Shown piece after piece: positions 1 to 64,000 of a DNA stretch of 64,000 bases; the first letter of the stretch is position 1, and each line of letters begins with the position of its first letter. The stretch comes from an uncultured Muribaculaceae bacterium (GTDB lineage: Bacteria > Bacteroidota > Bacteroidia > Bacteroidales > Muribaculaceae). Where the stretch lies: the NCBI GenBank assembly GCA_947625935.1, contig CANQQE010000010.1, positions 36,715 to 100,714 on the forward strand, read 5' to 3'. A program made the translations under genes and the position numbers. Below the pieces are notes generated by a model. It made no database searches, was not told the DNA's origin, and saw nothing but the letters and a program-made list of their open reading frames with translations.

Positions 1-123
1 TGCCCCAACATATTCGCAGGCGGCCTGAACTTCCATGGCCGCTACGAATTTCTCCCGATACGCTCCATGGAGAAGGCGCGCGACGTCATCGTCGAAATCG
101 CGCGACTCGCAGCCGAAAAATAA
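1..123 (+). CDS. pepT: Peptidase T (tripeptide aminopeptidase), C-terminal end only
   Basis: The window opens inside this gene. Forty residues are readable in frame from base 1 to a TAA stop. The stretch [17 protein letters not shown] followed by [19 protein letters not shown] resembles the C-terminus of M20B-family peptidase T, a cytoplasmic zinc aminopeptidase that removes the N-terminal residue from tripeptides. The histidine in NFHGRYE is in the region that supplies a late metal ligand in this family. miaA starts 5 bases after the stop, so the two are probably co-transcribed. The N-terminal metal-binding domain is outside the window. The identification rests on a short tail and is therefore moderate. 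Confidence 0.75.
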
Positions 124-128
124 TATCT

Positions 129-1022
129 ATGGGTCGCAACAGGCTTATAGTCATCACCGGGCCGACCGGGTCGGGGAAAACATCCCTCGCCATCGGGTTG
201 GCCCGGCGGCTTGACGGCGAAATCATATGCGCCGACTCACGGCAGATATACCGCGACATTCCTATTGGCACAGCCGCTCCCACCCCCGCGGAACTCGAGG
301 CAGCCCCCCACCATCTCACCGGCTTCCTCGACCTCAGCGACTACTACAGCGCGGCGCGTTTCGAGGAAGATGTGCTGTCACTGTTGCCCGAAATATGGGG
401 CAGGGGCCGCGAAGCCATCTTGTGCGGAGGCTCCATGATGTATGTCAACGCCGTGGTCAACGGCATAGACCTGTTGCCCGCGATTACTCCCGAAGTAAGA
501 GAAACCGCTCTCAAAATCTACACCGACGGAGGCATCGACAATCTGCGCCGCGAACTTCGGCGGCTCGACCCCGCCTACTACGAACAGGTTGACCTCAACA
601 ACCACAAACGCATGGTTCATGCCGTCGAGATTTCCATGCAGGCCGGGGCGCCATACTCCTCACTGCGCACCGGGAAAACCAAGAAACGGGAATTTGACGT
701 CATAAAAATGGCCATCGACTTCCCCCGGGAGCAATTGTTTGACCGCATAAACCGCCGCGTCGACGCGATGATTCAAGCCGGCATGATCGACGAAGCCCGG
801 CGCGTCTACCACCTGCGGCATCTCAACTCGCTCAACACCGTCGGCTACAAAGAACTGTTCGCCGCTTTCGACGGCACGATGCCGATGGAGACAGCCATAC
901 CCCGCATTGCCAAAAACACACGCGTCTACGCGAAAAAACAACTCACATGGCTCCGGCGCGACCCGGCCGTCAACTGGCTGCCTGCTTCCGACCCGCTTAA
1001 CGCCGCACTCGCTTTGTTATGA
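129..1022 (+). CDS. miaA: tRNA dimethylallyltransferase MiaA
   Basis: MiaA transfers a dimethylallyl group to N6 of A37 in tRNAs that read codons starting with U. The 297-residue length fits the family. The P-loop GPTGSGKT is at residues 11-18, and ADSRQIY (35-41), a family signature, follows. Later parts include the typical helical insert with DLNNHKRMVHAVEI and the C-terminal region RIAKNTRVYAKKQLTWLRRD. The ATG at 129 lies 5 bases after the pepT stop. The stop overlaps the next start in an ATGA arrangement, which indicates translational coupling to the acyltransferase. Nothing is missing from the expected motifs. Confidence 0.97.
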   Translation: MGRNRLIVITGPTGSGKTSLAIGLARRLDGEIICADSRQIYRDIPIGTAAPTPAELEAAPHHLTGFLDLSDYYSAARFEEDVLSLLPEIWGRGREAILCGGSMMYVNAVVNGIDLLPAITPEVRETALKIYTDGGIDNLRRELRRLDPAYYEQVDLNNHKRMVHAVEISMQAGAPYSSLRTGKTKKREFDVIKMAIDFPREQLFDRINRRVDAMIQAGMIDEARRVYHLRHLNSLNTVGYKELFAAFDGTMPMETAIPRIAKNTRVYAKKQLTWLRRDPAVNWLPASDPLNAALALL

Positions 1023-2062
1023 AACAGTTTATCAAATTCATCGCCTATCTTCAGGTTATCGGCATAATCCTCGTCGTGCTCGGGCACTCCTTCCATGAAT
1101 ATCCCGACGGAGAGATGGGAAAAACCATGTTGCTCTACCGTATGCTCTACAGCTTCCGTATGCCCCTGTTCATGTTTGTCTCCGGCTTCCTGATGGTGTT
1201 CACCACCCGGCTGAGAGCATCATCAGAGCGACCCGGAGTGGCCGATTTTCTCAAGTTGAAACTTAGGAGGTTGCTGCTACCCTTCGCCGTCCTCACACTC
1301 GTCACGTTCATCCCCCGCGCAGCCATGTCGGGATTTGCCGACGACAGCATAGAGTTGAGTCTCAACTCCCTCTGCCGCTCCTTCTTCTACGCCGACTCGC
1401 TTGTAATCCCGTTCTTCTGGTTTCTACAGGCCAGCTTCATACTGCTGGTGCTTAACTACACCATCATAACCTTAGGCGAGAAAGCGCGAGTCGGCAACGC
1501 CGCGCTCTATCTGCTCATCGTACTGCTTTTTATCATCCTCCCGTTCCTTCCGTTAGAGTACGGACTGTTTTTCTCGGTCAACGAGGTCGTCAGGTTAGGT
1601 CTATACTTCGTCCTTGGAGCCGCTTACAGCCGTTTTGCAGTCACAATCGACCGTTTCATCCCCTGGACGTCGCCGATGTTCCTGGCGGCAGTCGCAGCCA
1701 TATGGGCCGCCCTGTTTTTCCTCACCGAAGGAACCCCCTGGATTCGATTCTGCTCCGTAGCGGGGATAGCCATGTGCGTCTCCGTGGCCAAACTGATGGA
1801 ACGCCACGGGGTGACGATTCTCGACCACCTTATCGGAGCCAACTACATGATTTTCCTCCTGTCATGGTACTGCAACGTGGCCACACAGCAGGTGCTGCAC
1901 CATCTGATTCAGCTCCCCTGGTGGTGCTACACTCTGTTGTCGCTCGTTTCAGGCATCTACATCCCCTGGCTCGGCTACCGCTACCTGCAGAGCCATCCCG
2001 ACAGCCGTTGGGTCAGAGTCACGGCCTTGCTTCTCGGGCAATCATTCAAAAAGCGCCGTTAG
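1019..2062 (+). CDS. Acyltransferase family 3 membrane protein
   Basis: This is a 347-residue polytopic membrane protein with about ten hydrophobic segments. The N-terminus (FIAYLQVIGIILVVLGHSFH, residues 4-23) matches the start of acyltransferase-3 proteins (OafA/YrhL type), where a histidine at the end of the first membrane segment is essential. Such enzymes O-acetylate or succinylate surface sugars, lipids or peptides; the substrate here cannot be read from the sequence. The gene is coupled to miaA through an ATGA overlap, although no functional link is evident. Its 3' end overlaps the convergent hydrolase gene by 17 bases. The family is likely; the substrate is unknown. Confidence 0.8.
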   Translation: MKQFIKFIAYLQVIGIILVVLGHSFHEYPDGEMGKTMLLYRMLYSFRMPLFMFVSGFLMVFTTRLRASSERPGVADFLKLKLRRLLLPFAVLTLVTFIPRAAMSGFADDSIELSLNSLCRSFFYADSLVIPFFWFLQASFILLVLNYTIITLGEKARVGNAALYLLIVLLFIILPFLPLEYGLFFSVNEVVRLGLYFVLGAAYSRFAVTIDRFIPWTSPMFLAAVAAIWAALFFLTEGTPWIRFCSVAGIAMCVSVAKLMERHGVTILDHLIGANYMIFLLSWYCNVATQQVLHHLIQLPWWCYTLLSLVSGIYIPWLGYRYLQSHPDSRWVRVTALLLGQSFKKRR

Positions 2063-3077
2063 CCCGCCCCGAAATCTCATCAAGCCATTCACCCATCGTC
2101 TCAAGCACCGACGGCGATACATCCTCGGCAATCGTCACATATTCCTGAGGCATACCGGTCACGCAACTCTGCATAAGATGGTTTATGCCCGGGAGCAATG
2201 CTGTCTTCACCCTGCGGTTGAGCCGTCTTATGGTTTCGAGATTGGCCGGGATCACCTGCATATCCTTCTCCCCGTTAATCGCCAACCAGGGAATATCTAC
2301 CGCGCCGATGTCGGCCGCAGGGTAATAACGCAGCATATCCCTGTACCACGGCGATACCACCGCATCCACCTGAGCGTTGATTTGAGCCTGCACAGCAGGT
2401 ATTTTCGCCGATTCACCGAGCTGCCGGGCGATATCTGAATAAATCGCCATGCGAGCCTGAAACGACGGCATATCTGACTTGGCTATGTCAAGATACATAC
2501 GTTGCTGCCCCTCAGCCTCCCACTTTCCCGTCATAGCCTCAGCGATTGCCCGCCCCTGCGACATGATGATGGAATCACCGGGCCACGCAGGCGCGGCAAG
2601 CGTCACTATGAAATCACACTTTCGGTTCCCGACAGCCATCTTTATAGCCGTCGTGCCTCCGTCCGAGTGACCGATCACCCCGACGGGAACCTGCTCGTAC
2701 AACGAGTCGATATAGTTGAGTCCGGCCGAGACATCCCCGACAAAGTCTGCGTTGACCGCCGCACCGAAATCACCGCCGCTACCTCCGCAGCCGCGGTCAT
2801 CCATTCTCAGCACGGCATAACCTCGCCGGCTCAGATAGTCGGCGATAACCTTGAAAGGGCGGTGCCCCATTATCTCCTCGTCACGATTTTGCTGACCGCT
2901 CCCGCTTGCAAGCACCACAGCGGCCCGCGGACGACTATCCTTAGGGAAACTTAGCGTGCCGGCAAGCCTCACGCCATCTGCGGGATTCGTGACGACAACC
3001 TCCCGTTCAGCGACCCCGCCGGCCGCCACAAACGCCGCCGCCATGCCGAGGAGCAATCCTGATACCATTCTGCGCAT
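2046..3077 (-). CDS. Secreted alpha/beta hydrolase
   Basis: This 343-residue protein has an N-terminal signal peptide (MRRMVSGLLLGMAAAFVAAGG). The serine hydrolase signature is present: an oxyanion region (VVLASGSGQQNRDEE), the nucleophile elbow GHSDGG, and a late histidine in GINHLMQ. The long form of the reading frame begins at a TTG codon at 3086. The ATG at 3077 is preferred because the signal peptide starts there and a TATCTTTG promoter box lies about 27 bases upstream. Related Bacteroidetes proteins are annotated as alpha/beta hydrolases or dipeptidyl aminopeptidase-like proteins. An esterase or acyl-peptidase role in the periplasm is inferred; the substrate is unknown. Confidence 0.82.
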   Translation of the reverse strand: MRRMVSGLLLGMAAAFVAAGGVAEREVVVTNPADGVRLAGTLSFPKDSRPRAAVVLASGSGQQNRDEEIMGHRPFKVIADYLSRRGYAVLRMDDRGCGGSGGDFGAAVNADFVGDVSAGLNYIDSLYEQVPVGVIGHSDGGTTAIKMAVGNRKCDFIVTLAAPAWPGDSIIMSQGRAIAEAMTGKWEAEGQQRMYLDIAKSDMPSFQARMAIYSDIARQLGESAKIPAVQAQINAQVDAVVSPWYRDMLRYYPAADIGAVDIPWLAINGEKDMQVIPANLETIRRLNRRVKTALLPGINHLMQSCVTGMPQEYVTIAEDVSPSVLETMGEWLDEISGRANGAF

Positions 3078-3103
3078 ATTATCCAATTAAACTGATACAG
3101 CCA

Positions 3104-3111
3104 CAAAGATA
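3104..3111 (-). promoter_or_regulatory. Bacteroidetes -7 box for the hydrolase
   Basis: On the minus strand this reads TATCTTTG, a perfect match to the TAnnTTTG -7 consensus, about 26 bases upstream of the ATG at 3077. No convincing TTTG element is seen at the -33 distance. A TAAATTTG box on the plus strand (3156-3163) could serve the divergent kinase gene in the same way. Confidence 0.4.
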
Positions 3112-3203
3112 AGCCAATTCGACTCAAAAAAGAATGACGCCTTCGATAAATTTAATAAATTTGCAACCCGTAATCCCACAAAATAAAATCCGACACACCC
3201 CTT

Positions 3204-4964
3204 ATGAAAATTCTGTCAACGCTCCTCGCGACATTCGCCATCTTCCTGACAGCAAACGCCCATGCCGCCGACACCGCTGAAATCGCCCGTCTGCGCGAAG
3301 CCGCCGACTCCCTGCACTCGATTGGCCGCACCGACTCAGCCCTGATCGTCGGAGCCAAGGCCATCACACTCGCCAACGAAAGCGGCGACCCCACACAGAT
3401 TGTTGGCGCGCACTCCGCTCAGGGAGTGTTTTTGCGTTCATCCGGGAAAATCGACGAAGCTCTAAAAAGCTATGAAACCGCACTCGAAATCGTCACTTCA
3501 GGTAAATTCCGTGAAAATCCCGACCGGGAAGCGATCGAAGAAATCGCTTCGCTCTACATAAATCTCGCGGTACTTAACCTCGATATGCAGAGCAAGGAAC
3601 AGGCCGCCAAAAATGCCGAGATGTCGGGAAAATGGATTGAGAAGAGCGACGACCCGTCGCTGAAAAGCACGGTGATGGGGGTCATCGGCTCCGTACTAAC
3701 CGGGTGCGGGCTATACCAGAAAGCCGCCGCATACCAGGACAAAGCCTACGGATACGCTTTAGACGCCGGCGACAACGAGTCAGCGTTCCGATCGGCGGCC
3801 TACGCGATGCTCGCGTCAGACCGCACAGGCGACAAAACGCAAGCCAACGATTGGCGGGAAAAGTGCAACCGGCTTATCGACAGCATCCAATCCTCAATGG
3901 CGCTACTCACCTACTACCAGGCCGAATGCTCGATATGCCTCAAGAACGATGACAACAAAGGCTCATTGGCATGGTTTGACAAAATCCTCAAGCTCGATGG
4001 CATCGACAATCTGCCATTCGTCGTGTTTGACTGCTACAACAATATGCACATCGCCTATGCGGCGTTGGGCGACTACCGAAAAGCCTACGACATACTACTA
4101 AAAAGCAATGAGCTGCGCGACACTATCTGGCAGCAGCAGAAAGCCGACAGCCTGCGCGACCTGACGGTCAAATACGAGACAAAGGAAACCGAACTGGCTC
4201 TCGCCCAAAGCGAGGCACGACGCGCCAACACCCTGATGTGGCTCGCCGTAGCCGCCGGATTATTGCTCGCGGGACTGATTCTATTTTTAATCTACGTCAA
4301 CCGTCAACGCCGCCTGAGAATGATGAAGGAAATGGAATTTTCCAAATTGAGAGCCGACATAGCCCGACAACTGACCCAACAATATGTCGAAGGGCTTGAA
4401 AACGAACGACGGCGCATGGCGCGAGAGCTACACGACGGCGTTTGCAACGACCTCCTGGCCATACAGATGAACATGTCCAACGGACAGCCCATCGAATCCA
4501 CAGCACGGCTAATCGACTCATGCCGAGAATCGGTCAGACGCATTTCCCACGAACTGATGCCACCCGAATTTGCCTACGCCACTCTCGACGAAGTAATCAG
4601 ATTCTTCATCAACAAACAAGCCGACGCCAACAGAGGGAAAATCGGATTCACCTATTCATCATCCTGCCAAGGAGCTGACTGGGCCGACATCCCCGACGCC
4701 GTGTCGCTTGAAATATACCGCATCATACAGGAAGCCGTCGGAAACGCCATCCGACACTCCGGCGCAAATGAAGTGAAAGTCAGCCTCGACTTCGACCGGG
4801 AAGATATAACGGCGTCTGTAGCCGACAACGGCACATACCGACAAAACTCTCGAAAAGGGTTAGGAATCGACTCAATCAGGCGACGGGCCGGATCCATCAA
4901 CGGTTCTGTATCCATAAACGCCTCCGAAAGCGGCACCGACATCACCTTAAACGTAAGAATTTGA
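3204..4964 (+). CDS. TPR-containing sensor histidine kinase (HisKA_3 type)
   Basis: This 586-residue kinase has a signal peptide (residues 1-22), a periplasmic region of tetratricopeptide repeats (about 25-340), one membrane segment (MWLAVAAGLLLAGLILFLIY) and a cytoplasmic kinase core. The dimerisation/phosphoacceptor motif is ENERRRMARELHDG, with the histidine in ELHDG. The ATP-binding domain is recognisable from IYRIIQEAVGNAIRHSGAN (N box) and VADNG. This is the NarX/DesK-like class that pairs with LuxR-type regulators, and one follows 106 bases downstream. TPR kinases of this design are common in Bacteroidetes and are thought to sense proteins or peptides in the periplasm; the signal is unknown. 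Confidence 0.93.
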   Translation: MKILSTLLATFAIFLTANAHAADTAEIARLREAADSLHSIGRTDSALIVGAKAITLANESGDPTQIVGAHSAQGVFLRSSGKIDEALKSYETALEIVTSGKFRENPDREAIEEIASLYINLAVLNLDMQSKEQAAKNAEMSGKWIEKSDDPSLKSTVMGVIGSVLTGCGLYQKAAAYQDKAYGYALDAGDNESAFRSAAYAMLASDRTGDKTQANDWREKCNRLIDSIQSSMALLTYYQAECSICLKNDDNKGSLAWFDKILKLDGIDNLPFVVFDCYNNMHIAYAALGDYRKAYDILLKSNELRDTIWQQQKADSLRDLTVKYETKETELALAQSEARRANTLMWLAVAAGLLLAGLILFLIYVNRQRRLRMMKEMEFSKLRADIARQLTQQYVEGLENERRRMARELHDGVCNDLLAIQMNMSNGQPIESTARLIDSCRESVRRISHELMPPEFAYATLDEVIRFFINKQADANRGKIGFTYSSSCQGADWADIPDAVSLEIYRIIQEAVGNAIRHSGANEVKVSLDFDREDITASVADNGTYRQNSRKGLGIDSIRRRAGSINGSVSINASESGTDITLNVRI

Positions 4965-5006
4965 ATGATTTACTGTTAAGCCACATCAAAACTACGGAAA
5001 ACCGTA

Positions 5007-5038
5007 ATTGACTCGCATCATGCGGCTCACTACTTTTG
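5007..5038 (+). promoter_or_regulatory. Promoter of the response regulator
   Basis: ATTG (5007-5010), 20 bases, then TACTTTTG (5031-5038) gives a near-perfect Bacteroidetes promoter 32 bases before the ATG at 5071. The regulator can therefore be transcribed independently of the kinase. A short inverted repeat, ACGG/CCGT (about 4994-5004), lies just upstream. Confidence 0.65.
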
Positions 5039-5070
5039 CAGAACCAATTTGACCTGCAAAAATAGCCCGG

Positions 5071-5727
5071 ATGACCGATAACACAATCTTATCACAGATG
5101 AAAATAGCTGTTGTAGACGACCACGACCTGATTAGGGAGGGCCTAAACGCCGTCCTTGTCAACAACGGGGCCACCTGCGTGGAAAAGTACAGCACCGCTA
5201 TGGAACTGGTCTCTGACATCGACGCCGGAAAAGCTTTTGACTTCTACATTATTGACCTTGAGCTTCCCGACATCGACGGATTTGTGCTGATTGAGATGAT
5301 ACGTACACGAAACCCCGTGGCTCATATCATCGTCAGCACAGTGCACGATGAGATATGGACACTCCGAAAGCTACTCGCACGCGACGTTAACGCCATAATT
5401 TATAAATCTCGCGACGGAAACGAGATTATAACGGCCATAAACGAGATTCTAAACGGCAACAACTACTACTGCGACGCCGTGCTCGATGCCCTCAAAGTCG
5501 CCGGCGACAGCTCCCTCCACCCATCCACTCGAGAGCTTGAAGTCCTATACCACATCGCACAAGGAAAAACGTCCCGTGAGATTGCGGCAACGATGTTTGT
5601 AACCGACAACACCGTCGAGGCCCACCGCAAATCCCTGTTCCAGAAACTCGGCGCTATCAATGTCGCCGATCTGATTGTTAAGGCCATTAACAAGGGCTAC
5701 CTCAAAAAATCAGGATTAAAACGCTGA
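5071..5727 (+). CDS. LuxR/NarL-type response regulator
   Basis: This 218-residue cytoplasmic DNA-binding regulator has a receiver domain and a C-terminal helix-turn-helix. The receiver begins at MKIAVVDDHDLIREGL, where paired aspartates bind Mg2+. The likely phosphoacceptor aspartate is in FYIIDLELPDIDGF. The output domain (STRELEVLYHIAQGKTSREI, then VTDNTVEAHRKSLFQKLGA) is a classic GerE/LuxR motif. An alternative ATG at 5101 starts right at the receiver; both starts lie downstream of the predicted promoter, so the choice is open. The cognate kinase is the adjacent upstream gene. The lipoprotein and membrane protein downstream are candidate targets by position. Confidence 0.94.
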   Translation: MTDNTILSQMKIAVVDDHDLIREGLNAVLVNNGATCVEKYSTAMELVSDIDAGKAFDFYIIDLELPDIDGFVLIEMIRTRNPVAHIIVSTVHDEIWTLRKLLARDVNAIIYKSRDGNEIITAINEILNGNNYYCDAVLDALKVAGDSSLHPSTRELEVLYHIAQGKTSREIAATMFVTDNTVEAHRKSLFQKLGAINVADLIVKAINKGYLKKSGLKR

Positions 5728-5790
5728 TTAAAGGTCTATTATACAACCCTGCAAACACAAACATTCTTAACCGTTAAACAATTTATCAAC

Positions 5791-6480
5791 ATGAAAACAT
5801 TCATCAACTTCTCAGTCGCTTGTCTGTGTGCTGTCCTCCTCGCTTCATGCGGTGGCTCAATAGGGTCGTCATCAGGATGCTTCGGCAAAATCCCCGCGAC
5901 TATAGCCAACTACGAAAAAGAGTATGACGAGGCTCAGGCCAAAATCAACGAAAACAACTACGGCAAAATCAGCAAAAAAATGGACGAGCTCAAAGCCGAG
6001 ACCAAAGCCACTGTCGAGGAAGAGGCTAAAGCCCTCAACGGCAAGGAAGTCCCCGTGTCGGTCGATGAGACCCAACTCAAAATCGAACAGCCCGTCACAC
6101 TCGTTTTTGACTCAATGAACAAATGTATTGCCATGTTCAGTCTCGATGGCAAAGTAGTGGCCGCAACCGATCTAAAACTCAACGCCGACCCCTCCGACCT
6201 GAAAGAGCAGACCCTACTCAGCGGCAGCAAAATCACTGTAACAGTCAAAATGCCTGTTGGCATCGAATTCCTTGATAAAGACGGAAACGTGATGCAAAGC
6301 CGCAAAGACATCGGCGAACTCAACGCCGACAACCTCGGCTCATCGGCTGTAGTCAAAGCAGGCACACCCCTCGAGTTCAAATACAACTTCCCCGTCGACG
6401 AGGCAATGGAAGGGGTCGAATCTCTGCGACTGGTCATTGATCTCAGCAGAACTCCCTATTATGTCCGCGATTTAAACTAA
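5791..6480 (+). CDS. Lipoprotein of unknown function
   Basis: The 229-residue product has a type II signal peptide with a lipobox ending at Cys20 (CAVLLASC). A charged, helical, probably coiled-coil stretch follows (about residues 36-80, rich in E, K and A). The rest looks beta-rich. The conserved family is not recognised. It starts 63 bases after the response regulator and is followed by a strong terminator, so it probably closes the two-component operon. An envelope-stress or sensing role is conceivable from this position only; nothing in the sequence proves it. Confidence 0.7.
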   Translation: MKTFINFSVACLCAVLLASCGGSIGSSSGCFGKIPATIANYEKEYDEAQAKINENNYGKISKKMDELKAETKATVEEEAKALNGKEVPVSVDETQLKIEQPVTLVFDSMNKCIAMFSLDGKVVAATDLKLNADPSDLKEQTLLSGSKITVTVKMPVGIEFLDKDGNVMQSRKDIGELNADNLGSSAVVKAGTPLEFKYNFPVDEAMEGVESLRLVIDLSRTPYYVRDLN

Positions 6481-6499
6481 TTGATAACACACAATCACC

Positions 6500-6537
6500 G
6501 CCGTCCCACCGATACTTTGGGCGGGACGGCTCTTTTT
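6500..6537 (+). terminator. Rho-independent terminator after the lipoprotein gene
   Basis: GCCGTCCC (6500-6507) pairs with GGGACGGC (6523-6530) and is followed by TCTTTTTT. This is a clear intrinsic terminator 20 bases after the lipoprotein stop codon. Confidence 0.88.
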
Positions 6538-6566
6538 TCACAAAACCCACTTAACCGACAAATTCA

Positions 6567-7393
6567 ATGGAAAACTTACTTTTGACATCATCCATACCCT
6601 ACTGGATAGCCTTCGTGCTGATGATAGCCTGCTTTGCCGTGTGCTACTTATACCGCCACAGGCCCGACAGCGACGGCCGCCCCATATCCCGAAACCTCAT
6701 GCTCGCCGTCTCAGCCGCCTGCCTGTCCATTGCGATATTTGAAATCGCCGTCTATTTGACCATAGGGCCTAAATGCCTATGGTGGTGTACTGCCGACGAC
6801 CTCGGATTCTTCGGAAAACTGTTGCGCGAGCTACCGCTGATAACATTCCTCTTCCTGAGGTCATACAGGTATTCTTCTACAAACAATTCATGGACAACTA
6901 CCTGCGCCGCGATATGTCGATAATGCCGTCGGCCATCGGATTCCTCGGAGTGCTGCCGGTCTGCATAATCCTATACATAATCCTATCATTTGTCGACATC
7001 TCAAAAGAAAACCGCGACATGATATTCTACATCGTCCTTGGAGTGATGATGACGGCAGCTATCGGCTACTCCTTGTTCCGAAACATAAAGGAAAGCGGAC
7101 TGCGCAACGGTGCCGTGTTTACAGTTGTGACATCATTGCTGCTATGGGCGTCACTGATATCACTGCTCCTGTTCATCGCATCGATCATAGAGCTACTGTT
7201 CCAGACAGCCATACTGATTGTCGGACTATACTTCGGAAAAAGCGTCTTCCGCGGTATGAACAACGCCATGGTCTACAATAGCGACCAGAAGACAATCTAC
7301 CGCGACATGGACGGAGACTTGCACTACACAAGCTCCGGCGCACAGCAAGCCAACGAACGGATCGCGCGCAAACGCTCACGCATCATCGACTAA
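6567..7393 (+). pseudogene. Polytopic membrane protein interrupted by a frameshift
   Basis: Two overlapping reading frames look like halves of one membrane protein of about 275 residues. The first runs from the ATG at 6567 and gives two to three membrane segments, ending in LLRELPLITFLFL. It then degenerates into a Ser/Thr/Asn-rich non-homologous tail that stops at 6923. The -1 frame picks up with EVIQVFFYKQFMDNYLRRD and carries at least three more hydrophobic segments to a stop at 7393. The change of frame falls near 6855-6860, around ttcctgagg, where one lost base would explain everything. No canonical slippery heptamer sits in the correct frame there. It is either a decayed gene or a sequencing error; the protein family is not recognised. 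Confidence 0.6.
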
Positions 7394-7461
7394 AGCCCCC
7401 GACCGCCAATAGTGCGCGGACTGCGATGCGCCCCGATAGCGGCACGCCCCGACAAGGGATA

Positions 7462-8451
7462 CTATGATTCTATCTGACTGCTCCCTTGTTTCATCACCGA
7501 TAAGGTTCTCAAGACTACGGGGTGACTTTTCATAACGTTTGAAGTCTCTTTATCGAAAAGCAATTCCGGACGGAAGTCACCCCTGAAAAAACTATCGACA
7601 AATTCCTCCTCATTATCATCCAATCTCATCAGATTTTCTATGTAATCTATTGCCACATCAAATAATGAGTCTTTATCGAAATGTCCCATTTTGGTATGCA
7701 ACATGGGTAGCAGCTGTGTTTTCAATGCCTGAAATGGCATTGAACGGATTCTATTCAAGTCCTGTTTTAGTAAATCAGGCTTGTCAGCATTGCCTAATAT
7801 GGAATAAAAGACCGCACACTTTCGCAGGGCGGACTGTTCTTCTCTTGTTGGGAACAACCCGGATTGAGCCAAAGAAAATATATCGTAAATGTCACGAGGT
7901 TTACACCTCTCGTACAGTGCTTTTATCTTACCTGCAAAAAGTTCTACTATATTAAGATGCGCGACATTTATACGTTTATCCTCTATGCCAAATGGCATGG
8001 CAATCTTGCTGAAGACAGCTGGATATACATGGCATCTGGAATGATAGTTTATGTCAAGCTTTATTTTGTCGATGCTGCCTGTCGTTGTCGCATATGACAA
8101 TGATTTGGAATCGAGCGCAAAACTACTCCTGTCACTCAACATGTAACCACTATTTTCGCAATATTCGGTTAATGCGTTGTTGATTTGGTTGCGTTCTACG
8201 CTTGTTTCCTCTTTTGACAAATTAAATGCAAAATCCAAATCAAGATCGACACTTAACCGAGGTAGTTTCTCAAAGGCTATGAGGTTTATAGCCGTACCCC
8301 CTTTTAGCAGCAATTTACCCGCGAACTCGTCAAGACTGTTTAAGTCGTCCAAAATATTGCACAACCTTATGACTTTCTCCACATTTGTAACCGTGTAGAA
8401 ATGTTCTGCTGCGATTTGTCTGATCAAAGTTTTATCATATTCAATTTTCAT
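7462..8451 (-). CDS. AbiEii/AbiGii-type nucleotidyltransferase toxin
   Basis: This is a 329-residue member of the AbiEii toxin family, minimal nucleotidyltransferases that act in abortive infection and type IV toxin-antitoxin systems. The core signature is visible: LLKGGTAINL (glycine pair at 51-52), then PRLSVDLDLDF with SVDLD at 67-71, and KLDINY as a likely later strand. Its ATG overlaps the stop of the upstream partner gene (ATGA), which indicates coupled translation. Family members such as MenT transfer nucleotides to tRNA acceptor stems; the actual target here is not known. The cassette is more AT-rich than its neighbours, which suggests horizontal acquisition. Confidence 0.88.
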   Translation of the reverse strand: MKIEYDKTLIRQIAAEHFYTVTNVEKVIRLCNILDDLNSLDEFAGKLLLKGGTAINLIAFEKLPRLSVDLDLDFAFNLSKEETSVERNQINNALTEYCENSGYMLSDRSSFALDSKSLSYATTTGSIDKIKLDINYHSRCHVYPAVFSKIAMPFGIEDKRINVAHLNIVELFAGKIKALYERCKPRDIYDIFSLAQSGLFPTREEQSALRKCAVFYSILGNADKPDLLKQDLNRIRSMPFQALKTQLLPMLHTKMGHFDKDSLFDVAIDYIENLMRLDDNEEEFVDSFFRGDFRPELLFDKETSNVMKSHPVVLRTLSVMKQGSSQIES

Positions 8452-9191
8452 ATTATTATTTTGGGCTGTGCTTGAAGATTATCAGGGATACAAAGATTCC
8501 ATTCCTTGTCATAGCTATTGCAAAAGTATGGGTTTATGATGTAGCTTTGATTATTTCCCATTTCTGTTTTGCACCTTTTGAAGAAAGCCTCAGACAGGTT
8601 CAGCCGACGCTTAAACATAGAGAATAGGAAACCTGTGCGTTGCCACAGACTTTTGTTCCCATAAAGTTCAAGACATTCCAACATATCCCCCTCAGAGATA
8701 CCGTTTGGAGGGCATTCCGAAAGAGCATACATCAATTCCTCTATCCCCCCCGCAAGATTGATATTATACATACAATCAATCAATGTTTGCGACAGCGAAG
8801 TCACCCTCAAATCATATCCCGACTTATCGGCAATTTTTATCACATTATGGAGGAATTTTAATTTTTTATACGAATATCTTTCCCCGATATATTCAAAAGT
8901 CCTGAAATTTTGTGGGGAGTGAATATAAAGCTCGTTGAACTCTTGTGTTTGCAAAAGATAATATTCCAAAGCGGAATGATAGGCGACGACGCCATCATCT
9001 ACGGCATTACAGCCTATGATGAATTTGTTGTCTATCTCCACAGGCATATACACCCCCCTGCGAACCGACGCTAAGAGATTCTTCTTTTTCCCTTGACGCA
9101 GACGCGACCACATGACCGACTCCTTTACAGACATCGGTTTAGACTTCAGATAGACATTTGCCCGTGTGTATGTTCCGTATACATCCATCAT
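8448..9191 (-). CDS. AbiEi-like antitoxin / transcriptional regulator
   Basis: This 247-residue protein is the predicted antitoxin of the downstream AbiEii toxin. The N-terminal part (VYGTYTRANVYLKSK, then VMWSRLRQGKKKNLLASVRRGVYM) matches the winged-helix AbiEi antitoxin layout, in which a DNA-binding domain precedes a toxin-binding domain. An ATG at 9227 would extend the protein by 12 residues. It is rejected because it overlaps the predicted -7 box (TATATTTG) and the likely transcription start. ATGs at 9191 and 9188 remain possible. Inverted repeats around the promoter fit autoregulation. The function is inferred from gene pairing as well as sequence. Confidence 0.78.
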   Translation of the reverse strand: MMDVYGTYTRANVYLKSKPMSVKESVMWSRLRQGKKKNLLASVRRGVYMPVEIDNKFIIGCNAVDDGVVAYHSALEYYLLQTQEFNELYIHSPQNFRTFEYIGERYSYKKLKFLHNVIKIADKSGYDLRVTSLSQTLIDCMYNINLAGGIEELMYALSECPPNGISEGDMLECLELYGNKSLWQRTGFLFSMFKRRLNLSEAFFKRCKTEMGNNQSYIINPYFCNSYDKEWNLCIPDNLQAQPKIII

Positions 9192-9192
9192 A

Positions 9193-9246
9193 CTTAGAAT
9201 AACACGCAAATATACAAAAAATTTCATTTTCGCAATATATTCTAAG
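9193..9246 (-). promoter_or_regulatory. Promoter bracketed by a 9-bp inverted repeat (antitoxin operator)
   Basis: CTTAGAATA (plus strand 9193-9201) and its exact reverse complement TATTCTAAG (9238-9246) flank 36 bases. Inside, on the minus strand, lies TATATTTG, a perfect -7 box, with ATTG 18 bases upstream. One arm abuts the ATG at 9191. The arrangement is what a dimeric antitoxin repressor binding both arms would use. Confidence 0.6.
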
Positions 9247-9269
9247 CATCATGACTGATTGCCATAACG

Positions 9270-9308
9270 AAAAGAGACCACAACTGTGATTACGGTTGTG
9301 GTCTCTTT
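9270..9308 (-). terminator. Terminator of the tRNA-Val transcript
   Basis: A perfect 14-bp hairpin (9271-9284 with 9295-9308, AAAGAGACCACAAC arms) lies directly downstream of tRNA-Val. On the minus strand it ends in a short T run. It separates the tRNA from the toxin-antitoxin cassette. Confidence 0.85.
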
Positions 9309-9312
9309 GTGG

Positions 9313-9387
9313 TGGGCGCTGAGGGATTCGAACCCCCGACCCTCTGCTTGTAAGGCAGACGCTCTGAACCAGCTGAGCTAAGCGCCC
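9313..9387 (-). tRNA. tRNA-Val (anticodon TAC)
   Basis: The minus strand folds as a standard cloverleaf. The acceptor GGGCGCT pairs with AGCGCCC. The anticodon arm is TCTGC-CTTACAA-GCAGA with anticodon TAC. The T arm carries GGTTCGAATCC. A discriminator A is followed by CCA in the genome (9310-9312). Confidence 0.97.
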
Positions 9388-9406
9388 TTTCTTGTCGAAA
9401 GCGTTG

Positions 9407-9438
9407 CAAAGGTACTGCCTTTTTCGCAACCCGCCAAA
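9407..9438 (-). promoter_or_regulatory. tRNA-Val promoter
   Basis: On the minus strand this is TTTG (9435-9438), exactly 20 bases, then TACCTTTG (9407-9414), placed about 20 bases before the tRNA. It is a perfect match to the Bacteroidetes vegetative promoter. Confidence 0.8.
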
Positions 9439-9491
9439 TTTTTTATCAACTTTTTTCGCCGTTATTTCATAAAACACTGATTATTTTGGCG

Positions 9492-10535
9492 TTAATGGAT
9501 GGTGACTTCTCCACACAATGCGCTGTTAAGATAGCTCACCACCTCCTTAGGGCCAAGCCCGAGACCGAAAAGATACATCAGCTTAGTCAAAGCCGCCTCG
9601 CTGGTGATGTCATGACCCGAGATAACCCCCGCGTTAAGCAGATGGTTACCCGCCTGATAACGCTTGGCATGAACACCGCCGTTCACACACTGTGTCACGT
9701 TCAGCAACACGAGCCCCCGCCTGACAGCATCGCGTATGGCGTCGGCAAACCACGGTGCCGTCGGAGCGTTGCCGGCACCGAACGTTTTAAGCACTATACC
9801 CTTCAGACCCGGAGTGTTGAGCTGATGCCGCAATATCTCCTCGGTCATCCCAGGATGCAGGTCAATGAACATCACACCGGTGTCCATCCCGTATTGAACC
9901 TTCAACGGACGCTTCGTCTTCAGGCGGCAAAGTGCCTCCTCGTTGAAATGAATGCCAAGACCGATTTTTGCCAATGAAGGATAGTTGTTGCTCTTGAACG
10001 CATTGAAATTGTCGGCCGACATCTTCGTCGACCGGTTACCGCGCCACAGGTAGTTCTCAAACAGAATCGCAACTTCCTGCACCATCGGGTTGCCGCCGTT
10101 GTCGGTAGCGGCGGCTATCTGCAACGCGGTTATCAGATTTTCCTCACCGTCGGTGCGCACCTCCCCGATTGGCAACTGCGACCCCGTGATGATGACCGGC
10201 TTATGAAGATTCTCAAGCATGAACGACAACGCCGACGCCGTGTAAGCCATCGTGTCCGTGCCGTGGAGCACGACGAATCCGTCGAAAGCGTCAAAATTCT
10301 CCTCGATGTTGCGGGCTATCTCCTGCCAGTGGCGGGGATTCATGTCGCTCGAATCAATCGGAGGCTCAAACTGGATGTTGTCGATGTCATAGTCGAGCAT
10401 CTTGATTTTAGGCACGTTGTCAATCAGATGGGTGAAATCAAACGGCTCAAGCGTGCGGGTCTCCGGGTTTTCGATCATACCGATAGTCCCCCCGGTATAG
10501 ATAATCAGAATGCGCGGTCGCTTATCCTTACTCAT
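9492..10535 (-). CDS. ansA: Type I L-asparaginase
   Basis: This 347-residue cytoplasmic enzyme hydrolyses L-asparagine to aspartate and ammonia. The first active-site motif is IIYTGGTIGM near residue 14, where the second threonine of TGGT is the nucleophile. The second is HGTDTMAYTASALSF, in which the TD pair completes the catalytic set. No signal peptide is present, so this is the cytoplasmic class rather than the periplasmic type II enzyme. The gene starts 39 bases after metG on the same strand, so both probably share one transcript. Length and motifs are normal for the family. Confidence 0.95.
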   Translation of the reverse strand: MSKDKRPRILIIYTGGTIGMIENPETRTLEPFDFTHLIDNVPKIKMLDYDIDNIQFEPPIDSSDMNPRHWQEIARNIEENFDAFDGFVVLHGTDTMAYTASALSFMLENLHKPVIITGSQLPIGEVRTDGEENLITALQIAAATDNGGNPMVQEVAILFENYLWRGNRSTKMSADNFNAFKSNNYPSLAKIGLGIHFNEEALCRLKTKRPLKVQYGMDTGVMFIDLHPGMTEEILRHQLNTPGLKGIVLKTFGAGNAPTAPWFADAIRDAVRRGLVLLNVTQCVNGGVHAKRYQAGNHLLNAGVISGHDITSEAALTKLMYLFGLGLGPKEVVSYLNSALCGEVTIH

Positions 10536-10574
10536 TTCAGTGGCTGTGTTTAAGAAAAAGGGGGAAACGTTGCT

Positions 10575-12617
10575 TTATCTCACTTGCGCGCCGGGGGCAA
10601 CCGGGGCGCTCGGCCCTATGACCACCAACGACCCGTCGGCGTTCTCAGCCGACAGAATCATACCCTGCGAGACTATTCCCTTCAGCTTGCGCGGTGGAAG
10701 ATTGGCGATGAAGCACACCTGCTTACCCACAAGATCCTCGGGAGCGTAATATTTCGCTATTCCCGACACTATAGTGCGCTTCTCCAGGCCGTCATCGATC
10801 AGGAACTGCAGCAGCTTGTCAGCCTTGGGCACCTTGCGGCATTCAAGCACGGTGCCCACGCGCAGGTCTGCCTTCATGAACGTGTCGAAATCCACATCCT
10901 CAGCCTGCGGGGCGGCCTTGAAACTTTTCACCTTGTTCTCCTCCTTGATGCGGGCCAGGCGGTCTATCTGAGCCTGTATGGCCTCATCTTCGATTTTCTC
11001 AAACAACAGTTCCGGCTGGCTCAACTCGGTCCCGGCAGCTATTATCGACCCGCCCCCAAGATCGCTCCAGGCTAAATCGCCGGCATTGAGCATCTTGCGG
11101 AGCTTAGCGGCCGAGAACGGCATGAACGGCTCCATAGCGATAGCGATATTGGCCGTTAGCTGCATGGCGGTGTTGAGTATGGTGGCCACGCGGTCCATAT
11201 CTGTCTTCGCCACCTTCCATGGCTCCGTCTCCTGCAGATAGCGGTTCCCTAAACGGGCTATGTTCATCGCCTCTTTCAGAGCCTCGCGGAAATGGAATGT
11301 GTCGAGAGCGTCCTCCAGCGACCGCTTGATTGTCGACAGCTCGGCCAACGCCTCCTTGTCGATGTCGAGAAGCTCACCGGCGGCGGGGACTTTCCCCCCG
11401 AAATATTTATGGGTCAGCACCACGGCGCGGTTCACGAAATTGCCAAGCACAGCCACAAGCTCATTATTGTTGCGGGCCTGGAAATCGCGCCATGTGAAAT
11501 CATTGTCTTTAGTCTCGGGAGCGGCGGCGGTCAGCACATAGCGCAGCACATCCTGCTTACCCTCGAAGTCGCGGAGATACTCGTGGAGCCACACAGCCCA
11601 GTTTCTCGAGGTTGAAATCTTGTCCCCCTCGAGATTCAGGAACTCGTTGGCCGGCACATTGTCAGGCAACTGGTAACCGTCGCCATACGCCATCAGCATC
11701 GACGGGAACACGATGCAGTGGAACACTATGTTATCCTTACCGATAAAGTTTATGATTCTCGACTCCGGATCTTTCCAGTAACGCTCCCAACTGTCGGGCA
11801 ACAGCTCCTTAGTGTTCGATATGTAACCTATCGGCGCATCAAACCACACATAAAGCACCTTACCCTCAGCGCCCTCCACGGGGACCGGCACGCCCCAGTC
11901 AAGGTCTCGGCTCACGGCGCGGGGCTGCAACCCCAGATCCAGCCACGACTTGCACTGGCCGTAGACGTTGGTCTTCCACTCCTTGTGGCCGTCGAGAATC
12001 CACTTGCGCAACGCCGGCTCCCACTTGTCGAGCGGCAGATACCAGTGGCGCGTCTCGCGCAGCACCGGCGTGTTACCCGTTATCGCGCTCTTAGGATTGA
12101 TCAGGTCGGTAGCGTTGAGCGACGTCCCGCAAGCCTCACACTGGTCGCCATAGGCGCGCTCGTTGTGGCAATGCGGGCATTCACCCGTCACATAGCGGTC
12201 AGCCAGAAACTGGCCCGCCTTCTCGTCATAGAGCTGCATCGACGTCTTCTCAACAAACTCCCCCTTATCATACAGACGGCGGAAAAACTCCGACGCCGTC
12301 GCGCTATGGATGTCCGATGTCGTCCGCGAATAGATGTCAAACGAGATGCCAAGCTCCTCAAACGAATCCTTGATAATCTTGTGATAGCGGTCCACCACAT
12401 CCTGAGGGGTAACCCCCTCAGCCTTCGCCTTGATGGTGATAGGCACGCCATGCTCGTCACTGCCGCCGATCATCACCACATCCTCACCGCGCGAACGCAG
12501 ATAGCGGGCATAGATGTCAGCCGGGACATAGACCCCGGCTAAATGGCCTATATGGACGGCCCCGTTAGCATATGGCAGAGCCGTGGTTATTAGGGTACGT
12601 TTGAATTTCTTATCCAT
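10575..12617 (-). CDS. metG: Methionyl-tRNA synthetase
   Basis: This 680-residue class I synthetase charges tRNA-Met. The HIGH motif is intact ([10 protein letters not shown], about residues 19-28), and KMSKS appears as KISTS in [12 protein letters not shown] zinc knuckle with two CxxC pairs ([18 protein letters not shown]) marks the long MetG1 type. The C-terminal 110 residues form the EMAPII-like tRNA-binding domain ([20 protein letters not shown]). It is the first gene of a two-gene unit with ansA. A TAATTTCG sequence upstream resembles a weak -7 box. Nothing unusual is seen. Confidence 0.98.
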
Positions 12618-12769
12618 CTCTTTTCGGTATTGTTGGGTTGTTATTCCGCGAAATTACTAAAAATCCATTAAGATTCCGCAAGAATTTACACCTACATCCC
12701 CGCCCCACAATATCAACTGCGTTTTCTCGTTAATAAATAGCTGAATCTGTTCAACTGACGACTCTACTC

Positions 12770-14194
12770 ATGAAACTTCTCAAATATATTCTCATTATGG
12801 CGGTGACCGCCGTCATCTTCCAGTCATGTATCGAGGACGGCGTCTCCTCGTCATCATCCGACCAGCCGACATTCTCGGTCGACTCGCTGAAACTCGGCAC
12901 CGTGTTCACCGAGCAAGGCTCAACGACCCATCGGTTCCTCGTCTACAACCGTCACGACAAGATAATCAACATCAACTCTATCGAGCTGCGCGACAAGACC
13001 CAAGGAGTGTTCCGCCTGAATGTCGACGGACAGTCGGGGAGCGAGTTCCACAACGTCGAGATACGCCCCAACGACTCCATTTACGTCTTCGTCGAGGCCA
13101 CACTCCCCCCAAACGGCAAAATCGGGCCGATGACAATCGACAACACACTCGATTTCACAACACTCGGAGTGACCAGATCGGTTGTTATCACCGCCGACGG
13201 GCTCGACGTGATTCGCCTGAAAGCAAAGACAATCGAAACCGACACACGTCTCACAGCCGAGCGACCATACCAGGTGTTTGACTCACTCGTTGTAGCCCCC
13301 GGAGCCACCCTGACCATCGACCCCGGAGCCCACCTCTACTTCCACGACAAGTCAGAACTGATAGTCCGCGGATCGCTCCGCGCCAACGGCACTCCCGAAA
13401 ACCCCGTAAACATGACCGGCGACCGCACCGGCAACGTTGTCGCGTCAATCCCGTTCGAGCTGATGTCAGGCCAATGGGGAGGCGTATACTTCGCCACCTC
13501 ATCATCAGCCAGCAAGATGACCAACACATCCATACGCAACATGAGCTACGGCGTGGTCGTCGACTCGGTCGTGACATCTACTCCCGACAACCCCGCGCTC
13601 TACCTCCTCAACTGCCAGATACACAACTCAGCCGGATACATCCTCCAGACAGCCCACTCCGCGGTCACAGCCATAGGCACCGAACTGACCGACGCGGCCA
13701 ACGGCATAGTCTACGTCCGCGGCGGCAACCTCACACTCAACCACTGCACTATAGCCAACTACTACCTATTCTCAGCTCTCGGCGGACCCGCCCTCCAGCT
13801 CGACCACATCAACGCCGAAACCGACGACCTTTCGGGCCTACCCAAACTGCAAGCCGACATCACCAACACCATCATCTACGGCAACGGCACCGACATCTCC
13901 CACGGCGACCTCACTGACACCGCGGTGACACTGCGCCGATGCCTGCTCAAATCAGCCGGCTCCGACGACGACAACTTCATAAACTGCCTGTGGGACACCG
14001 ACCCGATGTACTACACGGTCCGCGAAGACTACCTCTTTGACTACAGGCTCAAGCCAGAATCGCCCGCCATACAAGCCGCCGACCCCGCGCTCACACTCCC
14101 CGATGCGGCCACCGACCCCTACGGCACACCACGCCTCACACCACCATCCCTCGGCGCCTACGAATACACCCCCGCCGACGCCACAAGCCGGTAG
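12770..14194 (+). CDS. Lipoprotein with right-handed beta-helix repeats
   Basis: This 474-residue surface or periplasmic lipoprotein has a signal peptide with the cleavage cysteine at residue 20 (AVIFQSC). An N-terminal Ig-like beta domain (about 30-155) is followed by a parallel beta-helix: short hydrophobic strands such as SELIVRGSLRANG, GGVYFATSSSASKMTNTSI and GNLTLNHCTIANYYLFSAL recur about every 25 residues. It ends in a segment typical of Bacteroidetes beta-helix lipoproteins (PDAATDPYGTPRLTPPSLGAYEY). Such proteins often bind or cleave polysaccharides, but no catalytic residues are recognised. The stop codon lies inside a GC-rich repeat element. It is transcribed alone, divergent from metG. 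Confidence 0.82.
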   Translation: MKLLKYILIMAVTAVIFQSCIEDGVSSSSSDQPTFSVDSLKLGTVFTEQGSTTHRFLVYNRHDKIININSIELRDKTQGVFRLNVDGQSGSEFHNVEIRPNDSIYVFVEATLPPNGKIGPMTIDNTLDFTTLGVTRSVVITADGLDVIRLKAKTIETDTRLTAERPYQVFDSLVVAPGATLTIDPGAHLYFHDKSELIVRGSLRANGTPENPVNMTGDRTGNVVASIPFELMSGQWGGVYFATSSSASKMTNTSIRNMSYGVVVDSVVTSTPDNPALYLLNCQIHNSAGYILQTAHSAVTAIGTELTDAANGIVYVRGGNLTLNHCTIANYYLFSALGGPALQLDHINAETDDLSGLPKLQADITNTIIYGNGTDISHGDLTDTAVTLRRCLLKSAGSDDDNFINCLWDTDPMYYTVREDYLFDYRLKPESPAIQAADPALTLPDAATDPYGTPRLTPPSLGAYEYTPADATSR

Positions 14195-14218
14195 GGCCGG
14201 CCCACGGGCTGGCCGCAT
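14188..14218 (+). repeat. GC-rich palindromic REP-like element, copy 1
   Basis: CCGGTAGGGCCGGCCCACGG and the following GCTGGCCGCAT match the element at 37113-37144 with one central base difference in the core. The inner 20 bases can form a hairpin (GGCC...GCCC/GGGC...GGCC). The element supplies the TAG stop of the upstream lipoprotein gene. Confidence 0.7.
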
Positions 14219-14240
14219 GATTCAAAATTCACTACCCCAC

Positions 14241-14285
14241 AAAAAACGCAGAAACGGCTTGAGCGACAACCGCCCAAACCGTTTC
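14241..14285 (-). terminator. Terminator of the 2-oxoacid oxidoreductase operon
   Basis: A 15-bp stem with two G-T wobbles (14251-14265 with 14271-14285), read on the minus strand, is followed by TGCGTTTTTTG. It lies 24 bases after the gamma-subunit stop. Confidence 0.82.
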
Positions 14286-14308
14286 CTTGTCTCATTTATC
14301 TCGCCGCA

Positions 14309-14845
14309 TCACTTCACCAGCGACATCCCCAGTCTCAGAGCCTCCTCATTGACCGGCAACAGATGGTGGTGACGCTCAGGCAACGTCTTCTTCAGCCCCT
14401 TCAGCACGCTCTCGACAGGCACCATCGGCTTAATCTTCAGCAACGCCCCCAGAACAATCATATTGAAACCCTTGGAGTTCGACAATCCGAAAGTCGCTTC
14501 CATCGCATCCACGCGGTAGACATTGATGTCGGTGCGCGTAGGCGGCCGGTGAATGCCATAAGGATCATAAATCAGCGTACCGCCGGGCTTGACTTTCCCC
14601 TCAAACTTATCCAACGACTGCTGGTTGAGAATCACGGCAGTGTCATAGCTGTCAAGCACGGGCGAACTGATCGGGCTGTCAGCCAGAATGACCGTGACGT
14701 TAGCCGTACCGCCGCGCTGTTCCGGCCCGTAGGACGGCATCCATGTAACCTCAAGATCATCCATCAACGCCGCATATGCAAGTATTTTACCCATCGACAA
14801 CACTCCTTGGCCGCCGAATCCGGCTATGATAATTTCCTCTTTCAT
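14309..14845 (-). CDS. 2-oxoacid:ferredoxin oxidoreductase, gamma subunit
   Basis: This 178-residue subunit completes a four-gene oxidoreductase. The start (EIIIAGFGGQGVLSMGKILAYAAL) is the conserved glycine-rich beginning of the gamma domain. Later signature pieces are SYGPEQRGGTANVTVILAD and GFNMIVLGALL. In the assembled enzyme this domain helps couple oxidative decarboxylation of a 2-oxoacid, in the presence of CoA, to ferredoxin reduction. The gene is last in the operon and overlaps the beta-subunit stop by ATGA. Substrate choice (branched-chain 2-oxoacid versus 2-oxoglutarate) cannot be settled from this subunit. Confidence 0.92.
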   Translation of the reverse strand: MKEEIIIAGFGGQGVLSMGKILAYAALMDDLEVTWMPSYGPEQRGGTANVTVILADSPISSPVLDSYDTAVILNQQSLDKFEGKVKPGGTLIYDPYGIHRPPTRTDINVYRVDAMEATFGLSNSKGFNMIVLGALLKIKPMVPVESVLKGLKKTLPERHHHLLPVNEEALRLGMSLVK

Positions 14846-15621
14846 TTCACAGTGTTTTTAAGTTCACCCAACGGATATTTTTCAAACATATGCTCCTCCA
14901 TCCACTTGTTAGCGGCCTCGGGAGTCATCTTCCATCCCGAGCTGCAGGTTGAGACGATTTCCACAAACGACGTGCCGCGGCCCTCCATGGAGTTCTTGAA
15001 AGCCTGACGGATAGCAGCCTTGGCCTTGCGCACCGCGGCAGGCGTGTGAACCGCCTGACGCGTCACATAGCAAGTGCCGTCGAGCTGGGCGGCTATGTCG
15101 GTGATGCGCAGCGGATACCCGTTGAGATCCACGCGACGGCCATAAGGGGTGGTCGAGGTCTTCATCCCCTCAAGGGTCGTTGGAGCCATCTGCCCGCCGG
15201 TCATTCCATATATACCGTTGTTTATGAAAATGATAGCGATATTTTCGCCGCGGTTGGCCGCATGGATGGTCTCACAGGTGCCGATAGCCGCTAAATCGCC
15301 GTCACCCTGATAGGTGAACACCAAGTTTTCGGGATTCAGGCGTTTAGCCGCGGTAGCTATCGCAGGGGCGCGGCCATGGGCGGCCTCGATCCAGTCGATA
15401 TCTATATACTTGTAAGCAAACACGGCACACCCCACCGGGGCAACACCTATTGCCTTCTCCTCCAACCCCATCTCCTCGATCAGCTCGGCGATGATGCGGT
15501 GCACAACGCCGTGGCTGCAACCGGGGCAATAGTGCATATGGTTCTCGTTAAGAAGCCGCGGCTTCTCGTAAACCAGATTTTCAGGTTTGATTATATCTTG
15601 GCGAGTCATTTTCAGTGTCAT
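14842..15621 (-). CDS. 2-oxoacid:ferredoxin oxidoreductase, beta (TPP-binding) subunit
   Basis: The 259-residue beta subunit carries the thiamine pyrophosphate site. MHYCPGCSHGVVHRIIAEL holds the conserved cysteines near the N-terminus, and the TPP/Mg2+ motif is GDGDLAAIGTCETIHAANR ending near IIFINNGIYGMTGGQ. The motif GDGD...NNGIYGMTGGQ is shared with porB, korB and vorA products. Overlaps of four bases with both neighbours (ATGA at each side) support strict co-translation and the start at 15621. The protein acts in the cytoplasm in anaerobic amino-acid fermentation or in making acyl-CoA building blocks. Confidence 0.94.
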   Translation of the reverse strand: MTLKMTRQDIIKPENLVYEKPRLLNENHMHYCPGCSHGVVHRIIAELIEEMGLEEKAIGVAPVGCAVFAYKYIDIDWIEAAHGRAPAIATAAKRLNPENLVFTYQGDGDLAAIGTCETIHAANRGENIAIIFINNGIYGMTGGQMAPTTLEGMKTSTTPYGRRVDLNGYPLRITDIAAQLDGTCYVTRQAVHTPAAVRKAKAAIRQAFKNSMEGRGTSFVEIVSTCSSGWKMTPEAANKWMEEHMFEKYPLGELKNTVK

Positions 15622-16715
15622 TTTTGAGATTCGTTACCGAAATGTTTCATGAATGCCGCAAGCACCTCATCAGGGTTCGGGACTATGCCACCCATGCGGC
15701 CGAAATGATAGATAGGCACATCGGTTCCGGCCGCGGCGAGCTTGACATCCTCAATCATCTGACCGGCGTTAAGCTCCACCACGAGCATACCCTTTACCTT
15801 ACGCGACAGTCGGGCTATCTCGGCCGACGGGAACGGCCACAAGGTGATGGGCCTCAGCAGACCGATTTTTATCCCCTGCGCGCGGGCCATCTCGATACTT
15901 TTCAGGCATATGCGGGCTATCGACCCGAAAGCCACCATCAGATAGTCGGCATCGTCGGTGAAATACTCCTGATAGCGCACCTCATTACGCTCAATCTCGC
16001 TGTAAGTGCGTTGGAAACGCTCGTTGTTCTTCTCCATCACAGCCGAGTCAAGCTCAAGCGAAGTCAGCACGTTGGGTTTGCGCCCGCCTCTGCGGCCTGT
16101 AGCAGCCCAGGGACATTGCTCGGCGATCTGCTCCGCGGTGCGGCGCGGACGTGCCGGCGGCAACACTACCTTCTCCATCATCTGCCCCACTATGCCGTCG
16201 GCCAGAATCATCGACGGTGTGCGGTATTTAAACGCCAGGTCAAAGCCCAGCGCGACGAAATCGGCCATCTCCTGCACCGACGAGGGGGCAAGCACTATAA
16301 GCCTGTAATCGCCGTGACCGCCACCCTTAACCGCCTGGAAATAATCGCTCTGCGAAGGGTGGATGGTGCCAAGTCCGGGGCCGCCGCGCATAACGTTGAC
16401 AATCAACGCAGGCAACTCGGTCGCAGCGAGATACGAGATTCCCTCCTGTTTAAGGCTTATGCCCGGACTCGACGACGACGTCATGACAGCCTTACCTGTC
16501 GACGCGCCGCCATAGACCATGTTGATGGCCGCTACCTCACTCTCGGCCTGCAAAACCACCATGCCGGTGGTCTCCCAAGGCATTTCTGCCTCAAGAGTCT
16601 CCAATATCTCTGACTGTGGGGTGATGGGGTAACCGAAATAGCCGTCCACACCATAACGGATGGCGGCGTGGGCTATTGCCTCGTTACCTTTCATCAATCT
16701 TACATCTTCTTCCAT
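15618..16715 (-). CDS. vorB: 2-oxoacid:ferredoxin oxidoreductase, alpha subunit (VorB-like)
   Basis: This 365-residue alpha subunit has the pyrimidine-binding domain start LMKGNEAIAHAAIRYGVDGYFGYPITPQ and the substrate-loop region SEVAAINMVYGGASTGKAVMTSSSSPG. Bacteroides orthologues of this size are usually named 3-methyl-2-oxobutanoate dehydrogenase subunit VorB, but the same architecture serves 2-oxoglutarate synthases (KorA). The order delta-alpha-beta-gamma is standard. It begins 40 bases after the delta ferredoxin gene and overlaps the beta gene by four bases. The enzyme would link branched-chain amino acid or TCA-type intermediates to ferredoxin in an anaerobe; the substrate assignment is tentative. 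Confidence 0.9.
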   Translation of the reverse strand: MEEDVRLMKGNEAIAHAAIRYGVDGYFGYPITPQSEILETLEAEMPWETTGMVVLQAESEVAAINMVYGGASTGKAVMTSSSSPGISLKQEGISYLAATELPALIVNVMRGGPGLGTIHPSQSDYFQAVKGGGHGDYRLIVLAPSSVQEMADFVALGFDLAFKYRTPSMILADGIVGQMMEKVVLPPARPRRTAEQIAEQCPWAATGRRGGRKPNVLTSLELDSAVMEKNNERFQRTYSEIERNEVRYQEYFTDDADYLMVAFGSIARICLKSIEMARAQGIKIGLLRPITLWPFPSAEIARLSRKVKGMLVVELNAGQMIEDVKLAAAGTDVPIYHFGRMGGIVPNPDEVLAAFMKHFGNESQK

Positions 16716-16755
16716 AATCGTTAATTAGATGGGAATACGGTTAAGTTGACCTTGA

Positions 16756-16986
16756 TTACTTCTCGACCATGCGGTAGACCCGGATACAACCGTCGGGGCA
16801 AACCGCCGCACACGACGCGCAACCTATGCACGCCTCCTCATTGGCCGGATAAGCGAAATGATAGCCCCGGTCATTGACCTCCTTGCTTTTCAAGGCCAAC
16901 ACATCGGTGGGGCACGCCACTACGCAAAGGTTGCAACCCTTGCACCGTTCTTCGTTGATAACTACCGCTCCTGATACTTTTGCCAT
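16756..16986 (-). CDS. 2-oxoacid:ferredoxin oxidoreductase, delta subunit (2x[4Fe-4S] ferredoxin)
   Basis: A 76-residue ferredoxin-like protein with two complete cluster motifs, CKGCNLCVVACP and CIGCASCAAVCP. It passes electrons from the TPP site to free ferredoxin. It is first in the four-gene operon, directly downstream of a TATTTTTG promoter box. Length and cysteine spacing are normal for KorD/VorD/PorD. Confidence 0.94.
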   Translation of the reverse strand: MAKVSGAVVINEERCKGCNLCVVACPTDVLALKSKEVNDRGYHFAYPANEEACIGCASCAAVCPDGCIRVYRMVEK

Positions 16987-17039
16987 AGCTAATCTGTTTT
17001 GTTACCGGCAGGATGATTTCCCGCCATTTAAACTCACCA

Positions 17040-17069
17040 CAAAAATAGTTAAAATATGACTACTTCAAC
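17040..17069 (-). promoter_or_regulatory. Promoter of the 2-oxoacid oxidoreductase operon
   Basis: On the minus strand, GTTG (17066-17069), 18 bases, then TATTTTTG (17040-17047), about 54 bases before the delta-subunit ATG. The -7 box is perfect; the -33 element is one mismatch off and slightly close. Confidence 0.55.
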
Positions 17070-17225
17070 ACGCTTTAACAAAACCTTAACCAATGGCACA
17101 TTTTAGCCGAAAATGCGCATTACACCGCAATCCAGACGCTATTTTACCATACCGCTTGAACACTAACATCATAACAGATGTTTAAATATCAAACCTATAA
17201 TTAAAAACAATAGAATACTGCAAAT

Positions 17226-17378
17226 ATGGAAGTATCGACAATCGACTGGTTTTTCAATTGGGCCGCAATCGCAGCCATGACAGCCCTCACCACTTTGGCC
17301 GGATACATCATCGGCCGACGCCGCGAGATGCGGGCCGCCACCCTTGCGGCGAGAAACCACCGCCGACGCATACGCTGA
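17226..17378 (+). CDS. Small single-span membrane protein (50 residues)
   Basis: This short gene encodes a 50-residue protein with one hydrophobic segment (WAAIAAMTALTTLAGYIIG, about residues 12-30) followed by a strongly basic tail ending RRRIR. The predicted topology is N-out with a cytoplasmic basic end. It starts at an ATG preceded by an AT-rich leader and ends 46 bases before the next gene, with which it probably forms an operon. The family is not recognised. Both products are short membrane proteins with one N-terminal span, so a joint role is possible. Confidence 0.5.
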   Translation: MEVSTIDWFFNWAAIAAMTALTTLAGYIIGRRREMRAATLAARNHRRRIR

Positions 17379-17424
17379 CGCCAATCGTTTTTGGCATCTG
17401 TTTTGCTACATTGCCGTCATAGAT

Positions 17425-17883
17425 ATGTTTTTTCAATCAATAGAATTTTACGTCGTCGCAGCCATGGTTGCGGCGATGATTGTCGGCTTCATGGCAAAAC
17501 CCGCCCGCAAAGGAGCCGCGCGACAGTCTCTCATCGAAGCCGACCTCATATCGGCCGGTTCCACAACCCCGATGCTGAAAGTCGAGGCTCTCGGCGACGG
17601 CAACGTGATTCTCCGACGCGAGGGACTGCAGGGAGTCACATCATCAGGCATCGTCAAAATGCTCGTCACCATAATCGGCAACGACATAACCATTGAGGAA
17701 TCAGTGGCAGCCGGAAGCGCATGGAGCGACGAAGCCGACACAGCAGTGGCCTGCCTCGATATGCTCGGCAACGACCGCTACCACCTCCGCTATATTTGCG
17801 ACAAAACGGCGGGCGACCGTTTTTGCGCTTTCACGCTAAACAATCGCCCGGGATTCAAATCAGAACGCGCTCTTAAAAATTGA
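17425..17883 (+). CDS. Membrane-anchored protein with a soluble C-terminal domain
   Basis: The 152-residue protein has an N-terminal membrane segment (FYVVAAMVAAMIVGFMA) followed by a mixed alpha/beta domain of about 110 residues. The reading frame extends upstream to an ATG at 17344, but that start lies inside the preceding small gene and would put an odd polar stretch before the membrane span. The ATG at 17425 is preferred. No catalytic motif is recognised. It is convergent with the phosphodiester glycosidase gene, with only 21 bases between the stops and no clear terminator. Confidence 0.68.
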   Translation: MFFQSIEFYVVAAMVAAMIVGFMAKPARKGAARQSLIEADLISAGSTTPMLKVEALGDGNVILRREGLQGVTSSGIVKMLVTIIGNDITIEESVAAGSAWSDEADTAVACLDMLGNDRYHLRYICDKTAGDRFCAFTLNNRPGFKSERALKN

Positions 17884-17904
17884 GTTTTCCCCAGAGAAAC
17901 CCAC

Positions 17905-20313
17905 TTATTTTAAGACTTTTTTACACACATGAGAATCGCTTTTCTCAATGTAAAGACCCTGCGACGGCTTGGCGATTCTTATGCCCTGCAAATTGTAGTA
18001 CTCAACCCCGCCATCGCTAACGCCTTCTACTTCAGCTACTTCCGGCACGGATTCAACGCCCGACCGCAGAGAATAAACCACATTCACAAACGGCACTTCG
18101 ATATGCCCCTTGTCGCCAACTTTAGCGTCAGGAGTGAACGAAACCGACGAGAATTTAATTGGAAACACACCTATATCAGACAGTTGCGTAAAATCTGACA
18201 ATTTGACAGTGTAGTTGAACCGCTCCCCAGACACAACCGCTCCGCTCGTTGTCGAGAAACGGCCTCCGATGGCATCGTTGAACTTGAAATTCACCCCTTT
18301 GAGTGGCATCGTCGAGCTCAACTCTATCTCCAAACCCTCAGGTAGGCTCCACAGATACATGGTCGATGACGGGGATACCGACAGCGACAAACCTCGCGTA
18401 GAGCTGACAGTATAGTCAATCGCAAACCCTGTGCCACAGGGAGTTACCGTGGTCGCTGAAGCGTTGCACCCGGTCTTGGTGAACTTCCATTTAGCGGGGT
18501 CGAAGTCAGCCACGAGGTTGATACGGGCGTCACGAGCTATCTCGACAGTCACCGGAATCTCAACCCGCTCGTCTCCAACAACCCCGGTCACTGCAGCCGA
18601 TCCGTCTGCCACACCGCGGACCACGCCACCCTCATCGACAGTAACCACTTCCGCGTCACTTGAACTCCAGTCAAGAGCCTGAGGGTCAACGGGAATCACC
18701 TTGACCCCGTTGTTGGCCTGAAGCTCTATCTTGTATTCCCGTTGGTCGTCAATCAGTATCGACGACAGGCGCGGCGAGAATTTGCAGTCATTATCGACAA
18801 CGTATGCAACCGAAGTCGAGCAACCGTTATAGGTAGCTTTGAGAGCGTGCATTCCCGGAGCGGTAGCGTGGAGCGACACCCCACCGGCGGTTATCTCACC
18901 CGCTTCCGGTGCGACCTCCAGAGTGCAGTCGGTCAGGCTGTCGGTAACCAACACACCGTGGCTGTTGAAGCCGAGAATGCGCGGGGTGTATAACGCATGG
19001 AGCGGCAGGCGAGGCGCCCAGTCGGCAAATTTTATCTCCGTTATCACCTTGTCGGAAGCCGGAGCTTCGACAACTGCGAAAATACCGTTGCCCACGGCAC
19101 GCTCGTTGCCGTCGCTGCAATAGTTTCTCACGCCGAAAGCCGAGGTGTAGAGTGTCGACGAGCCGCCACCGTCGAGATTGACGGCCTCGTAAGCACCGGC
19201 ATAACGCATTATGTCGGCGAGCTGAGAGGTGCGCACCCCTGCCGAACCCGTGTGTCGTCCCTCAACGACCATCATAATTATTGTATTGCCGTCCTCGCTG
19301 ACGCCTATGCCTGTACGCGGATGCAGATCCTTGGCATCGCCGCGTTCTCCCTCGGTGTCAAGTGTGGCACCTGCGCCCACATTTTTGGGATTGCCCGACA
19401 CAATCTGCATCGGGTAGATGCGTTCATCGCCAAGGAGCACCACGTTGTCAAACTCGACTATGTCGCCCGGTGCGAGAGCGCCTACGAATGCTTTCGCCCC
19501 TGTGTTGCAACCGCTGGTCGAGGTACCGCGGCCATGAATCACATACCCGTCGGCAGGAATCGCAGTGTCGCCGCCGTCCGAGGGCGACGACGTAACTTCA
19601 AGACGGAATTTGCCTCCCGCCTCAAATTTGTCGCCGACGACTATTTTAGCGGTCACTTCATAGCAGTTTCCGGTCTTGTCGGTCTGGTTGGTGCTTCCCC
19701 AATAGCGCGGGGTGTATATGGTGATTCCGTTATTGGGCGAGGCCACGTTCACACCTTTGAACAGAGTGACTTTTTCTCCCTTTGTAGCGGTCCCGGTATA
19801 ATAATTGAGCCTTCCTATGCGCGCCACACCTTCACGATCGACCGAGAACTGATATTGCGAGTTGGAGGTTTTGAAAATCTCACCGTCGACGGTGCATGAT
19901 GTCGTCGGACTACCGACTTTCGACGAGCCGTTGGTCGCATTGCCCGATGTGGTGAAAAAGTCGGCGTTAGACCCGGCGAAGTACAAATGGTTGTCGTCGC
20001 TGTGGCGTTGCGCCATCGACGACACCTTTTCCGTCCCGGCAACCATATCCTTGCCGCATACGGCTCTGATGCTCACCCCGGGGGTGCTTTTGTCGATTGT
20101 CAGGTAATGCACCTGCAGTTGTTTGGCCGACGGGCTTGTGAGACGCAGGTATGTCGTGGTAGTCCCGGGACCGACCTTCATGTGGGCGAGTGTATCGACC
20201 TGATAGGTCACACCGAGCACATCGACGCTCCCTGCAGCCGATAGCCCGGTGCAGCCGATAGCCGAAGCGGCCAACATAGAGGCCGCTCTCAGCGTAGCAT
20301 TGATTTTTTTCAT
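17905..20313 (-). CDS. Secreted phosphodiester glycosidase with Ig-like domain and sorting tail
   Basis: This 802-residue exported protein has a signal peptide (MKKINATLRAASMLAASAIG...). The central part (roughly residues 190-430) resembles the phosphodiester glycosidase/NAGPA domain, with GVSEDGNTIIMMVVEGRHTG and AVNLDGGGSSTLY as its hallmark strands. Beyond it lies a Big-2-type Ig fold (VDEGGVVRGVADGSAAVTGV). The last residues, VEYYNLQGIRIAKPSQGLYI, match the short C-terminal tail shared by many secreted Muribaculaceae and Prevotella proteins. Such enzymes can uncover phosphodiester-linked sugars. A start at 20325 is possible, but 20313 sits at the signal peptide. The gene follows the C69 peptidase by 64 bases and may share its promoter. 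Confidence 0.84.
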   Translation of the reverse strand: MKKINATLRAASMLAASAIGCTGLSAAGSVDVLGVTYQVDTLAHMKVGPGTTTTYLRLTSPSAKQLQVHYLTIDKSTPGVSIRAVCGKDMVAGTEKVSSMAQRHSDDNHLYFAGSNADFFTTSGNATNGSSKVGSPTTSCTVDGEIFKTSNSQYQFSVDREGVARIGRLNYYTGTATKGEKVTLFKGVNVASPNNGITIYTPRYWGSTNQTDKTGNCYEVTAKIVVGDKFEAGGKFRLEVTSSPSDGGDTAIPADGYVIHGRGTSTSGCNTGAKAFVGALAPGDIVEFDNVVLLGDERIYPMQIVSGNPKNVGAGATLDTEGERGDAKDLHPRTGIGVSEDGNTIIMMVVEGRHTGSAGVRTSQLADIMRYAGAYEAVNLDGGGSSTLYTSAFGVRNYCSDGNERAVGNGIFAVVEAPASDKVITEIKFADWAPRLPLHALYTPRILGFNSHGVLVTDSLTDCTLEVAPEAGEITAGGVSLHATAPGMHALKATYNGCSTSVAYVVDNDCKFSPRLSSILIDDQREYKIELQANNGVKVIPVDPQALDWSSSDAEVVTVDEGGVVRGVADGSAAVTGVVGDERVEIPVTVEIARDARINLVADFDPAKWKFTKTGCNASATTVTPCGTGFAIDYTVSSTRGLSLSVSPSSTMYLWSLPEGLEIELSSTMPLKGVNFKFNDAIGGRFSTTSGAVVSGERFNYTVKLSDFTQLSDIGVFPIKFSSVSFTPDAKVGDKGHIEVPFVNVVYSLRSGVESVPEVAEVEGVSDGGVEYYNLQGIRIAKPSQGLYIEKSDSHVCKKVLK

Positions 20314-20377
20314 GGCGATAAACAATTATTATGTTATAGATTTTGTGTAACTGTCGGCAGAGGAATAGCCCCAACCG

Positions 20378-22033
20378 TCACTTTACCGGAGCAGGCTCGA
20401 CAACCTTGAAATGGTCGCCGGTCTCCTTGACGATAGTGCGATAGTAACGCTCGTCATATCCCGGAAATTCCGGATAGACAGGCATCCCCTCAGGCGAATA
20501 TATGAATTTGCCGTTTTCGTCCACCTTTTTAGCGTTTCCGTCGAGATATTTAACGAACAGGAAATCGCCCAGATTCTTATATGCCTTAGTGGCCTTGGAA
20601 GCCCATGTATCGGCCAGATGCTGAGTTAAGTCGGCGCGGGTTGCGGCGTCAAACTCGCCGAACGTGCGCAACGCCACCTTGACATCAGCCGCTATGCTGT
20701 CCTCAAGCGACGACTGCACGCGGCGTATGTCGGGAATCATCTGAGAATAGCGGTTGTATGCCTGGTTGGCCACATAATTGTTGACCCAGAAGTTGGAGTC
20801 CCACGACAGCGTATTCATGTCGCCGTTACCGTGCGCCAGCTCGTGCGGCGGCCGCGAAACAGAGCAGAATATCGGCAGATACACCGAGGTGTTGGCATCG
20901 TCAGTGCCAAACCACAGCAACCCCTTCATTCCGTCGGGGTTGGCATCGTTGAGCTGCGCCACAAACGAAAAGCCGGTCTGTTGTGTGGCTATGGCTCGTT
21001 CATGTGTATAAGTGACGGAATCGACATCGTAGGTCAGCGGACGCCAACGGTAAGGGCAGGCATAGGGGCCGGCACCTATATCATTGTTCATGTCGAGCGG
21101 AGTGTTCTCGAAATGGTCGCGCATCATCCATTTCATATCGGCGGCATCGACCGGCTTGGCCGGCTTGACCCACAATGGCAGCACGTCGCCCTCGCCGCGA
21201 AGCACCCACGGCAGGTATTTCTCCATCCCCGGGGTGAACTTGTTGTAAAAAGCCCATACGCGGCCGTCGCAACCGCGCAAAGCCCCGCCGTCGTAGACTG
21301 CGTAAGCCCGCGAGAAGCTGAAATCCTCATCTTTTCCGTCGAAATACCCCTGCTGTCGGGCAAACTTGATGACATCGGGGGAATATAGACAATTTTCTTT
21401 ATCCTTGAGCGGGAACTGATGTATGCGTGAATGATTGGCATGGCCCGATATGTAGCCGTCAGGCACCTTCATGGCAACCCACACGGCACCTTTATCCTTG
21501 CCACCCTTGCCTATAAGCTCCATGATCCAAGCCTCCTCGGGATCGGCTATAGAGAACGACTCGCCGCTGCTCGCATAGCCATGCTCCTTGACCAGATCGG
21601 TCATCACCTTGATGGCCTCGCGGGCCGTCTTGGCGCGTTGCAGGGCGATGTAGATGAGCGAACCGTAGTCAATCACCCCCGTCGAGTCGACAAGCTCCTC
21701 GCGGCCTCCCCAGGTGCTCTCCGAGATAGCCAGCCCGTGCTCGTTCATGTTGCCGATTGTAGCATAAGTGTGGCGCACCTCTGGAATCTCACCGAGCGGT
21801 TTCCCGGTGTCCCACTCCACCACCTTGCGCATGGCGCCTTTAGGGTGGTCAGCGGCAGGTTGGTTATAAAGCTCGCCATAGAGATTATGGCTGTCGGCGG
21901 CGTAGGTAATCATCACGCTCCCGTCGGCCGTGGCGCCCTTGGCGGCTATCAGACTGGTGCAGGCGTCGGCCTGCGGAGTGGCGGCTAACGACGCTGCCGC
22001 CAACGCTAAGACTTTTATCGCATTAAATTTCAT
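20378..22033 (-). CDS. C69-family dipeptidase (secreted)
   Basis: This 551-residue peptidase has a signal peptide whose cleavage would expose a cysteine (TPQADACTSLIAAKGATADG). In family C69 that N-terminal cysteine is the nucleophile, so secretion and activation are coupled. Other family marks are DGSVMITYAADSHN, ESTWGGREEL, and ADPEEAWIMELIGKGGKDKG. The open frame runs back to 22111, but the predicted promoter lies at 22114-22145, so the ATG at 22033 is the start. Substrates are probably dipeptides in the periplasm or outside the cell, which fits a saccharolytic and proteolytic gut anaerobe. Confidence 0.93.
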   Translation of the reverse strand: MKFNAIKVLALAAASLAATPQADACTSLIAAKGATADGSVMITYAADSHNLYGELYNQPAADHPKGAMRKVVEWDTGKPLGEIPEVRHTYATIGNMNEHGLAISESTWGGREELVDSTGVIDYGSLIYIALQRAKTAREAIKVMTDLVKEHGYASSGESFSIADPEEAWIMELIGKGGKDKGAVWVAMKVPDGYISGHANHSRIHQFPLKDKENCLYSPDVIKFARQQGYFDGKDEDFSFSRAYAVYDGGALRGCDGRVWAFYNKFTPGMEKYLPWVLRGEGDVLPLWVKPAKPVDAADMKWMMRDHFENTPLDMNNDIGAGPYACPYRWRPLTYDVDSVTYTHERAIATQQTGFSFVAQLNDANPDGMKGLLWFGTDDANTSVYLPIFCSVSRPPHELAHGNGDMNTLSWDSNFWVNNYVANQAYNRYSQMIPDIRRVQSSLEDSIAADVKVALRTFGEFDAATRADLTQHLADTWASKATKAYKNLGDFLFVKYLDGNAKKVDENGKFIYSPEGMPVYPEFPGYDERYYRTIVKETGDHFKVVEPAPVK

Positions 22034-22113
22034 AATGGATTGGCTCACTGTGTTGTTTTCATTGCAAAATCGGGAACCGGGCACACTTCTGCGCCGCCCG
22101 GCCCCACACAACG

Positions 22114-22145
22114 CAAAGATAGCTCATAAAATACTCTCCCGCAAC
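22114..22145 (-). promoter_or_regulatory. Promoter of the C69 dipeptidase
   Basis: On the minus strand, GTTG (22142-22145), 20 bases, then TATCTTTG (22114-22121). The -7 box is perfect. It leaves a leader of about 75 bases before the ATG at 22033. Confidence 0.65.
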
Positions 22146-22226
22146 CTTTACGGCTTAAAAAAGAATCTCTTTATAAGCAATCCCGGATAAACATGGAAAA
22201 TCGGTCACCTTAAATTAATAGGTTAA

Positions 22227-22258
22227 TTTGCCGATGGCGAGATTTTTTTGTAACTTTG
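22227..22258 (+). promoter_or_regulatory. gyrB promoter
   Basis: TTTG (22227-22230), exactly 20 bases, then TAACTTTG (22251-22258): a perfect Bacteroidetes promoter. The leader to the gyrB ATG is about 105 bases and GC-rich around 22275-22325. Confidence 0.8.
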
Positions 22259-22370
22259 TAACGATTTTGGGATAGCAGGGCGGTCAGTGACGCCCCGGCG
22301 GGCGAAAAAGCCCGGCAAAGACTACGCCAAATCAGCTAACCAATTGTTATTCAGTGATTCTTTAAGAATT

Positions 22371-24302
22371 ATGGCAGAAAAAGAAGAGGAATACAGCGCG
22401 AGTAACATTCAAGTCCTCGAAGGTCTTGAAGCTGTGCGCAAACGTCCTGCGATGTACATTGGCGACATAAGCGCCAAGGGCTTGCATCATCTCGTATACG
22501 AAGTCGTTGACAACTCAATCGACGAGGCTTTGGCGGGCTACGCCAATCACATCGACGTGACCATCAACGCCGACAACTCGATTACAGTGGTCGATAACGG
22601 CCGCGGTATCCCGGTTGATATGCACGAAAAAGAGCACAAGAGCGCCCTTGAGGTGGTGCTTACCGTGCTACACGCCGGAGGTAAGTTTGACAAAGGCTCC
22701 TACAAGGTGTCGGGCGGTCTTCACGGCGTGGGCGTGTCATGCGTAAACGCACTGTCGACTTACCTGCGCGCCGAAGTACACCGTAACGGCAAGGCTTACG
22801 TTCAGGAATACTCTTGCGGCAAGCCCACCACCGAGCTTCAAATCGTGGGCGAAAGTTCCCACACCGGCACGAGCATCACGTTCAAACCCGACGCGTCGAT
22901 TTTCACCGTCACCGAGTATGACTACGCCACGCTCGCCAACCGCCTGCGCGACCTTGCGTTCCTCAACGCCGGCATCACTCTGACGCTCACCGACAAGCGC
23001 GCTCTCGACGAGAACGGCGAGCCGCGCCACGAGGAGTTCTACTCGGCCAACGGCCTGAGCGAATTTGTAGAATATATCGACTCAAACAAAGAGTCGCTCA
23101 TCAACGACGTGATTCACCTCAACACCGAGCGTCAGGGAATCCCCGTCGAGGTGGCCATGACCTACAATAACACCTACAACGAGAACGTCTACTCATTTGT
23201 CAACAACATCAACACCATCGAGGGTGGAACACACCTGACAGGCTTCCGCCGCGGCTTGACCTCGACGCTGAAAAAATATGCCGAGGACAACAAGCTGCTC
23301 GACAAAGTCAAGGTCGACATAGCGAGCGACGACTTCCGCGAGGGTCTGACAGCCGTCGTGTCGGTCAAGGTGATGGAACCGCAGTTTGAGGGACAGACCA
23401 AAACCAAACTCGGCAACAACGAGGTGATGGGAGCCGTTCAGACCGCCGTCAGCGAAGCTCTGCGCAACTACCTTGAGGAGCATCCCAAACAGGCCAAGGT
23501 GATTGTCGAGAAAGTGGTTGTCGCCGCACAGGCGCGCCACGCCGCCTACAACGCCCGCGTCAAGATACAGCGCAAATCGCCCCTGAGCGGGGGCGGACTC
23601 CCCGGCAAACTGGCCGACTGCTCATCGCGCACGGCCGAAGACTGCGAGCTGTTTATCGTCGAGGGTGACTCGGCAGGCGGCACGGCCAAACAGGGTCGCG
23701 ACCGCACATTCCAGGCCATCCTGCCGCTCCGAGGCAAAATCCTCAACGTCGAGAAAGCGATGGACCACAAAATCTTCGACAACGAGGAAATCACCAACCT
23801 GTTCCGCGCCATGCGCGTGACAATAGGCACCGAGGACGACCCCAAGGAAGCCAACCTCCAGAAACTCGCCTACCACAAAATCATAATAATGACCGATGCC
23901 GATGTCGACGGCGCGCACATCGCCACGCTGCTGATGACATTCTTCTTCCGCCGTATGCGCCCGGTAATCGAGAACGGCTACCTATACCTCGCCACCCCGC
24001 CGCTCTACAAATGCACCCGCGGCAAGGCCGAGGAGTATTGCTGGACCGACGCTCAGGTACAACAATTCATAGCTCGCTACGGTGAGAGTACAAAAGTGCA
24101 GCGTTACAAAGGTCTCGGCGAGATGAGCGCACAAGAACTGCGCGACACCACCATGGATCCAGAACAGCGACTGCTGAAACAGGTGAGAATCAGCGATGCC
24201 GCCGAAGCCGACCGCATTTTCTCGATGCTCATGGGCGAAGATGTAGGCCCGCGCCGCGACTTCATCGAGTCCAACGCCAACTACGCCACAATCGACGCAT
24301 AA
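22371..24302 (+). CDS. gyrB: DNA gyrase subunit B
   Basis: This 643-residue ATPase subunit of DNA gyrase introduces negative supercoils with GyrA. The GHKL ATP site is clear (EVVDNSIDEALAGY; VVDNGRGIPVD; GGLHGVGVSCVNAL). The TOPRIM domain carries EGDSAGGTAKQGRDR and MTDADVDGAHIATLL. The C-terminal signature RYKGLGEMSAQEL is also present. The frame is open to an upstream ATG at 22287, but MAEKEEEYSASNIQVLEGLE at 22371 is the normal family start. No large insertion is seen in the TOPRIM domain, unlike gamma-proteobacterial GyrB. It is monocistronic or weakly linked to rnr. Confidence 0.98.
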   Translation: MAEKEEEYSASNIQVLEGLEAVRKRPAMYIGDISAKGLHHLVYEVVDNSIDEALAGYANHIDVTINADNSITVVDNGRGIPVDMHEKEHKSALEVVLTVLHAGGKFDKGSYKVSGGLHGVGVSCVNALSTYLRAEVHRNGKAYVQEYSCGKPTTELQIVGESSHTGTSITFKPDASIFTVTEYDYATLANRLRDLAFLNAGITLTLTDKRALDENGEPRHEEFYSANGLSEFVEYIDSNKESLINDVIHLNTERQGIPVEVAMTYNNTYNENVYSFVNNINTIEGGTHLTGFRRGLTSTLKKYAEDNKLLDKVKVDIASDDFREGLTAVVSVKVMEPQFEGQTKTKLGNNEVMGAVQTAVSEALRNYLEEHPKQAKVIVEKVVVAAQARHAAYNARVKIQRKSPLSGGGLPGKLADCSSRTAEDCELFIVEGDSAGGTAKQGRDRTFQAILPLRGKILNVEKAMDHKIFDNEEITNLFRAMRVTIGTEDDPKEANLQKLAYHKIIIMTDADVDGAHIATLLMTFFFRRMRPVIENGYLYLATPPLYKCTRGKAEEYCWTDAQVQQFIARYGESTKVQRYKGLGEMSAQELRDTTMDPEQRLLKQVRISDAAEADRIFSMLMGEDVGPRRDFIESNANYATIDA

Positions 24303-24314
24303 CCCGATCACATA

Positions 24315-24356
24315 AACGAGGCGCGGCCCATGAACCTCTTGGGCTCGCGTCTCGTT
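24315..24356 (+). terminator. Hairpin between gyrB and rnr
   Basis: AACGAG-CGCG-CCCA (from 24315) pairs with TGGG-CGCG-CTCGTT (ending 24356), with small bulges. It is strong but has no T run, so it may be an attenuating or mRNA-protecting structure rather than a full terminator. Confidence 0.4.
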
Positions 24357-24421
24357 AAAGATATACAGACGCTCTCCTCAAAGCGTTTCAACCGATTTAA
24401 AGAACGAAATTTTCATCAATC

Positions 24422-26710
24422 ATGGGTCGAACTACCTCCAAAGCCGCCACAAAACACCTCAAAGACAAGGTGCTGGAATTTATAACCCGTCAAGACAACG
24501 CCACGTTCAACTACCGCCAGGTGTCGCAGGACATAGGTCTGACAGCCCCGATGCAACAGCGCGCCATCGCCCTGCTGCTCGCCGAACTGGCATTTGACGG
24601 CGACATAATAGAAGTGGCGCCCGGGAAATACAAGCAGACAGTCAGAGGCAACGTGACCACAGGGACGTTCGTGCGCCGCAGCAACGGCAAAAACAGTGTT
24701 ATCACCGACGAGGACGGCGAAATGATTTTTGTGGCCGAGCGAAATTCAATGCACGCTCTCAACGGCGACAAGGTGAGAGTCAACATCGCCGCCGCCCGCC
24801 GAGGAGTCGAGCCTGAGGCACAAGTGATGGAAATTATCGAGAAAAAAGACCAGGTGTTCATCGGGACACTTAGCATCGACCGACGCATAGCGATGTTATC
24901 GACCGACTCCAAATTTCTCGCCAACGACATTTTCATCCCCCGTGAAAAGCTCAAGGGTGGAAAGGACGGCGACAAAGCCGTCGTCAAAATCACATCCTGG
25001 CCCGACGACGCTAAAAACCCCCGCGGCGAAGTTGTAGACATCCTCGGCAAAAAGGGTGAGAACAACGCCGAGATTCACGCCATCCTCGCAGAATACGGGC
25101 TGCCATACCGCTACCCCGAGGCTGTGGAGAAAGCCGCGGCAAAAATCACGGCCGGAATAACCCCCGAGGAGATAGCGCGCCGAGTGGATATGCGCGACGT
25201 GACCACGTTCACCATCGACCCCAAGGACGCCAAGGACTTCGACGACGCCCTGTCGATCCGCAAACTCCCCAACGGGAACTTCGAGGTCGGTGTGCATATA
25301 GCCGACGTGACCCATTACGTCCATCCCGATACCATAATCGACCGCGAGGCTCAGAAGCGCGCCACATCGGTCTATCTGGTCGACCGCGTCGTGCCGATGC
25401 TCCCGGAGCATCTCAGCAACGGCATCTGCTCGCTGCGTCCCGACGAGGAAAAGCTGACGTTCTCGTGTATATTTGAGATGACACCTGACGCACAGGTCGT
25501 CAACAGCCGGATAGCTCGCACGGTCACCCGCAGCAACCGCCGTTTCACCTATGAGGAGGCTCAGGATGTAATAGAGACAGGCCACGGCGACTATTCAGCC
25601 GAGATACTGCAACTCGACAAGATGGCCAAGATACTGCGCAAGCAACGTTACGAAAACGGCTCGGTTGATTTTGACCGCATGGAGGTGAGATTCGATATCG
25701 ACGAGACAGGCCATCCCACAGGAGTCTACTTCAAGGAGTCGAAAGACGCCAACAAACTCATCGAGGAGTTCATGCTACTCGCCAACAAGACTGTGGCCCA
25801 GGCCATCGGCAAGACTCCGGGCAAGAAAAAAGCCAAAGCGTTTGTCTACCGCGTGCACGATATGCCCGACCCCGGCAAACTTGAGGACTTGGCCAAACTG
25901 TCGCGCACATTCGGCTACAAAATCAAATCGGCCGGCTCCTCAAAAGAGGTCAACCGCTCAATCAACCGTATGCTCTGCGACGTGAAAGGGAAAGGTGAGG
26001 AAAACCTCCTGTCGACCCTTGCCATACGCTCAATGGCCAAGGCGGTCTACACCACCCATAACATAGGGCACTACGGGCTGGGATTTGACTTCTACACCCA
26101 CTTCACCTCACCCATACGCCGTTATCCCGACATGATGGTACACCGCCTGCTTGAGAAATATCTCGCCGGCGGACGCAGCGTCAACCTCGACCGTCTTGAG
26201 GAGCAGTGCAAACACTCAAGCGACATGGAACAGCTCGCTGCCAACGCCGAGCGTTCGTCAATCAAATACAAACAGGTCGAGTATATGGGCGACCACCTCG
26301 GAGAGGTCTACGACGGCGTCATCTCGGGTGTCACCGAGTGGGGGCTGTATGTGGAGCTTGACGACAATAAATGCGAGGGTCTGGTGCCTGTGCGCGACCT
26401 CGCCGACGACTACTACGACTTCGACGAGAAGAACTATTGCCTCGTGGGGCGCCGCAAAGGCTCGCGCTACCGTCTCGGCGACAACGTAAAAGTGCAGGTG
26501 GCCCGCGCTAACCTCGACCGCAAGCAGCTCGACTTCGCTCTGGTCGATGAACGCCACCCGGCCAAGACCGGGGAGGACGCGATGGGTAAGACCGTTACCG
26601 TGGCCCAGGCGTTGTCGCAGAAATCTTCAAAAAAACGCTCTGACAAGACGGCCAAGAGTTCATCGGGCAAAGGCGCCAAAAGCTCCAAGGGGGGCAAACG
26701 CCGCCGTTAG
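24422..26710 (+). CDS. rnr: Ribonuclease R
   Basis: This 762-residue processive 3'-5' exoribonuclease degrades structured RNA. The order is: N-terminal winged helix (about 1-60), cold-shock OB domains (about 70-220), the RNB catalytic domain with TIDPKDAKDFDDALSI, whose aspartates bind Mg2+, and HFTSPIRRYPDMMVHRLL, then an S1 domain (GEVYDGVISGVTEWGLYVEL). The last 40 residues are lysine- and serine-rich (SSKKRSDKTAKSSSGKGAKS), typical of the basic tail that helps unwind RNA. Length is normal. The gene starts 119 bases after gyrB. Confidence 0.96.
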   Translation: MGRTTSKAATKHLKDKVLEFITRQDNATFNYRQVSQDIGLTAPMQQRAIALLLAELAFDGDIIEVAPGKYKQTVRGNVTTGTFVRRSNGKNSVITDEDGEMIFVAERNSMHALNGDKVRVNIAAARRGVEPEAQVMEIIEKKDQVFIGTLSIDRRIAMLSTDSKFLANDIFIPREKLKGGKDGDKAVVKITSWPDDAKNPRGEVVDILGKKGENNAEIHAILAEYGLPYRYPEAVEKAAAKITAGITPEEIARRVDMRDVTTFTIDPKDAKDFDDALSIRKLPNGNFEVGVHIADVTHYVHPDTIIDREAQKRATSVYLVDRVVPMLPEHLSNGICSLRPDEEKLTFSCIFEMTPDAQVVNSRIARTVTRSNRRFTYEEAQDVIETGHGDYSAEILQLDKMAKILRKQRYENGSVDFDRMEVRFDIDETGHPTGVYFKESKDANKLIEEFMLLANKTVAQAIGKTPGKKKAKAFVYRVHDMPDPGKLEDLAKLSRTFGYKIKSAGSSKEVNRSINRMLCDVKGKGEENLLSTLAIRSMAKAVYTTHNIGHYGLGFDFYTHFTSPIRRYPDMMVHRLLEKYLAGGRSVNLDRLEEQCKHSSDMEQLAANAERSSIKYKQVEYMGDHLGEVYDGVISGVTEWGLYVELDDNKCEGLVPVRDLADDYYDFDEKNYCLVGRRKGSRYRLGDNVKVQVARANLDRKQLDFALVDERHPAKTGEDAMGKTVTVAQALSQKSSKKRSDKTAKSSSGKGAKSSKGGKRRR

Positions 26711-26760
26711 ACCCGGCATCGCTCCAACAGTGAATCATCCCACCATCATTCATCACCACC

Positions 26761-27555
26761 ATGCAAGTAAGACCTAAAAAAGCTCTCGGACAGCACTTTC
26801 TGACCGATCTCGGAATAGCCCGGCGCATTGCGGCCACACTCGACGACTACCGCGGACTGCCGGTGGTAGAGGTGGGTCCCGGCATGGGCGTACTGACGCA
26901 GTTCCTCATCGACGGCGGCCACGACGTGACGGCTGTCGAGATTGACAGCGAGAGCGTCGAATATCTCGACCGCGAGTTTCCGCAACTCAAAGGGAAAGTC
27001 ATCGAGGACGACTTCCTGAAGATGAACCTTGCTAACTTGTTTCCCGGCAGCGACTTCTGCGTGATAGGCAACTACCCCTACAACATATCCTCACAGATAT
27101 TCTTCCACATCCTCGACTACCGCGACAGGGTCGTGGCCTGCTCGGGTATGCTTCAACGGGAGGTTGCCGAGAGACTTGCCGCCCCGGCGGGAAAAAAGGC
27201 CCGCGGCATACTGAGCGTGCTGCTCCAGGCATGGTATGACGTGGAATATCTTTTCACTGTCGACGAGAAGGTGTTCAACCCTCCACCCAAGGTCAAATCG
27301 GGGGTCGTGATGCTGCGACGCAACAAAGTCACCGACTTAGGGTGTGACGAAGCCCTGTTCAAGACCGTGGTGAAGACGTCGTTCGGCCAACGCCGCAAAA
27401 CCCTCCGCAACTCACTCCGCGGACTTTTGCCGGCCGGAGCCGGCCTACCCGACGACACCATCGCCGCTATGCGACCCGAACAGCTCTCCGTTGAGCAATT
27501 CATAGAGCTGACACGCACCATATCAACCTTGCGAAGCAACCAATCAACGCAATGA
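26761..27555 (+). CDS. rsmA: 16S rRNA (adenine1518-N6/adenine1519-N6)-dimethyltransferase
   Basis: RsmA (KsgA) dimethylates two adjacent adenines in helix 45 of 16S rRNA during small-subunit maturation. The 264-residue protein begins with the typical VRPKKALGQHFLTD and has the SAM motif VVEVGPGMGVLTQFLI. The catalytic IGNYPYNISSQIFFHIL (NxPY) is intact. The C-terminal domain has PPPKVKSGVVMLRR. It starts 50 bases after rnr and overlaps mgtE by four bases (ATGA), so it is translated together with the magnesium transporter. Confidence 0.97.
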   Translation: MQVRPKKALGQHFLTDLGIARRIAATLDDYRGLPVVEVGPGMGVLTQFLIDGGHDVTAVEIDSESVEYLDREFPQLKGKVIEDDFLKMNLANLFPGSDFCVIGNYPYNISSQIFFHILDYRDRVVACSGMLQREVAERLAAPAGKKARGILSVLLQAWYDVEYLFTVDEKVFNPPPKVKSGVVMLRRNKVTDLGCDEALFKTVVKTSFGQRRKTLRNSLRGLLPAGAGLPDDTIAAMRPEQLSVEQFIELTRTISTLRSNQSTQ

Positions 27556-28922
27556 AAGAGTACACTCCCGAATATCTCGAACATATCCGCGCCATAATCA
27601 ACGCCGACGACACCGAGGCCGCTTCTAAAGAGCTGGCATCGCTGCACCCCGCCGACATCGCCGAGCTATACCAGAACCTTGACCTTGAGGAGGCTGAGTT
27701 TCTCTACAGGCTGCTCGATGATGACACCGCCGCCGACGTACTCATGGAGCTCGACGAGGACGACCGCCGCAAGCTGCTCCGCGATATGCCCGCCGAGGAA
27801 ATCGCCAAACAGGTCATTGACCACCTTGACACCGACGACGCCGTCGACATAATCCAGGAACTCGACGAGGAGGACCGCGACAAAATCCTCTCCCACATCG
27901 ACGACGTGGAGCAGGCGGGCGACATCGTCGACCTTCTGCAATACGACGAGGACACCGCCGGCGGTCTGATGGGCACCGAAATGATCGTAGTCAACGAAAA
28001 CTGGTCAATGCCCGAGTGCATCAAACAGATGAGGATGCAGGCCGAGGATATGGACGAAATATACTATGTCTACGTCATCGACAACGACGAGAAGCTACGG
28101 GGCATACTTCCGCTGAAGAAGATGATCACCCACCCGTCGGTATCGAAGATAAAGCACGTCATGGAGACCGACCCGGTGTCGGTAAAAGCCGACACCCCCA
28201 TCGACGAGGTGGCCCTGGACTTCGAGAAATACGACCTTGTGGCCATGCCGGTCGTCGATTCAATAGGGAGGCTCGTGGGGCGCATCACCGTCGACGACGT
28301 GATGGACCAGGTGCGCGAGTCATCTGAGCGCGACTACCAGTTGGCATCGGGTCTCTCGACCGACGTCGAGACCAACGACACCCTGTTCACCCAAACCAAG
28401 GCACGCCTGCCATGGCTCCTGATCGGTATGCTTGGCGGTCTCGGCAACTCCTTGATTCTCGGCAACTTCGAGGCGGGATTCGCCACCAACCCCGCTATGG
28501 CCCTGTTCATCCCGCTTATCGGTGGCACCGGCGGCAACGTCGGCATCCAGTCGTCGGCTATCGTGGTGCAAGGGTTGGCCAACGGATCGTTAGACATCAA
28601 AAGCTCGGCCAAGCAACTGTTCAAGGAGCTTGGCGTGGGACTGATCAACGCCACCATCATCTCGCTGCTGGTGTTTGTCTACAACCTGTTCACACTCGGA
28701 GCCACGCAAGTCACCACAATCGCCGTGTCGCTGTCGCTGTTCGCCGTCGTGATGTTCGCCTCGGTATTCGGCACATTCGTCCCTCTGACGCTTGAGCGGT
28801 TCAAAATCGACCCCGCCCTCGCCACCGGCCCGTTCATCTCCATCACCAACGACATCATCGGCATGGTGATTTACATGGTCATCAGCTCCTCGCTGCTCCA
28901 AGCCTTCGGCGTCTTCGTCTGA
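27552..28922 (+). CDS. mgtE: Magnesium transporter MgtE
   Basis: This 456-residue inner-membrane Mg2+ channel has an acidic N-terminal superhelical domain (about 1-130, with repeated LDEDDRRKLL and LDEEDRDKIL), paired CBS domains (about 135-260) and a C-terminal five-helix membrane domain from about residue 285. The channel signature PLIGGTGGNVGIQSSAIVVQ is intact. The acidic cytoplasmic domains act as a Mg2+ sensor that closes the pore when Mg2+ is plentiful. It is the last gene of the rsmA-mgtE pair and is followed by a hairpin. Confidence 0.96.
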   Translation: MKEYTPEYLEHIRAIINADDTEAASKELASLHPADIAELYQNLDLEEAEFLYRLLDDDTAADVLMELDEDDRRKLLRDMPAEEIAKQVIDHLDTDDAVDIIQELDEEDRDKILSHIDDVEQAGDIVDLLQYDEDTAGGLMGTEMIVVNENWSMPECIKQMRMQAEDMDEIYYVYVIDNDEKLRGILPLKKMITHPSVSKIKHVMETDPVSVKADTPIDEVALDFEKYDLVAMPVVDSIGRLVGRITVDDVMDQVRESSERDYQLASGLSTDVETNDTLFTQTKARLPWLLIGMLGGLGNSLILGNFEAGFATNPAMALFIPLIGGTGGNVGIQSSAIVVQGLANGSLDIKSSAKQLFKELGVGLINATIISLLVFVYNLFTLGATQVTTIAVSLSLFAVVMFASVFGTFVPLTLERFKIDPALATGPFISITNDIIGMVIYMVISSSLLQAFGVFV

Positions 28923-28948
28923 CAAATATCAGCTTGACAACGTATAAG

Positions 28949-28983
28949 AAACAGGGGTCCCGATCAGATTGAGGCCCCTGTTT
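28949..28983 (+). terminator. Terminator after mgtE
   Basis: AAACAGGGG (28949-28957) pairs with CCCCTGTTT (28975-28983). The T run is short (TTTAAG), but placement 27 bases after the mgtE stop supports termination; it could also act in reverse for the remnant gene to the right. Confidence 0.6.
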
Positions 28984-29012
28984 AAGTAGAATATCTACCC
29001 GAAACCGTGTGT

Positions 29013-29201
29013 TTAATCGTAGTATTCTTTTCTGACGCTGCCGTCGCTATATTTCACGATTGTCATGCCGCGGTAGCCCTCTCCGACAGCGTTACCGTTA
29101 AAGTCAAAGCGAGCCACCGGCACAACGCTATCTCCGTCACCGCCGATGACCTGCTCAACACCTGTGGTCTGATCATCCTCGATAAAGAATGGTTTTGACA
29201 C
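29013..29201 (-). pseudogene. Orphan C-terminal sorting-tail fragment
   Basis: A 62-codon frame starting at GTG encodes TTGVEQVIGGDGDSVV followed by VARFDFNGNAVGEGYRG and MTIVKYSDGSVRKEYYD. This pattern (beta hairpin around FDxNGxxV..GY(R/K)G..IVKYSDG..RK) looks like the last ~45 residues of large secreted Bacteroidales proteins, where it serves as a surface or secretion tail. Here no body of the protein precedes it: a TGA stop is in frame seven codons or fewer upstream, and the upstream 220 bases are AT-rich non-coding DNA. It is most likely the stump of a deleted cell-surface gene. A genuine small protein cannot be excluded. Confidence 0.45.
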
Positions 29202-29236
29202 TGTATTTCAGTTATTTAACCCTTGCTAACCGACCT

Positions 29237-29336
29237 AAATACAAACATATTTCGCCATTTGAGGCCATAAAACGCCACTACGGAATATTCCCGTACAAAC
29301 AAATCGGGGCATACAAACAAAAATACAAACATATTT
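29237..29336. repeat. Direct repeats in an AT-rich intergenic region
   Basis: A 16-base sequence, AAATACAAACATATTT, occurs exactly at 29237-29252 and 29321-29336. TACAAAC also occurs at 29294-29300 and 29312-29318. On the minus strand these create TATGTTTG and TATTTTTG boxes, which resemble -7 promoter elements directed at the orphan fragment. The stretch 29202-29427 holds no gene that can be supported. Confidence 0.5.
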
Positions 29337-29427
29337 TTGCCCTTGAAATATTCCTGAAAGAAGATGAGTGGTAATCTTCCGTGTCAGAGGATGAGTATTA
29401 TTTTCTCCGGGGGCAAGGAGGACAATA

Positions 29428-30426
29428 TCACATCATGTTGATTCGCCGGTTCAAGGCTTCAAGTTCGGCTATGATTTCCTCAAAAGAGGGGGCTGGCCCC
29501 ATTACCATATTCATTACCGTTTTCTTGTAATCGGCCTCCCATCGGTCGCGTATTTCCCCAGTGGGAACTATTCTCAGTGATTGCCGCTTCAATGTGTCGT
29601 AATCAAAACCTTTAAGTCCGATGAATTTCCGTCTGTGCTCTATCACGGAATCATAGAGATTATCATCAGCCAATGCCTCGTCAGCTATACCGGTCTGCAT
29701 GATTCTATGAACATCATATAGATGCCTCGACATCCTTTCAATCCTTATCTCAGACGAGGGTTTTGCAAATTCCTCATGCAGCAGGAACAGTTTCTCCAGA
29801 AAAGTGCGTTGGGGTATAACGGCATTGACCTCGACCGGACTGTCCTCAAATGTGATTTTCGGAAGATTTTCGGATATATATGAACGAACCGATACCTTTG
29901 TCACCGGCTCTGACATGGAACGACCGCTCACTTCAATCTTGACTTGGGGAAGAACATATTCATTGCCTTCAAATATCGGTTTGTAGGCAATGTATATGGT
30001 TTCGGGGTCAACGGTGCTGACAGTGGTTTCATGAACAGAAACTTTGATCAGATCCGAAGATAATCCTTGATTCACAAGTGCGGATTCAACATCGTGTATC
30101 ATCGTGTTTCTTACGAATGAGCAAGATGCTCTCCGCAGCTTGTCGCTAATCTGATTTTTGGACAGGTTCCCGGAGAAACCGAGATATTCCCGGCTGACAG
30201 CAATATCTATGTCTTCCGACATACGGTTGATAAGATTCCAGCACTTACTGAGATTCGTACCGCCTTTGAAAGATATATTTTTGGAATAAGGTAGGGAAAA
30301 CACGGCTCTTAAAACCGCTGTCACCCACCAGTCTTTTTCTATTACAGCACGCGACAATCCAGTCCTGTCGCTTACATAATCTATTATATCGCGACGGTCA
30401 TCAACCGTCAAATCTGTGAAAATCAT
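29428..30426 (-). CDS. AbiEii/AbiGii-type nucleotidyltransferase toxin (second system)
   Basis: The 332-residue protein belongs to a different AbiEii branch from the one at 7462-8451. Diagnostic motifs are VIEKDWWVTAVLRAVF, ISFKGGTNLSKCWNLI (glycine pair at 55-56) and RMSEDIDIAV with SEDID at 70-74. The frame extends upstream to an ATG at 30483, but that region overlaps the antitoxin. The ATG at 30426 lies one base after the antitoxin stop and gives the family-typical N-terminus MIFTDLTVDDRRDIIDYV. The pair fits a type IV toxin-antitoxin module. AT-rich composition suggests acquisition. Confidence 0.88.
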   Translation of the reverse strand: MIFTDLTVDDRRDIIDYVSDRTGLSRAVIEKDWWVTAVLRAVFSLPYSKNISFKGGTNLSKCWNLINRMSEDIDIAVSREYLGFSGNLSKNQISDKLRRASCSFVRNTMIHDVESALVNQGLSSDLIKVSVHETTVSTVDPETIYIAYKPIFEGNEYVLPQVKIEVSGRSMSEPVTKVSVRSYISENLPKITFEDSPVEVNAVIPQRTFLEKLFLLHEEFAKPSSEIRIERMSRHLYDVHRIMQTGIADEALADDNLYDSVIEHRRKFIGLKGFDYDTLKRQSLRIVPTGEIRDRWEADYKKTVMNMVMGPAPSFEEIIAELEALNRRINMM

Positions 30427-30427
30427 A

Positions 30428-31045
30428 CTACCCTTCAAGTTTTTTTCTAACCCATGCCGGTGCAAGACGGATATCATGGTCATAAATGTCGGGGGGAACT
30501 TTTTTTACTATTTCCCTTACCTTGTTCTCAATATCGTCCGTAAGATTACCCTCTCCTATGCTTCTCATGGCAGACACAACGAGCATCATCAGTTCTGAAT
30601 CAAATTCAAACAAACGCTGTTCATTGCTTTCTCTGAATATTATGTTTCGTCCGTTGGAAAGGCTGATTTTTTTCCTTGCTCCATTAGTGATATAAACCGC
30701 ATTGGCCGGAATTTGCGAGGATAGCCCCAACCGATTTAATGCGTGGTCGCCGATAGGAATTATTTTTACCCTGTCTCGTTCCGCCAACCTTTGAGCCACA
30801 TCTTCTGTCGAGGGGAGAATGCAATCAAGCCCCAGTTTCTCGTTTGAACGGGGTATACAATAAATTCCACGGCTGATACGCATAATTTCGCCCCGTTTCG
30901 CCATCCGGCTAAGCATTTTACGCCCTGCTTCGGGAGTGACAATATCTTCAAAATCCGATGGAAAGAATATGGTCCCTTTCTCCATGACGATTATTCTGTC
31001 ACGGACAACATTTTCTGATGCGAATATCTCTTGCCTGTAATCCAT
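30428..31045 (-). CDS. DUF6088/AbiEi-like antitoxin
   Basis: This 205-residue protein has the DUF6088 pattern: MEKGTIFFPSDFEDIVTPEA, then LSRMAKRGEIMRISRGIYCI, a winged-helix region that probably binds DNA, followed by a toxin-interacting half. It pairs with the toxin immediately downstream. The start at 31045 matches the family N-terminus, yet the predicted -7 box at 31050-31057 would place the transcript start at or near this ATG. Either the mRNA is leaderless or translation begins at the ATG at 30985 (residue 21). A palindrome directly upstream fits autorepression. Confidence 0.78.
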   Translation of the reverse strand: MDYRQEIFASENVVRDRIIVMEKGTIFFPSDFEDIVTPEAGRKMLSRMAKRGEIMRISRGIYCIPRSNEKLGLDCILPSTEDVAQRLAERDRVKIIPIGDHALNRLGLSSQIPANAVYITNGARKKISLSNGRNIIFRESNEQRLFEFDSELMMLVVSAMRSIGEGNLTDDIENKVREIVKKVPPDIYDHDIRLAPAWVRKKLEG

Positions 31046-31081
31046 GTCACAAAATTACGGTATTTTTGTGACACATACAAA
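31045..31081 (-). promoter_or_regulatory. Promoter with embedded palindromic operator (second toxin-antitoxin system)
   Basis: TGTCACAAAA (31045-31054) and TTTTGTGACA (31064-31073) form a perfect 10-bp inverted repeat around a 9-base centre. On the minus strand, TTTG (31078-31081), 20 bases, then TAATTTTG (31050-31057) is a perfect promoter. The -7 box lies inside one palindrome arm, so a bound repressor would block RNA polymerase directly. Confidence 0.72.
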
Positions 31082-31126
31082 TACCGAGAGTAAAGCTGAC
31101 GGGATTCAAGGCAGCCGGGCTACAGG

Positions 31127-31600
31127 TTAGAACTCGGTGAAGGCGAGAGGGAGCGTTGAGCTGACTGAGGGGAGGATGTAGCACTCGTCGCGGCCGCAGA
31201 GAATCACTCTCACCGGGGCGCCGGCAAGCATCTCATATTCCAGCAACGCCTGGCGGCAAGCCCCGCACGGCGCGACAGGCTCGGCCACCTCCTTGCCGTC
31301 GGTGCCTACCGCCGCTATGGCTATCGTGCGGAATTTAGCCTCGGGATAGCGGGCGTGGGCGTAGAAGCAGGCCGAACGCTCGGCACACGTCCCCGACGGG
31401 TAAGCGACATTTTCCTGATTGGCGCCTGTCACAATCTCGTCATTGTCGAGCAATATGGCCGCCCCGACATGAAAACGGCTATAGGGGGCGTAGGCCCGCG
31501 AAGCCGCCTCGCGGGCAAGCTCGGCCAGACGGCGGTCTGAAGCCGACAGCTCGTCATAAGCCGCCACCTCTACCGGGGTCACTATATCTTTGCGTGTCAT
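31127..31600 (-). CDS. cdd: Cytidine deaminase
   Basis: This 157-residue zinc enzyme deaminates cytidine and deoxycytidine in pyrimidine salvage. The catalytic HVGAAILLDNDEIVTGANQEN region is followed by NVAYPSGTCAERSACFYA, where the CAE motif supplies the first zinc cysteine and catalytic glutamate, and APCGACRQALLEYE supplies the remaining PCxxC zinc ligands. It is short, the homotetrameric form. It is divergent from the ftsB-like gene with overlapping promoters at 31625-31653. Nothing unusual is seen. Confidence 0.96.
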   Translation of the reverse strand: MTRKDIVTPVEVAAYDELSASDRRLAELAREAASRAYAPYSRFHVGAAILLDNDEIVTGANQENVAYPSGTCAERSACFYAHARYPEAKFRTIAIAAVGTDGKEVAEPVAPCGACRQALLEYEMLAGAPVRVILCGRDECYILPSVSSTLPLAFTEF

Positions 31601-31624
31601 AATTTTTAAACATTAGGTTTTATG

Positions 31625-31653
31625 CAAATATAACAATATTATTTGTAACTTTG
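31625..31653. promoter_or_regulatory. Divergent -7 boxes between cdd and the ftsB-like gene
   Basis: TATATTTG on the minus strand (31625-31632) faces cdd. TAACTTTG on the plus strand (31646-31653) faces the ftsB-like gene and ends only 7 bases before its ATG at 31661. Both -7 boxes are perfect; the -33 elements are weak. The plus-strand mRNA would be essentially leaderless. Confidence 0.6.
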
Positions 31654-31660
31654 ACGCGTT

Positions 31661-31978
31661 ATGAAAAAAGGTGTCGTCAATGCTTACCGTTGGTGCCGCC
31701 GCTACCTGTCGGGGATGTTGCTCCTGGTGGTGGCGTTTGTGCTGTTTGTGTTGTTTTTCAATGACAACTCCATCATGAAATCTTATGAATACAGCCGCGA
31801 AATCGACCGTCTGAAAGCCGAAATCAAGGCCAACGAGGACTCCATAGACCACTACATGAAGCTCAACCGCAGCCTCGACACAGACCCCGCCACGATGGAG
31901 CGCATAGTCCGCGAGCGTTATCATATGCAGCGCGCCAGCGAGGATGTCTACGTCTTTGACGACGAGGACAGCGAATGA
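31661..31978 (+). CDS. FtsB/DivIC-type septum formation initiator
   Basis: The 105-residue bitopic protein has one membrane segment (SGMLLLVVAFVLFVLFF, about 19-35) and a coiled coil (EYSREIDRLKAEIKANEDSI), followed by DPATMERIVRERYHMQ. This matches the FtsB/DivIC family, which bridges FtsL and FtsQ in the division complex. It ends in an acidic tail. The next frame starts in its stop region, but that gene's real start is probably 45 bases further on. The assignment rests on the conserved topology and the ERYHM motif. Confidence 0.88.
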   Translation: MKKGVVNAYRWCRRYLSGMLLLVVAFVLFVLFFNDNSIMKSYEYSREIDRLKAEIKANEDSIDHYMKLNRSLDTDPATMERIVRERYHMQRASEDVYVFDDEDSE

Positions 31979-32022
31979 CTATATCAATTTTTAAGTACAT
32001 TATAATAACTCCAACTAACGTC

Positions 32023-32436
32023 ATGGAATCAAAACATAGATATACTCCGGCCGAAGTCACCGGCCGTCAGCCCTCTCTGCCGGCCATCATAGCCATCACC
32101 CTCGGGCTGCTTCTCATCGTGGCAGGAACGTTCATGCCAATTTTCAACTTCCTGCAGGGCACCGCCTACCGATATGTCTACGCCACGGGGGCGGCCACGC
32201 TGCTCATCGCCAGGCTGTTCACCCCCTACACAGGCCGCGTCATGCGTGTCAAACGCCTGTCGCGCATCGAGGCCTGGAGCGCGATTTTCTTTTGCGTGGC
32301 GGCCTTTTTCATGTTCTATGAGCCGCGGGTGGCCCGCGACTGGCTCGCCTTCACTCTCGCCGGCGGCGTAATACAGATCTACACCTCCATCATGATACCC
32401 CGCACCATGCGCCGCGCCCTCGAAGGGAAAGAGTGA
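32023..32436 (+). CDS. Four-span membrane protein of unknown function
   Basis: The 137-residue protein has about four hydrophobic segments (AIIAITLGLLLIVAGTFM; FNFLQGTAYRYVYATGAATLLI; AWSAIFFCVAAFFMFYE; LAFTLAGGVIQIYTSIM). The open frame runs from 31975, overlapping ftsB, but the ATG at 32023 gives a sensible cytoplasmic N-terminus (MESKHRYTPAEVTGRQ). It lies just after the ftsB-like gene, so it may be co-expressed with the division gene. No family is recognised and no catalytic residues are evident. Confidence 0.7.
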   Translation: MESKHRYTPAEVTGRQPSLPAIIAITLGLLLIVAGTFMPIFNFLQGTAYRYVYATGAATLLIARLFTPYTGRVMRVKRLSRIEAWSAIFFCVAAFFMFYEPRVARDWLAFTLAGGVIQIYTSIMIPRTMRRALEGKE

Positions 32437-32467
32437 CGCGCCACCGGGACTGAGCCTCGGAAAGTCA

Positions 32468-32514
32468 CCCCCTATGTTTCCATTTTTTAACTATTCTATG
32501 GAACGCCAAGGGGG
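32468..32514. other. Imperfect inverted repeat upstream of coaX
   Basis: CCCCCT (32468-32473) pairs with AGGGGG (32509-32514), and TTCCAT (32478-32483) with ATGGAA (32498-32503), separated by short bulges and a T-rich loop. There is no following T run on the plus strand. It may be a regulatory hairpin or a weak terminator for the upstream membrane gene. Confidence 0.4.
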
Positions 32515-32533
32515 TTAATTGGCGATAATTTAG

Positions 32534-32541
32534 TAATTTTG
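32534..32541 (+). promoter_or_regulatory. coaX -7 box next to the start codon
   Basis: TAATTTTG ends 7 bases before the coaX ATG at 32549. The -7 match is perfect; the -33 region lacks a TTTG. If used, transcription would begin at or within a few bases of the start codon. Confidence 0.5.
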
Positions 32542-32548
32542 CGGCGAA

Positions 32549-33274
32549 ATGAGCTTAAACCTCACCATTGACCAGGGCAACAGCGCAGCGAAGGTAACAT
32601 TGTGGGAGGGCGATGCGATGCGTTCCCACACGTTAATCCGCGACCTCTCCGACGAGGCCATCGACTCCATCGTGCGCGACTTCAGCCCCGCCGCGGCTAT
32701 CTACTGCACAGTGGCCGACAAAGGAGACAGCGTCATGACACGGCTCGACCGACACGGCGTGAAAGTGATGGAGCTTACCGCCTCCACACCGCTGCCGATA
32801 ACCGTCGACTACCGCACCCCCGACACTCTCGGACGCGACCGCGTGGCCGCCGCCGTGGGAGCCTGGGCATTGGCCCCGGGACGCGACCTGCTGATAGCCG
32901 ACCTCGGCACCGCCGTCACCTACGACGTGGTCACAGCCGACGGCCGATACATCGGGGGAAACATCGCCCCCGGCCTGAGAATGAGGCTTGAGGCTTTGAA
33001 TCGTTTCACCGCCCGGCTGCCGCTCGTCGACTGCGAGGGCGACACCCCCCTCTGGGGCTACTCGACCGACTCGGCCCTGCGCTCAGGGGCGGTTATCGGC
33101 GTGATAGGCGAGCTGACCTACTACCGCCGCCGTCTGCCCGCCGAGGCCATGGCCATCCTCACCGGCGGCGACTCGGAGCTTATAGCCCCAAAACTCGGCT
33201 TCGAGGCTCTGACAAGGCCACACCTCGTCGGCGAGGGATTAAACAGAATACTCAGATATAATGAAAATATATAG
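32549..33274 (+). CDS. coaX: Type III pantothenate kinase
   Basis: CoaX phosphorylates pantothenate, the first step of coenzyme A synthesis. The 241-residue protein has the ASKHA-fold marks: N-terminal LTIDQGNSAAKVTLWEGD (phosphate-binding loop), DTLGRDRVAAAVGAW, and LLIADLGTAVTYDVV. The usual DIGNT is DQGNS here, a variant I recall from other Bacteroidetes. Its end overlaps the next gene by 14 bases, so it is coupled to the outer-membrane protein. The usual Bacteroidetes neighbourhood (coaX, outer-membrane protein, lptC, CNNM protein) is preserved. Confidence 0.94.
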   Translation: MSLNLTIDQGNSAAKVTLWEGDAMRSHTLIRDLSDEAIDSIVRDFSPAAAIYCTVADKGDSVMTRLDRHGVKVMELTASTPLPITVDYRTPDTLGRDRVAAAVGAWALAPGRDLLIADLGTAVTYDVVTADGRYIGGNIAPGLRMRLEALNRFTARLPLVDCEGDTPLWGYSTDSALRSGAVIGVIGELTYYRRRLPAEAMAILTGGDSELIAPKLGFEALTRPHLVGEGLNRILRYNENI

Positions 33275-34499
33275 ACTCATTATCGCGGCCGCGGCTCTCC
33301 TCGCGGCATTCATCCCGGCCAAGGCGCAACTCGCCATGAGCCCCTATTCGCGCTACGGCTACGGCCTGCTCAACGACAACGCCACATCGGCACAGCGAGC
33401 CATGGGCGGCGTCGGCTACGCCATGAACTCAGGCCGTCAGATTAACGTCATGAACCCCGCATCCTATGCCAATTGCGACTCGCTGACATTCCTTTTTGAC
33501 ATGGGCATCGACATGACCCGCCTCTGGTCGGAGGAACAGGGACGATCGGGCAAGGATTTCGGCGGCGGTCTCGACTACATCACCATGCAGTTCCCATTGT
33601 CGAAATACATTGGCGGCAGCATCGGCCTGCTCCCCTACTCGTCGGTCGGCTACTCGTTCGGCAACAAAATCGAGCACGGCGAAAGCCAGCGTCAAGGCTC
33701 GGGCGGCCTGAACCAGCTCTATCTCGGCCTCGGCGGACGCATCTACAAGGGGCTGACCGCCGGCTTCAACGTGTCATATCTTTTCGGCACCACCATCAAC
33801 GACCTCTATGCCTACACCGACGGCGGCTCGACCACGTTGTTTGAGCGCGTGCTCGAGGTGCGCGACTTCCACCTGCAGTTCGGCGTGCAATACTCCCGCC
33901 CGGTGGGTCGCCGCAGCAAGCTGACCGCCGGCGTGTCGTTCTCACCCGGCAAGACCCTGTTGGGCCACACCTACGGCGTCTACTACGACATCAACGCCGA
34001 CACCAAGCCCGACACCGTGGGCTACACCTCGCTGCGCGACAAGTATTCCCTGCCCGCCTCGTGGGGCTTCGGACTCAACTATGAATGGAACCAGAGGCTC
34101 ATGGCCGAGGTCGATTTCACTTGGCAAGGGTGGAAAAAAGCCAAATACGCCGCCCTCGAGAGCTTCGAGAAAACCCGCTTTGACAACCGCTGGAAGATAG
34201 CCTGTGGACTCCAGTACACCCCCAATCCCCGCGGAAACTACTGGCAGCGTATCAACTACCGCTGCGGCGGCTACTACAACCACGACTACCTCACCATCGG
34301 CGACAACGGCGTGCGCGAACACGGAATGTCGGTCGGTCTCGGGCTTCCGGCCCCCGCCGGAAAGACGGTGATCAATCTCGGCTTCGAGTATAAACGCCGT
34401 CAGGCCAACCCCGACCCGCTGGTCAAGGAAACCTACTTCAACATCACCCTCGGCGTCAACTTCAACGAGATGTGGTTCTGGCGCAACAAGATACGCTAA
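33261..34499 (+). CDS. Outer-membrane beta-barrel protein (FadL/OmpP1-like)
   Basis: This 412-residue protein has a signal peptide ending near AKAQ. The mature part is a string of amphipathic strands with aromatic ends and a C-terminal aromatic-rich stretch, typical of an outer-membrane barrel. The N-terminus (MSPYSRYGYGLLNDNATSAQ, then RAMGGVGYAMNSGRQINVMN) is like OmpP1/FadL-type transporters and PorV-like proteins, where an N-terminal plug precedes the barrel. It overlaps coaX and precedes lptC, the usual order in Bacteroidetes. A role in hydrophobic-compound transport or envelope assembly is inferred; substrate unknown. Confidence 0.75.
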   Translation: MKIYRLIIAAAALLAAFIPAKAQLAMSPYSRYGYGLLNDNATSAQRAMGGVGYAMNSGRQINVMNPASYANCDSLTFLFDMGIDMTRLWSEEQGRSGKDFGGGLDYITMQFPLSKYIGGSIGLLPYSSVGYSFGNKIEHGESQRQGSGGLNQLYLGLGGRIYKGLTAGFNVSYLFGTTINDLYAYTDGGSTTLFERVLEVRDFHLQFGVQYSRPVGRRSKLTAGVSFSPGKTLLGHTYGVYYDINADTKPDTVGYTSLRDKYSLPASWGFGLNYEWNQRLMAEVDFTWQGWKKAKYAALESFEKTRFDNRWKIACGLQYTPNPRGNYWQRINYRCGGYYNHDYLTIGDNGVREHGMSVGLGLPAPAGKTVINLGFEYKRRQANPDPLVKETYFNITLGVNFNEMWFWRNKIR

Positions 34500-34509
34500 C
34501 CCGTAACCG

Positions 34510-35226
34510 ATGAACCGCGCCAAGCCGTCAACACGCCCGCTAAGGGCACTCCCCGCGCTCATTGCCGCGACCGCGGCGCTTTGGGCGCTTGCGGCGTGCA
34601 CCGAGGAGCGGCGCGAGCGAGTAGCCGACGTCAACGACCCCGAGAATGTCCCCACGATGACCACCACCAACGTGGCCACGTTCATTTCCGACTCAGGCTA
34701 TACGCGCTACCACATCACCACCCCCGTCTGGTATGTCTATGACGAGGCCCGGGTGCCGCGCTGGACATTCCCCGACGGCCTGTTTCTCGAAAAATACGAT
34801 GACCTGTTCCGCCCCGACGCGACACTTCGCTGCGACTCGGCGATCTACTTCTCGCAAAAGAGGCTGTGGAGGCTGGACGGAAACGTCAGGATGCGCAACA
34901 CCGCCGGCGACCGCTTCCTCACCCAGCAACTGTTCTGGGACCAGGCGTCGCGCACGGTCTACTCCGACTCGTTCATACACATCGAGCGCAGCGACCGCGT
35001 CATCGAGGGCTTCGGCTTCAACTCCAACGAAAACATGACCCGCTACACCGTGCGCCGCCCCTCGGGGATATTCCCCGTCAGCCCCTCAGGCCCCGCCGGA
35101 GGCTCAGGGAGCAACGGCGATCCAAACCCCTCAGGCCAGCCGCGCCCGGCGACCGCGCCGCCGAAAAGCGCACCCGCGGCGACACCCGCCACCGACAGCG
35201 ACGTGCCCCCCTCGTTCAGGCCATGA
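34510..35226 (+). CDS. lptC: LptC-family LPS export protein with proline-rich tail
   Basis: The 238-residue protein has a lipobox-type signal (LWALAAC, Cys30) and an LptC-like OstA domain: TRYHITTPVWYVYDEARVPR, FPDGLFLEKYDD, LRCDSAIYFSQKRLWRLDGN and RFLTQQLFWDQASRTVYSDS. LptC carries lipopolysaccharide from the LptBFG complex to the periplasmic LptA bridge. Most of the domain is normal, but the last 50 residues are a low-complexity Pro/Ser/Gly/Ala tail not typical of LptC. The gene follows the outer-membrane protein by 10 bases. Confidence 0.88.
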   Translation: MNRAKPSTRPLRALPALIAATAALWALAACTEERRERVADVNDPENVPTMTTTNVATFISDSGYTRYHITTPVWYVYDEARVPRWTFPDGLFLEKYDDLFRPDATLRCDSAIYFSQKRLWRLDGNVRMRNTAGDRFLTQQLFWDQASRTVYSDSFIHIERSDRVIEGFGFNSNENMTRYTVRRPSGIFPVSPSGPAGGSGSNGDPNPSGQPRPATAPPKSAPAATPATDSDVPPSFRP

Positions 35227-35260
35227 CCAACCCGTTAATTTCTCCCGACCAATAACATAT

Positions 35261-36544
35261 ATGAATCCCGAAATGCTTCACTGGCTCATCATAGCGTTAG
35301 TATCGCTCATATTCTCGGCACTGTTCTCAGGGGTCGAGATAGCATTCGTCACCTCCGACCGCGTGCGGGTTGAACTCGACGTGAAAAAAGGGGGTGCCAT
35401 CAGCCGCATACTCAACCTGTTTTACCGCCACTCCGAATTTTTCATCTCCACCATCCTCGTGGGCAACAACATAGTGCTTGTCATCTACGGCATGGGGGCA
35501 GCCGCCCTGCTTGAGCCGTGGCTCGAAAGCATCTACCCCAACGAGGCTTTTATCCTGTTGATGCAGACCCTGATATCCACCGGCATCATACTCCTCACCG
35601 GCGAGTTCTTCCCCAAGACCATTTTCCGCATCAACCCCAACACATCGCTCAAAGTGGTGGCCATCCCGGTGTGGATCATCTACATTTTGCTCTACCCCGT
35701 GTCGCTGTTCACGACATGGCTCTCCAAAGCACTGATGCGCCTCTGCGGCATACACAGCGACGGCAGCGCTCTGGGGCGGCTCTCTGTGGGCGATCTCAAC
35801 AACTATCTCGAACGCACCATCGACGAGAATGTCGAAGACCAGCAGGCCGTCGAGAATGAGGTCAAGATATTCCACAACGCCCTCGACTTCTCCACCATAC
35901 ACCTGCGCGACTGCATGATACCCCGCAACGAGATTGTCGCCGTCAACATCGACACAGTCACCCGGCAGCAGCTCAGCGAGCTGTTCACATCGTCGGGACG
36001 CTCCAAAATCATCGTCTACCGCGAGGATATCGACGACGTGCTCGGCTACATCCACGTCAGCGAGCTGTTTGACCCCTCGGTCGACTGGAAAGAGCGCGTC
36101 AAGCCGGTGCTTTTCGCCCCGGAGACCCTGATGGCCAAGAAAATGATGCGCCGGCTGCTCGCCGAGAAACGCTCGCTGGCCATCGTCATCGACGAGTTTG
36201 GCGGCACGGCCGGATTGGTCACCCTCGAAGACCTCGTCGAGGAGATTTTCGGCGACATCAACGATGAGCACGACCGCACCCGCGTCGTGGCCAAAGAGGT
36301 GGCACCCGGAGTCTATGAGTTCTCGGGACGCATCGAAGTGGAGCTAATCAACGAGCAATACCATCTCGACATACCCGAAGATGACGAGTATCAGACTCTC
36401 GCCGGCTACATTCTCTACTCCACCGGCTCTATCCCCGCCGAAGGCTCCACGGTCGAGATCGGCCGTCACCGCATGGAGATTCTGAAAAAATCGGCCAGCC
36501 GCCTTGAGCTGATACGCCTGTCAACGACCGACAACCCCGAATAA
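35261..36544 (+). CDS. CNNM/CBS/CorC-domain membrane protein (hemolysin family)
   Basis: This 427-residue protein has an N-terminal CNNM membrane domain (about four spans; LFSGVEIAFVTSDRVRVEL and FISTILVGNNIVLVIYG), a CBS pair in the middle (MIPRNEIVAVNID; GYIHVSELFD; VIDEFGGTAGLVTLEDLVEE) and a C-terminal CorC/HlyC domain (EFSGRIEVELINEQYHLDIP). Such proteins are implicated in Mg2+ or Co2+ homeostasis. It follows lptC by 34 bases. A second, related protein (GldE) occurs at 43573-44946. Confidence 0.9.
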   Translation: MNPEMLHWLIIALVSLIFSALFSGVEIAFVTSDRVRVELDVKKGGAISRILNLFYRHSEFFISTILVGNNIVLVIYGMGAAALLEPWLESIYPNEAFILLMQTLISTGIILLTGEFFPKTIFRINPNTSLKVVAIPVWIIYILLYPVSLFTTWLSKALMRLCGIHSDGSALGRLSVGDLNNYLERTIDENVEDQQAVENEVKIFHNALDFSTIHLRDCMIPRNEIVAVNIDTVTRQQLSELFTSSGRSKIIVYREDIDDVLGYIHVSELFDPSVDWKERVKPVLFAPETLMAKKMMRRLLAEKRSLAIVIDEFGGTAGLVTLEDLVEEIFGDINDEHDRTRVVAKEVAPGVYEFSGRIEVELINEQYHLDIPEDDEYQTLAGYILYSTGSIPAEGSTVEIGRHRMEILKKSASRLELIRLSTTDNPE

Positions 36545-36563
36545 CCCCCCCTTCTCTGTGGCA

Positions 36564-37091
36564 ATGGAAAAAAAGAGCATCTGGGATCTAAACCGCGACG
36601 ACTTGGACACCTACCGCGCCGCCGCCAAGCTCCACTTGGTGGTGGTGCTCGACAACATACGCTCGCTCAACAACATAGGCAGCGTGTTCCGCACCGCCGA
36701 CGCTTTCCGCGTCGACCACCTCGCCCTCTGCGGCATCACCGCCACACCACCCTCGGTCGAGATACACAAAACCGCCCTCGGAGCCGAGGAGTCGGTGGCC
36801 TGGATCCACTACCCGTCGACCATTGACGCCGTCAACGCCCTACGCGCCGACGGCTACACCATCTGCTGTCTTGAGCAGGTGAAAGGGAGCGTCGCACTCC
36901 AGGAATACCCTGTCGACCCCTCGCGTCGTTACGCTATCGTCATCGGCCACGAGGTCAACGGCGTTGATCAGGCCGTAGTCGACCTCTGCGACACCGCCAT
37001 CGAAATCCCTCAGCAAGGCACCAAACACTCCCTCAACGTCGCCGTCTCAGCCGGCATCGCCCTCTGGCACTTCTTCTCCCGCCTCCTCTGA
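36564..37091 (+). CDS. TrmH-family RNA 2'-O-methyltransferase
   Basis: This 175-residue SPOUT enzyme lacks an N-terminal RNA-binding extension, like TrmL. Motif 1 is VVVLDNIRSLNNIGSVFRTA, motif 2 is YAIVIGHEVNGVDQAVV, and motif 3 is IPQQGTKHSLNVAVSAGIAL; together they form the trefoil knot that binds SAM. The target may be a tRNA wobble or anticodon-loop ribose, but this cannot be read from sequence. A GTG start six bases upstream (36558) is possible; the ATG at 36564 is preferred. A GC-rich repeat lies just downstream. Confidence 0.92.
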   Translation: MEKKSIWDLNRDDLDTYRAAAKLHLVVVLDNIRSLNNIGSVFRTADAFRVDHLALCGITATPPSVEIHKTALGAEESVAWIHYPSTIDAVNALRADGYTICCLEQVKGSVALQEYPVDPSRRYAIVIGHEVNGVDQAVVDLCDTAIEIPQQGTKHSLNVAVSAGIALWHFFSRLL

Positions 37092-37112
37092 CCCCCATCC
37101 ACCCGCCACCAT

Positions 37113-37144
37113 CCCGGTAGGGCCTGCCCACGGGCTGGCCGCAT
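37113..37144 (+). repeat. GC-rich palindromic REP-like element, copy 2
   Basis: CCCGGTAGGGCCTGCCCACG then GGCTGGCCGCAT repeats the element at 14188-14218. It is paired with an inverted third copy at 37169-37194, 24 bases away. The two together could form one long hairpin, as in REPIN doublets. Confidence 0.7.
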
Positions 37145-37168
37145 TACCGCAAAAGCCTAAGGGGACGG

Positions 37169-37194
37169 GCGGCCAGACCATGGCCTGGCCCTAC
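37169..37194 (-). repeat. GC-rich palindromic REP-like element, copy 3 (inverted)
   Basis: Read on the minus strand, GTAGGGCCAGGCCATGGTCT then GGCCGC is the same element. Its core GGCCAGGCCATGGTCTGGCC is almost fully self-complementary. It lies 129 bases upstream of tRNA-Pro. Confidence 0.7.
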
Positions 37195-37271
37195 TTGAGC
37201 GCAACCGCTGACTGAAGTCAGGGCCGGGAGCCTCGGGCGGGGTTAATTTGTGTTAATAAAAGATGGCGGGT

Positions 37272-37303
37272 ATTGCGCGGTTGAAAATTAACCGTTACCT
37301 TTG
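37272..37303 (+). promoter_or_regulatory. tRNA-Pro promoter
   Basis: ATTG (37272-37275), exactly 20 bases, then TACCTTTG (37296-37303), 20 bases before the tRNA. The -7 box is identical to those of the other two tRNA genes here. Confidence 0.75.
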
Positions 37304-37323
37304 CACCGCTTTTCAGATAGAAT

Positions 37324-37397
37324 CGGGGTGTAGCTCAGTTGGTTAGAGTACGCGTCTGGGGGGCGTGAGGTCGCTAGTTCGAGTCTAGTCACCCCGA
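37324..37397 (+). tRNA. tRNA-Pro (anticodon GGG)
   Basis: The acceptor CGGGGTG pairs with CACCCCG. The D arm is GCTCAGTTGGTTAGAGT. The anticodon stem is CGCGT/GCGTG with two G-T wobbles around the loop CTGGGGG (anticodon GGG). The T arm includes GTTCGAGTC. CCA is not encoded. The gene contains CTAG twice (about 37374 and 37385). Confidence 0.92.
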
Positions 37398-37409
37398 CAA
37401 CAGAAAGCC

Positions 37410-37451
37410 ACCGGGCATCGGCAACAAGCTGATGCCCGGTTTCCTTTTTTT
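37410..37451 (+). terminator. Terminator of tRNA-Pro
   Basis: ACCGGGCATC (37410-37419) pairs with GATGCCCGGT (37431-37440), followed by TTCCTTTTTTT. It is a strong intrinsic terminator 12 bases after the tRNA. Confidence 0.93.
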
Positions 37452-37534
37452 AGTCGGCTGCATAAATTTTTATAATTTCTTATCGCCACGCTATCGCGTC
37501 TTTTGAGTAACTTCGCGACAATCAGTCAACCCAT

Positions 37535-38308
37535 ATGACAACAACAAACCCACAACCGTCCCACTCCGACTCGTTAGTGATAATCCCCACCTACAACGAG
37601 AAGGAGAATGTCGCGGCCATCATCGACGCCGTGACCGCCCTGCCCCGCCAGTTTGACATACTAATCATCGACGACAATTCGCCTGACGGCACAGCCGACA
37701 TCGTCAAGCGGCTGCAACAAGGGGAGCACGCCGGACGACTGCACCTGATAGAACGCTCGGGGAAACTCGGCCTCGGCACAGCATACATCACGGGGTTCAA
37801 ATGGGCCTTGGAAAAGGGCTACGACTACATCTTCGAGATGGACGCCGATTTCTCCCACAATCCCAAGGATCTGATGGCACTCTACAAGGCTTGCGCCACC
37901 GACGGAGCCGACATGGCCGTCGGATCGCGCTATCTCACCGGGGTCAACGTTGTCAACTGGCCGATGGGGCGCGTGCTGATGTCATATTACGCATCGGCCT
38001 ATGTGCGCATAGTCACCGGGATGCCCGTGCGCGACACCACGGCGGGCTTCGTGTGCTACACGCGCCGCGTGCTTGAGGCCATCGATTTGGACGCCATACG
38101 CTTCAAAGGCTACGCTTTCCAGATCGAGATGAAGTTCACCGCCCATCAGTTGGGCTTCAAGGTAGTGGAAGTGCCCATCATCTTCGTCAACCGCGTGCTC
38201 GGCACAAGCAAGATGAACTCAGGCATATTCGGCGAGGCCGTCTTCGGAGTCATCAGACTCAAGCTCGACTCGATTTTCAACCGCAACAAACGAAACCGCC
38301 GCTCATGA
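37535..38308 (+). CDS. Polyprenol-phosphate sugar synthase (DPM1-like GT2)
   Basis: This 257-residue GT-A glycosyltransferase resembles dolichol/polyprenol-phosphate mannosyltransferases. Motifs: VIIPTYNEKENVAAIIDAV (N-terminal donor site), ILIIDDNSPDGTADIV, YIFEMDADFSHNPKDL (metal-binding DAD), and VGSRYLTGVNVVNWPMGR. It lacks the C-terminal membrane spans of longer forms. It likely transfers a sugar from a nucleotide donor to undecaprenyl phosphate at the inner face of the membrane, for surface glycan or protein O-glycosylation. Its stop overlaps the pyrC start (ATGA). Confidence 0.92.
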   Translation: MTTTNPQPSHSDSLVIIPTYNEKENVAAIIDAVTALPRQFDILIIDDNSPDGTADIVKRLQQGEHAGRLHLIERSGKLGLGTAYITGFKWALEKGYDYIFEMDADFSHNPKDLMALYKACATDGADMAVGSRYLTGVNVVNWPMGRVLMSYYASAYVRIVTGMPVRDTTAGFVCYTRRVLEAIDLDAIRFKGYAFQIEMKFTAHQLGFKVVEVPIIFVNRVLGTSKMNSGIFGEAVFGVIRLKLDSIFNRNKRNRRS

Positions 38309-39666
38309 CCGCCCCGACCGCCACACCAAGACTGTCGCTGCTTGTGCGCAACGCCGAAATTGTCAACGAAGGGGAGCGTTTCCGGGGGTATCTTACCGTC
38401 GACGCCGACGGAATGATCGGCGAGACCGGCCGCGGCGAGCCACAGGACGACCTGCTCCGCGCCGCAGCCGAAACTATCGACGCCGAGGGGCAACTGCTGC
38501 TGCCGGGAGTGATTGACACCCATGTCCATTTCCGCGACCCGGGGCTGACCGCCAAGGGTGACATAGCCACCGAATCGCGCGCGGCCTTGGCCGGGGGCGT
38601 CACCTCGTTCATAGATATGCCCAACACCCGCCCCGCAACCGTCAGCATAGACGCATGGGAGGCCAAGATGGAACGCGCGGCGGAGGTCTCGGCAATAAAC
38701 TACGCATTTTATATCGGTGCGACAGCCGACAACTTAGACACGCTCGCAAAGGCCGATTACAGCCGCGTGGCCGCGGTCAAACTGTTTCTCGGCTCATCGA
38801 CAGGGAATATGCTCTTAGACGAGCCGGAGGCCCTGAAAAAGCTGTTCAGAAACGTTCCCGCGCTTATAGCCGTCCACGCCGAGAGCGAACCGCTCATAGC
38901 CGCCGGGCGCGCCGAGGCTATAGCCCGCTTCGGGGAGGGGAGAGTGCCGCTGCCGATGCACTCGGTGATACGCTCGCGAAAAGCCTGCGTAGAGGCTTCG
39001 CGCCGCGCCGCGGCCATAGCCCGCGAGACAGGGGCGCGCCTGCACCTGCTACACATCTCCACCGCCGACGAGCTTTCGCTGCTCACACCCGGGCCTGTCG
39101 CCGGCAAAAGCATCACCGCCGAGACCTGCCCCAACTATCTGCTACTGACCGCACTCGATTACCCCCGCATGGGAAGCCGATGCAAATGCAACCCGGCTGT
39201 CAAACTGCCCGCCGACCGCGACGCCCTGCGCCGCGCCGTAGCCGCCGACCTGATAGACACCATAGCCACCGACCACGCCCCGCATCTGCCCGCCGACAAA
39301 GAGGGCGACGCACTGACGGCGGCGTCGGGGATGCCTATGATACAGTTCTCGCTCCCGGCTATGCTCGACCTCGCCGCCGAGGGATGGTGGAGCATAGAGA
39401 AAGTGGTGGAGAAGATGGCCCATAACCCCGCCGAGCTCTACCGCATAGACCGCCGCGGCTTCCTCAGACCCGGCTACCACGCCGATTTCACGCTCGTGGC
39501 GCGTCGGCCGCAGACCGTCACCGCCGAGAGCATACTGAGCCGATGCGGGTGGTCGCCCCTCGAAGGGCGCACCCTGGGCCACACACCCACCGCCGTCTAC
39601 ATCGGCGGCCGCCTCGCCTACCCCACCCCGACCCACACCCCCCAACCCCTCCGCTTCAACCCATAA
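38305..39666 (+). CDS. pyrC: Dihydroorotase
   Basis: This 453-residue amidohydrolase closes carbamoyl aspartate to dihydroorotate in pyrimidine synthesis. The metal-binding DTHVHFRDPGL and late TIATDHAPHLPADKEGDA motifs are intact. The type I (long) dihydroorotase layout is seen: LLPGVIDTHVHFRDPG, then SFIDMPNTRPAT and HLLHISTADELSLL. A carboxylated-lysine position is not obvious from the sequence alone. The gene is coupled to the upstream glycosyltransferase by ATGA. The AT-rich restriction-modification cassette begins 14 bases after its stop. Confidence 0.94.
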   Translation: MTAPTATPRLSLLVRNAEIVNEGERFRGYLTVDADGMIGETGRGEPQDDLLRAAAETIDAEGQLLLPGVIDTHVHFRDPGLTAKGDIATESRAALAGGVTSFIDMPNTRPATVSIDAWEAKMERAAEVSAINYAFYIGATADNLDTLAKADYSRVAAVKLFLGSSTGNMLLDEPEALKKLFRNVPALIAVHAESEPLIAAGRAEAIARFGEGRVPLPMHSVIRSRKACVEASRRAAAIARETGARLHLLHISTADELSLLTPGPVAGKSITAETCPNYLLLTALDYPRMGSRCKCNPAVKLPADRDALRRAVAADLIDTIATDHAPHLPADKEGDALTAASGMPMIQFSLPAMLDLAAEGWWSIEKVVEKMAHNPAELYRIDRRGFLRPGYHADFTLVARRPQTVTAESILSRCGWSPLEGRTLGHTPTAVYIGGRLAYPTPTHTPQPLRFNP

Positions 39667-39680
39667 CCACCCAACCCCCC

Positions 39681-40964
39681 ATGCAAAAACAACATATCCT
39701 CATAAACGGTGATAGCCGAAAAATGTCGTTAATTCCTGACAAATCGGTGCATCTCATAGTAACGTCTCCTCCATATTGGCAACTCAAAGATTACGGAAGT
39801 GATCACCAAATAGGATTCCATGACAGTTACGAAAGCTACATCAATAATCTGAACATGGTGTGGTCAGAGTGTTACAGGGTGCTTCATGACGGCTGTCGCC
39901 TATGTATAAACATAGGTGACCAATTTGCACGTTCAGTATATTACGGCAGATACAAAGTAATTCCAATCAGAACAGAGATAATACGTTTCTGCGAATCTAT
40001 CGGAATGGATTATATGGGAGCCATTATCTGGCAAAAGCAGACAACCATGAACACCACCGGCGGCGGGGCTGTCATGGGAAGTTTTCCTTATCCACGCAAC
40101 GGGATATTAAAAATAGACTATGAATTTATCCTTATATTCAAGAAGCACGGTAAGGCACCTATTCCGACACTCGAACAGAAACAAATGTCAGCAATGACAA
40201 AAGACGAGTGGAATGCTTATTTTTCCTCTCACTGGACTTTCGGTGGAGCAAAGCAAGACGGCCATATAGCGGTGTTCCCCACGGAATTGCCCCATAGGCT
40301 GATTAAAATGTTCTCTTTTGTCAATGAAACAGTTCTTGACCCGTTTATGGGCAGTGGTACCACAGCACTGGCCGCACGCAATCTCGGACGAAACTCCATC
40401 GGATATGAAATTAATCCGGAATTTAGAGAATATTACAATCAGAAACTATCCAATGATTTGTTAAGCCACTCAGAAAATGTCGAATACCGATATCTTTCAG
40501 ATAATTCAGAGGTAGACCTCGAGGAACTATCGTCCACGCTTCCTTATACTTTCCATGACCCACACAAAATGGAAAACAAGGTAGACCCGAAACAATTGCA
40601 ATTTGGCTCAAGAATCGACAAAAACAAGTCCAACCGAGAAGATTATTTTTCAGTAAAATCAATTTTATCGCCAAACACCGTTGTTTTGGACAATGGACTA
40701 ACCGTTCGTCTCATAGGAGTAAAAGAAAAACCATCGGCCAATGGAAACGCCACGAAATACCTGAAAGAAAAGACAAAAGGTCATAAGGTCTTTCTGCGAT
40801 ATGATGATATCAAATATGACGACAACAACGCCTTAATGTGCTACTTATACTTAGAGAACAAAACATTCATAAACGCTCATATCATAAAAAACGGATTAGC
40901 TGAAGTTGACGAATCCCTTGACTTTAAATACAAGCATAAATTTAAATCATTGATCAAACAGTAG
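39681..40964 (+). CDS. DNA methyltransferase (N4-cytosine type) fused to an SNase-like domain
   Basis: This 427-residue protein has a beta-class methyltransferase order: the catalytic TSPPYW motif (28-33) precedes the SAM motif DPFMGSGTT (220-228). SPPY rather than N/DPPY suggests cytosine-N4 methylation. Residues about 315-427 resemble a staphylococcal nuclease/TNase fold: VKSILSPNTVVLDNG, TVRLIGV, and FINAHIIKNGLAEVD. The nuclease residues equivalent to Asp21, Asp40, Glu43 and Arg87 appear lost; only an Arg35-like residue (R343) is kept. The frame runs back to 39543 inside pyrC, but the ATG at 39681 starts right at the domain. The restriction enzyme follows after 7 bases. Composition is much more AT-rich than pyrC and upp. 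Confidence 0.9.
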   Translation: MQKQHILINGDSRKMSLIPDKSVHLIVTSPPYWQLKDYGSDHQIGFHDSYESYINNLNMVWSECYRVLHDGCRLCINIGDQFARSVYYGRYKVIPIRTEIIRFCESIGMDYMGAIIWQKQTTMNTTGGGAVMGSFPYPRNGILKIDYEFILIFKKHGKAPIPTLEQKQMSAMTKDEWNAYFSSHWTFGGAKQDGHIAVFPTELPHRLIKMFSFVNETVLDPFMGSGTTALAARNLGRNSIGYEINPEFREYYNQKLSNDLLSHSENVEYRYLSDNSEVDLEELSSTLPYTFHDPHKMENKVDPKQLQFGSRIDKNKSNREDYFSVKSILSPNTVVLDNGLTVRLIGVKEKPSANGNATKYLKEKTKGHKVFLRYDDIKYDDNNALMCYLYLENKTFINAHIIKNGLAEVDESLDFKYKHKFKSLIKQ

Positions 40965-40971
40965 TAGCGAT

Positions 40972-41658
40972 ATGGAACGACATTCGATGGATTTTGGAAA
41001 AAGAGAACGTGTCTTGAACTACGCCTGCCAAACTTACCAACTTTCAAGGCCAAACAAAGTGGGAGCCGTCATGTCTCTCATTCGCGACTGCCAACCATCA
41101 TCTTTTGATGAGTGGGAGTCATGGTATTTTGAAAATGCTTATACAACAAGTAAAAATCCAGTCAAAATCACTAATGAAACTTTAATAGAACTTGGTGAAA
41201 GGCTATATGCTAAAATAACAGAAATCGTTATTCCCGAGTGGGAGGCCGCATTTAAAGAACTGACGGAACAAGATTGCATAGACTATATTTATAACCTAAC
41301 CATAAATCGCACATATGATGGGTATATGCGTGAAAAATCGGTGATCAATGATGGTCTATCAAAAATATTTCCTAATATCAAGTTTGAGGAAAGCGATCCC
41401 GAATTAGACCATGCGGGAGATATTGACTATATCGCCCGGATAGGGAACAAGGCGTTTGGAATACAAATTAAGCCCATCACATCTGCGTCCAATTTTGGAG
41501 GGTATTCCCTGTCAGAACGCATGAAAGCGAGTTTCGAATCATTTAAGAACGAGTATGGCGGCAATGTGTTCATAGTCTACAGCCTTGACGGAGAGATTGC
41601 GAACGAGAATGTCATAGAGGATATCCGCACAGAAATCAAACGTATTTCAGTCAATTAA
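40972..41658 (+). CDS. Type II restriction endonuclease, MjaI-like
   Basis: This 228-residue protein is the partner nuclease of the upstream methyltransferase. It resembles MjaI-family endonucleases, whose prototype cuts CTAG. A PD-(D/E)XK-like site is visible: DPELDHAGDIDYIARIGNKA (142-161) with acidic D150/D152, then FGIQIKP with Q165 and K167, i.e. D...QxK instead of ExK. The region RTYDGYMREKSVINDGLSK (about 117-135) is a family-like block. The start 7 bases after the methylase stop implies a single transcript. The specificity is inferred, not shown. There is no separate control protein. Confidence 0.78.
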   Translation: MERHSMDFGKRERVLNYACQTYQLSRPNKVGAVMSLIRDCQPSSFDEWESWYFENAYTTSKNPVKITNETLIELGERLYAKITEIVIPEWEAAFKELTEQDCIDYIYNLTINRTYDGYMREKSVINDGLSKIFPNIKFEESDPELDHAGDIDYIARIGNKAFGIQIKPITSASNFGGYSLSERMKASFESFKNEYGGNVFIVYSLDGEIANENVIEDIRTEIKRISVN

Positions 41659-41700
41659 TCCCCAAATTATAACACCTGTATACTACAATAAGTCACGACC

Positions 41701-42354
41701 ATGAAAGTAGTTAATTTTGCAGAGCATAAGTCGCTGATGAGCCAGTTCATGATGGAGCTGCGCGACACGACGATACAGAAAGATATGATGCGTTTCCGCC
41801 GCAACTTGGAGCGCATCGGCGAGATAATGGCGTTTGAAATCAGCCGCACGCTGAACTACAAGACCGTCGACACCCCCACTCCGCTCGGCACGGCCCCATG
41901 TGACGTGATAGCCGACCGGGTGGTGCTGGCCACCATATTCCGCGCCGGCATCCCGTTCCACCAAGGGTTCCTGAACTATTTAGACCACGCCGAAAACGCC
42001 TTCGTCTCGGCCTACAGGAAATATAAGGAGAAGGAGAATTTCGACGTTTTCATCGAGTATCTGGCGTCGCCGCGCTTAGACGGCAAAACGCTTATCATCG
42101 CCGACCCGATGCTGGCCACAGGGGCCTCGATGGAGCTGAGCTACAGGGCTTTGATGACCAAGGGAGAACCGAGCCACATACACGTCGCATCGGTGATAGC
42201 GTCGCAACAGGCCGTCGATTACATCAAGAGCCGTTTCCCGGCCGACAAAACCACAATCTGGGTGGGCGCCGTAGACAAGGAAATCAACGCCCACAGCTAT
42301 ATTGTGCCCGGACTGGGCGATGCCGGCGACTTGGCCTACGGCATCAAGGAGTGA
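41701..42354 (+). CDS. upp: Uracil phosphoribosyltransferase
   Basis: This 217-residue salvage enzyme makes UMP from uracil and PRPP. The PRPP-binding loop is IIADPMLATGASMELSYRAL. Earlier marks are ATIFRAGIPFHQGFLNYL and a late VPGLGDAGDLAYGIKE, which holds the uracil-binding GDAGD. The protein is complete and of normal length. It starts 42 bases after the restriction cassette and its 3' end overlaps the convergent phosphopantetheinyl transferase by 11 bases. It and pyrC are both pyrimidine genes and probably were neighbours before the cassette inserted between them. Confidence 0.96.
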   Translation: MKVVNFAEHKSLMSQFMMELRDTTIQKDMMRFRRNLERIGEIMAFEISRTLNYKTVDTPTPLGTAPCDVIADRVVLATIFRAGIPFHQGFLNYLDHAENAFVSAYRKYKEKENFDVFIEYLASPRLDGKTLIIADPMLATGASMELSYRALMTKGEPSHIHVASVIASQQAVDYIKSRFPADKTTIWVGAVDKEINAHSYIVPGLGDAGDLAYGIKE

Positions 42355-42934
42355 CAAGCGTGATGGCGCGGAGGGGGCTAAGCTCCACCGGCTCGATGCG
42401 GAAGGTGAGACGGGCGGCACCGTCGGCTACGGCCCACCGGCTTCCCGGCAGGGGGAGATGTATCTCCTGAAACGACAGCCCCGGCATCATCGCGGCCTTG
42501 TAGACAGCCTCCTTGACAGTCCACGCCTGCAACAGTGCCGCGCGGCTCATGGGGAGGACCGCTTCGGCTGGCGTCAAAAACCGATCCCTGACCCGGAGCA
42601 ATTGCGGTCGCCACACCTCGGCATCCACCCCGACCACGCATTTCTCGCTGGCCGCAATCACCACGCAATCAGCGCAGTGAGATATTGATATATGGGTTTT
42701 GCGCCCCGCGATGAACGGCGCGCCGAGCGTGTCATGCCCAATCACCGTCCCGGAGCCGAACACAGCCTCGGCCAATGCCCATGTGGCGAGCAGTTCGCAA
42801 CGGCGACGCACCGATTTCACCCCGGCTATCGCAGCCAATGCCGCAGGGGTTGCCGCAGGGAGCAGCTCCGCCTCGGCATCGGGTGGAATCGGAGCAATGT
42901 AAACATCGGTGGAACCAATAGAGACGTGACGCAT
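42344..42934 (-). CDS. 4'-phosphopantetheinyl transferase (Sfp-like)
   Basis: The 196-residue enzyme attaches the phosphopantetheine arm of CoA to acyl or peptidyl carrier proteins. Motifs: GAPFIAGRKTHISISHCADC (substrate/CoA region), VVGVDAEVW (Mg2+-binding DxE), and LLQAWTVKEAVYKA (WxxKEAxxK). The open frame begins at a GTG at 42940; the ATG at 42934 is preferred. It sits downstream of gldE and gldD, where an Sfp-like gene is often found in Bacteroidetes. The carrier protein it modifies is not in the window. Confidence 0.92.
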   Translation of the reverse strand: MRHVSIGSTDVYIAPIPPDAEAELLPAATPAALAAIAGVKSVRRRCELLATWALAEAVFGSGTVIGHDTLGAPFIAGRKTHISISHCADCVVIAASEKCVVGVDAEVWRPQLLRVRDRFLTPAEAVLPMSRAALLQAWTVKEAVYKAAMMPGLSFQEIHLPLPGSRWAVADGAARLTFRIEPVELSPLRAITLVTP

Positions 42935-42940
42935 AATCAC

Positions 42941-43576
42941 TTAATTTTCAACGGACAAACGTTCCAAGGCATAAAGCAGGTCGGCCCGAACCGCATCAAT
43001 CACCGGGGCTATTGAGTCGGCCGCGGCGGCACGCGGAGCATGGTCAAGATAGACGGCCCCCGAAACCACCCAACCCTCGCCGTCGGTCGAAAGGAACTGG
43101 AGGGGGGTCAGGCTCTCGGCGGGGGTGACGAGCAACTGACTGTGGAAACCGCCCGGGCTGTCGAGAGTCAGCACCTCGGAAGGGAGGCCGCCGGCGTTAA
43201 GCCCCATGCGCTCCAGACGGTTATCGATCACCTTGGCCCGGTCGGCATCGGTCACGGGGGTGAAAGTGCAGTAGACCACGGCGTTATAACGCGGATAGGC
43301 GATATTGAGCCATCGGCTGTCGCCATCTCCGCCCGAGGGGCGGCTGACGGTGGCACCGGCGTTGGCATAGAACAGCAGCGGAGCGGCCTCGAGGACAGCT
43401 CGGCGAATGGTGTCGTAGAGCCATGGGCGGGGATAGGCCACGGGGCGAGGGGTGGCGACACGGTCGGCGGAACCGCCTGAACAGTCGCTGAATACCATCG
43501 ACAAAAGCACGGCGAGCAACCACAGCGGAGCCGCAAACCACAGCGACCAGAGAGGGTGACGGCGGCGCGGGGTCAT
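42941..43576 (-). CDS. gldD: Gliding motility lipoprotein GldD-like
   Basis: This 211-residue protein resembles GldD: ATPRPVAYPRPWLY followed by YPRYNAVVYCTFTPV, and a C-terminal GAVYLDHAPRAAAADSI stretch. GldD is an inner- or outer-membrane-attached lipoprotein required for gliding and type IX secretion in Flavobacterium; its exact role is unclear. The N-terminal signal is followed by a cysteine in MVFSDCSGG, which is a poor lipobox (Asp before the Cys). It overlaps gldE by ATGA. Family assignment is supported by the gldE-gldD-phosphopantetheinyl transferase order. Confidence 0.8.
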   Translation of the reverse strand: MTPRRRHPLWSLWFAAPLWLLAVLLSMVFSDCSGGSADRVATPRPVAYPRPWLYDTIRRAVLEAAPLLFYANAGATVSRPSGGDGDSRWLNIAYPRYNAVVYCTFTPVTDADRAKVIDNRLERMGLNAGGLPSEVLTLDSPGGFHSQLLVTPAESLTPLQFLSTDGEGWVVSGAVYLDHAPRAAAADSIAPVIDAVRADLLYALERLSVEN

Positions 43577-44946
43577 TGCTGCTGGTTTTCTGTCATCACT
43601 TTCACGCGCACGCTTGAAATGCGGTGGTGCTCAATGTCGAGAATCAGGAAACGGCAGCGGCCATAGACCAGCGGCTCCTTCTCTTTAGGGAAGTCACCCT
43701 TTATGGCGAGCAGCATCCCCGCAAGAGTCTCGCAATCTTCGGCCACGGGGGCGTAATCCTCCTCGTCGAGGCCGGTCACCTTGAAGAAATCGTTGAGCAG
43801 GGTTTTCCCCTCGAATATATATGTGTCGTCGGGGAGTCGGCGGTAGGTCTTCTCCTCCTGGTCATACTCGTCGTTGATGTCGCCGACAATCTCCTCAAGC
43901 ACATCTTCAAGGGTCACAAGCCCCTGCGTGCCGCCATATTCATCGACCACCACGGCCATGTGCAGATTCAGCTTTCGGAAATCTTCAAGCAGGTCGTCGA
44001 TCATCCTCGACTCAGGCACATAATAGGGTTGTCGGAGCAGCGTCTGCCACTCGAAGTCTGACCGGCCGACGTAGGGGAGAAGGTCGCGGCTGTAGAGAAT
44101 ACCTTTAATATCGTCCTGCGAGCCGCCGTAGACCGGCAGACGGGCATAGCCGGTGGAGAGGACTGTATCCATCACCTCGGCAAAAGTGGCGGTCAGCGGT
44201 ATGTCGGTTATGTCGACGCGGGGTGTCATGATCTCTGACGCCGTCGTGTCGCCGAAGCGCAGGATGCCTTCAAGCATCTCTTTCTCGTCGCCGGGCTGCA
44301 TCTGGGTTATTTCGAGGGCCTTGCTCAACTCGTCGGTCGAGATGTTCTGAGCCTTGCGCGTCACCACCTTGTTGACGATGGTCGAACTTTTGACAAGCAT
44401 CGACGACACGGGCCAAAGCAGCCTAACAGCCGCGCCGATACCGCCGGCGGCCCACCGCGCCCACCCCATGGGGTTGCTGTTGGAGTAGAGCTTAGGGATA
44501 ATCTCGCCGAACAGCAGAATCAGGAATGTAAGTATCACTGTCTGCAACAGGAAGTTGAGCCACGGGTCAAGCGACTCGAACAGCGGCGACAACGCATAGG
44601 AGCATAGGATTACGATTGTGACGTTGACCAGATTGTTGGCTATTAGAATCGTGGCGAGCAGCCGCTCGGGCGACTTCAGCAGATTCAGCACCGCCTCACC
44701 CCGAGGGGTTTCCTCCAACTCCTCCAACTGCTTGCTGTTCAACGAAAAAAAGGCGATTTCGCTCCCCGAGACGAAACCGGATATAAACAGGGCAATGACA
44801 GCGCAGATCAAGGCTATAATCTGGCCGATACCCAAGGTGACGGCCTGTGCGGCCAGTGTCAGCAGACACGCCGCAGGTGATGCGGCCGGTAAAGGATCAA
44901 TATCCAAAACTATAAAATTTAATGAAACAATAGATTGGAACCGCAT
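43573..44946 (-). CDS. gldE: GldE-like CNNM/CBS/CorC protein
   Basis: This 457-residue membrane protein has a CNNM domain with about four spans (SGFVSGSEIAFFSLNSKQLE; RLLATILIANNLVNVTIVIL), a CBS pair (MTPRVDITDIPLTATFAEVM; VVDEYGGTQGLVTLEDVLEE) and a C-terminal CorC/HlyC domain. In Bacteroidetes the copy next to gldD is called GldE and is co-inherited with gliding/T9SS genes. It is 4 bases into the gldD overlap, so the two are co-translated. A TATTTTCG sequence at 44982-44989 (minus strand) is a weak -7 box upstream. Confidence 0.88.
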   Translation of the reverse strand: MRFQSIVSLNFIVLDIDPLPAASPAACLLTLAAQAVTLGIGQIIALICAVIALFISGFVSGSEIAFFSLNSKQLEELEETPRGEAVLNLLKSPERLLATILIANNLVNVTIVILCSYALSPLFESLDPWLNFLLQTVILTFLILLFGEIIPKLYSNSNPMGWARWAAGGIGAAVRLLWPVSSMLVKSSTIVNKVVTRKAQNISTDELSKALEITQMQPGDEKEMLEGILRFGDTTASEIMTPRVDITDIPLTATFAEVMDTVLSTGYARLPVYGGSQDDIKGILYSRDLLPYVGRSDFEWQTLLRQPYYVPESRMIDDLLEDFRKLNLHMAVVVDEYGGTQGLVTLEDVLEEIVGDINDEYDQEEKTYRRLPDDTYIFEGKTLLNDFFKVTGLDEEDYAPVAEDCETLAGMLLAIKGDFPKEKEPLVYGRCRFLILDIEHHRISSVRVKVMTENQQQ

Positions 44947-45083
44947 CGGGCGACAGACCCGCGCAGCTCACAACCACACCGCGAAAATAACGAAATATTC
45001 CGAGAAAACCTAATGCCCCGACGAGGCGATAAACTTTTCAAGGTCGTACAACTTCGGGATATACAACAGATACAGCTTTAGAT

Positions 45084-45563
45084 TCACGAGAGTGCGTCAA
45101 AACTATCGCCAATAAGCCCAAATTGAGCAAGGCGTTCCTCGCTCTCTGCAGGGCTTTCCTTAACTGTGCCTATTATCAACTCCACGTCATATTCGTCAAT
45201 CTCGCCCAAATAACTCCACTCACTGAACTTATGAGGAAAAGCGATCTTCAAGCGAACGCAATCCACAAAAGAATCGTAGCTTAGAAATGGATACTTCGAC
45301 TTCTTTATGGGCATATGATACAGTTTTAGGTGCGAAGGAAGATTTTTGTTGATTTGTGAATTTATGATAACACCCCCATATGCAATGCCGTTGACATCAA
45401 AACCAAGCACGATAAAATATTTGTCTCTTGAAGAATCTCCGGCTTTAGGTCTTATTCCATTAGCCTCTGTCATTGTCATCTCATAGACATCCCCGACCTT
45501 GACTGTGCGAGACGCTAACCGTGATAGCTCCTCCCCATTAAGAGCATCAGAAATTTTAATCAT
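45084..45563 (-). CDS. Putative PemK/MazF-fold toxin partnered with a Panacea antitoxin
   Basis: The 159-residue protein has features recalling PemK/MazF-type SH3 barrels: VGDVYEMTMTEANG near the N-terminus, DKYFIVLGFDVNGIAYGGVI, INSQIN, and SYDSFVDCVRLKI followed by LGEID. Similarity is weak and not decisive. It overlaps the stop of the upstream gene by ATGA, and gene order (regulator first, effector second) is typical of toxin-antitoxin pairs. If correct it would be an mRNA interferase or similar growth-arresting effector. AT-rich composition fits a mobile cassette. It could instead be another kind of effector neutralised by the Panacea protein. Confidence 0.5.
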   Translation of the reverse strand: MIKISDALNGEELSRLASRTVKVGDVYEMTMTEANGIRPKAGDSSRDKYFIVLGFDVNGIAYGGVIINSQINKNLPSHLKLYHMPIKKSKYPFLSYDSFVDCVRLKIAFPHKFSEWSYLGEIDEYDVELIIGTVKESPAESEERLAQFGLIGDSFDALS

Positions 45564-46111
45564 TTCAAAACTGATTCAATCTTCATTTGCTCTTCAATGT
45601 ATTCAAGCATCGCATCATCGGCATGAAAAACCTTTGCCATAGAAATTGGCGAAATTATATTTGTACCGTTGACATGACGATTGGCTTCGTCCCAGGCCTC
45701 ATCGTGTGACTTTCCCACAAGCTGTCCGAATGTCAGTGATTTGTTTTCTTCAATTGACTGCTCCAATGCCTCAATCTCCGATCTGGAGAGGAACTTCAAA
45801 TTAGCCTCGCGCTTTGGAAGAAGAACATTAGGTGCATCTTCTCCGGCAAACCTAACGACCTCTGCCAAACATTCAGAGAGTGCCATTTTCGGCTGATTAA
45901 GTTCCTTTACCGCATCGTACAAACGTGTAGGGACCGGACCGTACTTCAACGCACAGAACTCATCGGGCACAATGCCGCTTCCCCATTTTGCAAGATGTTT
46001 CATTTCTGCAAAATAGAGAATCTTGAAAGCATGGTAAAAGTCTATTCCTCCAGTCTTTCCAAGTATGTACAGAACTAATTCTGTAAGTTTCTTGCAGTCA
46101 AAACTCGTCAT
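45560..46111 (-). CDS. Panacea-domain (SocA/DUF4065-like) antitoxin
   Basis: This 183-residue protein matches the Panacea domain: LTELVLYILGKTGGIDFYHA, then FKILYFAEMKHLAKWGSGIV and FCALKYGPVPTRLYDAVKEL. The domain is known as a widely exchanged antitoxin module that neutralises many unrelated toxins by direct binding. It is coupled to the downstream putative toxin (ATGA). A perfect promoter lies at 46172-46202, and GTTCT/AGAAC arms (46121-46138) sit between it and the ATG at 46111. The start is the only ATG consistent with the domain. Confidence 0.82.
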   Translation of the reverse strand: MTSFDCKKLTELVLYILGKTGGIDFYHAFKILYFAEMKHLAKWGSGIVPDEFCALKYGPVPTRLYDAVKELNQPKMALSECLAEVVRFAGEDAPNVLLPKREANLKFLSRSEIEALEQSIEENKSLTFGQLVGKSHDEAWDEANRHVNGTNIISPISMAKVFHADDAMLEYIEEQMKIESVLK

Positions 46112-46120
46112 CGGCTGTTT

Positions 46121-46202
46121 GTTCTTTATTTATAGAACGTGTGATTCTTTGTCCCGGTTTGATTTAATCTGCAAATATAGCATTTTTTCTTCAAAAATCA
46201 AA
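46121..46202 (-). promoter_or_regulatory. Promoter and candidate operator of the Panacea module
   Basis: On the minus strand: TTTG (46199-46202), exactly 19 bases, then TATATTTG (46172-46179), a perfect promoter. Downstream of it, before the ATG, GTTCT (46121-46125) and AGAAC (46134-46138) form a short inverted repeat that could bind a repressor. Confidence 0.65.
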
Positions 46203-46546
46203 ATCGCAAGAAAATCAGGATGTTTCGCAGCGTCAAAGCAACCGGTGGGGTGAGGATGCCATCAGGGAAGATGAGGCCGCTGAATCAACATAAATTTTCA
46301 AAAGCGAGGCGACTTAAATGTTAAATACCTCTTGTTTAACCTTATTTAATAATTGGGGGGGGTAATTTGAACCCTTTTTCATACTTTTGTCACGCCAACA
46401 AGTGTTTATGCGACTGTGCACTACGCAAGTACGGCGGCAGGGACCGCCTCGCCTCGTGACAGGGTATTTTACTTATTGACGACCTTATCTATTTGATAGT
46501 AAATATAGTAAATATAAACTTAACCAATCTACTTACACCAAACAAG
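46203..46546 (+). other. Leader and intergenic region before the 1440-residue secreted protein
   Basis: No gene is supported here. The stretch holds a G8 run (46355-46362 region), a TACTTTTG -7 box at 46382-46389 without a proper -33 element, and then about 150 bases of possible leader containing a GC-rich part (46425-46465). AT-rich sequence precedes the ATG. Confidence 0.45.
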
Positions 46547-49500
46547 ATGAAAAAAATTTTATTTCTTCTTCTGACGGCAGTGTGTGCCCTCCTGTACGCG
46601 CCACCCGCTAACGCCGACACGGTATACTTCAATAATGAGGAATGGAACGACATCGGCTTCAAAGGTTTCACTACACCATATTGTTGGTTCGTTTCGGGAA
46701 CAACAAATAACAGGAACCACATCCTAATGACACATGTCAGTGGTAAAGTCTACAAAGTGGACTACACCCGCGACTCAGGCGAGCTGACAATAATCTTCAC
46801 AGATGGAACCAGTTGGACTGACCAAACCGCAGATTTAACCAATAACGATGCCAACGGTAAGATTTTCCGTATAAACAGCGGCGCTGCAAAAAATCGTAAC
46901 GGTTTTTGGGAAACATACAGCGGCGGTGGTGGTGGCGGCTCAACCACACAGGCACCCGTGCACATGCCGCTGAAAAAGAGCGACTTCGCCAACGGGCCGC
47001 GCTACTTCCTCGTCGGGACCCGCATGGGCGACTGGCGACTGCAGCCCGAATGGGAGTTCACGGTAGCAGCCGACAAGAAATCGGCAACCCTCTCAGGACG
47101 ATTGATGTACAAGGGCATGTTCGGCGTGGCTAAGGTCGAGAACTACGACGACTACATCCACCACAAATATACCCTCTATGTCAACAACAAATACTATGTG
47201 ACGTCATCGGCCCACAACAACATAGAGCTTAACTCCCACCGCGCCGCCCAGGCCATACGCTACGATGACAACTCCACCACCGGCCAGTTCAGTGAAAATA
47301 ACACCATGATCTGGAACACCGACGGCAAGGGATGGGACTCTGACCCTGTCAAGGAATCAGCACCCGCCCTGCTTGAACTTGTCACCCTCGACCTCTCAGG
47401 CGCCAACCCTAAAATCACGTTCAACTACACCGACAACAAGGCCGACGTGGCAGCCGCGCGCACATTCTCGCTCGTGGGTGAGAACTTCCGCTACGAAGTA
47501 CTCAATGAAAACTTCACCGACGGCATAGCCCGCAATATCGACTCGATGACCCCACAGCAGACCCGCAGCGGAGCGAACTCCAAAGGATGGGGCAACGGAT
47601 GGGTGCTTTACGATGAAAACGGCGCGCCCTACGTCGATGCTTACGGAAACGTGATGTTCTGCACGGCCTACGACAAGGATTGGCTCGCCAAGCACCCCGT
47701 TCAGTTCTACAATGAGAACCAGAAGATGACTTACTCATCGCTCGGCACGGTGTTCCTCCCCTGGCAGGAGCTCGACAAGCTCGACGAAGACAGCTACGCC
47801 GACCTCTACAAGATGCACCCCGCGGCCAATGGCAGCGGCTCTAACCGCATCGGTGGCACCACCGGCTCACTCACGGGCGTCATGATCACATCACCCAACG
47901 GCACATTCTCCTATCAGGAGGTAATGGATAACCACTATAGAAGTGAATACTGGCACGACAATTCAAACTGGCAATGTTACGTTGTGAAAGGTATGTGGAT
48001 CAACGGCCCGTTCAAAGTCTGGGCAGGCTGGGGCGGAAACATCAAAGCCTACGACGGCGTTGGAGACGGTGATTCAGAGTCGGCCGAACGCTGGAACTAC
48101 GAAAACGGCGGACACAACCAGCAAAACACCGATTACGTCATCTCCGGTTCCGACGCTACCAACAAGGGAGGCAAAGTAAATGTCTACGGAATGACGCGAG
48201 ACATGAACGGCGCCAACTTCAAAATCAACGGCATGACCTACTATGACCGCGTGATTCTCTGGTACAACCCCGATGACGGTATCCACAAATCGGTGCTCCA
48301 GTTGGTGCAGTCGACCTACGGCCCCAACATCAGGGCCTACTACAACCCGGCCAAACGCAAGACCCTTCGCTATGAGTGGAAGATAAACACCACCGACAAT
48401 ACCCCGGCCAACTATCTGATCACAGGCTACACCATCACCCGCTACAAGGTTGTCGACGGACGCGACACCCAGGCCACAGTGGTTAACCGCGTGACCGGCT
48501 ACAACAAGAAAGTGTCGGAACGCACCGGCTGGCTCAACGAGCTTGACGACAGGAACGCCCTCGCCCCGGGTATGTACCGCTACAAAATCGAGGCCACATT
48601 CCAGTTCACCGAAGACGGACAACAGAAGACCACGACCAAGGACGCATACTCCAACACCATCACCATCAACGAGACCGCTACCCCTGTCGAGCTGACCGCC
48701 GAGCAGCAGATGGACGAGCAGAACCGCTACACTTTCAACGCCGAGGTCAATGCGTCGCCCGTGGCCGAGATTCTGGACCGGGTGGTCGATGAAACCTCGA
48801 AGAAAACGGCCAAAGACCTCATGAAGTGGTATATCCTCGTGACCGACGACACCACCAAGACCCGTCTTGACAAGGCCAACAAGCTTGAGGCGGGCAACAC
48901 CGCCATCGCCACCGAAAACGGCATCAAAGGTTTCTGGACACTCTCTGACGGCACCAATGCCCGTGTGGGACAGAACGAATATGTCGAGAGCGGCCTGTGG
49001 TTCCACAAGTTTGAAATCACCGAGACCGACCGCGCCGACATCACAAAGATCTCGATGCCTAAGCTCGTGTGGCACAACGTGTACCCAACCCGCTCGGCTG
49101 ATGGCAGCCTCTACAAGCTCAAAAACGACAACTATGAGGAAGTCGACAACTCCGACCTGAATTTCTCAGTCTACCTTACCTGCAATGACAACACGACCGA
49201 CTTCGCAGCGTGGGACTTCCTCAATTTCGAGGCCGGCATTGCAGCGACACCCGTCGTAGCGCCGACGGCAGCGATATATCTCGACGCACCGTTCCTGCAG
49301 AAATCAACATTCACGGACTACAACTCCACCAAGCTCCACTCGTTGAAGCACCCCGACGGAGGCCGACTCTCAAACCTCTACAAAGAGAATGTCATGGATG
49401 GAGGCACTCTCATTCATAGTGCCGGCGAGCACAACGAGGAGGAGGGACCTCTGGCCGATGACCCTGTCTACTTCGACGTCTTCAACGAGTCGGTTGCACC

Positions 49501-50869
49501 GCTGCTCATCGACCCCCTCAAGGTGGCCGACGAGGTGGCACAGAACTGGGATATACACTATATCATCTCAGTGCGCCCCGCAAGCTCCGACTACAACCCG
49601 GCAGTCATCCCCGACAAGCATAAGGTAGAGCTGTTCAACACTGACCGTAATAACCCTATTGACCCGCAGAAGGAACTCAGCGTCAACGCCTACGACCTCG
49701 ACCTGTCGTCGCTTCAGACCCTGAAGTCGCTCGACGGACGACACGAGAACTATATCGACGGCACAAACTCGACGTTAGCGTTCCAGGCTCACATCCAAGT
49801 CTCCTATCTGAGCAAGAGCAACAAGATAGTCAACAACACGGTGTACAACTTGGACAGCCCACAGTCAAACAACACCCTCGCTCTCAAACACGAGAAGCCG
49901 ACCATCGTCCAGAAAGCATCAGCATTCTCAAAGTATAAAGCGCAGTACTACGGGGAAGATATGTCGGGCAACGTGGGCAAGCAGACATTGGACTATCTGG
50001 CCCACGCCGTGGTAGGTTTCGACATCCAGGGTTACCGGGATATCGACCTCTATCCCTACATAGCCTTTGACGCACAGCAGAAACTGTTCTACTGCGAACA
50101 TCACAAGGGGGTCTACAAAGAGCCTCATGCGCCCTACTACCAGCACAGCGACTGTCAAGATTGGGCAATCAACGGGCCTGTCAACTGGTGGAAACTGAGC
50201 TTTGCCGGCACCCGCGCCGCCAACGGCGGCCACCCGATGAACAAGGGTTGGGACGAAACGGTCACCAACATCGTGCCCTCGCTCAGTTGCGACAACAGCG
50301 ACGGTGGTAACGCTCTTGATTACTACGACTACGCCCCGGCTAAAAAAGGCGACCCGATGCCCGACCACACCGACCCGATGTACAACTGGTCGCGCATAGC
50401 AGCCCGCAGCGGTTACCTCCCCATCCACATCAACCCCGTGAAACGCTTCTCAGCCGAGAGCTTCGAGACCGACAACACCCTCGCCGGAGCTGATGCGATT
50501 ACAGCCAAATTCGCCGTGGTCTATCCCATCCTGACCTTAGGTGAATACACCTCGCTCCCCGCGGTCATTGTCAGCAACGGCAGCAGCGCAAACGCGGCTC
50601 CCGCAGCCGACAGTGCGACGCTGTCGCCCGACCGAAACGGCAGCGGCTATGAGCTCAAGGATGTCTACATGATGGCGCTCACCAACGAAAAACCGATTGA
50701 TTTCTCAAAATCTACAATCACAGGGGTCGATGAGATAGTCGTAGACTACCCCGGTCTTGACGGTGACGCCGAGTTCTATAATCTCCAGGGCATACGCGTG
50801 ATGAATCCCGCCAAGGGACAAATCTACATAGTGCGCCACGGCGACAAGAGCTTCAAACTTCTATATTAA
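46547..50869 (+). CDS. Giant secreted protein with CBM26-like N-terminus and sorting tail
   Basis: This 1440-residue exported protein has a signal peptide (MKKILFLLLTAVCALLYAPP...NA). Residues about 23-115 resemble a starch-binding CBM26-type module (DTVYFNNEEWNDIGFKGFTT, NNRNHILMTHVSGKVYKVDY), followed by a Gly-rich linker. The long middle part is beta-rich and repetitive in style but not recognised; it includes Fn3-like stretches (TGYTITRYKVVDGRDTQATV). The last residues, AEFYNLQGIRVMNPAKGQIY then IVRHGDKSFKLLY, match the tail of many secreted Muribaculaceae proteins. A start at 46493 is possible; 46547 begins the signal peptide. It may bind glycans at the cell surface; nothing proves enzymatic activity. 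Confidence 0.82.
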   Translation: MKKILFLLLTAVCALLYAPPANADTVYFNNEEWNDIGFKGFTTPYCWFVSGTTNNRNHILMTHVSGKVYKVDYTRDSGELTIIFTDGTSWTDQTADLTNNDANGKIFRINSGAAKNRNGFWETYSGGGGGGSTTQAPVHMPLKKSDFANGPRYFLVGTRMGDWRLQPEWEFTVAADKKSATLSGRLMYKGMFGVAKVENYDDYIHHKYTLYVNNKYYVTSSAHNNIELNSHRAAQAIRYDDNSTTGQFSENNTMIWNTDGKGWDSDPVKESAPALLELVTLDLSGANPKITFNYTDNKADVAAARTFSLVGENFRYEVLNENFTDGIARNIDSMTPQQTRSGANSKGWGNGWVLYDENGAPYVDAYGNVMFCTAYDKDWLAKHPVQFYNENQKMTYSSLGTVFLPWQELDKLDEDSYADLYKMHPAANGSGSNRIGGTTGSLTGVMITSPNGTFSYQEVMDNHYRSEYWHDNSNWQCYVVKGMWINGPFKVWAGWGGNIKAYDGVGDGDSESAERWNYENGGHNQQNTDYVISGSDATNKGGKVNVYGMTRDMNGANFKINGMTYYDRVILWYNPDDGIHKSVLQLVQSTYGPNIRAYYNPAKRKTLRYEWKINTTDNTPANYLITGYTITRYKVVDGRDTQATVVNRVTGYNKKVSERTGWLNELDDRNALAPGMYRYKIEATFQFTEDGQQKTTTKDAYSNTITINETATPVELTAEQQMDEQNRYTFNAEVNASPVAEILDRVVDETSKKTAKDLMKWYILVTDDTTKTRLDKANKLEAGNTAIATENGIKGFWTLSDGTNARVGQNEYVESGLWFHKFEITETDRADITKISMPKLVWHNVYPTRSADGSLYKLKNDNYEEVDNSDLNFSVYLTCNDNTTDFAAWDFLNFEAGIAATPVVAPTAAIYLDAPFLQKSTFTDYNSTKLHSLKHPDGGRLSNLYKENVMDGGTLIHSAGEHNEEEGPLADDPVYFDVFNESVAPLLIDPLKVADEVAQNWDIHYIISVRPASSDYNPAVIPDKHKVELFNTDRNNPIDPQKELSVNAYDLDLSSLQTLKSLDGRHENYIDGTNSTLAFQAHIQVSYLSKSNKIVNNTVYNLDSPQSNNTLALKHEKPTIVQKASAFSKYKAQYYGEDMSGNVGKQTLDYLAHAVVGFDIQGYRDIDLYPYIAFDAQQKLFYCEHHKGVYKEPHAPYYQHSDCQDWAINGPVNWWKLSFAGTRAANGGHPMNKGWDETVTNIVPSLSCDNSDGGNALDYYDYAPAKKGDPMPDHTDPMYNWSRIAARSGYLPIHINPVKRFSAESFETDNTLAGADAITAKFAVVYPILTLGEYTSLPAVIVSNGSSANAAPAADSATLSPDRNGSGYELKDVYMMALTNEKPIDFSKSTITGVDEIVVDYPGLDGDAEFYNLQGIRVMNPAKGQIYIVRHGDKSFKLLY

Positions 50870-50941
50870 TATCTTAAGATGATTCTGTACAAGTAGATTA
50901 TTAATACTTCCCGGGAGAGAGCACAATCATGCTCCCGGAAG

Positions 50942-50982
50942 CCAGTGACCGACTGTGAAGCCGGTCACTGGTCTTTTTTTTT
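50942..50982 (+). terminator. Double hairpin terminator after the giant secreted protein
   Basis: CCAGTGACCG (50942-50951) pairs with CGGTCACTGG (50962-50971), followed by TCTTTTTTTTT. A second, weaker hairpin (CCGGGAG 50911-50917 / CTCCCGG 50932-50938) lies just upstream. Confidence 0.92.
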
Positions 50983-51006
50983 ATCGGGGGATGTCGATTT
51001 TGGGGA

Positions 51007-51038
51007 TTTGGTTTGTTATAGGAAAAGAGCTATCTTTG
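51007..51038 (+). promoter_or_regulatory. Sirtuin gene promoter
   Basis: TTTG (51007-51010), exactly 20 bases, then TATCTTTG (51031-51038): a perfect promoter 39 bases before the ATG at 51078. Confidence 0.8.
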
Positions 51039-51077
51039 AAATCAATGTTTATTTTGAACCGATAAAATGTTTGAGTC

Positions 51078-51767
51078 ATGAAAAAGAAACTTGTCATATC
51101 GACGGGAGCGGGAATGAGCGCGGAGAGCGGCATCTCCACCTTCCGCAACGCCGGTGGCCTTTGGGAAAAATACCCGGTTATGGAGGTGTGCAGCGCGGAC
51201 GGTTTCAACCGCAACCCCGCGCTTGTGCATGAGTTTTACAACGCCCGCCGCCGCGACCTGCTGAAGGCGCAGCCCAACGCGGGGCATCTCGGCTTGGTGG
51301 ATCTGGAAAAGGATTATGACGTGTATGTCATAACCCAAAACGTCGATGACCTGCACGAACGGGCCGGGTCGTCGAAGGTGCTGCACCTCCACGGCGAGCT
51401 GATGAAAGTGAGATCGGTGACCCACCCCGAACGCGTCTACAAGCTGTCGCCCGAGGCAATTGAGACCACCCCCGACAGCCGCGACAGCCACGGCGACCCG
51501 ATCAGACCCCACATAGTGTTTTTCCAGGAGGCGGTGCCCAACATGGAGCCCGCGGCGCAGTTGGCGTCGGAGGCCGATATCTTCGTGGTGATCGGGACGT
51601 CGCTCAACGTCTATCCGGCGGCGTCGCTGCTCCACTACGTCAGGCGCGGCGTGCCCATCTACTATATCGACCCCAACCCCGCGCCGGTGCCTCCCGATGT
51701 GACGGTGCTCAAGATGGGGGCTTCGGAGGGGGTGGAGCGTCTGGCCGAGATACTGCGAAAAGGCTAA
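51078..51767 (+). CDS. cobB: NAD-dependent protein deacylase (sirtuin)
   Basis: This 229-residue sirtuin removes acetyl or succinyl groups from lysines, using NAD. Motifs: STGAGMSAESGISTFRNAGG, VITQNVDDLHERAGS, HLHGEL with the catalytic His, and VIGTSLNVYPAASLL. HEFYNARRRDLL carries the Tyr-x-x-Arg pair of the SIRT5/CobB desuccinylase class. The usual CxxC...CxxC zinc site is absent: the segment from HGELMKVRSV to RPHIVFFQEAVP has no cysteine. Bacteroidetes sirtuins that I recall also lack most of these cysteines. The loop is otherwise of normal length. It is transcribed alone. Confidence 0.93.
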   Translation: MKKKLVISTGAGMSAESGISTFRNAGGLWEKYPVMEVCSADGFNRNPALVHEFYNARRRDLLKAQPNAGHLGLVDLEKDYDVYVITQNVDDLHERAGSSKVLHLHGELMKVRSVTHPERVYKLSPEAIETTPDSRDSHGDPIRPHIVFFQEAVPNMEPAAQLASEADIFVVIGTSLNVYPAASLLHYVRRGVPIYYIDPNPAPVPPDVTVLKMGASEGVERLAEILRKG

Positions 51768-51792
51768 GCTAAAGGGGTTATGGCAAATTTTA

Positions 51793-51837
51793 TTTGCTTT
51801 TACACTCCACATATCCTATCTTTGCCACATAATGTGG
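51793..51837 (+). promoter_or_regulatory. glgB promoter with downstream palindrome
   Basis: TTTG (51793-51796), exactly 20 bases, then TATCTTTG (51817-51824) is a perfect promoter. CCACATAATGTGG (51825-51837), a perfect palindrome with a one-base centre, begins directly after the -7 box and covers the transcription start. A repressor bound there would block initiation. Confidence 0.72.
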
Positions 51838-51907
51838 ACAATTCATAAACACTAACCCTTAAAACCATAACCTTGCAACCGCATAACCTTATAACCCCCA
51901 AACTATA

Positions 51908-53920
51908 ATGGAACCACTTCCCATAATCAAAAACGATCCCTGGCTTGAACCTTACACCGATGCCATAACAGGCCGCCACAACGACGCGGTCAACAAAGAA
52001 CGCGAACTGACCGGCGGCGGCAAAACGACGCTCGACGATTTCGCCAACGCCCACAACTATTTCGGACTGCACCGCACCGAAGATGGCGGCTGGATATTCC
52101 GCGAATGGGCGCCCAACGCCACCGGCATCACGCTGATAGGCGACTTCTCGCGTTGGCGCGAATTGGTTAAATACCGCCTGAAACGCAAAGAGAACGGCGT
52201 GTGGGAGATAAAACTAAAGGAGGGCGACCTCCGCGACGGCGATCTCTACAAGATGAAAGTGCATTGGGAAGGGGGCGAGGGTGAACGCATCCCGGCCTAC
52301 GCCACCCGCGTGATCCAGGACGACACGACGCATATCTTCTCGGCCCAGGTATGGGATCCCGCCAAGCCATACAAATGGAAGGTGAAGAAGTTCAAACCCG
52401 ACACGCGCCCGCTGCTCATCTACGAATGCCACATAGGCATGGCCCAGGAGCGCGAGGGGGTAGGCACCTACACCGAGTTCCGCGACAATATATTGCCCCG
52501 CATAGCCAAGGACGGCTACAACGCCATACAGATCATGGCCATCCAGGAGCACCCCTACTACGGGTCGTTCGGCTATCATGTGTCGAGCTTCTTCGCCCCG
52601 TCGAGCCGCTTCGGCACCCCCGAGGAGCTGAAATCGCTCATCGACGAGGCTCACAAGCTCGGCATCGCCGTGATCATGGACATCGTGCACTCCCACGCCG
52701 TCAAAAACGAGGTAGAGGGCCTTGGCCGTCTCGACGGGAGCTATAACCAATACTTCTACGGCGACCACCGCCGCGAGCACCCGGCATGGGACTCGCTGTG
52801 CTTCGACTATGGCAAAAACGAGGTGCTGCACTTCCTGCTGTCGAACTGCAAGTACTGGTTGGAGGAGTTCAAGTTTGACGGATTCCGTTTCGACGGGGTC
52901 ACCTCGATGCTCTACTACAACCACGGCCTGGGGCAGGCTTTCGGGTCGTACGGCGACTACTACAACGGCGGTCAGGACACCAACGCCATCACCTACCTCA
53001 CGTTGGCCAACAAACTTATCCACGAGATAAACCCCCGCGCCATCACCATAGCCGAGGAGATGAGCGGTATGCCCGGACTTGCCATCAAGGTGGCCGATGG
53101 CGGCATAGGATTTGACTACCGCATGGCGATGGGCATCCCCGACTACTGGATCAAGATGCTCAAAGAGAAAAAAGATGAGGACTGGCACCCGACATCGATA
53201 TTCTGGGAACTCACCAACCGCCGCGCCGACGAAAAAACCATCAGCTACGCCGAAAGCCACGACCAGGCGTTAGTGGGCGACAAGACCATCATCTTCCGCT
53301 TGATAGACAAGGAGATGTACTGGCACATGATGGTCGGCGACACCGACATGACCGTGTCGCGCGGCATGGCTCTCCACAAGATGATAAGGTTGGTGACTCT
53401 CGCCACCATCAACGGCGGCTACCTCAACTTCATGGGCAACGAGTGGGGCCACCCGGAATGGATCGACTTCCCCCGCGAGGGTAACGGCTGGAGCTACAAA
53501 TACGCCCGCCGCCAGTGGGATTTGGTGGATCGCGAAGACCTGCAATACAAGTTCCTCAACGCTTTTGACAATGCGATGATCAAGATTGTGTCGGAGGTTA
53601 AGGATTTCCAAGCCCTGCCGATGGAGAAGCTGTGGGAGAAGGATGACGATCAGGTGCTGGCGTTCAAGCGCGGCGATCTGGTGTTTGTGTTCAACTTCAA
53701 TCCGTTCAAATCGTTCGAGAACTACGGTATACTGGCACCAATCGGTGAATATGAGGTGGTGCTGTCGAGCGATAATCCTGCCTACGGCGGTTTCGGCAAC
53801 ATCGACGAGAAAGTCAAGCACCTCACGCAGCACGACGGGCTGTATTCGCCCCACGGCATCGAGTGGCTGAAGCTGTATCTGCCGGCGCGCTCGGCGCAGG
53901 TGCTGCGACTCAAGAAATAA
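51908..53920 (+). CDS. glgB: 1,4-alpha-glucan branching enzyme
   Basis: This 670-residue GH13 enzyme makes alpha-1,6 branches in glycogen. An N-terminal CBM48 domain (EDGGWIFREWAPNATGITLI) precedes the TIM barrel. Catalytic motifs: GFRFDGVTSMLYYNHG (nucleophile Asp), ITIAEEMSGMPG (acid/base Glu), and SYAESHDQALVGDK (third Asp). The end is a short C-terminal beta domain. The size is like eukaryotic-type branching enzymes, shorter than E. coli GlgB. It is transcribed alone and ends in an 18-bp perfect terminator hairpin. No other glycogen gene is in the window. Confidence 0.95.
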   Translation: MEPLPIIKNDPWLEPYTDAITGRHNDAVNKERELTGGGKTTLDDFANAHNYFGLHRTEDGGWIFREWAPNATGITLIGDFSRWRELVKYRLKRKENGVWEIKLKEGDLRDGDLYKMKVHWEGGEGERIPAYATRVIQDDTTHIFSAQVWDPAKPYKWKVKKFKPDTRPLLIYECHIGMAQEREGVGTYTEFRDNILPRIAKDGYNAIQIMAIQEHPYYGSFGYHVSSFFAPSSRFGTPEELKSLIDEAHKLGIAVIMDIVHSHAVKNEVEGLGRLDGSYNQYFYGDHRREHPAWDSLCFDYGKNEVLHFLLSNCKYWLEEFKFDGFRFDGVTSMLYYNHGLGQAFGSYGDYYNGGQDTNAITYLTLANKLIHEINPRAITIAEEMSGMPGLAIKVADGGIGFDYRMAMGIPDYWIKMLKEKKDEDWHPTSIFWELTNRRADEKTISYAESHDQALVGDKTIIFRLIDKEMYWHMMVGDTDMTVSRGMALHKMIRLVTLATINGGYLNFMGNEWGHPEWIDFPREGNGWSYKYARRQWDLVDREDLQYKFLNAFDNAMIKIVSEVKDFQALPMEKLWEKDDDQVLAFKRGDLVFVFNFNPFKSFENYGILAPIGEYEVVLSSDNPAYGGFGNIDEKVKHLTQHDGLYSPHGIEWLKLYLPARSAQVLRLKK

Positions 53921-53940
53921 TCCGTCAGGCTTCTGCCATC

Positions 53941-53987
53941 ACACCGGCGGGATTCCCAAGAATGGGAATCCCGCCGGTGTCGTTTTT
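53941..53987 (+). terminator. Terminator after glgB
   Basis: A perfect 18-bp stem (53941-53958 with 53963-53980) with a four-base loop is followed by CGTTTTTG. One of the strongest terminators in the window. Confidence 0.93.
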
Positions 53988-54012
53988 GAGCGTTTGAGAT
54001 AGGCGATTGAGA

Positions 54013-54199
54013 TGTTACAATGGAATTGTGATATTTGTAACATTTATGACACTTTTCATTCTTAGATTTATTATTTTGATTAATAGGATATTAATTAACT
54101 ATATAAAATTATTTTCCATGCTTTAACATATTTTAATGCTATAAATTATTGCGTATTCAGAATATTGTATTACGTTTGCATTGTCATCAATTTGTAACA
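54013..54199 (+). promoter_or_regulatory. Upstream region of the ECF sigma gene with promoter and TTGTAACA repeats
   Basis: The 345-base gap between glgB and the sigma factor is AT-rich and carries no gene. ATTG (54148-54151), 19 bases, then TACGTTTG (54171-54178) is a good promoter, leaving a leader of about 85 bases. TTGTAACA occurs at 54035-54042 and 54192-54199, and inverted at 54013-54020 (TGTTACAA). The first two form an inverted pair. These could bind a dimeric regulator. Confidence 0.6.
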
Positions 54200-54265
54200 A
54201 TATCGTTTCAACCTTGTGACAACAAAAAAAAACGAGCATCGCATAACAACTAAAAACCACGCTAT

Positions 54266-54769
54266 ATGGAATCTAACAACTTTCAAGCCAATCTGATGAA
54301 ACTACAGGGCAACCTGCTCAACTTCGCGTACATGCTCACCTCAAACCGCGACGACGCCTACGACCTCCTCCAGGACACCACCCTCAAGGCCCTCGACAAC
54401 AAGGAGAAGTACGTTGACAACACCAACTTCAAGGGGTGGGTGTTCACCATCATGCGCAACATCTTCATCAACAACTACCGCCGCGTGGCCCGCGCCGCCA
54501 CCGTGGTCGACACCACCGAGAACCTCTACCACCTGAACCTGTCGCAGGACTCCGGGCTGGAGACCCCCGAGGGGTCGTTCGGGGCCAAGGAGATAACGGC
54601 CTACATCAACGAGTTCCCCGACGAGTACCGCGTGCCGTTCTCGATGCACGTCGCCGGCTACAAGTACAACGAGATCGCCGAGAAGATGGAGCTGCCGCTG
54701 GGGACGGTCAAGAGCCGCATATTCTTCGCCCGCCAGAAGCTCCAGAAACGGTTCGCCGACTACCGCTAA
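54266..54769 (+). CDS. ECF-type RNA polymerase sigma factor
   Basis: This 167-residue sigma70-family factor has region 2 (about 15-80: NLLNFAYMLTSNRDDAYDLL, TLKALDN, GWVFTIMRNIFINNYRR) and region 4 (about 115-165: YRVPFSMHVAGYKYNEIAEK, LGTVKSRIFFARQKLQKRF). No anti-sigma gene is adjacent. It is the first gene before porT-porP-gldK-L-M-N, separated by a GC-rich gap with two hairpins. In Porphyromonas an ECF factor (SigP) drives T9SS genes with PorX/PorY; whether this is a functional equivalent is unknown. Codon choice is strongly biased to C- and G-ending codons, which hints at high expression. Confidence 0.93.
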   Translation: MESNNFQANLMKLQGNLLNFAYMLTSNRDDAYDLLQDTTLKALDNKEKYVDNTNFKGWVFTIMRNIFINNYRRVARAATVVDTTENLYHLNLSQDSGLETPEGSFGAKEITAYINEFPDEYRVPFSMHVAGYKYNEIAEKMELPLGTVKSRIFFARQKLQKRFADYR

Positions 54770-54794
54770 AAACGAAACCCCGGGGCTTGACCGC

Positions 54795-54889
54795 GGCGGG
54801 TCGGAAAACCCGCCCCCCTCATAACCACAAGATTTTATTTTTAGATTCCAACCCAAACCGGCCCGGCCGCCTGATTGGCGAGCCGGGCC
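54795..54889 (+). terminator. Two hairpins between the sigma factor and porT
   Basis: GGCGGGT (54795-54801) pairs with ACCCGCC (54808-54814), followed after 15 bases by a T-rich patch. A second long stem pairs GGCCCGGC-CGCC (54860-54871) with GGCG-GCCGGGCC (54877-54889, one bulged base). The first may terminate most transcripts from the sigma promoter; the second could be an attenuator. No promoter is obvious before porT. Confidence 0.5.
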
Positions 54890-54938
54890 TAATCATAAGC
54901 CGGGGCAATAATCGGGAGATGGCGACGTTAAGATATTG

Positions 54939-55655
54939 ATGAAGTGTCTACGATTAATATTAATTATATTTGTAGCCGCCGTCGGGTCGATACCGTCAGC
55001 GGCTCGTCTCAACGACAAGGTGCTCAACCGCCCTTATGCCGACATGAGGCGGTGGCATTTAGGATTTTCGGTTGGTGTCCACACCGAGGATCTTAAATTC
55101 ACCCATAACGGTTATGTCACAGAGGACGGGCAGACGTGGTTCATGGAGCAGCCGTCGTTCTCTCCCGGATTTTGCGTCAACGGGCTTTTCGACCTGAGAC
55201 TCAACAATTATTTCAACGTCAGATTCTCGCCGGGAATGTATTTCGGCAACCGCGAGGTGACGATGGTCAACACATCGGGGACGGAGAAGGAGAAGGTTAA
55301 CCTTAAATCGACATTTGTGGTTCTTCCCCTCGATTTGAAATTCTCGGCTGTGAGGCTCCACAATGTGCGCCCCTACGTCACCGCCGGTGTCATGCCGACG
55401 TTTGACGTCGCCAAGAAACGCCGCGACCCGCTGCAGCTCACCAGCAGCGACCTGTATCTGACCGTGGGTTTCGGGCTTGACATCTATCTCCCCTACTTCA
55501 AGCTCATTCCTGAGCTAAAATTCTGTTTCGGGCTGTCGGACGTGCTGAAGCATGACCGTCCCGACTTAGCCGACGATCCGGGGATGATGAAATATACCCA
55601 ATCGCTGAAAAAAGCCACGTCGCAAATGGTCGTGCTCACATTTTACTTTGAATGA
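54939..55655 (+). CDS. porT: PorT/SprT-family outer membrane protein (type IX secretion)
   Basis: This 238-residue protein has a signal peptide (MKCLRLILIIFVAAVGSIPS...) and a beta-barrel body: RRWHLGFSVGVHTEDLKFTH, SPGFCVNGLFDLRLNNYFNV, VLPLDLKFSAVRLHNVRPYV and LIPELKFCFGLSDVLKH. These fit PorT (SprT in Flavobacterium), an outer-membrane component of the T9SS. The frame opens with TTG at 54936; the ATG at 54939 is used here. Its stop overlaps the porP start by ATGA. Confidence 0.85.
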   Translation: MKCLRLILIIFVAAVGSIPSAARLNDKVLNRPYADMRRWHLGFSVGVHTEDLKFTHNGYVTEDGQTWFMEQPSFSPGFCVNGLFDLRLNNYFNVRFSPGMYFGNREVTMVNTSGTEKEKVNLKSTFVVLPLDLKFSAVRLHNVRPYVTAGVMPTFDVAKKRRDPLQLTSSDLYLTVGFGLDIYLPYFKLIPELKFCFGLSDVLKHDRPDLADDPGMMKYTQSLKKATSQMVVLTFYFE

Positions 55656-56668
55656 CACTGATGAAAAGAGCTATAAACCACATCATAACACGCGCCTTGG
55701 CGACAGCTATAGCGATCGCCATCCCGGCATTGACGGGATGGGAAGCGTCGGCTCAGGTCGATGCGCAGTTCTCGCAATACTACGAGGTGCCCTTCTACTA
55801 CAATCCCGGGGCCACCGGCACCAACGACCTGCTCAACATACGCGGCGGGACGAGGATGCAGTGGGTCGGAATAGACGGCGCGCCGCGCACGTTCATGATC
55901 GGCGCCGAGATGCCGCTGAAGCTGTTCAACAAGCGTTGGGGCGTGGGGTTGGTGATGCAGCAGGAAAGCCTGGGCCTGTATCGCAACATGAACATCGGCG
56001 CGCAGGTGTCATATAAAATCAAGCTGTTCAAGGGGACGCTGTCGGTGGGTCTGCAACTGGGGCTTATCGACGAAAAATTCAAAGGCTCGGGCGTCTATAT
56101 CCCCGACGATGACGATTACCATGAGAGCGACGATGACGCCATACCCCGCACCGACATCGGGGGGTCGGCCTTCGACATGGGCATAGGAGCGTTCTACAGC
56201 CACCGCCTGTTCTGGGCGGGTGTGTCGCTGACCCACGCCACGTCACCGACCATCACCATGAACGCCGACAGCGGCGAGGGCGGCAACGAAAAGAATTATG
56301 AGTTTCAGGCGGGCCGCGTCCTTTATTTCATGGCCGGCAGCAATATTCCGATAAAAAACACGTTATTTGAAGTGATGCCGTCGATGCTGTTCAAGACCGA
56401 TTTTCAATTCTGGACCGCCGAAGCGACCGCACGGGTGCGCTATAACAAGTTTCTGACCGCCGGCGTGGGTTACCGCTACAACGATGCGATAACAGCCACA
56501 GTGGCAGCGGAATACAAAGGGTTTTCCCTCGGTTACAGCTATGATTACCCGATAAGCGACATCGCTAAGGCGAGCAACGGCAGCCATGAAATTTTCGCAG
56601 GCTACAGTCTGAAGCTCGACCTGTCAGAGAAAAACAAGAATAAACACAAGAGCATACGCATAATGTAG
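55652..56668 (+). CDS. porP: PorP/SprF-family outer membrane protein
   Basis: This 338-residue protein has a signal sequence (ending near WEASAQ) and the PorP/SprF opening VDAQFSQYYEVPFYYNPGAT, followed by GGTRMQWVGIDGAPRTFMIG. PorP is an outer-membrane beta-barrel required for T9SS function and for anchoring surface proteins. ATG at 55652 overlaps the porT stop; an ATG at 55661 gives nearly the same protein. gldK follows after 10 bases. The strands, the TG-rich loops and the C-terminal FAGYSLKLDL end all fit. Confidence 0.9.
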   Translation: MTLMKRAINHIITRALATAIAIAIPALTGWEASAQVDAQFSQYYEVPFYYNPGATGTNDLLNIRGGTRMQWVGIDGAPRTFMIGAEMPLKLFNKRWGVGLVMQQESLGLYRNMNIGAQVSYKIKLFKGTLSVGLQLGLIDEKFKGSGVYIPDDDDYHESDDDAIPRTDIGGSAFDMGIGAFYSHRLFWAGVSLTHATSPTITMNADSGEGGNEKNYEFQAGRVLYFMAGSNIPIKNTLFEVMPSMLFKTDFQFWTAEATARVRYNKFLTAGVGYRYNDAITATVAAEYKGFSLGYSYDYPISDIAKASNGSHEIFAGYSLKLDLSEKNKNKHKSIRIM

Positions 56669-56678
56669 AGCAAACGAT

Positions 56679-58124
56679 ATGAAGAAAGCATCTATTTATA
56701 CGATACCATTGGCCATAGGCTCGCTCCTGGCCTCGTGTGCGGCGGGCAACCGCGGCTCCTCAGGCGGCGAAGTGACCGGCGTGAGCGGCACATCGTGGGC
56801 AGAACCGACCCCCTACGGGATGGTCTTAGTAGACCGCGGCTCGATGGAGGTAGGCCCCCAGAAAGCCGACTCGGCGTGGAATCTTCCGGCCGACGCGCGC
56901 GGCATCTCGGTCGACGCATTCTGGATGGACGAGACCGAAATCACCAACGCCAAATACAAGCAATTTGTCTTCTGGGTGCGCGACTCAATCATCCGCGAAC
57001 GTCTGGCCGACCCCGCATACGGAGGCAACGAGGAATATAAAATCGAGGAGGACAAGGAGGGTAACCCCATCACTCCTCACCTCAACTGGAACAAGGCCAT
57101 ACCCTGGCGCAACCCCAACGAGGATGAGGCGCGCGCGATAGAAAGTCTCTATCGCACCAACCCCATCACCGGCGCGCGCGAGCTTGACCCTGAACAGCTC
57201 AACTACCGTTACGAGGTGTATAACCACACTGAAGCGGCCAAGCGCAAGCACCGCCTTGACCCCCGCCGCCGCGAGTACAACACCGACCGCCCCACCCCGA
57301 CCGACATCCCGGTAATCTCGAAAGACACGGCCTGGCTCAACGACGAGGGGGAGATAATCCGCGAGACCGTAACCCGCGGCCTCACAGGCGACTACGACTT
57401 CCTGAACACCTACATAGTCAACGTGTATCCCGACACCACGGCGTGGATCAACGATTTTGACAACGCCTACAACGAGCCATACACCCGCCTCTACTTCGCT
57501 CACGGCGGTTACAGCGACTACCCCGTTGTGGGTGTGAGCTGGGAGCAGGCCAACGCGTTCGCCAACTGGCGCACCGACTACCTGCGCCGCTCGCTCGGCA
57601 AAGAGGGGGTCTATGTAGAACCTTACCGCCTGCCGACCGAGGCCGAGTGGGAGTATGCCGCCCGCGCCGGGGTCAACGAAAATATGTATCCCTGGGAAGG
57701 CGACCTGCCACTGACCGAGGACAAGGGCTGTTTCTACGCCAACTTCAAGCCTCAGGAGGGTAACTATGTCAAGGACGGCCACATAATCACGTCGCGGGTA
57801 GGCACATACTCGCCCAACGACTTCGGGCTGTATGACATGGCGGGCAACGTCAGCGAATGGACCTCGACGGCCTACACCGAGAGCGTCGGCAAGCTGACCA
57901 ACGACCTCAACCCCGAATACCGCTACAACGCCGCCAAAGAAGACCCCTACAAGATGAAGCGCAAGATTGTGCGCGGCGGCTCGTGGAAAGATGTTGCACA
58001 CAACATACGTTCCGACATCAGGATGTGGGAGTACCAGAACGAGCAGCGCAGCTACATCGGCTTCAGATGCGTGCGCTCGCAGATAGGTTTCGCCCGCGGC
58101 AATAAGCAGAAAGCCAAGAAATAA
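56679..58124 (+). CDS. gldK: GldK/PorK lipoprotein (type IX secretion ring)
   Basis: This 481-residue lipoprotein has its cleavage cysteine at residue 20 (IGSLLASC). The body is a formylglycine-generating-enzyme-like domain (FGE-sulfatase): PYGMVLVDRGSMEVG, VDAFWMDETEITNAKYKQFV, VVGVSWEQANAFANWRTDYL, EWEYAARAG, DMAGNVSEWTST and RIVRGGSWKD-like sequence, with GFRCVR at the end. In the T9SS it forms the periplasmic ring with GldN. No cysteine pair for FGE catalysis is evident, as in other GldK proteins. It lies 10 bases after porP and 42 before gldL. Confidence 0.95.
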   Translation: MKKASIYTIPLAIGSLLASCAAGNRGSSGGEVTGVSGTSWAEPTPYGMVLVDRGSMEVGPQKADSAWNLPADARGISVDAFWMDETEITNAKYKQFVFWVRDSIIRERLADPAYGGNEEYKIEEDKEGNPITPHLNWNKAIPWRNPNEDEARAIESLYRTNPITGARELDPEQLNYRYEVYNHTEAAKRKHRLDPRRREYNTDRPTPTDIPVISKDTAWLNDEGEIIRETVTRGLTGDYDFLNTYIVNVYPDTTAWINDFDNAYNEPYTRLYFAHGGYSDYPVVGVSWEQANAFANWRTDYLRRSLGKEGVYVEPYRLPTEAEWEYAARAGVNENMYPWEGDLPLTEDKGCFYANFKPQEGNYVKDGHIITSRVGTYSPNDFGLYDMAGNVSEWTSTAYTESVGKLTNDLNPEYRYNAAKEDPYKMKRKIVRGGSWKDVAHNIRSDIRMWEYQNEQRSYIGFRCVRSQIGFARGNKQKAKK

Positions 58125-58166
58125 CAATATCCAATCACACAACCACAATAGACTCATCGACACCCA

Positions 58167-59138
58167 ATGGGAAAGATCAAAAGATATAAAAACAGCATAG
58201 AGCGGTTTCTCTCAGGCGAGAACGGACAACGCTTCTTCAATTTCGCCTACAGTATCGGCGCGGCCATCGTGATTTGGGGCGCGCTGTTCAAGATACTCCA
58301 CCTTCCCGGCGGCAACACGCTGCTGTCGATCGGTATGGGTACCGAGGTATTGATGTTCATACTGACGGCATTTGACCGTCCGCCGAAAGAGTACAACTGG
58401 GAAGAGGTGTTCCCGGTGCTCCAGAGCAAGAACCCCGAAGACCGCCCGGATTTCAACGGCGGCACCGGCATCGTGATCGGCGGCGGTACGTCACTACCGT
58501 CGGTAAGTCCGGCCGAGGCCAAACGCGCCGCAGGTCTCCCCGCGGGAATAGACCTGAGCGAAGATGACACCCGCTCGTTGAGCGAGAGCATCGCTAAAAT
58601 GTCGGCGGCGAGCGACCAGCTCGCCCGAATGGCCGAACTTACTTCGGCCACCCAGCAATATCTCGACCAGATGGGTGCCATAGCCGGCGAGATGCAGCGT
58701 CTGCGCGAGACCACCGAGTCGCTCAACAAGGTCAGCGACGTGCTGCTGCAAAGCTACCGCGCCATCACCGAAAATTCAGAGAACATCACCCGCAGCTCGA
58801 CAGGATATGTGGACCAGATGCAGGCTCTCAACCGCAATATAGGCGGCCTGAACACTATTTACGAGATCCAGTTGAAAAGCGTGTCGTCGCAGCTCGACTC
58901 GATTGACCGCGTGAACCGCGGCATCAAGGATATACGCGATATGTATGAAAAGAGCGCGTCGCAAAGCGCTCGCTACTGCGAGGAGACCGAGCGCATGGCC
59001 CGCTACATGCAGCAGCTCAACTCGGTCTACGAGAAGATGATCACGGCAATGACCATCAATATGTACCGCCCCATGATGGGCGGCGATATGCCGCAAGCCA
59101 CCGGCGCCAACCCCGCCGACAAACCGACCGAGGCGTGA
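58167..59138 (+). CDS. gldL: GldL/PorL inner-membrane motor protein
   Basis: This 323-residue protein has two N-terminal membrane spans (FNFAYSIGAAIVIWGALFKI; LLSIGMGTEVLMFILTAF) and a cytoplasmic coiled-coil-rich domain (about 130-290). GldL and GldM form the proton-driven motor that powers type IX secretion and gliding. Glu60 in the second span matches the membrane glutamate shown to be essential in Flavobacterium GldL (Glu49); this alignment is by eye. The C-terminal portion is long, with alternating heptads. It starts 42 bases after gldK. Confidence 0.95.
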   Translation: MGKIKRYKNSIERFLSGENGQRFFNFAYSIGAAIVIWGALFKILHLPGGNTLLSIGMGTEVLMFILTAFDRPPKEYNWEEVFPVLQSKNPEDRPDFNGGTGIVIGGGTSLPSVSPAEAKRAAGLPAGIDLSEDDTRSLSESIAKMSAASDQLARMAELTSATQQYLDQMGAIAGEMQRLRETTESLNKVSDVLLQSYRAITENSENITRSSTGYVDQMQALNRNIGGLNTIYEIQLKSVSSQLDSIDRVNRGIKDIRDMYEKSASQSARYCEETERMARYMQQLNSVYEKMITAMTINMYRPMMGGDMPQATGANPADKPTEA

Positions 59139-59214
59139 CCCGCATCCGCGTCCTCCATGCGACAAACAACATAACAGAAACAACACCCACAGAAAAAACA
59201 CTGTCAATAAATAA

Positions 59215-60780
59215 ATGGGATCAAGCAACACAAGGCTATCGCCCCGCCAAAAGATGATAAACCTGATGTATATCGTCTTGACGGCAATGCTCGCGCTGAA
59301 CGTGTCGAGCGACGTGCTTGACGGCTTCACGCAGGTCGAGGACGGCCTGTCGCGCTCCAACGCCAACGTCACCCAGCGCAACGACGCCATACTACGCAGC
59401 TTAGAGGCATTCAGCCTGCAGAACCCCGACAAAGGGAAACCATGGTATGACAAAGCCTCGGAGGTGCGCCGCATCACCGACTCTTTATATGCCAACGTGG
59501 AGCAGCTCAAGCTCGCCATAGTCCACAAAGCCGACGGACCCGACGGCAAAGTCAACGACATACTTAACCGCGACGACCTGGAAGCTGCCGCCGTTGTTAT
59601 GCTCAACCCCGGAAATCCACGCGGGGCCAAGCTGCGCCAGTCAATCGACAGCTACCGAAGCTACATAGCATCGCTTATGACCGACTCGCTCAAACGCTCC
59701 AACATCGAGACCGCGCTGTCGACCGCGCCGGTGCGCCGCAAGGGCGTTATCGGAGCCCAGTCGTGGGAGGAATCGAAATTTGACAACCAACCGGTTGTGG
59801 CAGCAGTGACCCTGCTGTCGAAGCTGCAAAACGACATACGCTACGCCGAGGGTGAAGCCTTGGCGACCCTGCTGTCGAACGTCGACGCAGGCGATGTGCG
59901 CGTCAATGAGCTTAACGCCTTTGTCATCCCGCAGTCGCGATTTGTGATGAGAGGCGGGAAATACTCAGCCAACATAGTCCTGGCTGCCGTCGACACCACC
60001 CAACGCCCGATTGTCTATGTCAACGGCACGAAACTCGCCAACGACCGCGGTCTGTATGAGCTTGTGACCGGCAAGACCGGGACATTTGACTATAAAGGTT
60101 ACCTTGAGGTGCCCCATGGTGACGGTTCGGTCACCCGCCACGATTTCAACTCGTCGTACACGGTCATAGAGCCTACGGCCACGGTGTCGGCTACGATGAT
60201 GAATGTGCTTTATGCCGGCATTGACAACCCGATCAGCATCTCCGTCCCCGGAGTGGCCATGTCGGGGGTATCGGCAACTATGACCAACGGCACCCTGACC
60301 CGCAACGGCGACGCATGGGTGGCACGCCCGACGAAAGTGGGCTCGGAAGCCGTAGTCACCGTCACGGCATCAATCGACGGCCGTCCCCAGACAGTGGCGA
60401 CCACTACATTCCGCGTGCGCAAGCTGCCCGACCCGACCCCTTACATCCCGTTCAAGGACAGCAATGGCAATACCGACCGCTACAAGGGAGGCAAACCGAT
60501 TTCAAAGACGTTGCTGCTGGCGTCGCCCGGCATCGAAGCCGCCATCGACGACGACCTGCTCAATATACGCTTCAAAGTGCTGAGTTTCGAGACCGTGTTT
60601 TTCGACTCTATGGGCAACGCCATACCCGAGGTGTCTAACGGCGACCAGTTCTCGCAACGACAGAAGGATTCGTTCCGCAGGCTGTCGCGCGGCAAACGCT
60701 TCTACATCTCACGCGTGAAGGCCATAGGCCCCGACGGTATCACCCGCGACCTCGCACCGCTTGAAGTCATAGTAAACTAA
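59215..60780 (+). CDS. gldM: GldM/PorM inner-membrane/periplasmic motor protein
   Basis: This 521-residue protein has one N-terminal membrane span (MINLMYIVLTAMLALNVSSD) and a long periplasmic part in which beta domains D1-D4 are expected. GldM dimers are driven by GldL and contact the GldK/GldN ring. Marks: NTRLSPRQKMINLMYIVLTA at the start, and later FVIPQSRFVMRGGKYSANIV and GSVTRHDFNSSYTVIEPTAT. The 76-base gap from gldL is AT-rich at its end and holds no evident terminator. The length matches the family. Confidence 0.95.
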   Translation: MGSSNTRLSPRQKMINLMYIVLTAMLALNVSSDVLDGFTQVEDGLSRSNANVTQRNDAILRSLEAFSLQNPDKGKPWYDKASEVRRITDSLYANVEQLKLAIVHKADGPDGKVNDILNRDDLEAAAVVMLNPGNPRGAKLRQSIDSYRSYIASLMTDSLKRSNIETALSTAPVRRKGVIGAQSWEESKFDNQPVVAAVTLLSKLQNDIRYAEGEALATLLSNVDAGDVRVNELNAFVIPQSRFVMRGGKYSANIVLAAVDTTQRPIVYVNGTKLANDRGLYELVTGKTGTFDYKGYLEVPHGDGSVTRHDFNSSYTVIEPTATVSATMMNVLYAGIDNPISISVPGVAMSGVSATMTNGTLTRNGDAWVARPTKVGSEAVVTVTASIDGRPQTVATTTFRVRKLPDPTPYIPFKDSNGNTDRYKGGKPISKTLLLASPGIEAAIDDDLLNIRFKVLSFETVFFDSMGNAIPEVSNGDQFSQRQKDSFRRLSRGKRFYISRVKAIGPDGITRDLAPLEVIVN

Positions 60781-60826
60781 CCGTACCACAACTCAGATTA
60801 ACCAAGACACTCCCACAGACACGCTT

Positions 60827-61954
60827 ATGAAAGCTCTAAAAAGATATATCATCGCTTCCTTAGCAGTAGCCGCTACACTCGGGGCTATGGCTCAGGACTC
60901 GTCGAGCAGCAGCGCAGTAATGCGCCGCGGGGCAAAAGACCGCAAGGCCCGCAACGCCCAAAACTCGCCAGAAATCACGCAGCGCATGGAGAGTTTCTAT
61001 GAGGAGACGCCGACCAGCGACGCCGACCTCCAATGGATGCGCGTGATTTACCGCCAACTCGACCTTAACGACCCCAAAAACGCTCCCCTTTATTACCCTG
61101 AGGAAAGCATCGAGGGGCAAGAGAACCTTTTCCGCATACTGATGAGGCTGCTCGCCAACAATCAGATACACGCCTACGAGTATCTCGACGGGCGCGAGAT
61201 ATTCACCGACCAGTACAGGGTGAAGGTGAAGGATATGCTCGACAGATTCCACATACTTCACGCCGACGCAAAAGGCTCGACCGAGAAGAACCCGAAATTT
61301 ACCATCGAGGAAAGCGATGTCCCGGCCAACGAGGTGTTGAGCTATTACATCCTGGAACGCTGGGAATTTGACTCGCGCACCAACCGGCTCGCTACCAAAG
61401 TCGAAGCCATCTGCCCCGTGCTGCACCGTTCGGGCGACTTCGGCGGAGAGGCTGTGAAGTACCCCATGTTCTGGGTTAAAATGAACGACCTGCGCCCATA
61501 TCTGGCACAACAGTACATATTCACCGATGATGACAACAACCTCGCGCAACACACCTACGACGATTTCTTCAAGATGAATATGTATCAGGGTGACATTTAC
61601 AAGACCCGCAATCTGCGCAACAAGTCGATGATGCAGCTCTATCCCGACCCCGATGACCTGAAACGCGCACAGGACAGCATACATAACCGATTGACCAACT
61701 TCGAGAAAAAGCTGTGGGTTCCGTCACGCGAGGAACTCGCCGCCGCCCGCGAAGCGAAGGAGAAAGCCGAAGCCGCCGGCGACTCGGTCGTGATAGCCTC
61801 GCGTGACGATGAGAAACAGGCTCCGAAAAGCTCATCGCGCACATCGAGAGGGAAAAAGAAACAATCCAAGTCGAAAACAAAAGTCAAAGAGTCGAGCGTA
61901 AAGAAAAGCAACTCGTCGAACAACGCAGTGCGTTCGGTGCGCCGACGCAAATAA
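60827..61954 (+). CDS. gldN: GldN/PorN periplasmic ring protein
   Basis: This 375-residue secreted protein has a signal peptide (MKALKRYIIASLAVAATLGA...). The middle (about 60-260) is the GldN domain: DADLQWMRVIYRQLDLNDPK, NAPLYYPEE, FRILMRLLANNQIHAYEYLD and YFIL-like LSYYILERWEFDSRTNRLAT. The last 60 residues are lysine- and serine-rich (SSRTSRGKKKQSKSKTKVKE) and appear disordered, longer than in Porphyromonas PorN. GldN forms the 33-fold ring with GldK under the outer membrane. The DEAD-box gene starts at the very next base after its stop. Confidence 0.93.
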   Translation: MKALKRYIIASLAVAATLGAMAQDSSSSSAVMRRGAKDRKARNAQNSPEITQRMESFYEETPTSDADLQWMRVIYRQLDLNDPKNAPLYYPEESIEGQENLFRILMRLLANNQIHAYEYLDGREIFTDQYRVKVKDMLDRFHILHADAKGSTEKNPKFTIEESDVPANEVLSYYILERWEFDSRTNRLATKVEAICPVLHRSGDFGGEAVKYPMFWVKMNDLRPYLAQQYIFTDDDNNLAQHTYDDFFKMNMYQGDIYKTRNLRNKSMMQLYPDPDDLKRAQDSIHNRLTNFEKKLWVPSREELAAAREAKEKAEAAGDSVVIASRDDEKQAPKSSSRTSRGKKKQSKSKTKVKESSVKKSNSSNNAVRSVRRRK

Positions 61955-63280
61955 ATGAGACTTAACGATATAATAGGCCGAGTCAAAGAAAAAGCCGGCA
62001 TCAAGTCGCTCAATGAGATGCAGCGGGCGATGGCAGCCGACACGTCACGCGACACAGTGCTTCTCGCTCCGACCGGATCGGGCAAAACTCTCGCATTCAC
62101 CATATCGGCCTTAGCGGGAGCCACACCGCCGACAGGCAAGGTGCAGATAGTCGTCGTGGCTCCTTCGCGTGAGTTAGTTACGCAAATCGCGGAGGTTATA
62201 CGCCCGATAGCCATCCCGTTGAGGACGGTGGCCTTCTATGGCGGCCACTCGATGGCAGACGAAACAAGGTCGCTGTCGACCATTCCAGACATTATAGTGG
62301 CCACACCCGGCCGTCTGCTCGACCACCTCAACCGTTCAAATCTCGACCTGAAAGGTGTCGAGACACTTGTCCTTGACGAGTATGACAAATCGCTTGAACT
62401 GGGATTTCACGACGAGATGAAACGCATCAGCAAGCGCATGGGCCGCATAGGCCGCATCATACTGACATCGGCCACGCCTCTGAAGGCAATGCCCGATTTT
62501 CTACATTTCGACAAGCATCCGACAATAATCGACTACACCGAGCTGATTGACAATCCATCGGGCAGGACGGACATTGTCGAGGTGCCATCGCCCACGAAAG
62601 ACAAGCTCTACACGCTCCTCGACCTCGCCGCAGGATTTCCCTTGGGAAGCCGCGCCATAATCTTCGTCAACCACCGAGAAAGCGCAGAGAGAATCCATGA
62701 CGCGATGAAAAAAGCGGGATTCCCCGCAGGTCTTTACCACGGAGGTCTCGACCAACAACAAAGAGAGCTGGCGGTGGAATTGCTAAACAACGGCACTACA
62801 CCTTTGCTTGTGGCGACCGACTTGGCTTCTCGCGGACTCGACATAACCGGGGTGGAACAGGTAGTCCACTACCATCTGCCCCCTACCCCTGAGAACTGGA
62901 CACACCGCAACGGCCGCACAGCTCGACAAAACGCCACAGGCACCGTCTACACGATAACCGCCGAGGGAGAAAACATCCCTGACTACGTCAAATGCCAAAG
63001 AATGTTCCGTCCCAAAGAACGAGTCGGCCAGCCAAGGCAATCAAACGTGGCCACCCTCTATTTCAACGGGGGCAAAAAGGAGAAGATATCACGAGGGGAT
63101 ATCGCCGGATTTCTTATGCAAAAGGGAGGACTCGCGCCGGAGGAGGTAACCCATATAACGGTCAAAGACCATCATTCACTTGCAGCCGTCCCGGCGGCGA
63201 AAGTCAGGGAGACCCTCGATGCGATATCCCCCCACCGCATAAAGGGGCAACGCCTGCGCATCAGCCAAATTGAGGGTTGA
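61955..63280 (+). CDS. DEAD-box RNA helicase with DbpA-like RNA-binding domain
   Basis: This 441-residue ATP-dependent helicase shows motif I APTGSGKT, Ia APSRELV, motif II as DEYD (VLDEYDKSLELGF), motif III SAT, and the HRNGRTAR motif VI. The C-terminal ~75 residues (ISRGDIAGFLMQKGGLAPEE...IKGQRLRISQIEG) are the DbpA/CsdA-type RNA-binding domain. In DbpA this domain recognises hairpin 92 of 23S rRNA during large-subunit assembly. No gap separates it from gldN, so it is likely co-transcribed, although no functional link to secretion is known. The DEYD box is a rare but seen variant of DEAD. Confidence 0.92.
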   Translation: MRLNDIIGRVKEKAGIKSLNEMQRAMAADTSRDTVLLAPTGSGKTLAFTISALAGATPPTGKVQIVVVAPSRELVTQIAEVIRPIAIPLRTVAFYGGHSMADETRSLSTIPDIIVATPGRLLDHLNRSNLDLKGVETLVLDEYDKSLELGFHDEMKRISKRMGRIGRIILTSATPLKAMPDFLHFDKHPTIIDYTELIDNPSGRTDIVEVPSPTKDKLYTLLDLAAGFPLGSRAIIFVNHRESAERIHDAMKKAGFPAGLYHGGLDQQQRELAVELLNNGTTPLLVATDLASRGLDITGVEQVVHYHLPPTPENWTHRNGRTARQNATGTVYTITAEGENIPDYVKCQRMFRPKERVGQPRQSNVATLYFNGGKKEKISRGDIAGFLMQKGGLAPEEVTHITVKDHHSLAAVPAAKVRETLDAISPHRIKGQRLRISQIEG

Positions 63281-63337
63281 CAACCATCGTTTTTGTTCCA
63301 ATTATCAGATCAGGTAGTATAAAATTTTCAGAAAAGT

Positions 63338-63369
63338 TTTGGCATTTTAGAAAAATAGCCTTACCTTTG
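63338..63369 (+). promoter_or_regulatory. tRNA-Lys promoter
   Basis: TTTG (63338-63341), exactly 20 bases, then TACCTTTG (63362-63369), 41 bases before the tRNA. A perfect match, with the same -7 box as the tRNA-Val and tRNA-Pro promoters. Confidence 0.8.
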
Positions 63370-63410
63370 CATCGCAATTGCGGGAAAGTCCACAAGACAA
63401 ACGCAATAAT

Positions 63411-63483
63411 GACTCCGTAGCTCAGTTGGTAGAGCAAATGACTCTTAATCATTGGGTCGAGAGTTCGAGCCTCTCCGGGGTCA
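63411..63483 (+). tRNA. tRNA-Lys (anticodon CTT)
   Basis: The acceptor GACTCCG pairs with CGGGGTC (one T-G wobble). The anticodon arm is AATGA-CTCTTAA-TCATT with anticodon CTT. The T arm has GAGTTCGAGCCTC. Discriminator A; CCA is not encoded. Confidence 0.96.
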
Positions 63484-63507
63484 CAAAGCAAAATGGCAAA
63501 ACGCCGC

Positions 63508-63546
63508 AAAGCACTGAAATCACTTGATTTTCAGTGCTTTTTTAAT
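63508..63546 (+). terminator. Terminator of tRNA-Lys
   Basis: AAAGCACTGAAA (63508-63519) pairs with TTTCAGTGCTTT (63529-63540), followed by more T residues. Perfect 12-bp stem. Confidence 0.93.
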
Positions 63547-63587
63547 TTGCCAAAATTTCAGAACGGCGCAGAATACAGAGGTGGCGA

Positions 63588-63899
63588 GTGAGTCATTAGT
63601 GAGTACTCACGTTTGTGAGTAATTCGACTCACGGTTGGCGGAAATCATCAGTGAGTCGGCTGACACAGCGTAAGTTAGACCGTCATCACGCCTCACAAAG
63701 TGGGGTTTTGAGCATAGGAGCGAACCTTTGACCCGGTTGGGGTCGCAATTTTCGGAGTTTCTAAACACTATTTAACTCTTGAAATATTCTTTAACTACAT
63801 ATCCCGCTTAAAACCATTCCATGATACCGATTTCTGCGCTTTGCGCCATTTTACACCGTGAGCCGTACTCACGGGTTGCCGGCTAAACAGGCGTGAGTC
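63588..63899. repeat. Cluster of GTGAGTC/GACTCAC motifs downstream of tRNA-Lys
   Basis: GTGAGT(C) or its complement occurs at 63588-63594, 63599-63610 (as the perfect palindrome GTGAGTACTCAC), 63615-63620, 63626-63632 (inverted), 63651-63657 and 63893-63899. A related CCGTGAG/CTCACGG pair lies at 63856-63874. The spacing is irregular. No gene is supported between 63547 and the end. An ATG at 63997 may begin the next gene outside the window. Confidence 0.65.
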
Positions 63900-64000
63900 G
63901 CCGCAATGACTATTCCAGCGAGATCAGATGTTTTTCTTCGTTTTGATATGTCGGGGAAAATGATTATATTTATGTAACCATTAAACCCACAGAGAAATGA

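Follow-up and report, generated by a model that had tools for sequence, protein, structure and literature searches.

Background

The MthZI system of plasmid pFZ1 has, like the locus analysed here, a beta-class methylase with an SPPY motif beside an endonuclease of the MjaI family. PMC5867850 describes M.MthZI as a CTAG methylase of the m4C type that has been characterised, and M.MjaI and M.BfaI, also CTAG m4C methylases, are grouped with the MthZI system. M.MthZI has 355 aa and no match to the staphylococcal nuclease (SNase) family, and its gene is convergent with its endonuclease gene, unlike the arrangement in our cassette. The nearest solved structure to the methylase part of our locus is that of TTHA0409 (2zie/2zif/2zig), a putative methylase of Thermus thermophilus, although its chain has 297 residues, the alignment is limited to residues 4-275 and no C-terminal domain was matched. 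In PADLOC, the MTase_II model PDLC03259 matches residues 4-422 of the methylase (E 8e-171), the fused length included, and the REase_II model PDLC03450 matches residues 34-226 of the endonuclease (E 1e-94); both are models of the same protein families. The family is thus already catalogued, through PDLC03259, but these models say nothing of the SNase domain or its state.

Organization of the cassette

The features of the cassette and its flanks are summarized in Table 1, where positions refer to the window, i.e. the whole stretch of 64,000 nucleotides that was analysed. The mechanical open reading frame of the methylase opens at 39543; most full-length relatives start at residues 1-5 counted from 39681. 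The N-terminal part belongs to the beta-class amino methyltransferases (PF01555; 160.8 bits, cut-off 26.7), with motif IV (SPPY, residues 29-32) before motif I, and both motifs named in the original prediction were located where it had placed them. The second gene, 7 bases away, encodes a member of the MjaI endonuclease family (PF09568; 102 bits, cut-off 22.7), and the D...QxK site expected for it was found. D152 and K167 are present in 110 of 111 endonucleases. No sequence match to the endonuclease was found among solved structures up to E 5, and an MjaI-family fold search gave modest Z only.

Table 1. Coordinates of the cassette, its parts and the flanking genes in the window
Feature	Position	Strand	Basis or remark
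DNA methylase fused to SNase-like domain, 427 aa	39681..40964	+	relatives, family scores, predicted structure
Beta-class methylase part, residues 1-270	39681..40490	+	TSPPYW 28-33, DPFMGSGTT 220-228
Linker, residues 271-317, conserved LPYxFxDPHK...FGS	40491..40631	+	alignment columns
SNase-fold domain, predicted to be catalytically dead, residues 318-427	40632..40961	+	family score, predicted fold, alignment
R343 codon; K348 codon (Asp40 place)	40707-40709; 40722-40724	+	within SNase-fold domain
MjaI-family restriction endonuclease, 228 aa	40972..41658	+	PF09568
Endonuclease D152 codon; Q165 codon; K167 codon	41425-41427; 41464-41466; 41470-41472	+
Amidohydrolase gene, reads as dihydroorotase	38305-39666		flanks cassette; Pfam (the name dihydroorotase is our assignment)
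Uracil phosphoribosyltransferase gene	41701-42354		other cassette flank; Pfam

The GC content of the two-gene cassette is 40% against 54% for the window, which argues for acquisition by transfer, and the locus is probably a transfer-acquired type II restriction-modification cassette. In the stretches taken from three congeners, dihydroorotase was not found near uracil phosphoribosyltransferase, so these stretches do not show an empty insertion site. A SocA/Panacea-type antitoxin gene (45563-46111, minus strand), lying some 3.4 kb away from the cassette, overlaps a gene for 159 aa with no Pfam match (45087-45563, minus strand), and the two look like a toxin-antitoxin pair.

An SNase fold with a dismantled metal site

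The C-terminal region of the methylase scored over the cut-off of the SNase superfamily (PF00565) and has an SNase fold in the predicted structure, so that the assignment proposed originally was borne out by both checks. The AF2 model of the methylase has a pTM of 0.63, and its pLDDT is low at residues 297-318 and falls below 50 in some stretches of the linker and the target-recognition region; therefore, the model does not place the domain relative to DNA.

To describe the active site we use the SNase residue numbering, in which we take Asp21, Arg35, Asp40, Glu43 and Arg87 to be the catalytic residues, and an alignment set of 61 full-length sequences (the window protein and 60 relatives), which are the 71 methylase matches under 1e-100 less 10 that did not span query residues 25-405. 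One of them, L028, ends at a contig end and is counted among the 61 while absent from a 60-row alignment. Identity of the domain to that of the window ranges from 34 to 74% among 59 relatives. The Asp21 place is occupied by Asn (27), Glu (21), Tyr (5), Val (4), Ser (3) or Phe (1), and the Asp40 place by Lys (54), Glu (3), Gln (2), Thr (1) or Arg (1), so that none of the 61 has Asp at either. Arg stands at the Arg87 place in six sequences, and Glu at the Glu43 place in three, although the latter placement is approximate owing to a different loop length. The Arg35 place, in contrast to these losses, has Arg in 49, Lys in 11 and His in one. The counterparts of Asp77 and Asn100 are invariant and that of Asp83 is kept in 58. 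In the window protein only the Arg35 counterpart (R343) is left, as had been predicted.

The domain is thus not a member of the active staphylococcal nucleases: it differs from them in having neither the metal-site acids nor the second arginine, and in being joined to a methylase. As judged from the alignment, it is catalytically dead, with its metal site dismantled, and the architecture of a methylase with a dead SNase fold beside an MjaI-like endonuclease was confirmed. Since the dead site is common to all 61 sequences, its loss is old and family-wide and does not reflect degeneration of this strain's copy. SNase folds without catalytic residues doing other work are known from the inactive SN domains of Tudor-SN/SND1, which are eukaryotic and RNA-related. 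A thermonuclease-type match in such a gene need not mean nuclease activity.

Distribution of the fused methylase

Because the requirement for residues 25-405 favours SNase carriers, we took the frequency of the fusion from the endonuclease search. RE_MjaI is present in 63 of 395 same-phylum genomes (66 matches), and 58 regions were fetched, the remainder being the window's own match, a second match inside L128 and six weak or split matches. The SNase-fused methylase was found in 45 of the 58 regions (44 in one frame with methylase residues and one in a frame cut at a contig start) and is the commonest architecture there. The other regions have an MthZI-type methylase without the domain (8), a methylase fragment (1), no methylase (3), or, in L128, an MthZI-type methylase together with a methylase of our clade with another C-terminus. 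Given this frequency and the near-complete span of the PADLOC model, the arrangement, ranked originally as the most novel in the window, does not stand alone; it is conserved and widespread, a variant within restriction-modification systems of a known kind.

In a domain-profile search of 247 same-phylum genomes, 47 had a match with E no higher than 1e-4, and most of the strong matches fall in fragments or in frames about 430 residues long. Two genomes of one genus (G383 and G427 of g167) have 8 and 5 matches, and in each of them the SNase-fused region is repeated several times, both intact and broken. Named carriers of the fused methylase include Bacteroides salyersiae DSM 18765 (L002) and Hoylesella marshii DSM 16973 (L017). 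Further relatives are on contigs titled Magnetominusculus, Chlorobiaceae, Ignavibacteria, Deltaproteobacteria, Cloacimonetes, Aerophobetes, Oscillibacter and Abditibacteriales, and the domain is present on two viral contigs; among named plasmids and phages no record covered 80% of the methylase. Our literature search, for which most subscription papers and REBASE were out of reach so that absence from it weighs little, turned up no account of a DNA methylase bearing an SNase domain, and its query on Tudor-SN returned nothing.

In a tree of 111 endonucleases, 22 rows group with R.MthZI and 89 with the window's endonuclease, which is 20-26% identical to four enzymes of the MthZI branch (20% to R.MthZI itself in the endonuclease alignment). 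The neighbouring methylase of the 22 MthZI-branch rows is without the domain in nine, with it in eight and unclassed in one, and the remaining four have two neighbouring methylases, one of MthZI type and the other with a different C-terminus. The endonucleases of L117 (methylase without the domain) and L118 (with it), both of this branch, are 61% identical. In the window branch, 84 of the 89 rows have the fused methylase in the locus; the exceptions are L136 (domain at a contig start), L147 and L166 (no methylase seen), and L084 and L085, which have long, unsure branches and adjoin MthZI-type methylases without the domain.

Some cassettes have additional genes. Two methylases and two MjaI-family endonuclease frames each are present in L185 (6585-10323) and L128 (760-4747), and one MthZI-type methylase with two such frames in L190 (4295-6736); perhaps these are paired enzymes for an asymmetric site. 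In L041, methylase and endonuclease are separated by putAbiC (6248-7117), a putative gene for phage abortive infection.

Target site

The window system probably targets CTAG, as suggested by a chain of sequence relatives. The methylase of L038 is 86% identical to that of the window over residues 118-200, the presumed target-recognition region, and the endonuclease of L038 falls into the MthZI branch, with 39% identity to R.MthZI; together these point to CTAG, if the branch cuts CTAG. Against this stands the identity of only 20-26% between the window endonuclease and the four MthZI-branch enzymes compared. The methylase parts of M.MthZI and the window protein align over residues 1-277 with 33% identity (36% over residues 1-270 for MthZI-type methylases), and in the methylase tree (67 of 126 rows) the window methylase is in a branch separate from the MthZI-type CTAG methylases.

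CTAG occurs twice in the window (at 37374 and 37385) against 100 expected, and twice against 204 expected in eight stretches of the host genome G000 (contigs C1-C8, first 20 kb each). Observed over expected counts in three congeners are 7/133, 9/70 and 38/97, so that the host is lowest of its four-genome genus; G015 was omitted from the counts, having only two contigs under 400 bases. Nine same-family genomes, chosen by an absent P0001 match and not by an RE_MjaI search, have 23/450 when pooled, with 0 or 1 site in five of the nine. Avoidance of CTAG is therefore general in the host's family, and its scarcity in G000 is not diagnostic of the target site. Pooled counts are 89/363 for the 45 SNase-positive regions and 8/75 for the eight MthZI-type regions.

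Proposed role of the domain

Our best explanation, which we consider to have about an even chance of being correct, is a type II cassette whose methylase carries a dead SNase domain that holds DNA, with probable m4C modification of CTAG. The methylase would modify a short palindromic site, probably CTAG with the methyl group on cytosine N4, and cleavage of the unmodified site would fall to the MjaI-family enzyme. The former SNase domain, its metal site dismantled by changes such as Lys at the Asp40 place while the fold and basic character were kept, may hold DNA for the methylase by clamping phosphates of the flanking DNA or of the non-target strand, and in a dimer the clamp may be supplied by the partner subunit, as in CcrM. 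We infer the DNA holding, the CTAG site and the m4C product, and of the roles proposed for the domain DNA binding is favoured. Lys/Arg columns (at least 90% of the 61 rows) number 12 in the domain against 5 acidic ones, compared with 20 and 19 in the methylase part, and the net charge of the domain has a median of +5 (range 0 to 15). MthZI-type methylases do without the domain, which counts against this explanation.

Alternatively, the domain could regulate the cassette by binding the cassette's promoter or its RNA, which would put expression of the endonuclease under control of the methylase. Methylases with regulatory extensions are known, and no separate controller gene was seen in the window cassette. 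Between methylase and endonuclease, a related-looking frame of about 110 residues is present in L009 (6262-6600; no Pfam or PADLOC match, the only one scanned), L013 (1455-1793), L014 (1712-2089), L052 (6235-6600) and L048 (6244-6627) and absent in the window; it might be a controller. However, the domain is kept where this frame is present and in three loci in which no endonuclease was found, and we regard regulation as unlikely.

Equally, an inert structural relic that merely stabilises the methylase would explain the loss of the catalytic residues and the faster evolution of the domain, whose median dN/dS is 0.20, compared with 0.17 for the linker and 0.08 for the methylase part (17 of 1,830 possible pairs passed the dS filter, and these are not independent). 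One pair, L012/L013, has 0.56 in the domain, which also speaks against our best explanation. In L077 (1462-2877), L079 (1486-2880) and L128 (1916-3313), same-clade methylases have, after a similar linker, an unrelated C-terminus of about 150 residues with no Pfam match in place of the SNase domain, an exchange that would suit a relic and also fits an accessory module. Nevertheless, these ratios show that purifying selection persists on the domain, in which N393, T395 and F396 are invariant and basic columns are conserved; a relic is improbable, and the domain is probably a working part conserved in many relatives.

The original prediction had also considered a module that reads methylation and one that bridges the two enzymes. 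Docking of the endonuclease onto the methylase would fit the adjacency of the two genes in most carriers, with an MjaI-family gene in the examined stretch of 56 of the 61 (that of L069 about 2 kb away, in wider DNA), and OB folds often bind proteins. Of the others, L028 and L055 are cut by a contig end, and L030, L032 and L073 keep the domain with no MjaI-family endonuclease in the 9 to 16 kb examined. The domain is also kept with an inverted endonuclease gene (L038, L047) and with endonucleases of both branches, while L084 and L085 show window-branch endonucleases beside methylases without it. In partial Mantel tests over 88 loci, which count related loci as separate and are indicative only (L143, which looks like the same contig as L033, was excluded), domain distances did not follow endonuclease distances given the methylase (0.026, p 0.32), whereas methylase distances did given the domain (0.244, p 0.002). 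It is apparently the methylase, not the endonuclease, that the domain serves, and we think docking quite unlikely. Finally, a still active nuclease with a rebuilt site, for which the Arg or Lys at the Arg35 place in 60 of 61 and the conserved D375 and D380 might speak, is very improbable, as none of the 61 has Asp at the Asp21 or Asp40 place and D375 and D380 presumably correspond to Asp77 and Asp83, neither of which binds the metal in SNase.

Comparison with known systems

The proposed DNA holding by the domain would have an analogue in CcrM, likewise a beta-class methylase that is extended, beyond a linker, by an additional C-terminal domain (PMC6787082). The SNase domain takes the same position behind a conserved linker and carries a basic residue where SNase has a metal ligand, and it may do the same kind of work. 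A bolder proposal, which we offer tentatively and with some doubt, is that a whole lineage of restriction methylases, the commonest beside MjaI-type endonucleases in our sample, took up a nuclease domain and converted the cleft that cut with the help of metal into a pocket that holds DNA without it (Lys at the Asp40 place), with a nuclease fold serving modification and a C-terminal module exchangeable at a fixed linker. If our reading is right, the usual picture of MjaI-type systems changes, as most of their methylases in the sampled regions carry the domain. A nuclease fold would then have been recruited to give a DNA-modifying enzyme an accessory grip, a solution with no relation to the one that CcrM has at the same place of the enzyme. 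CcrM targets GANTC with N6-adenine modification, and its C-terminal domain is described in PMC6787082 as SAND/PWWP-like, not SNase.
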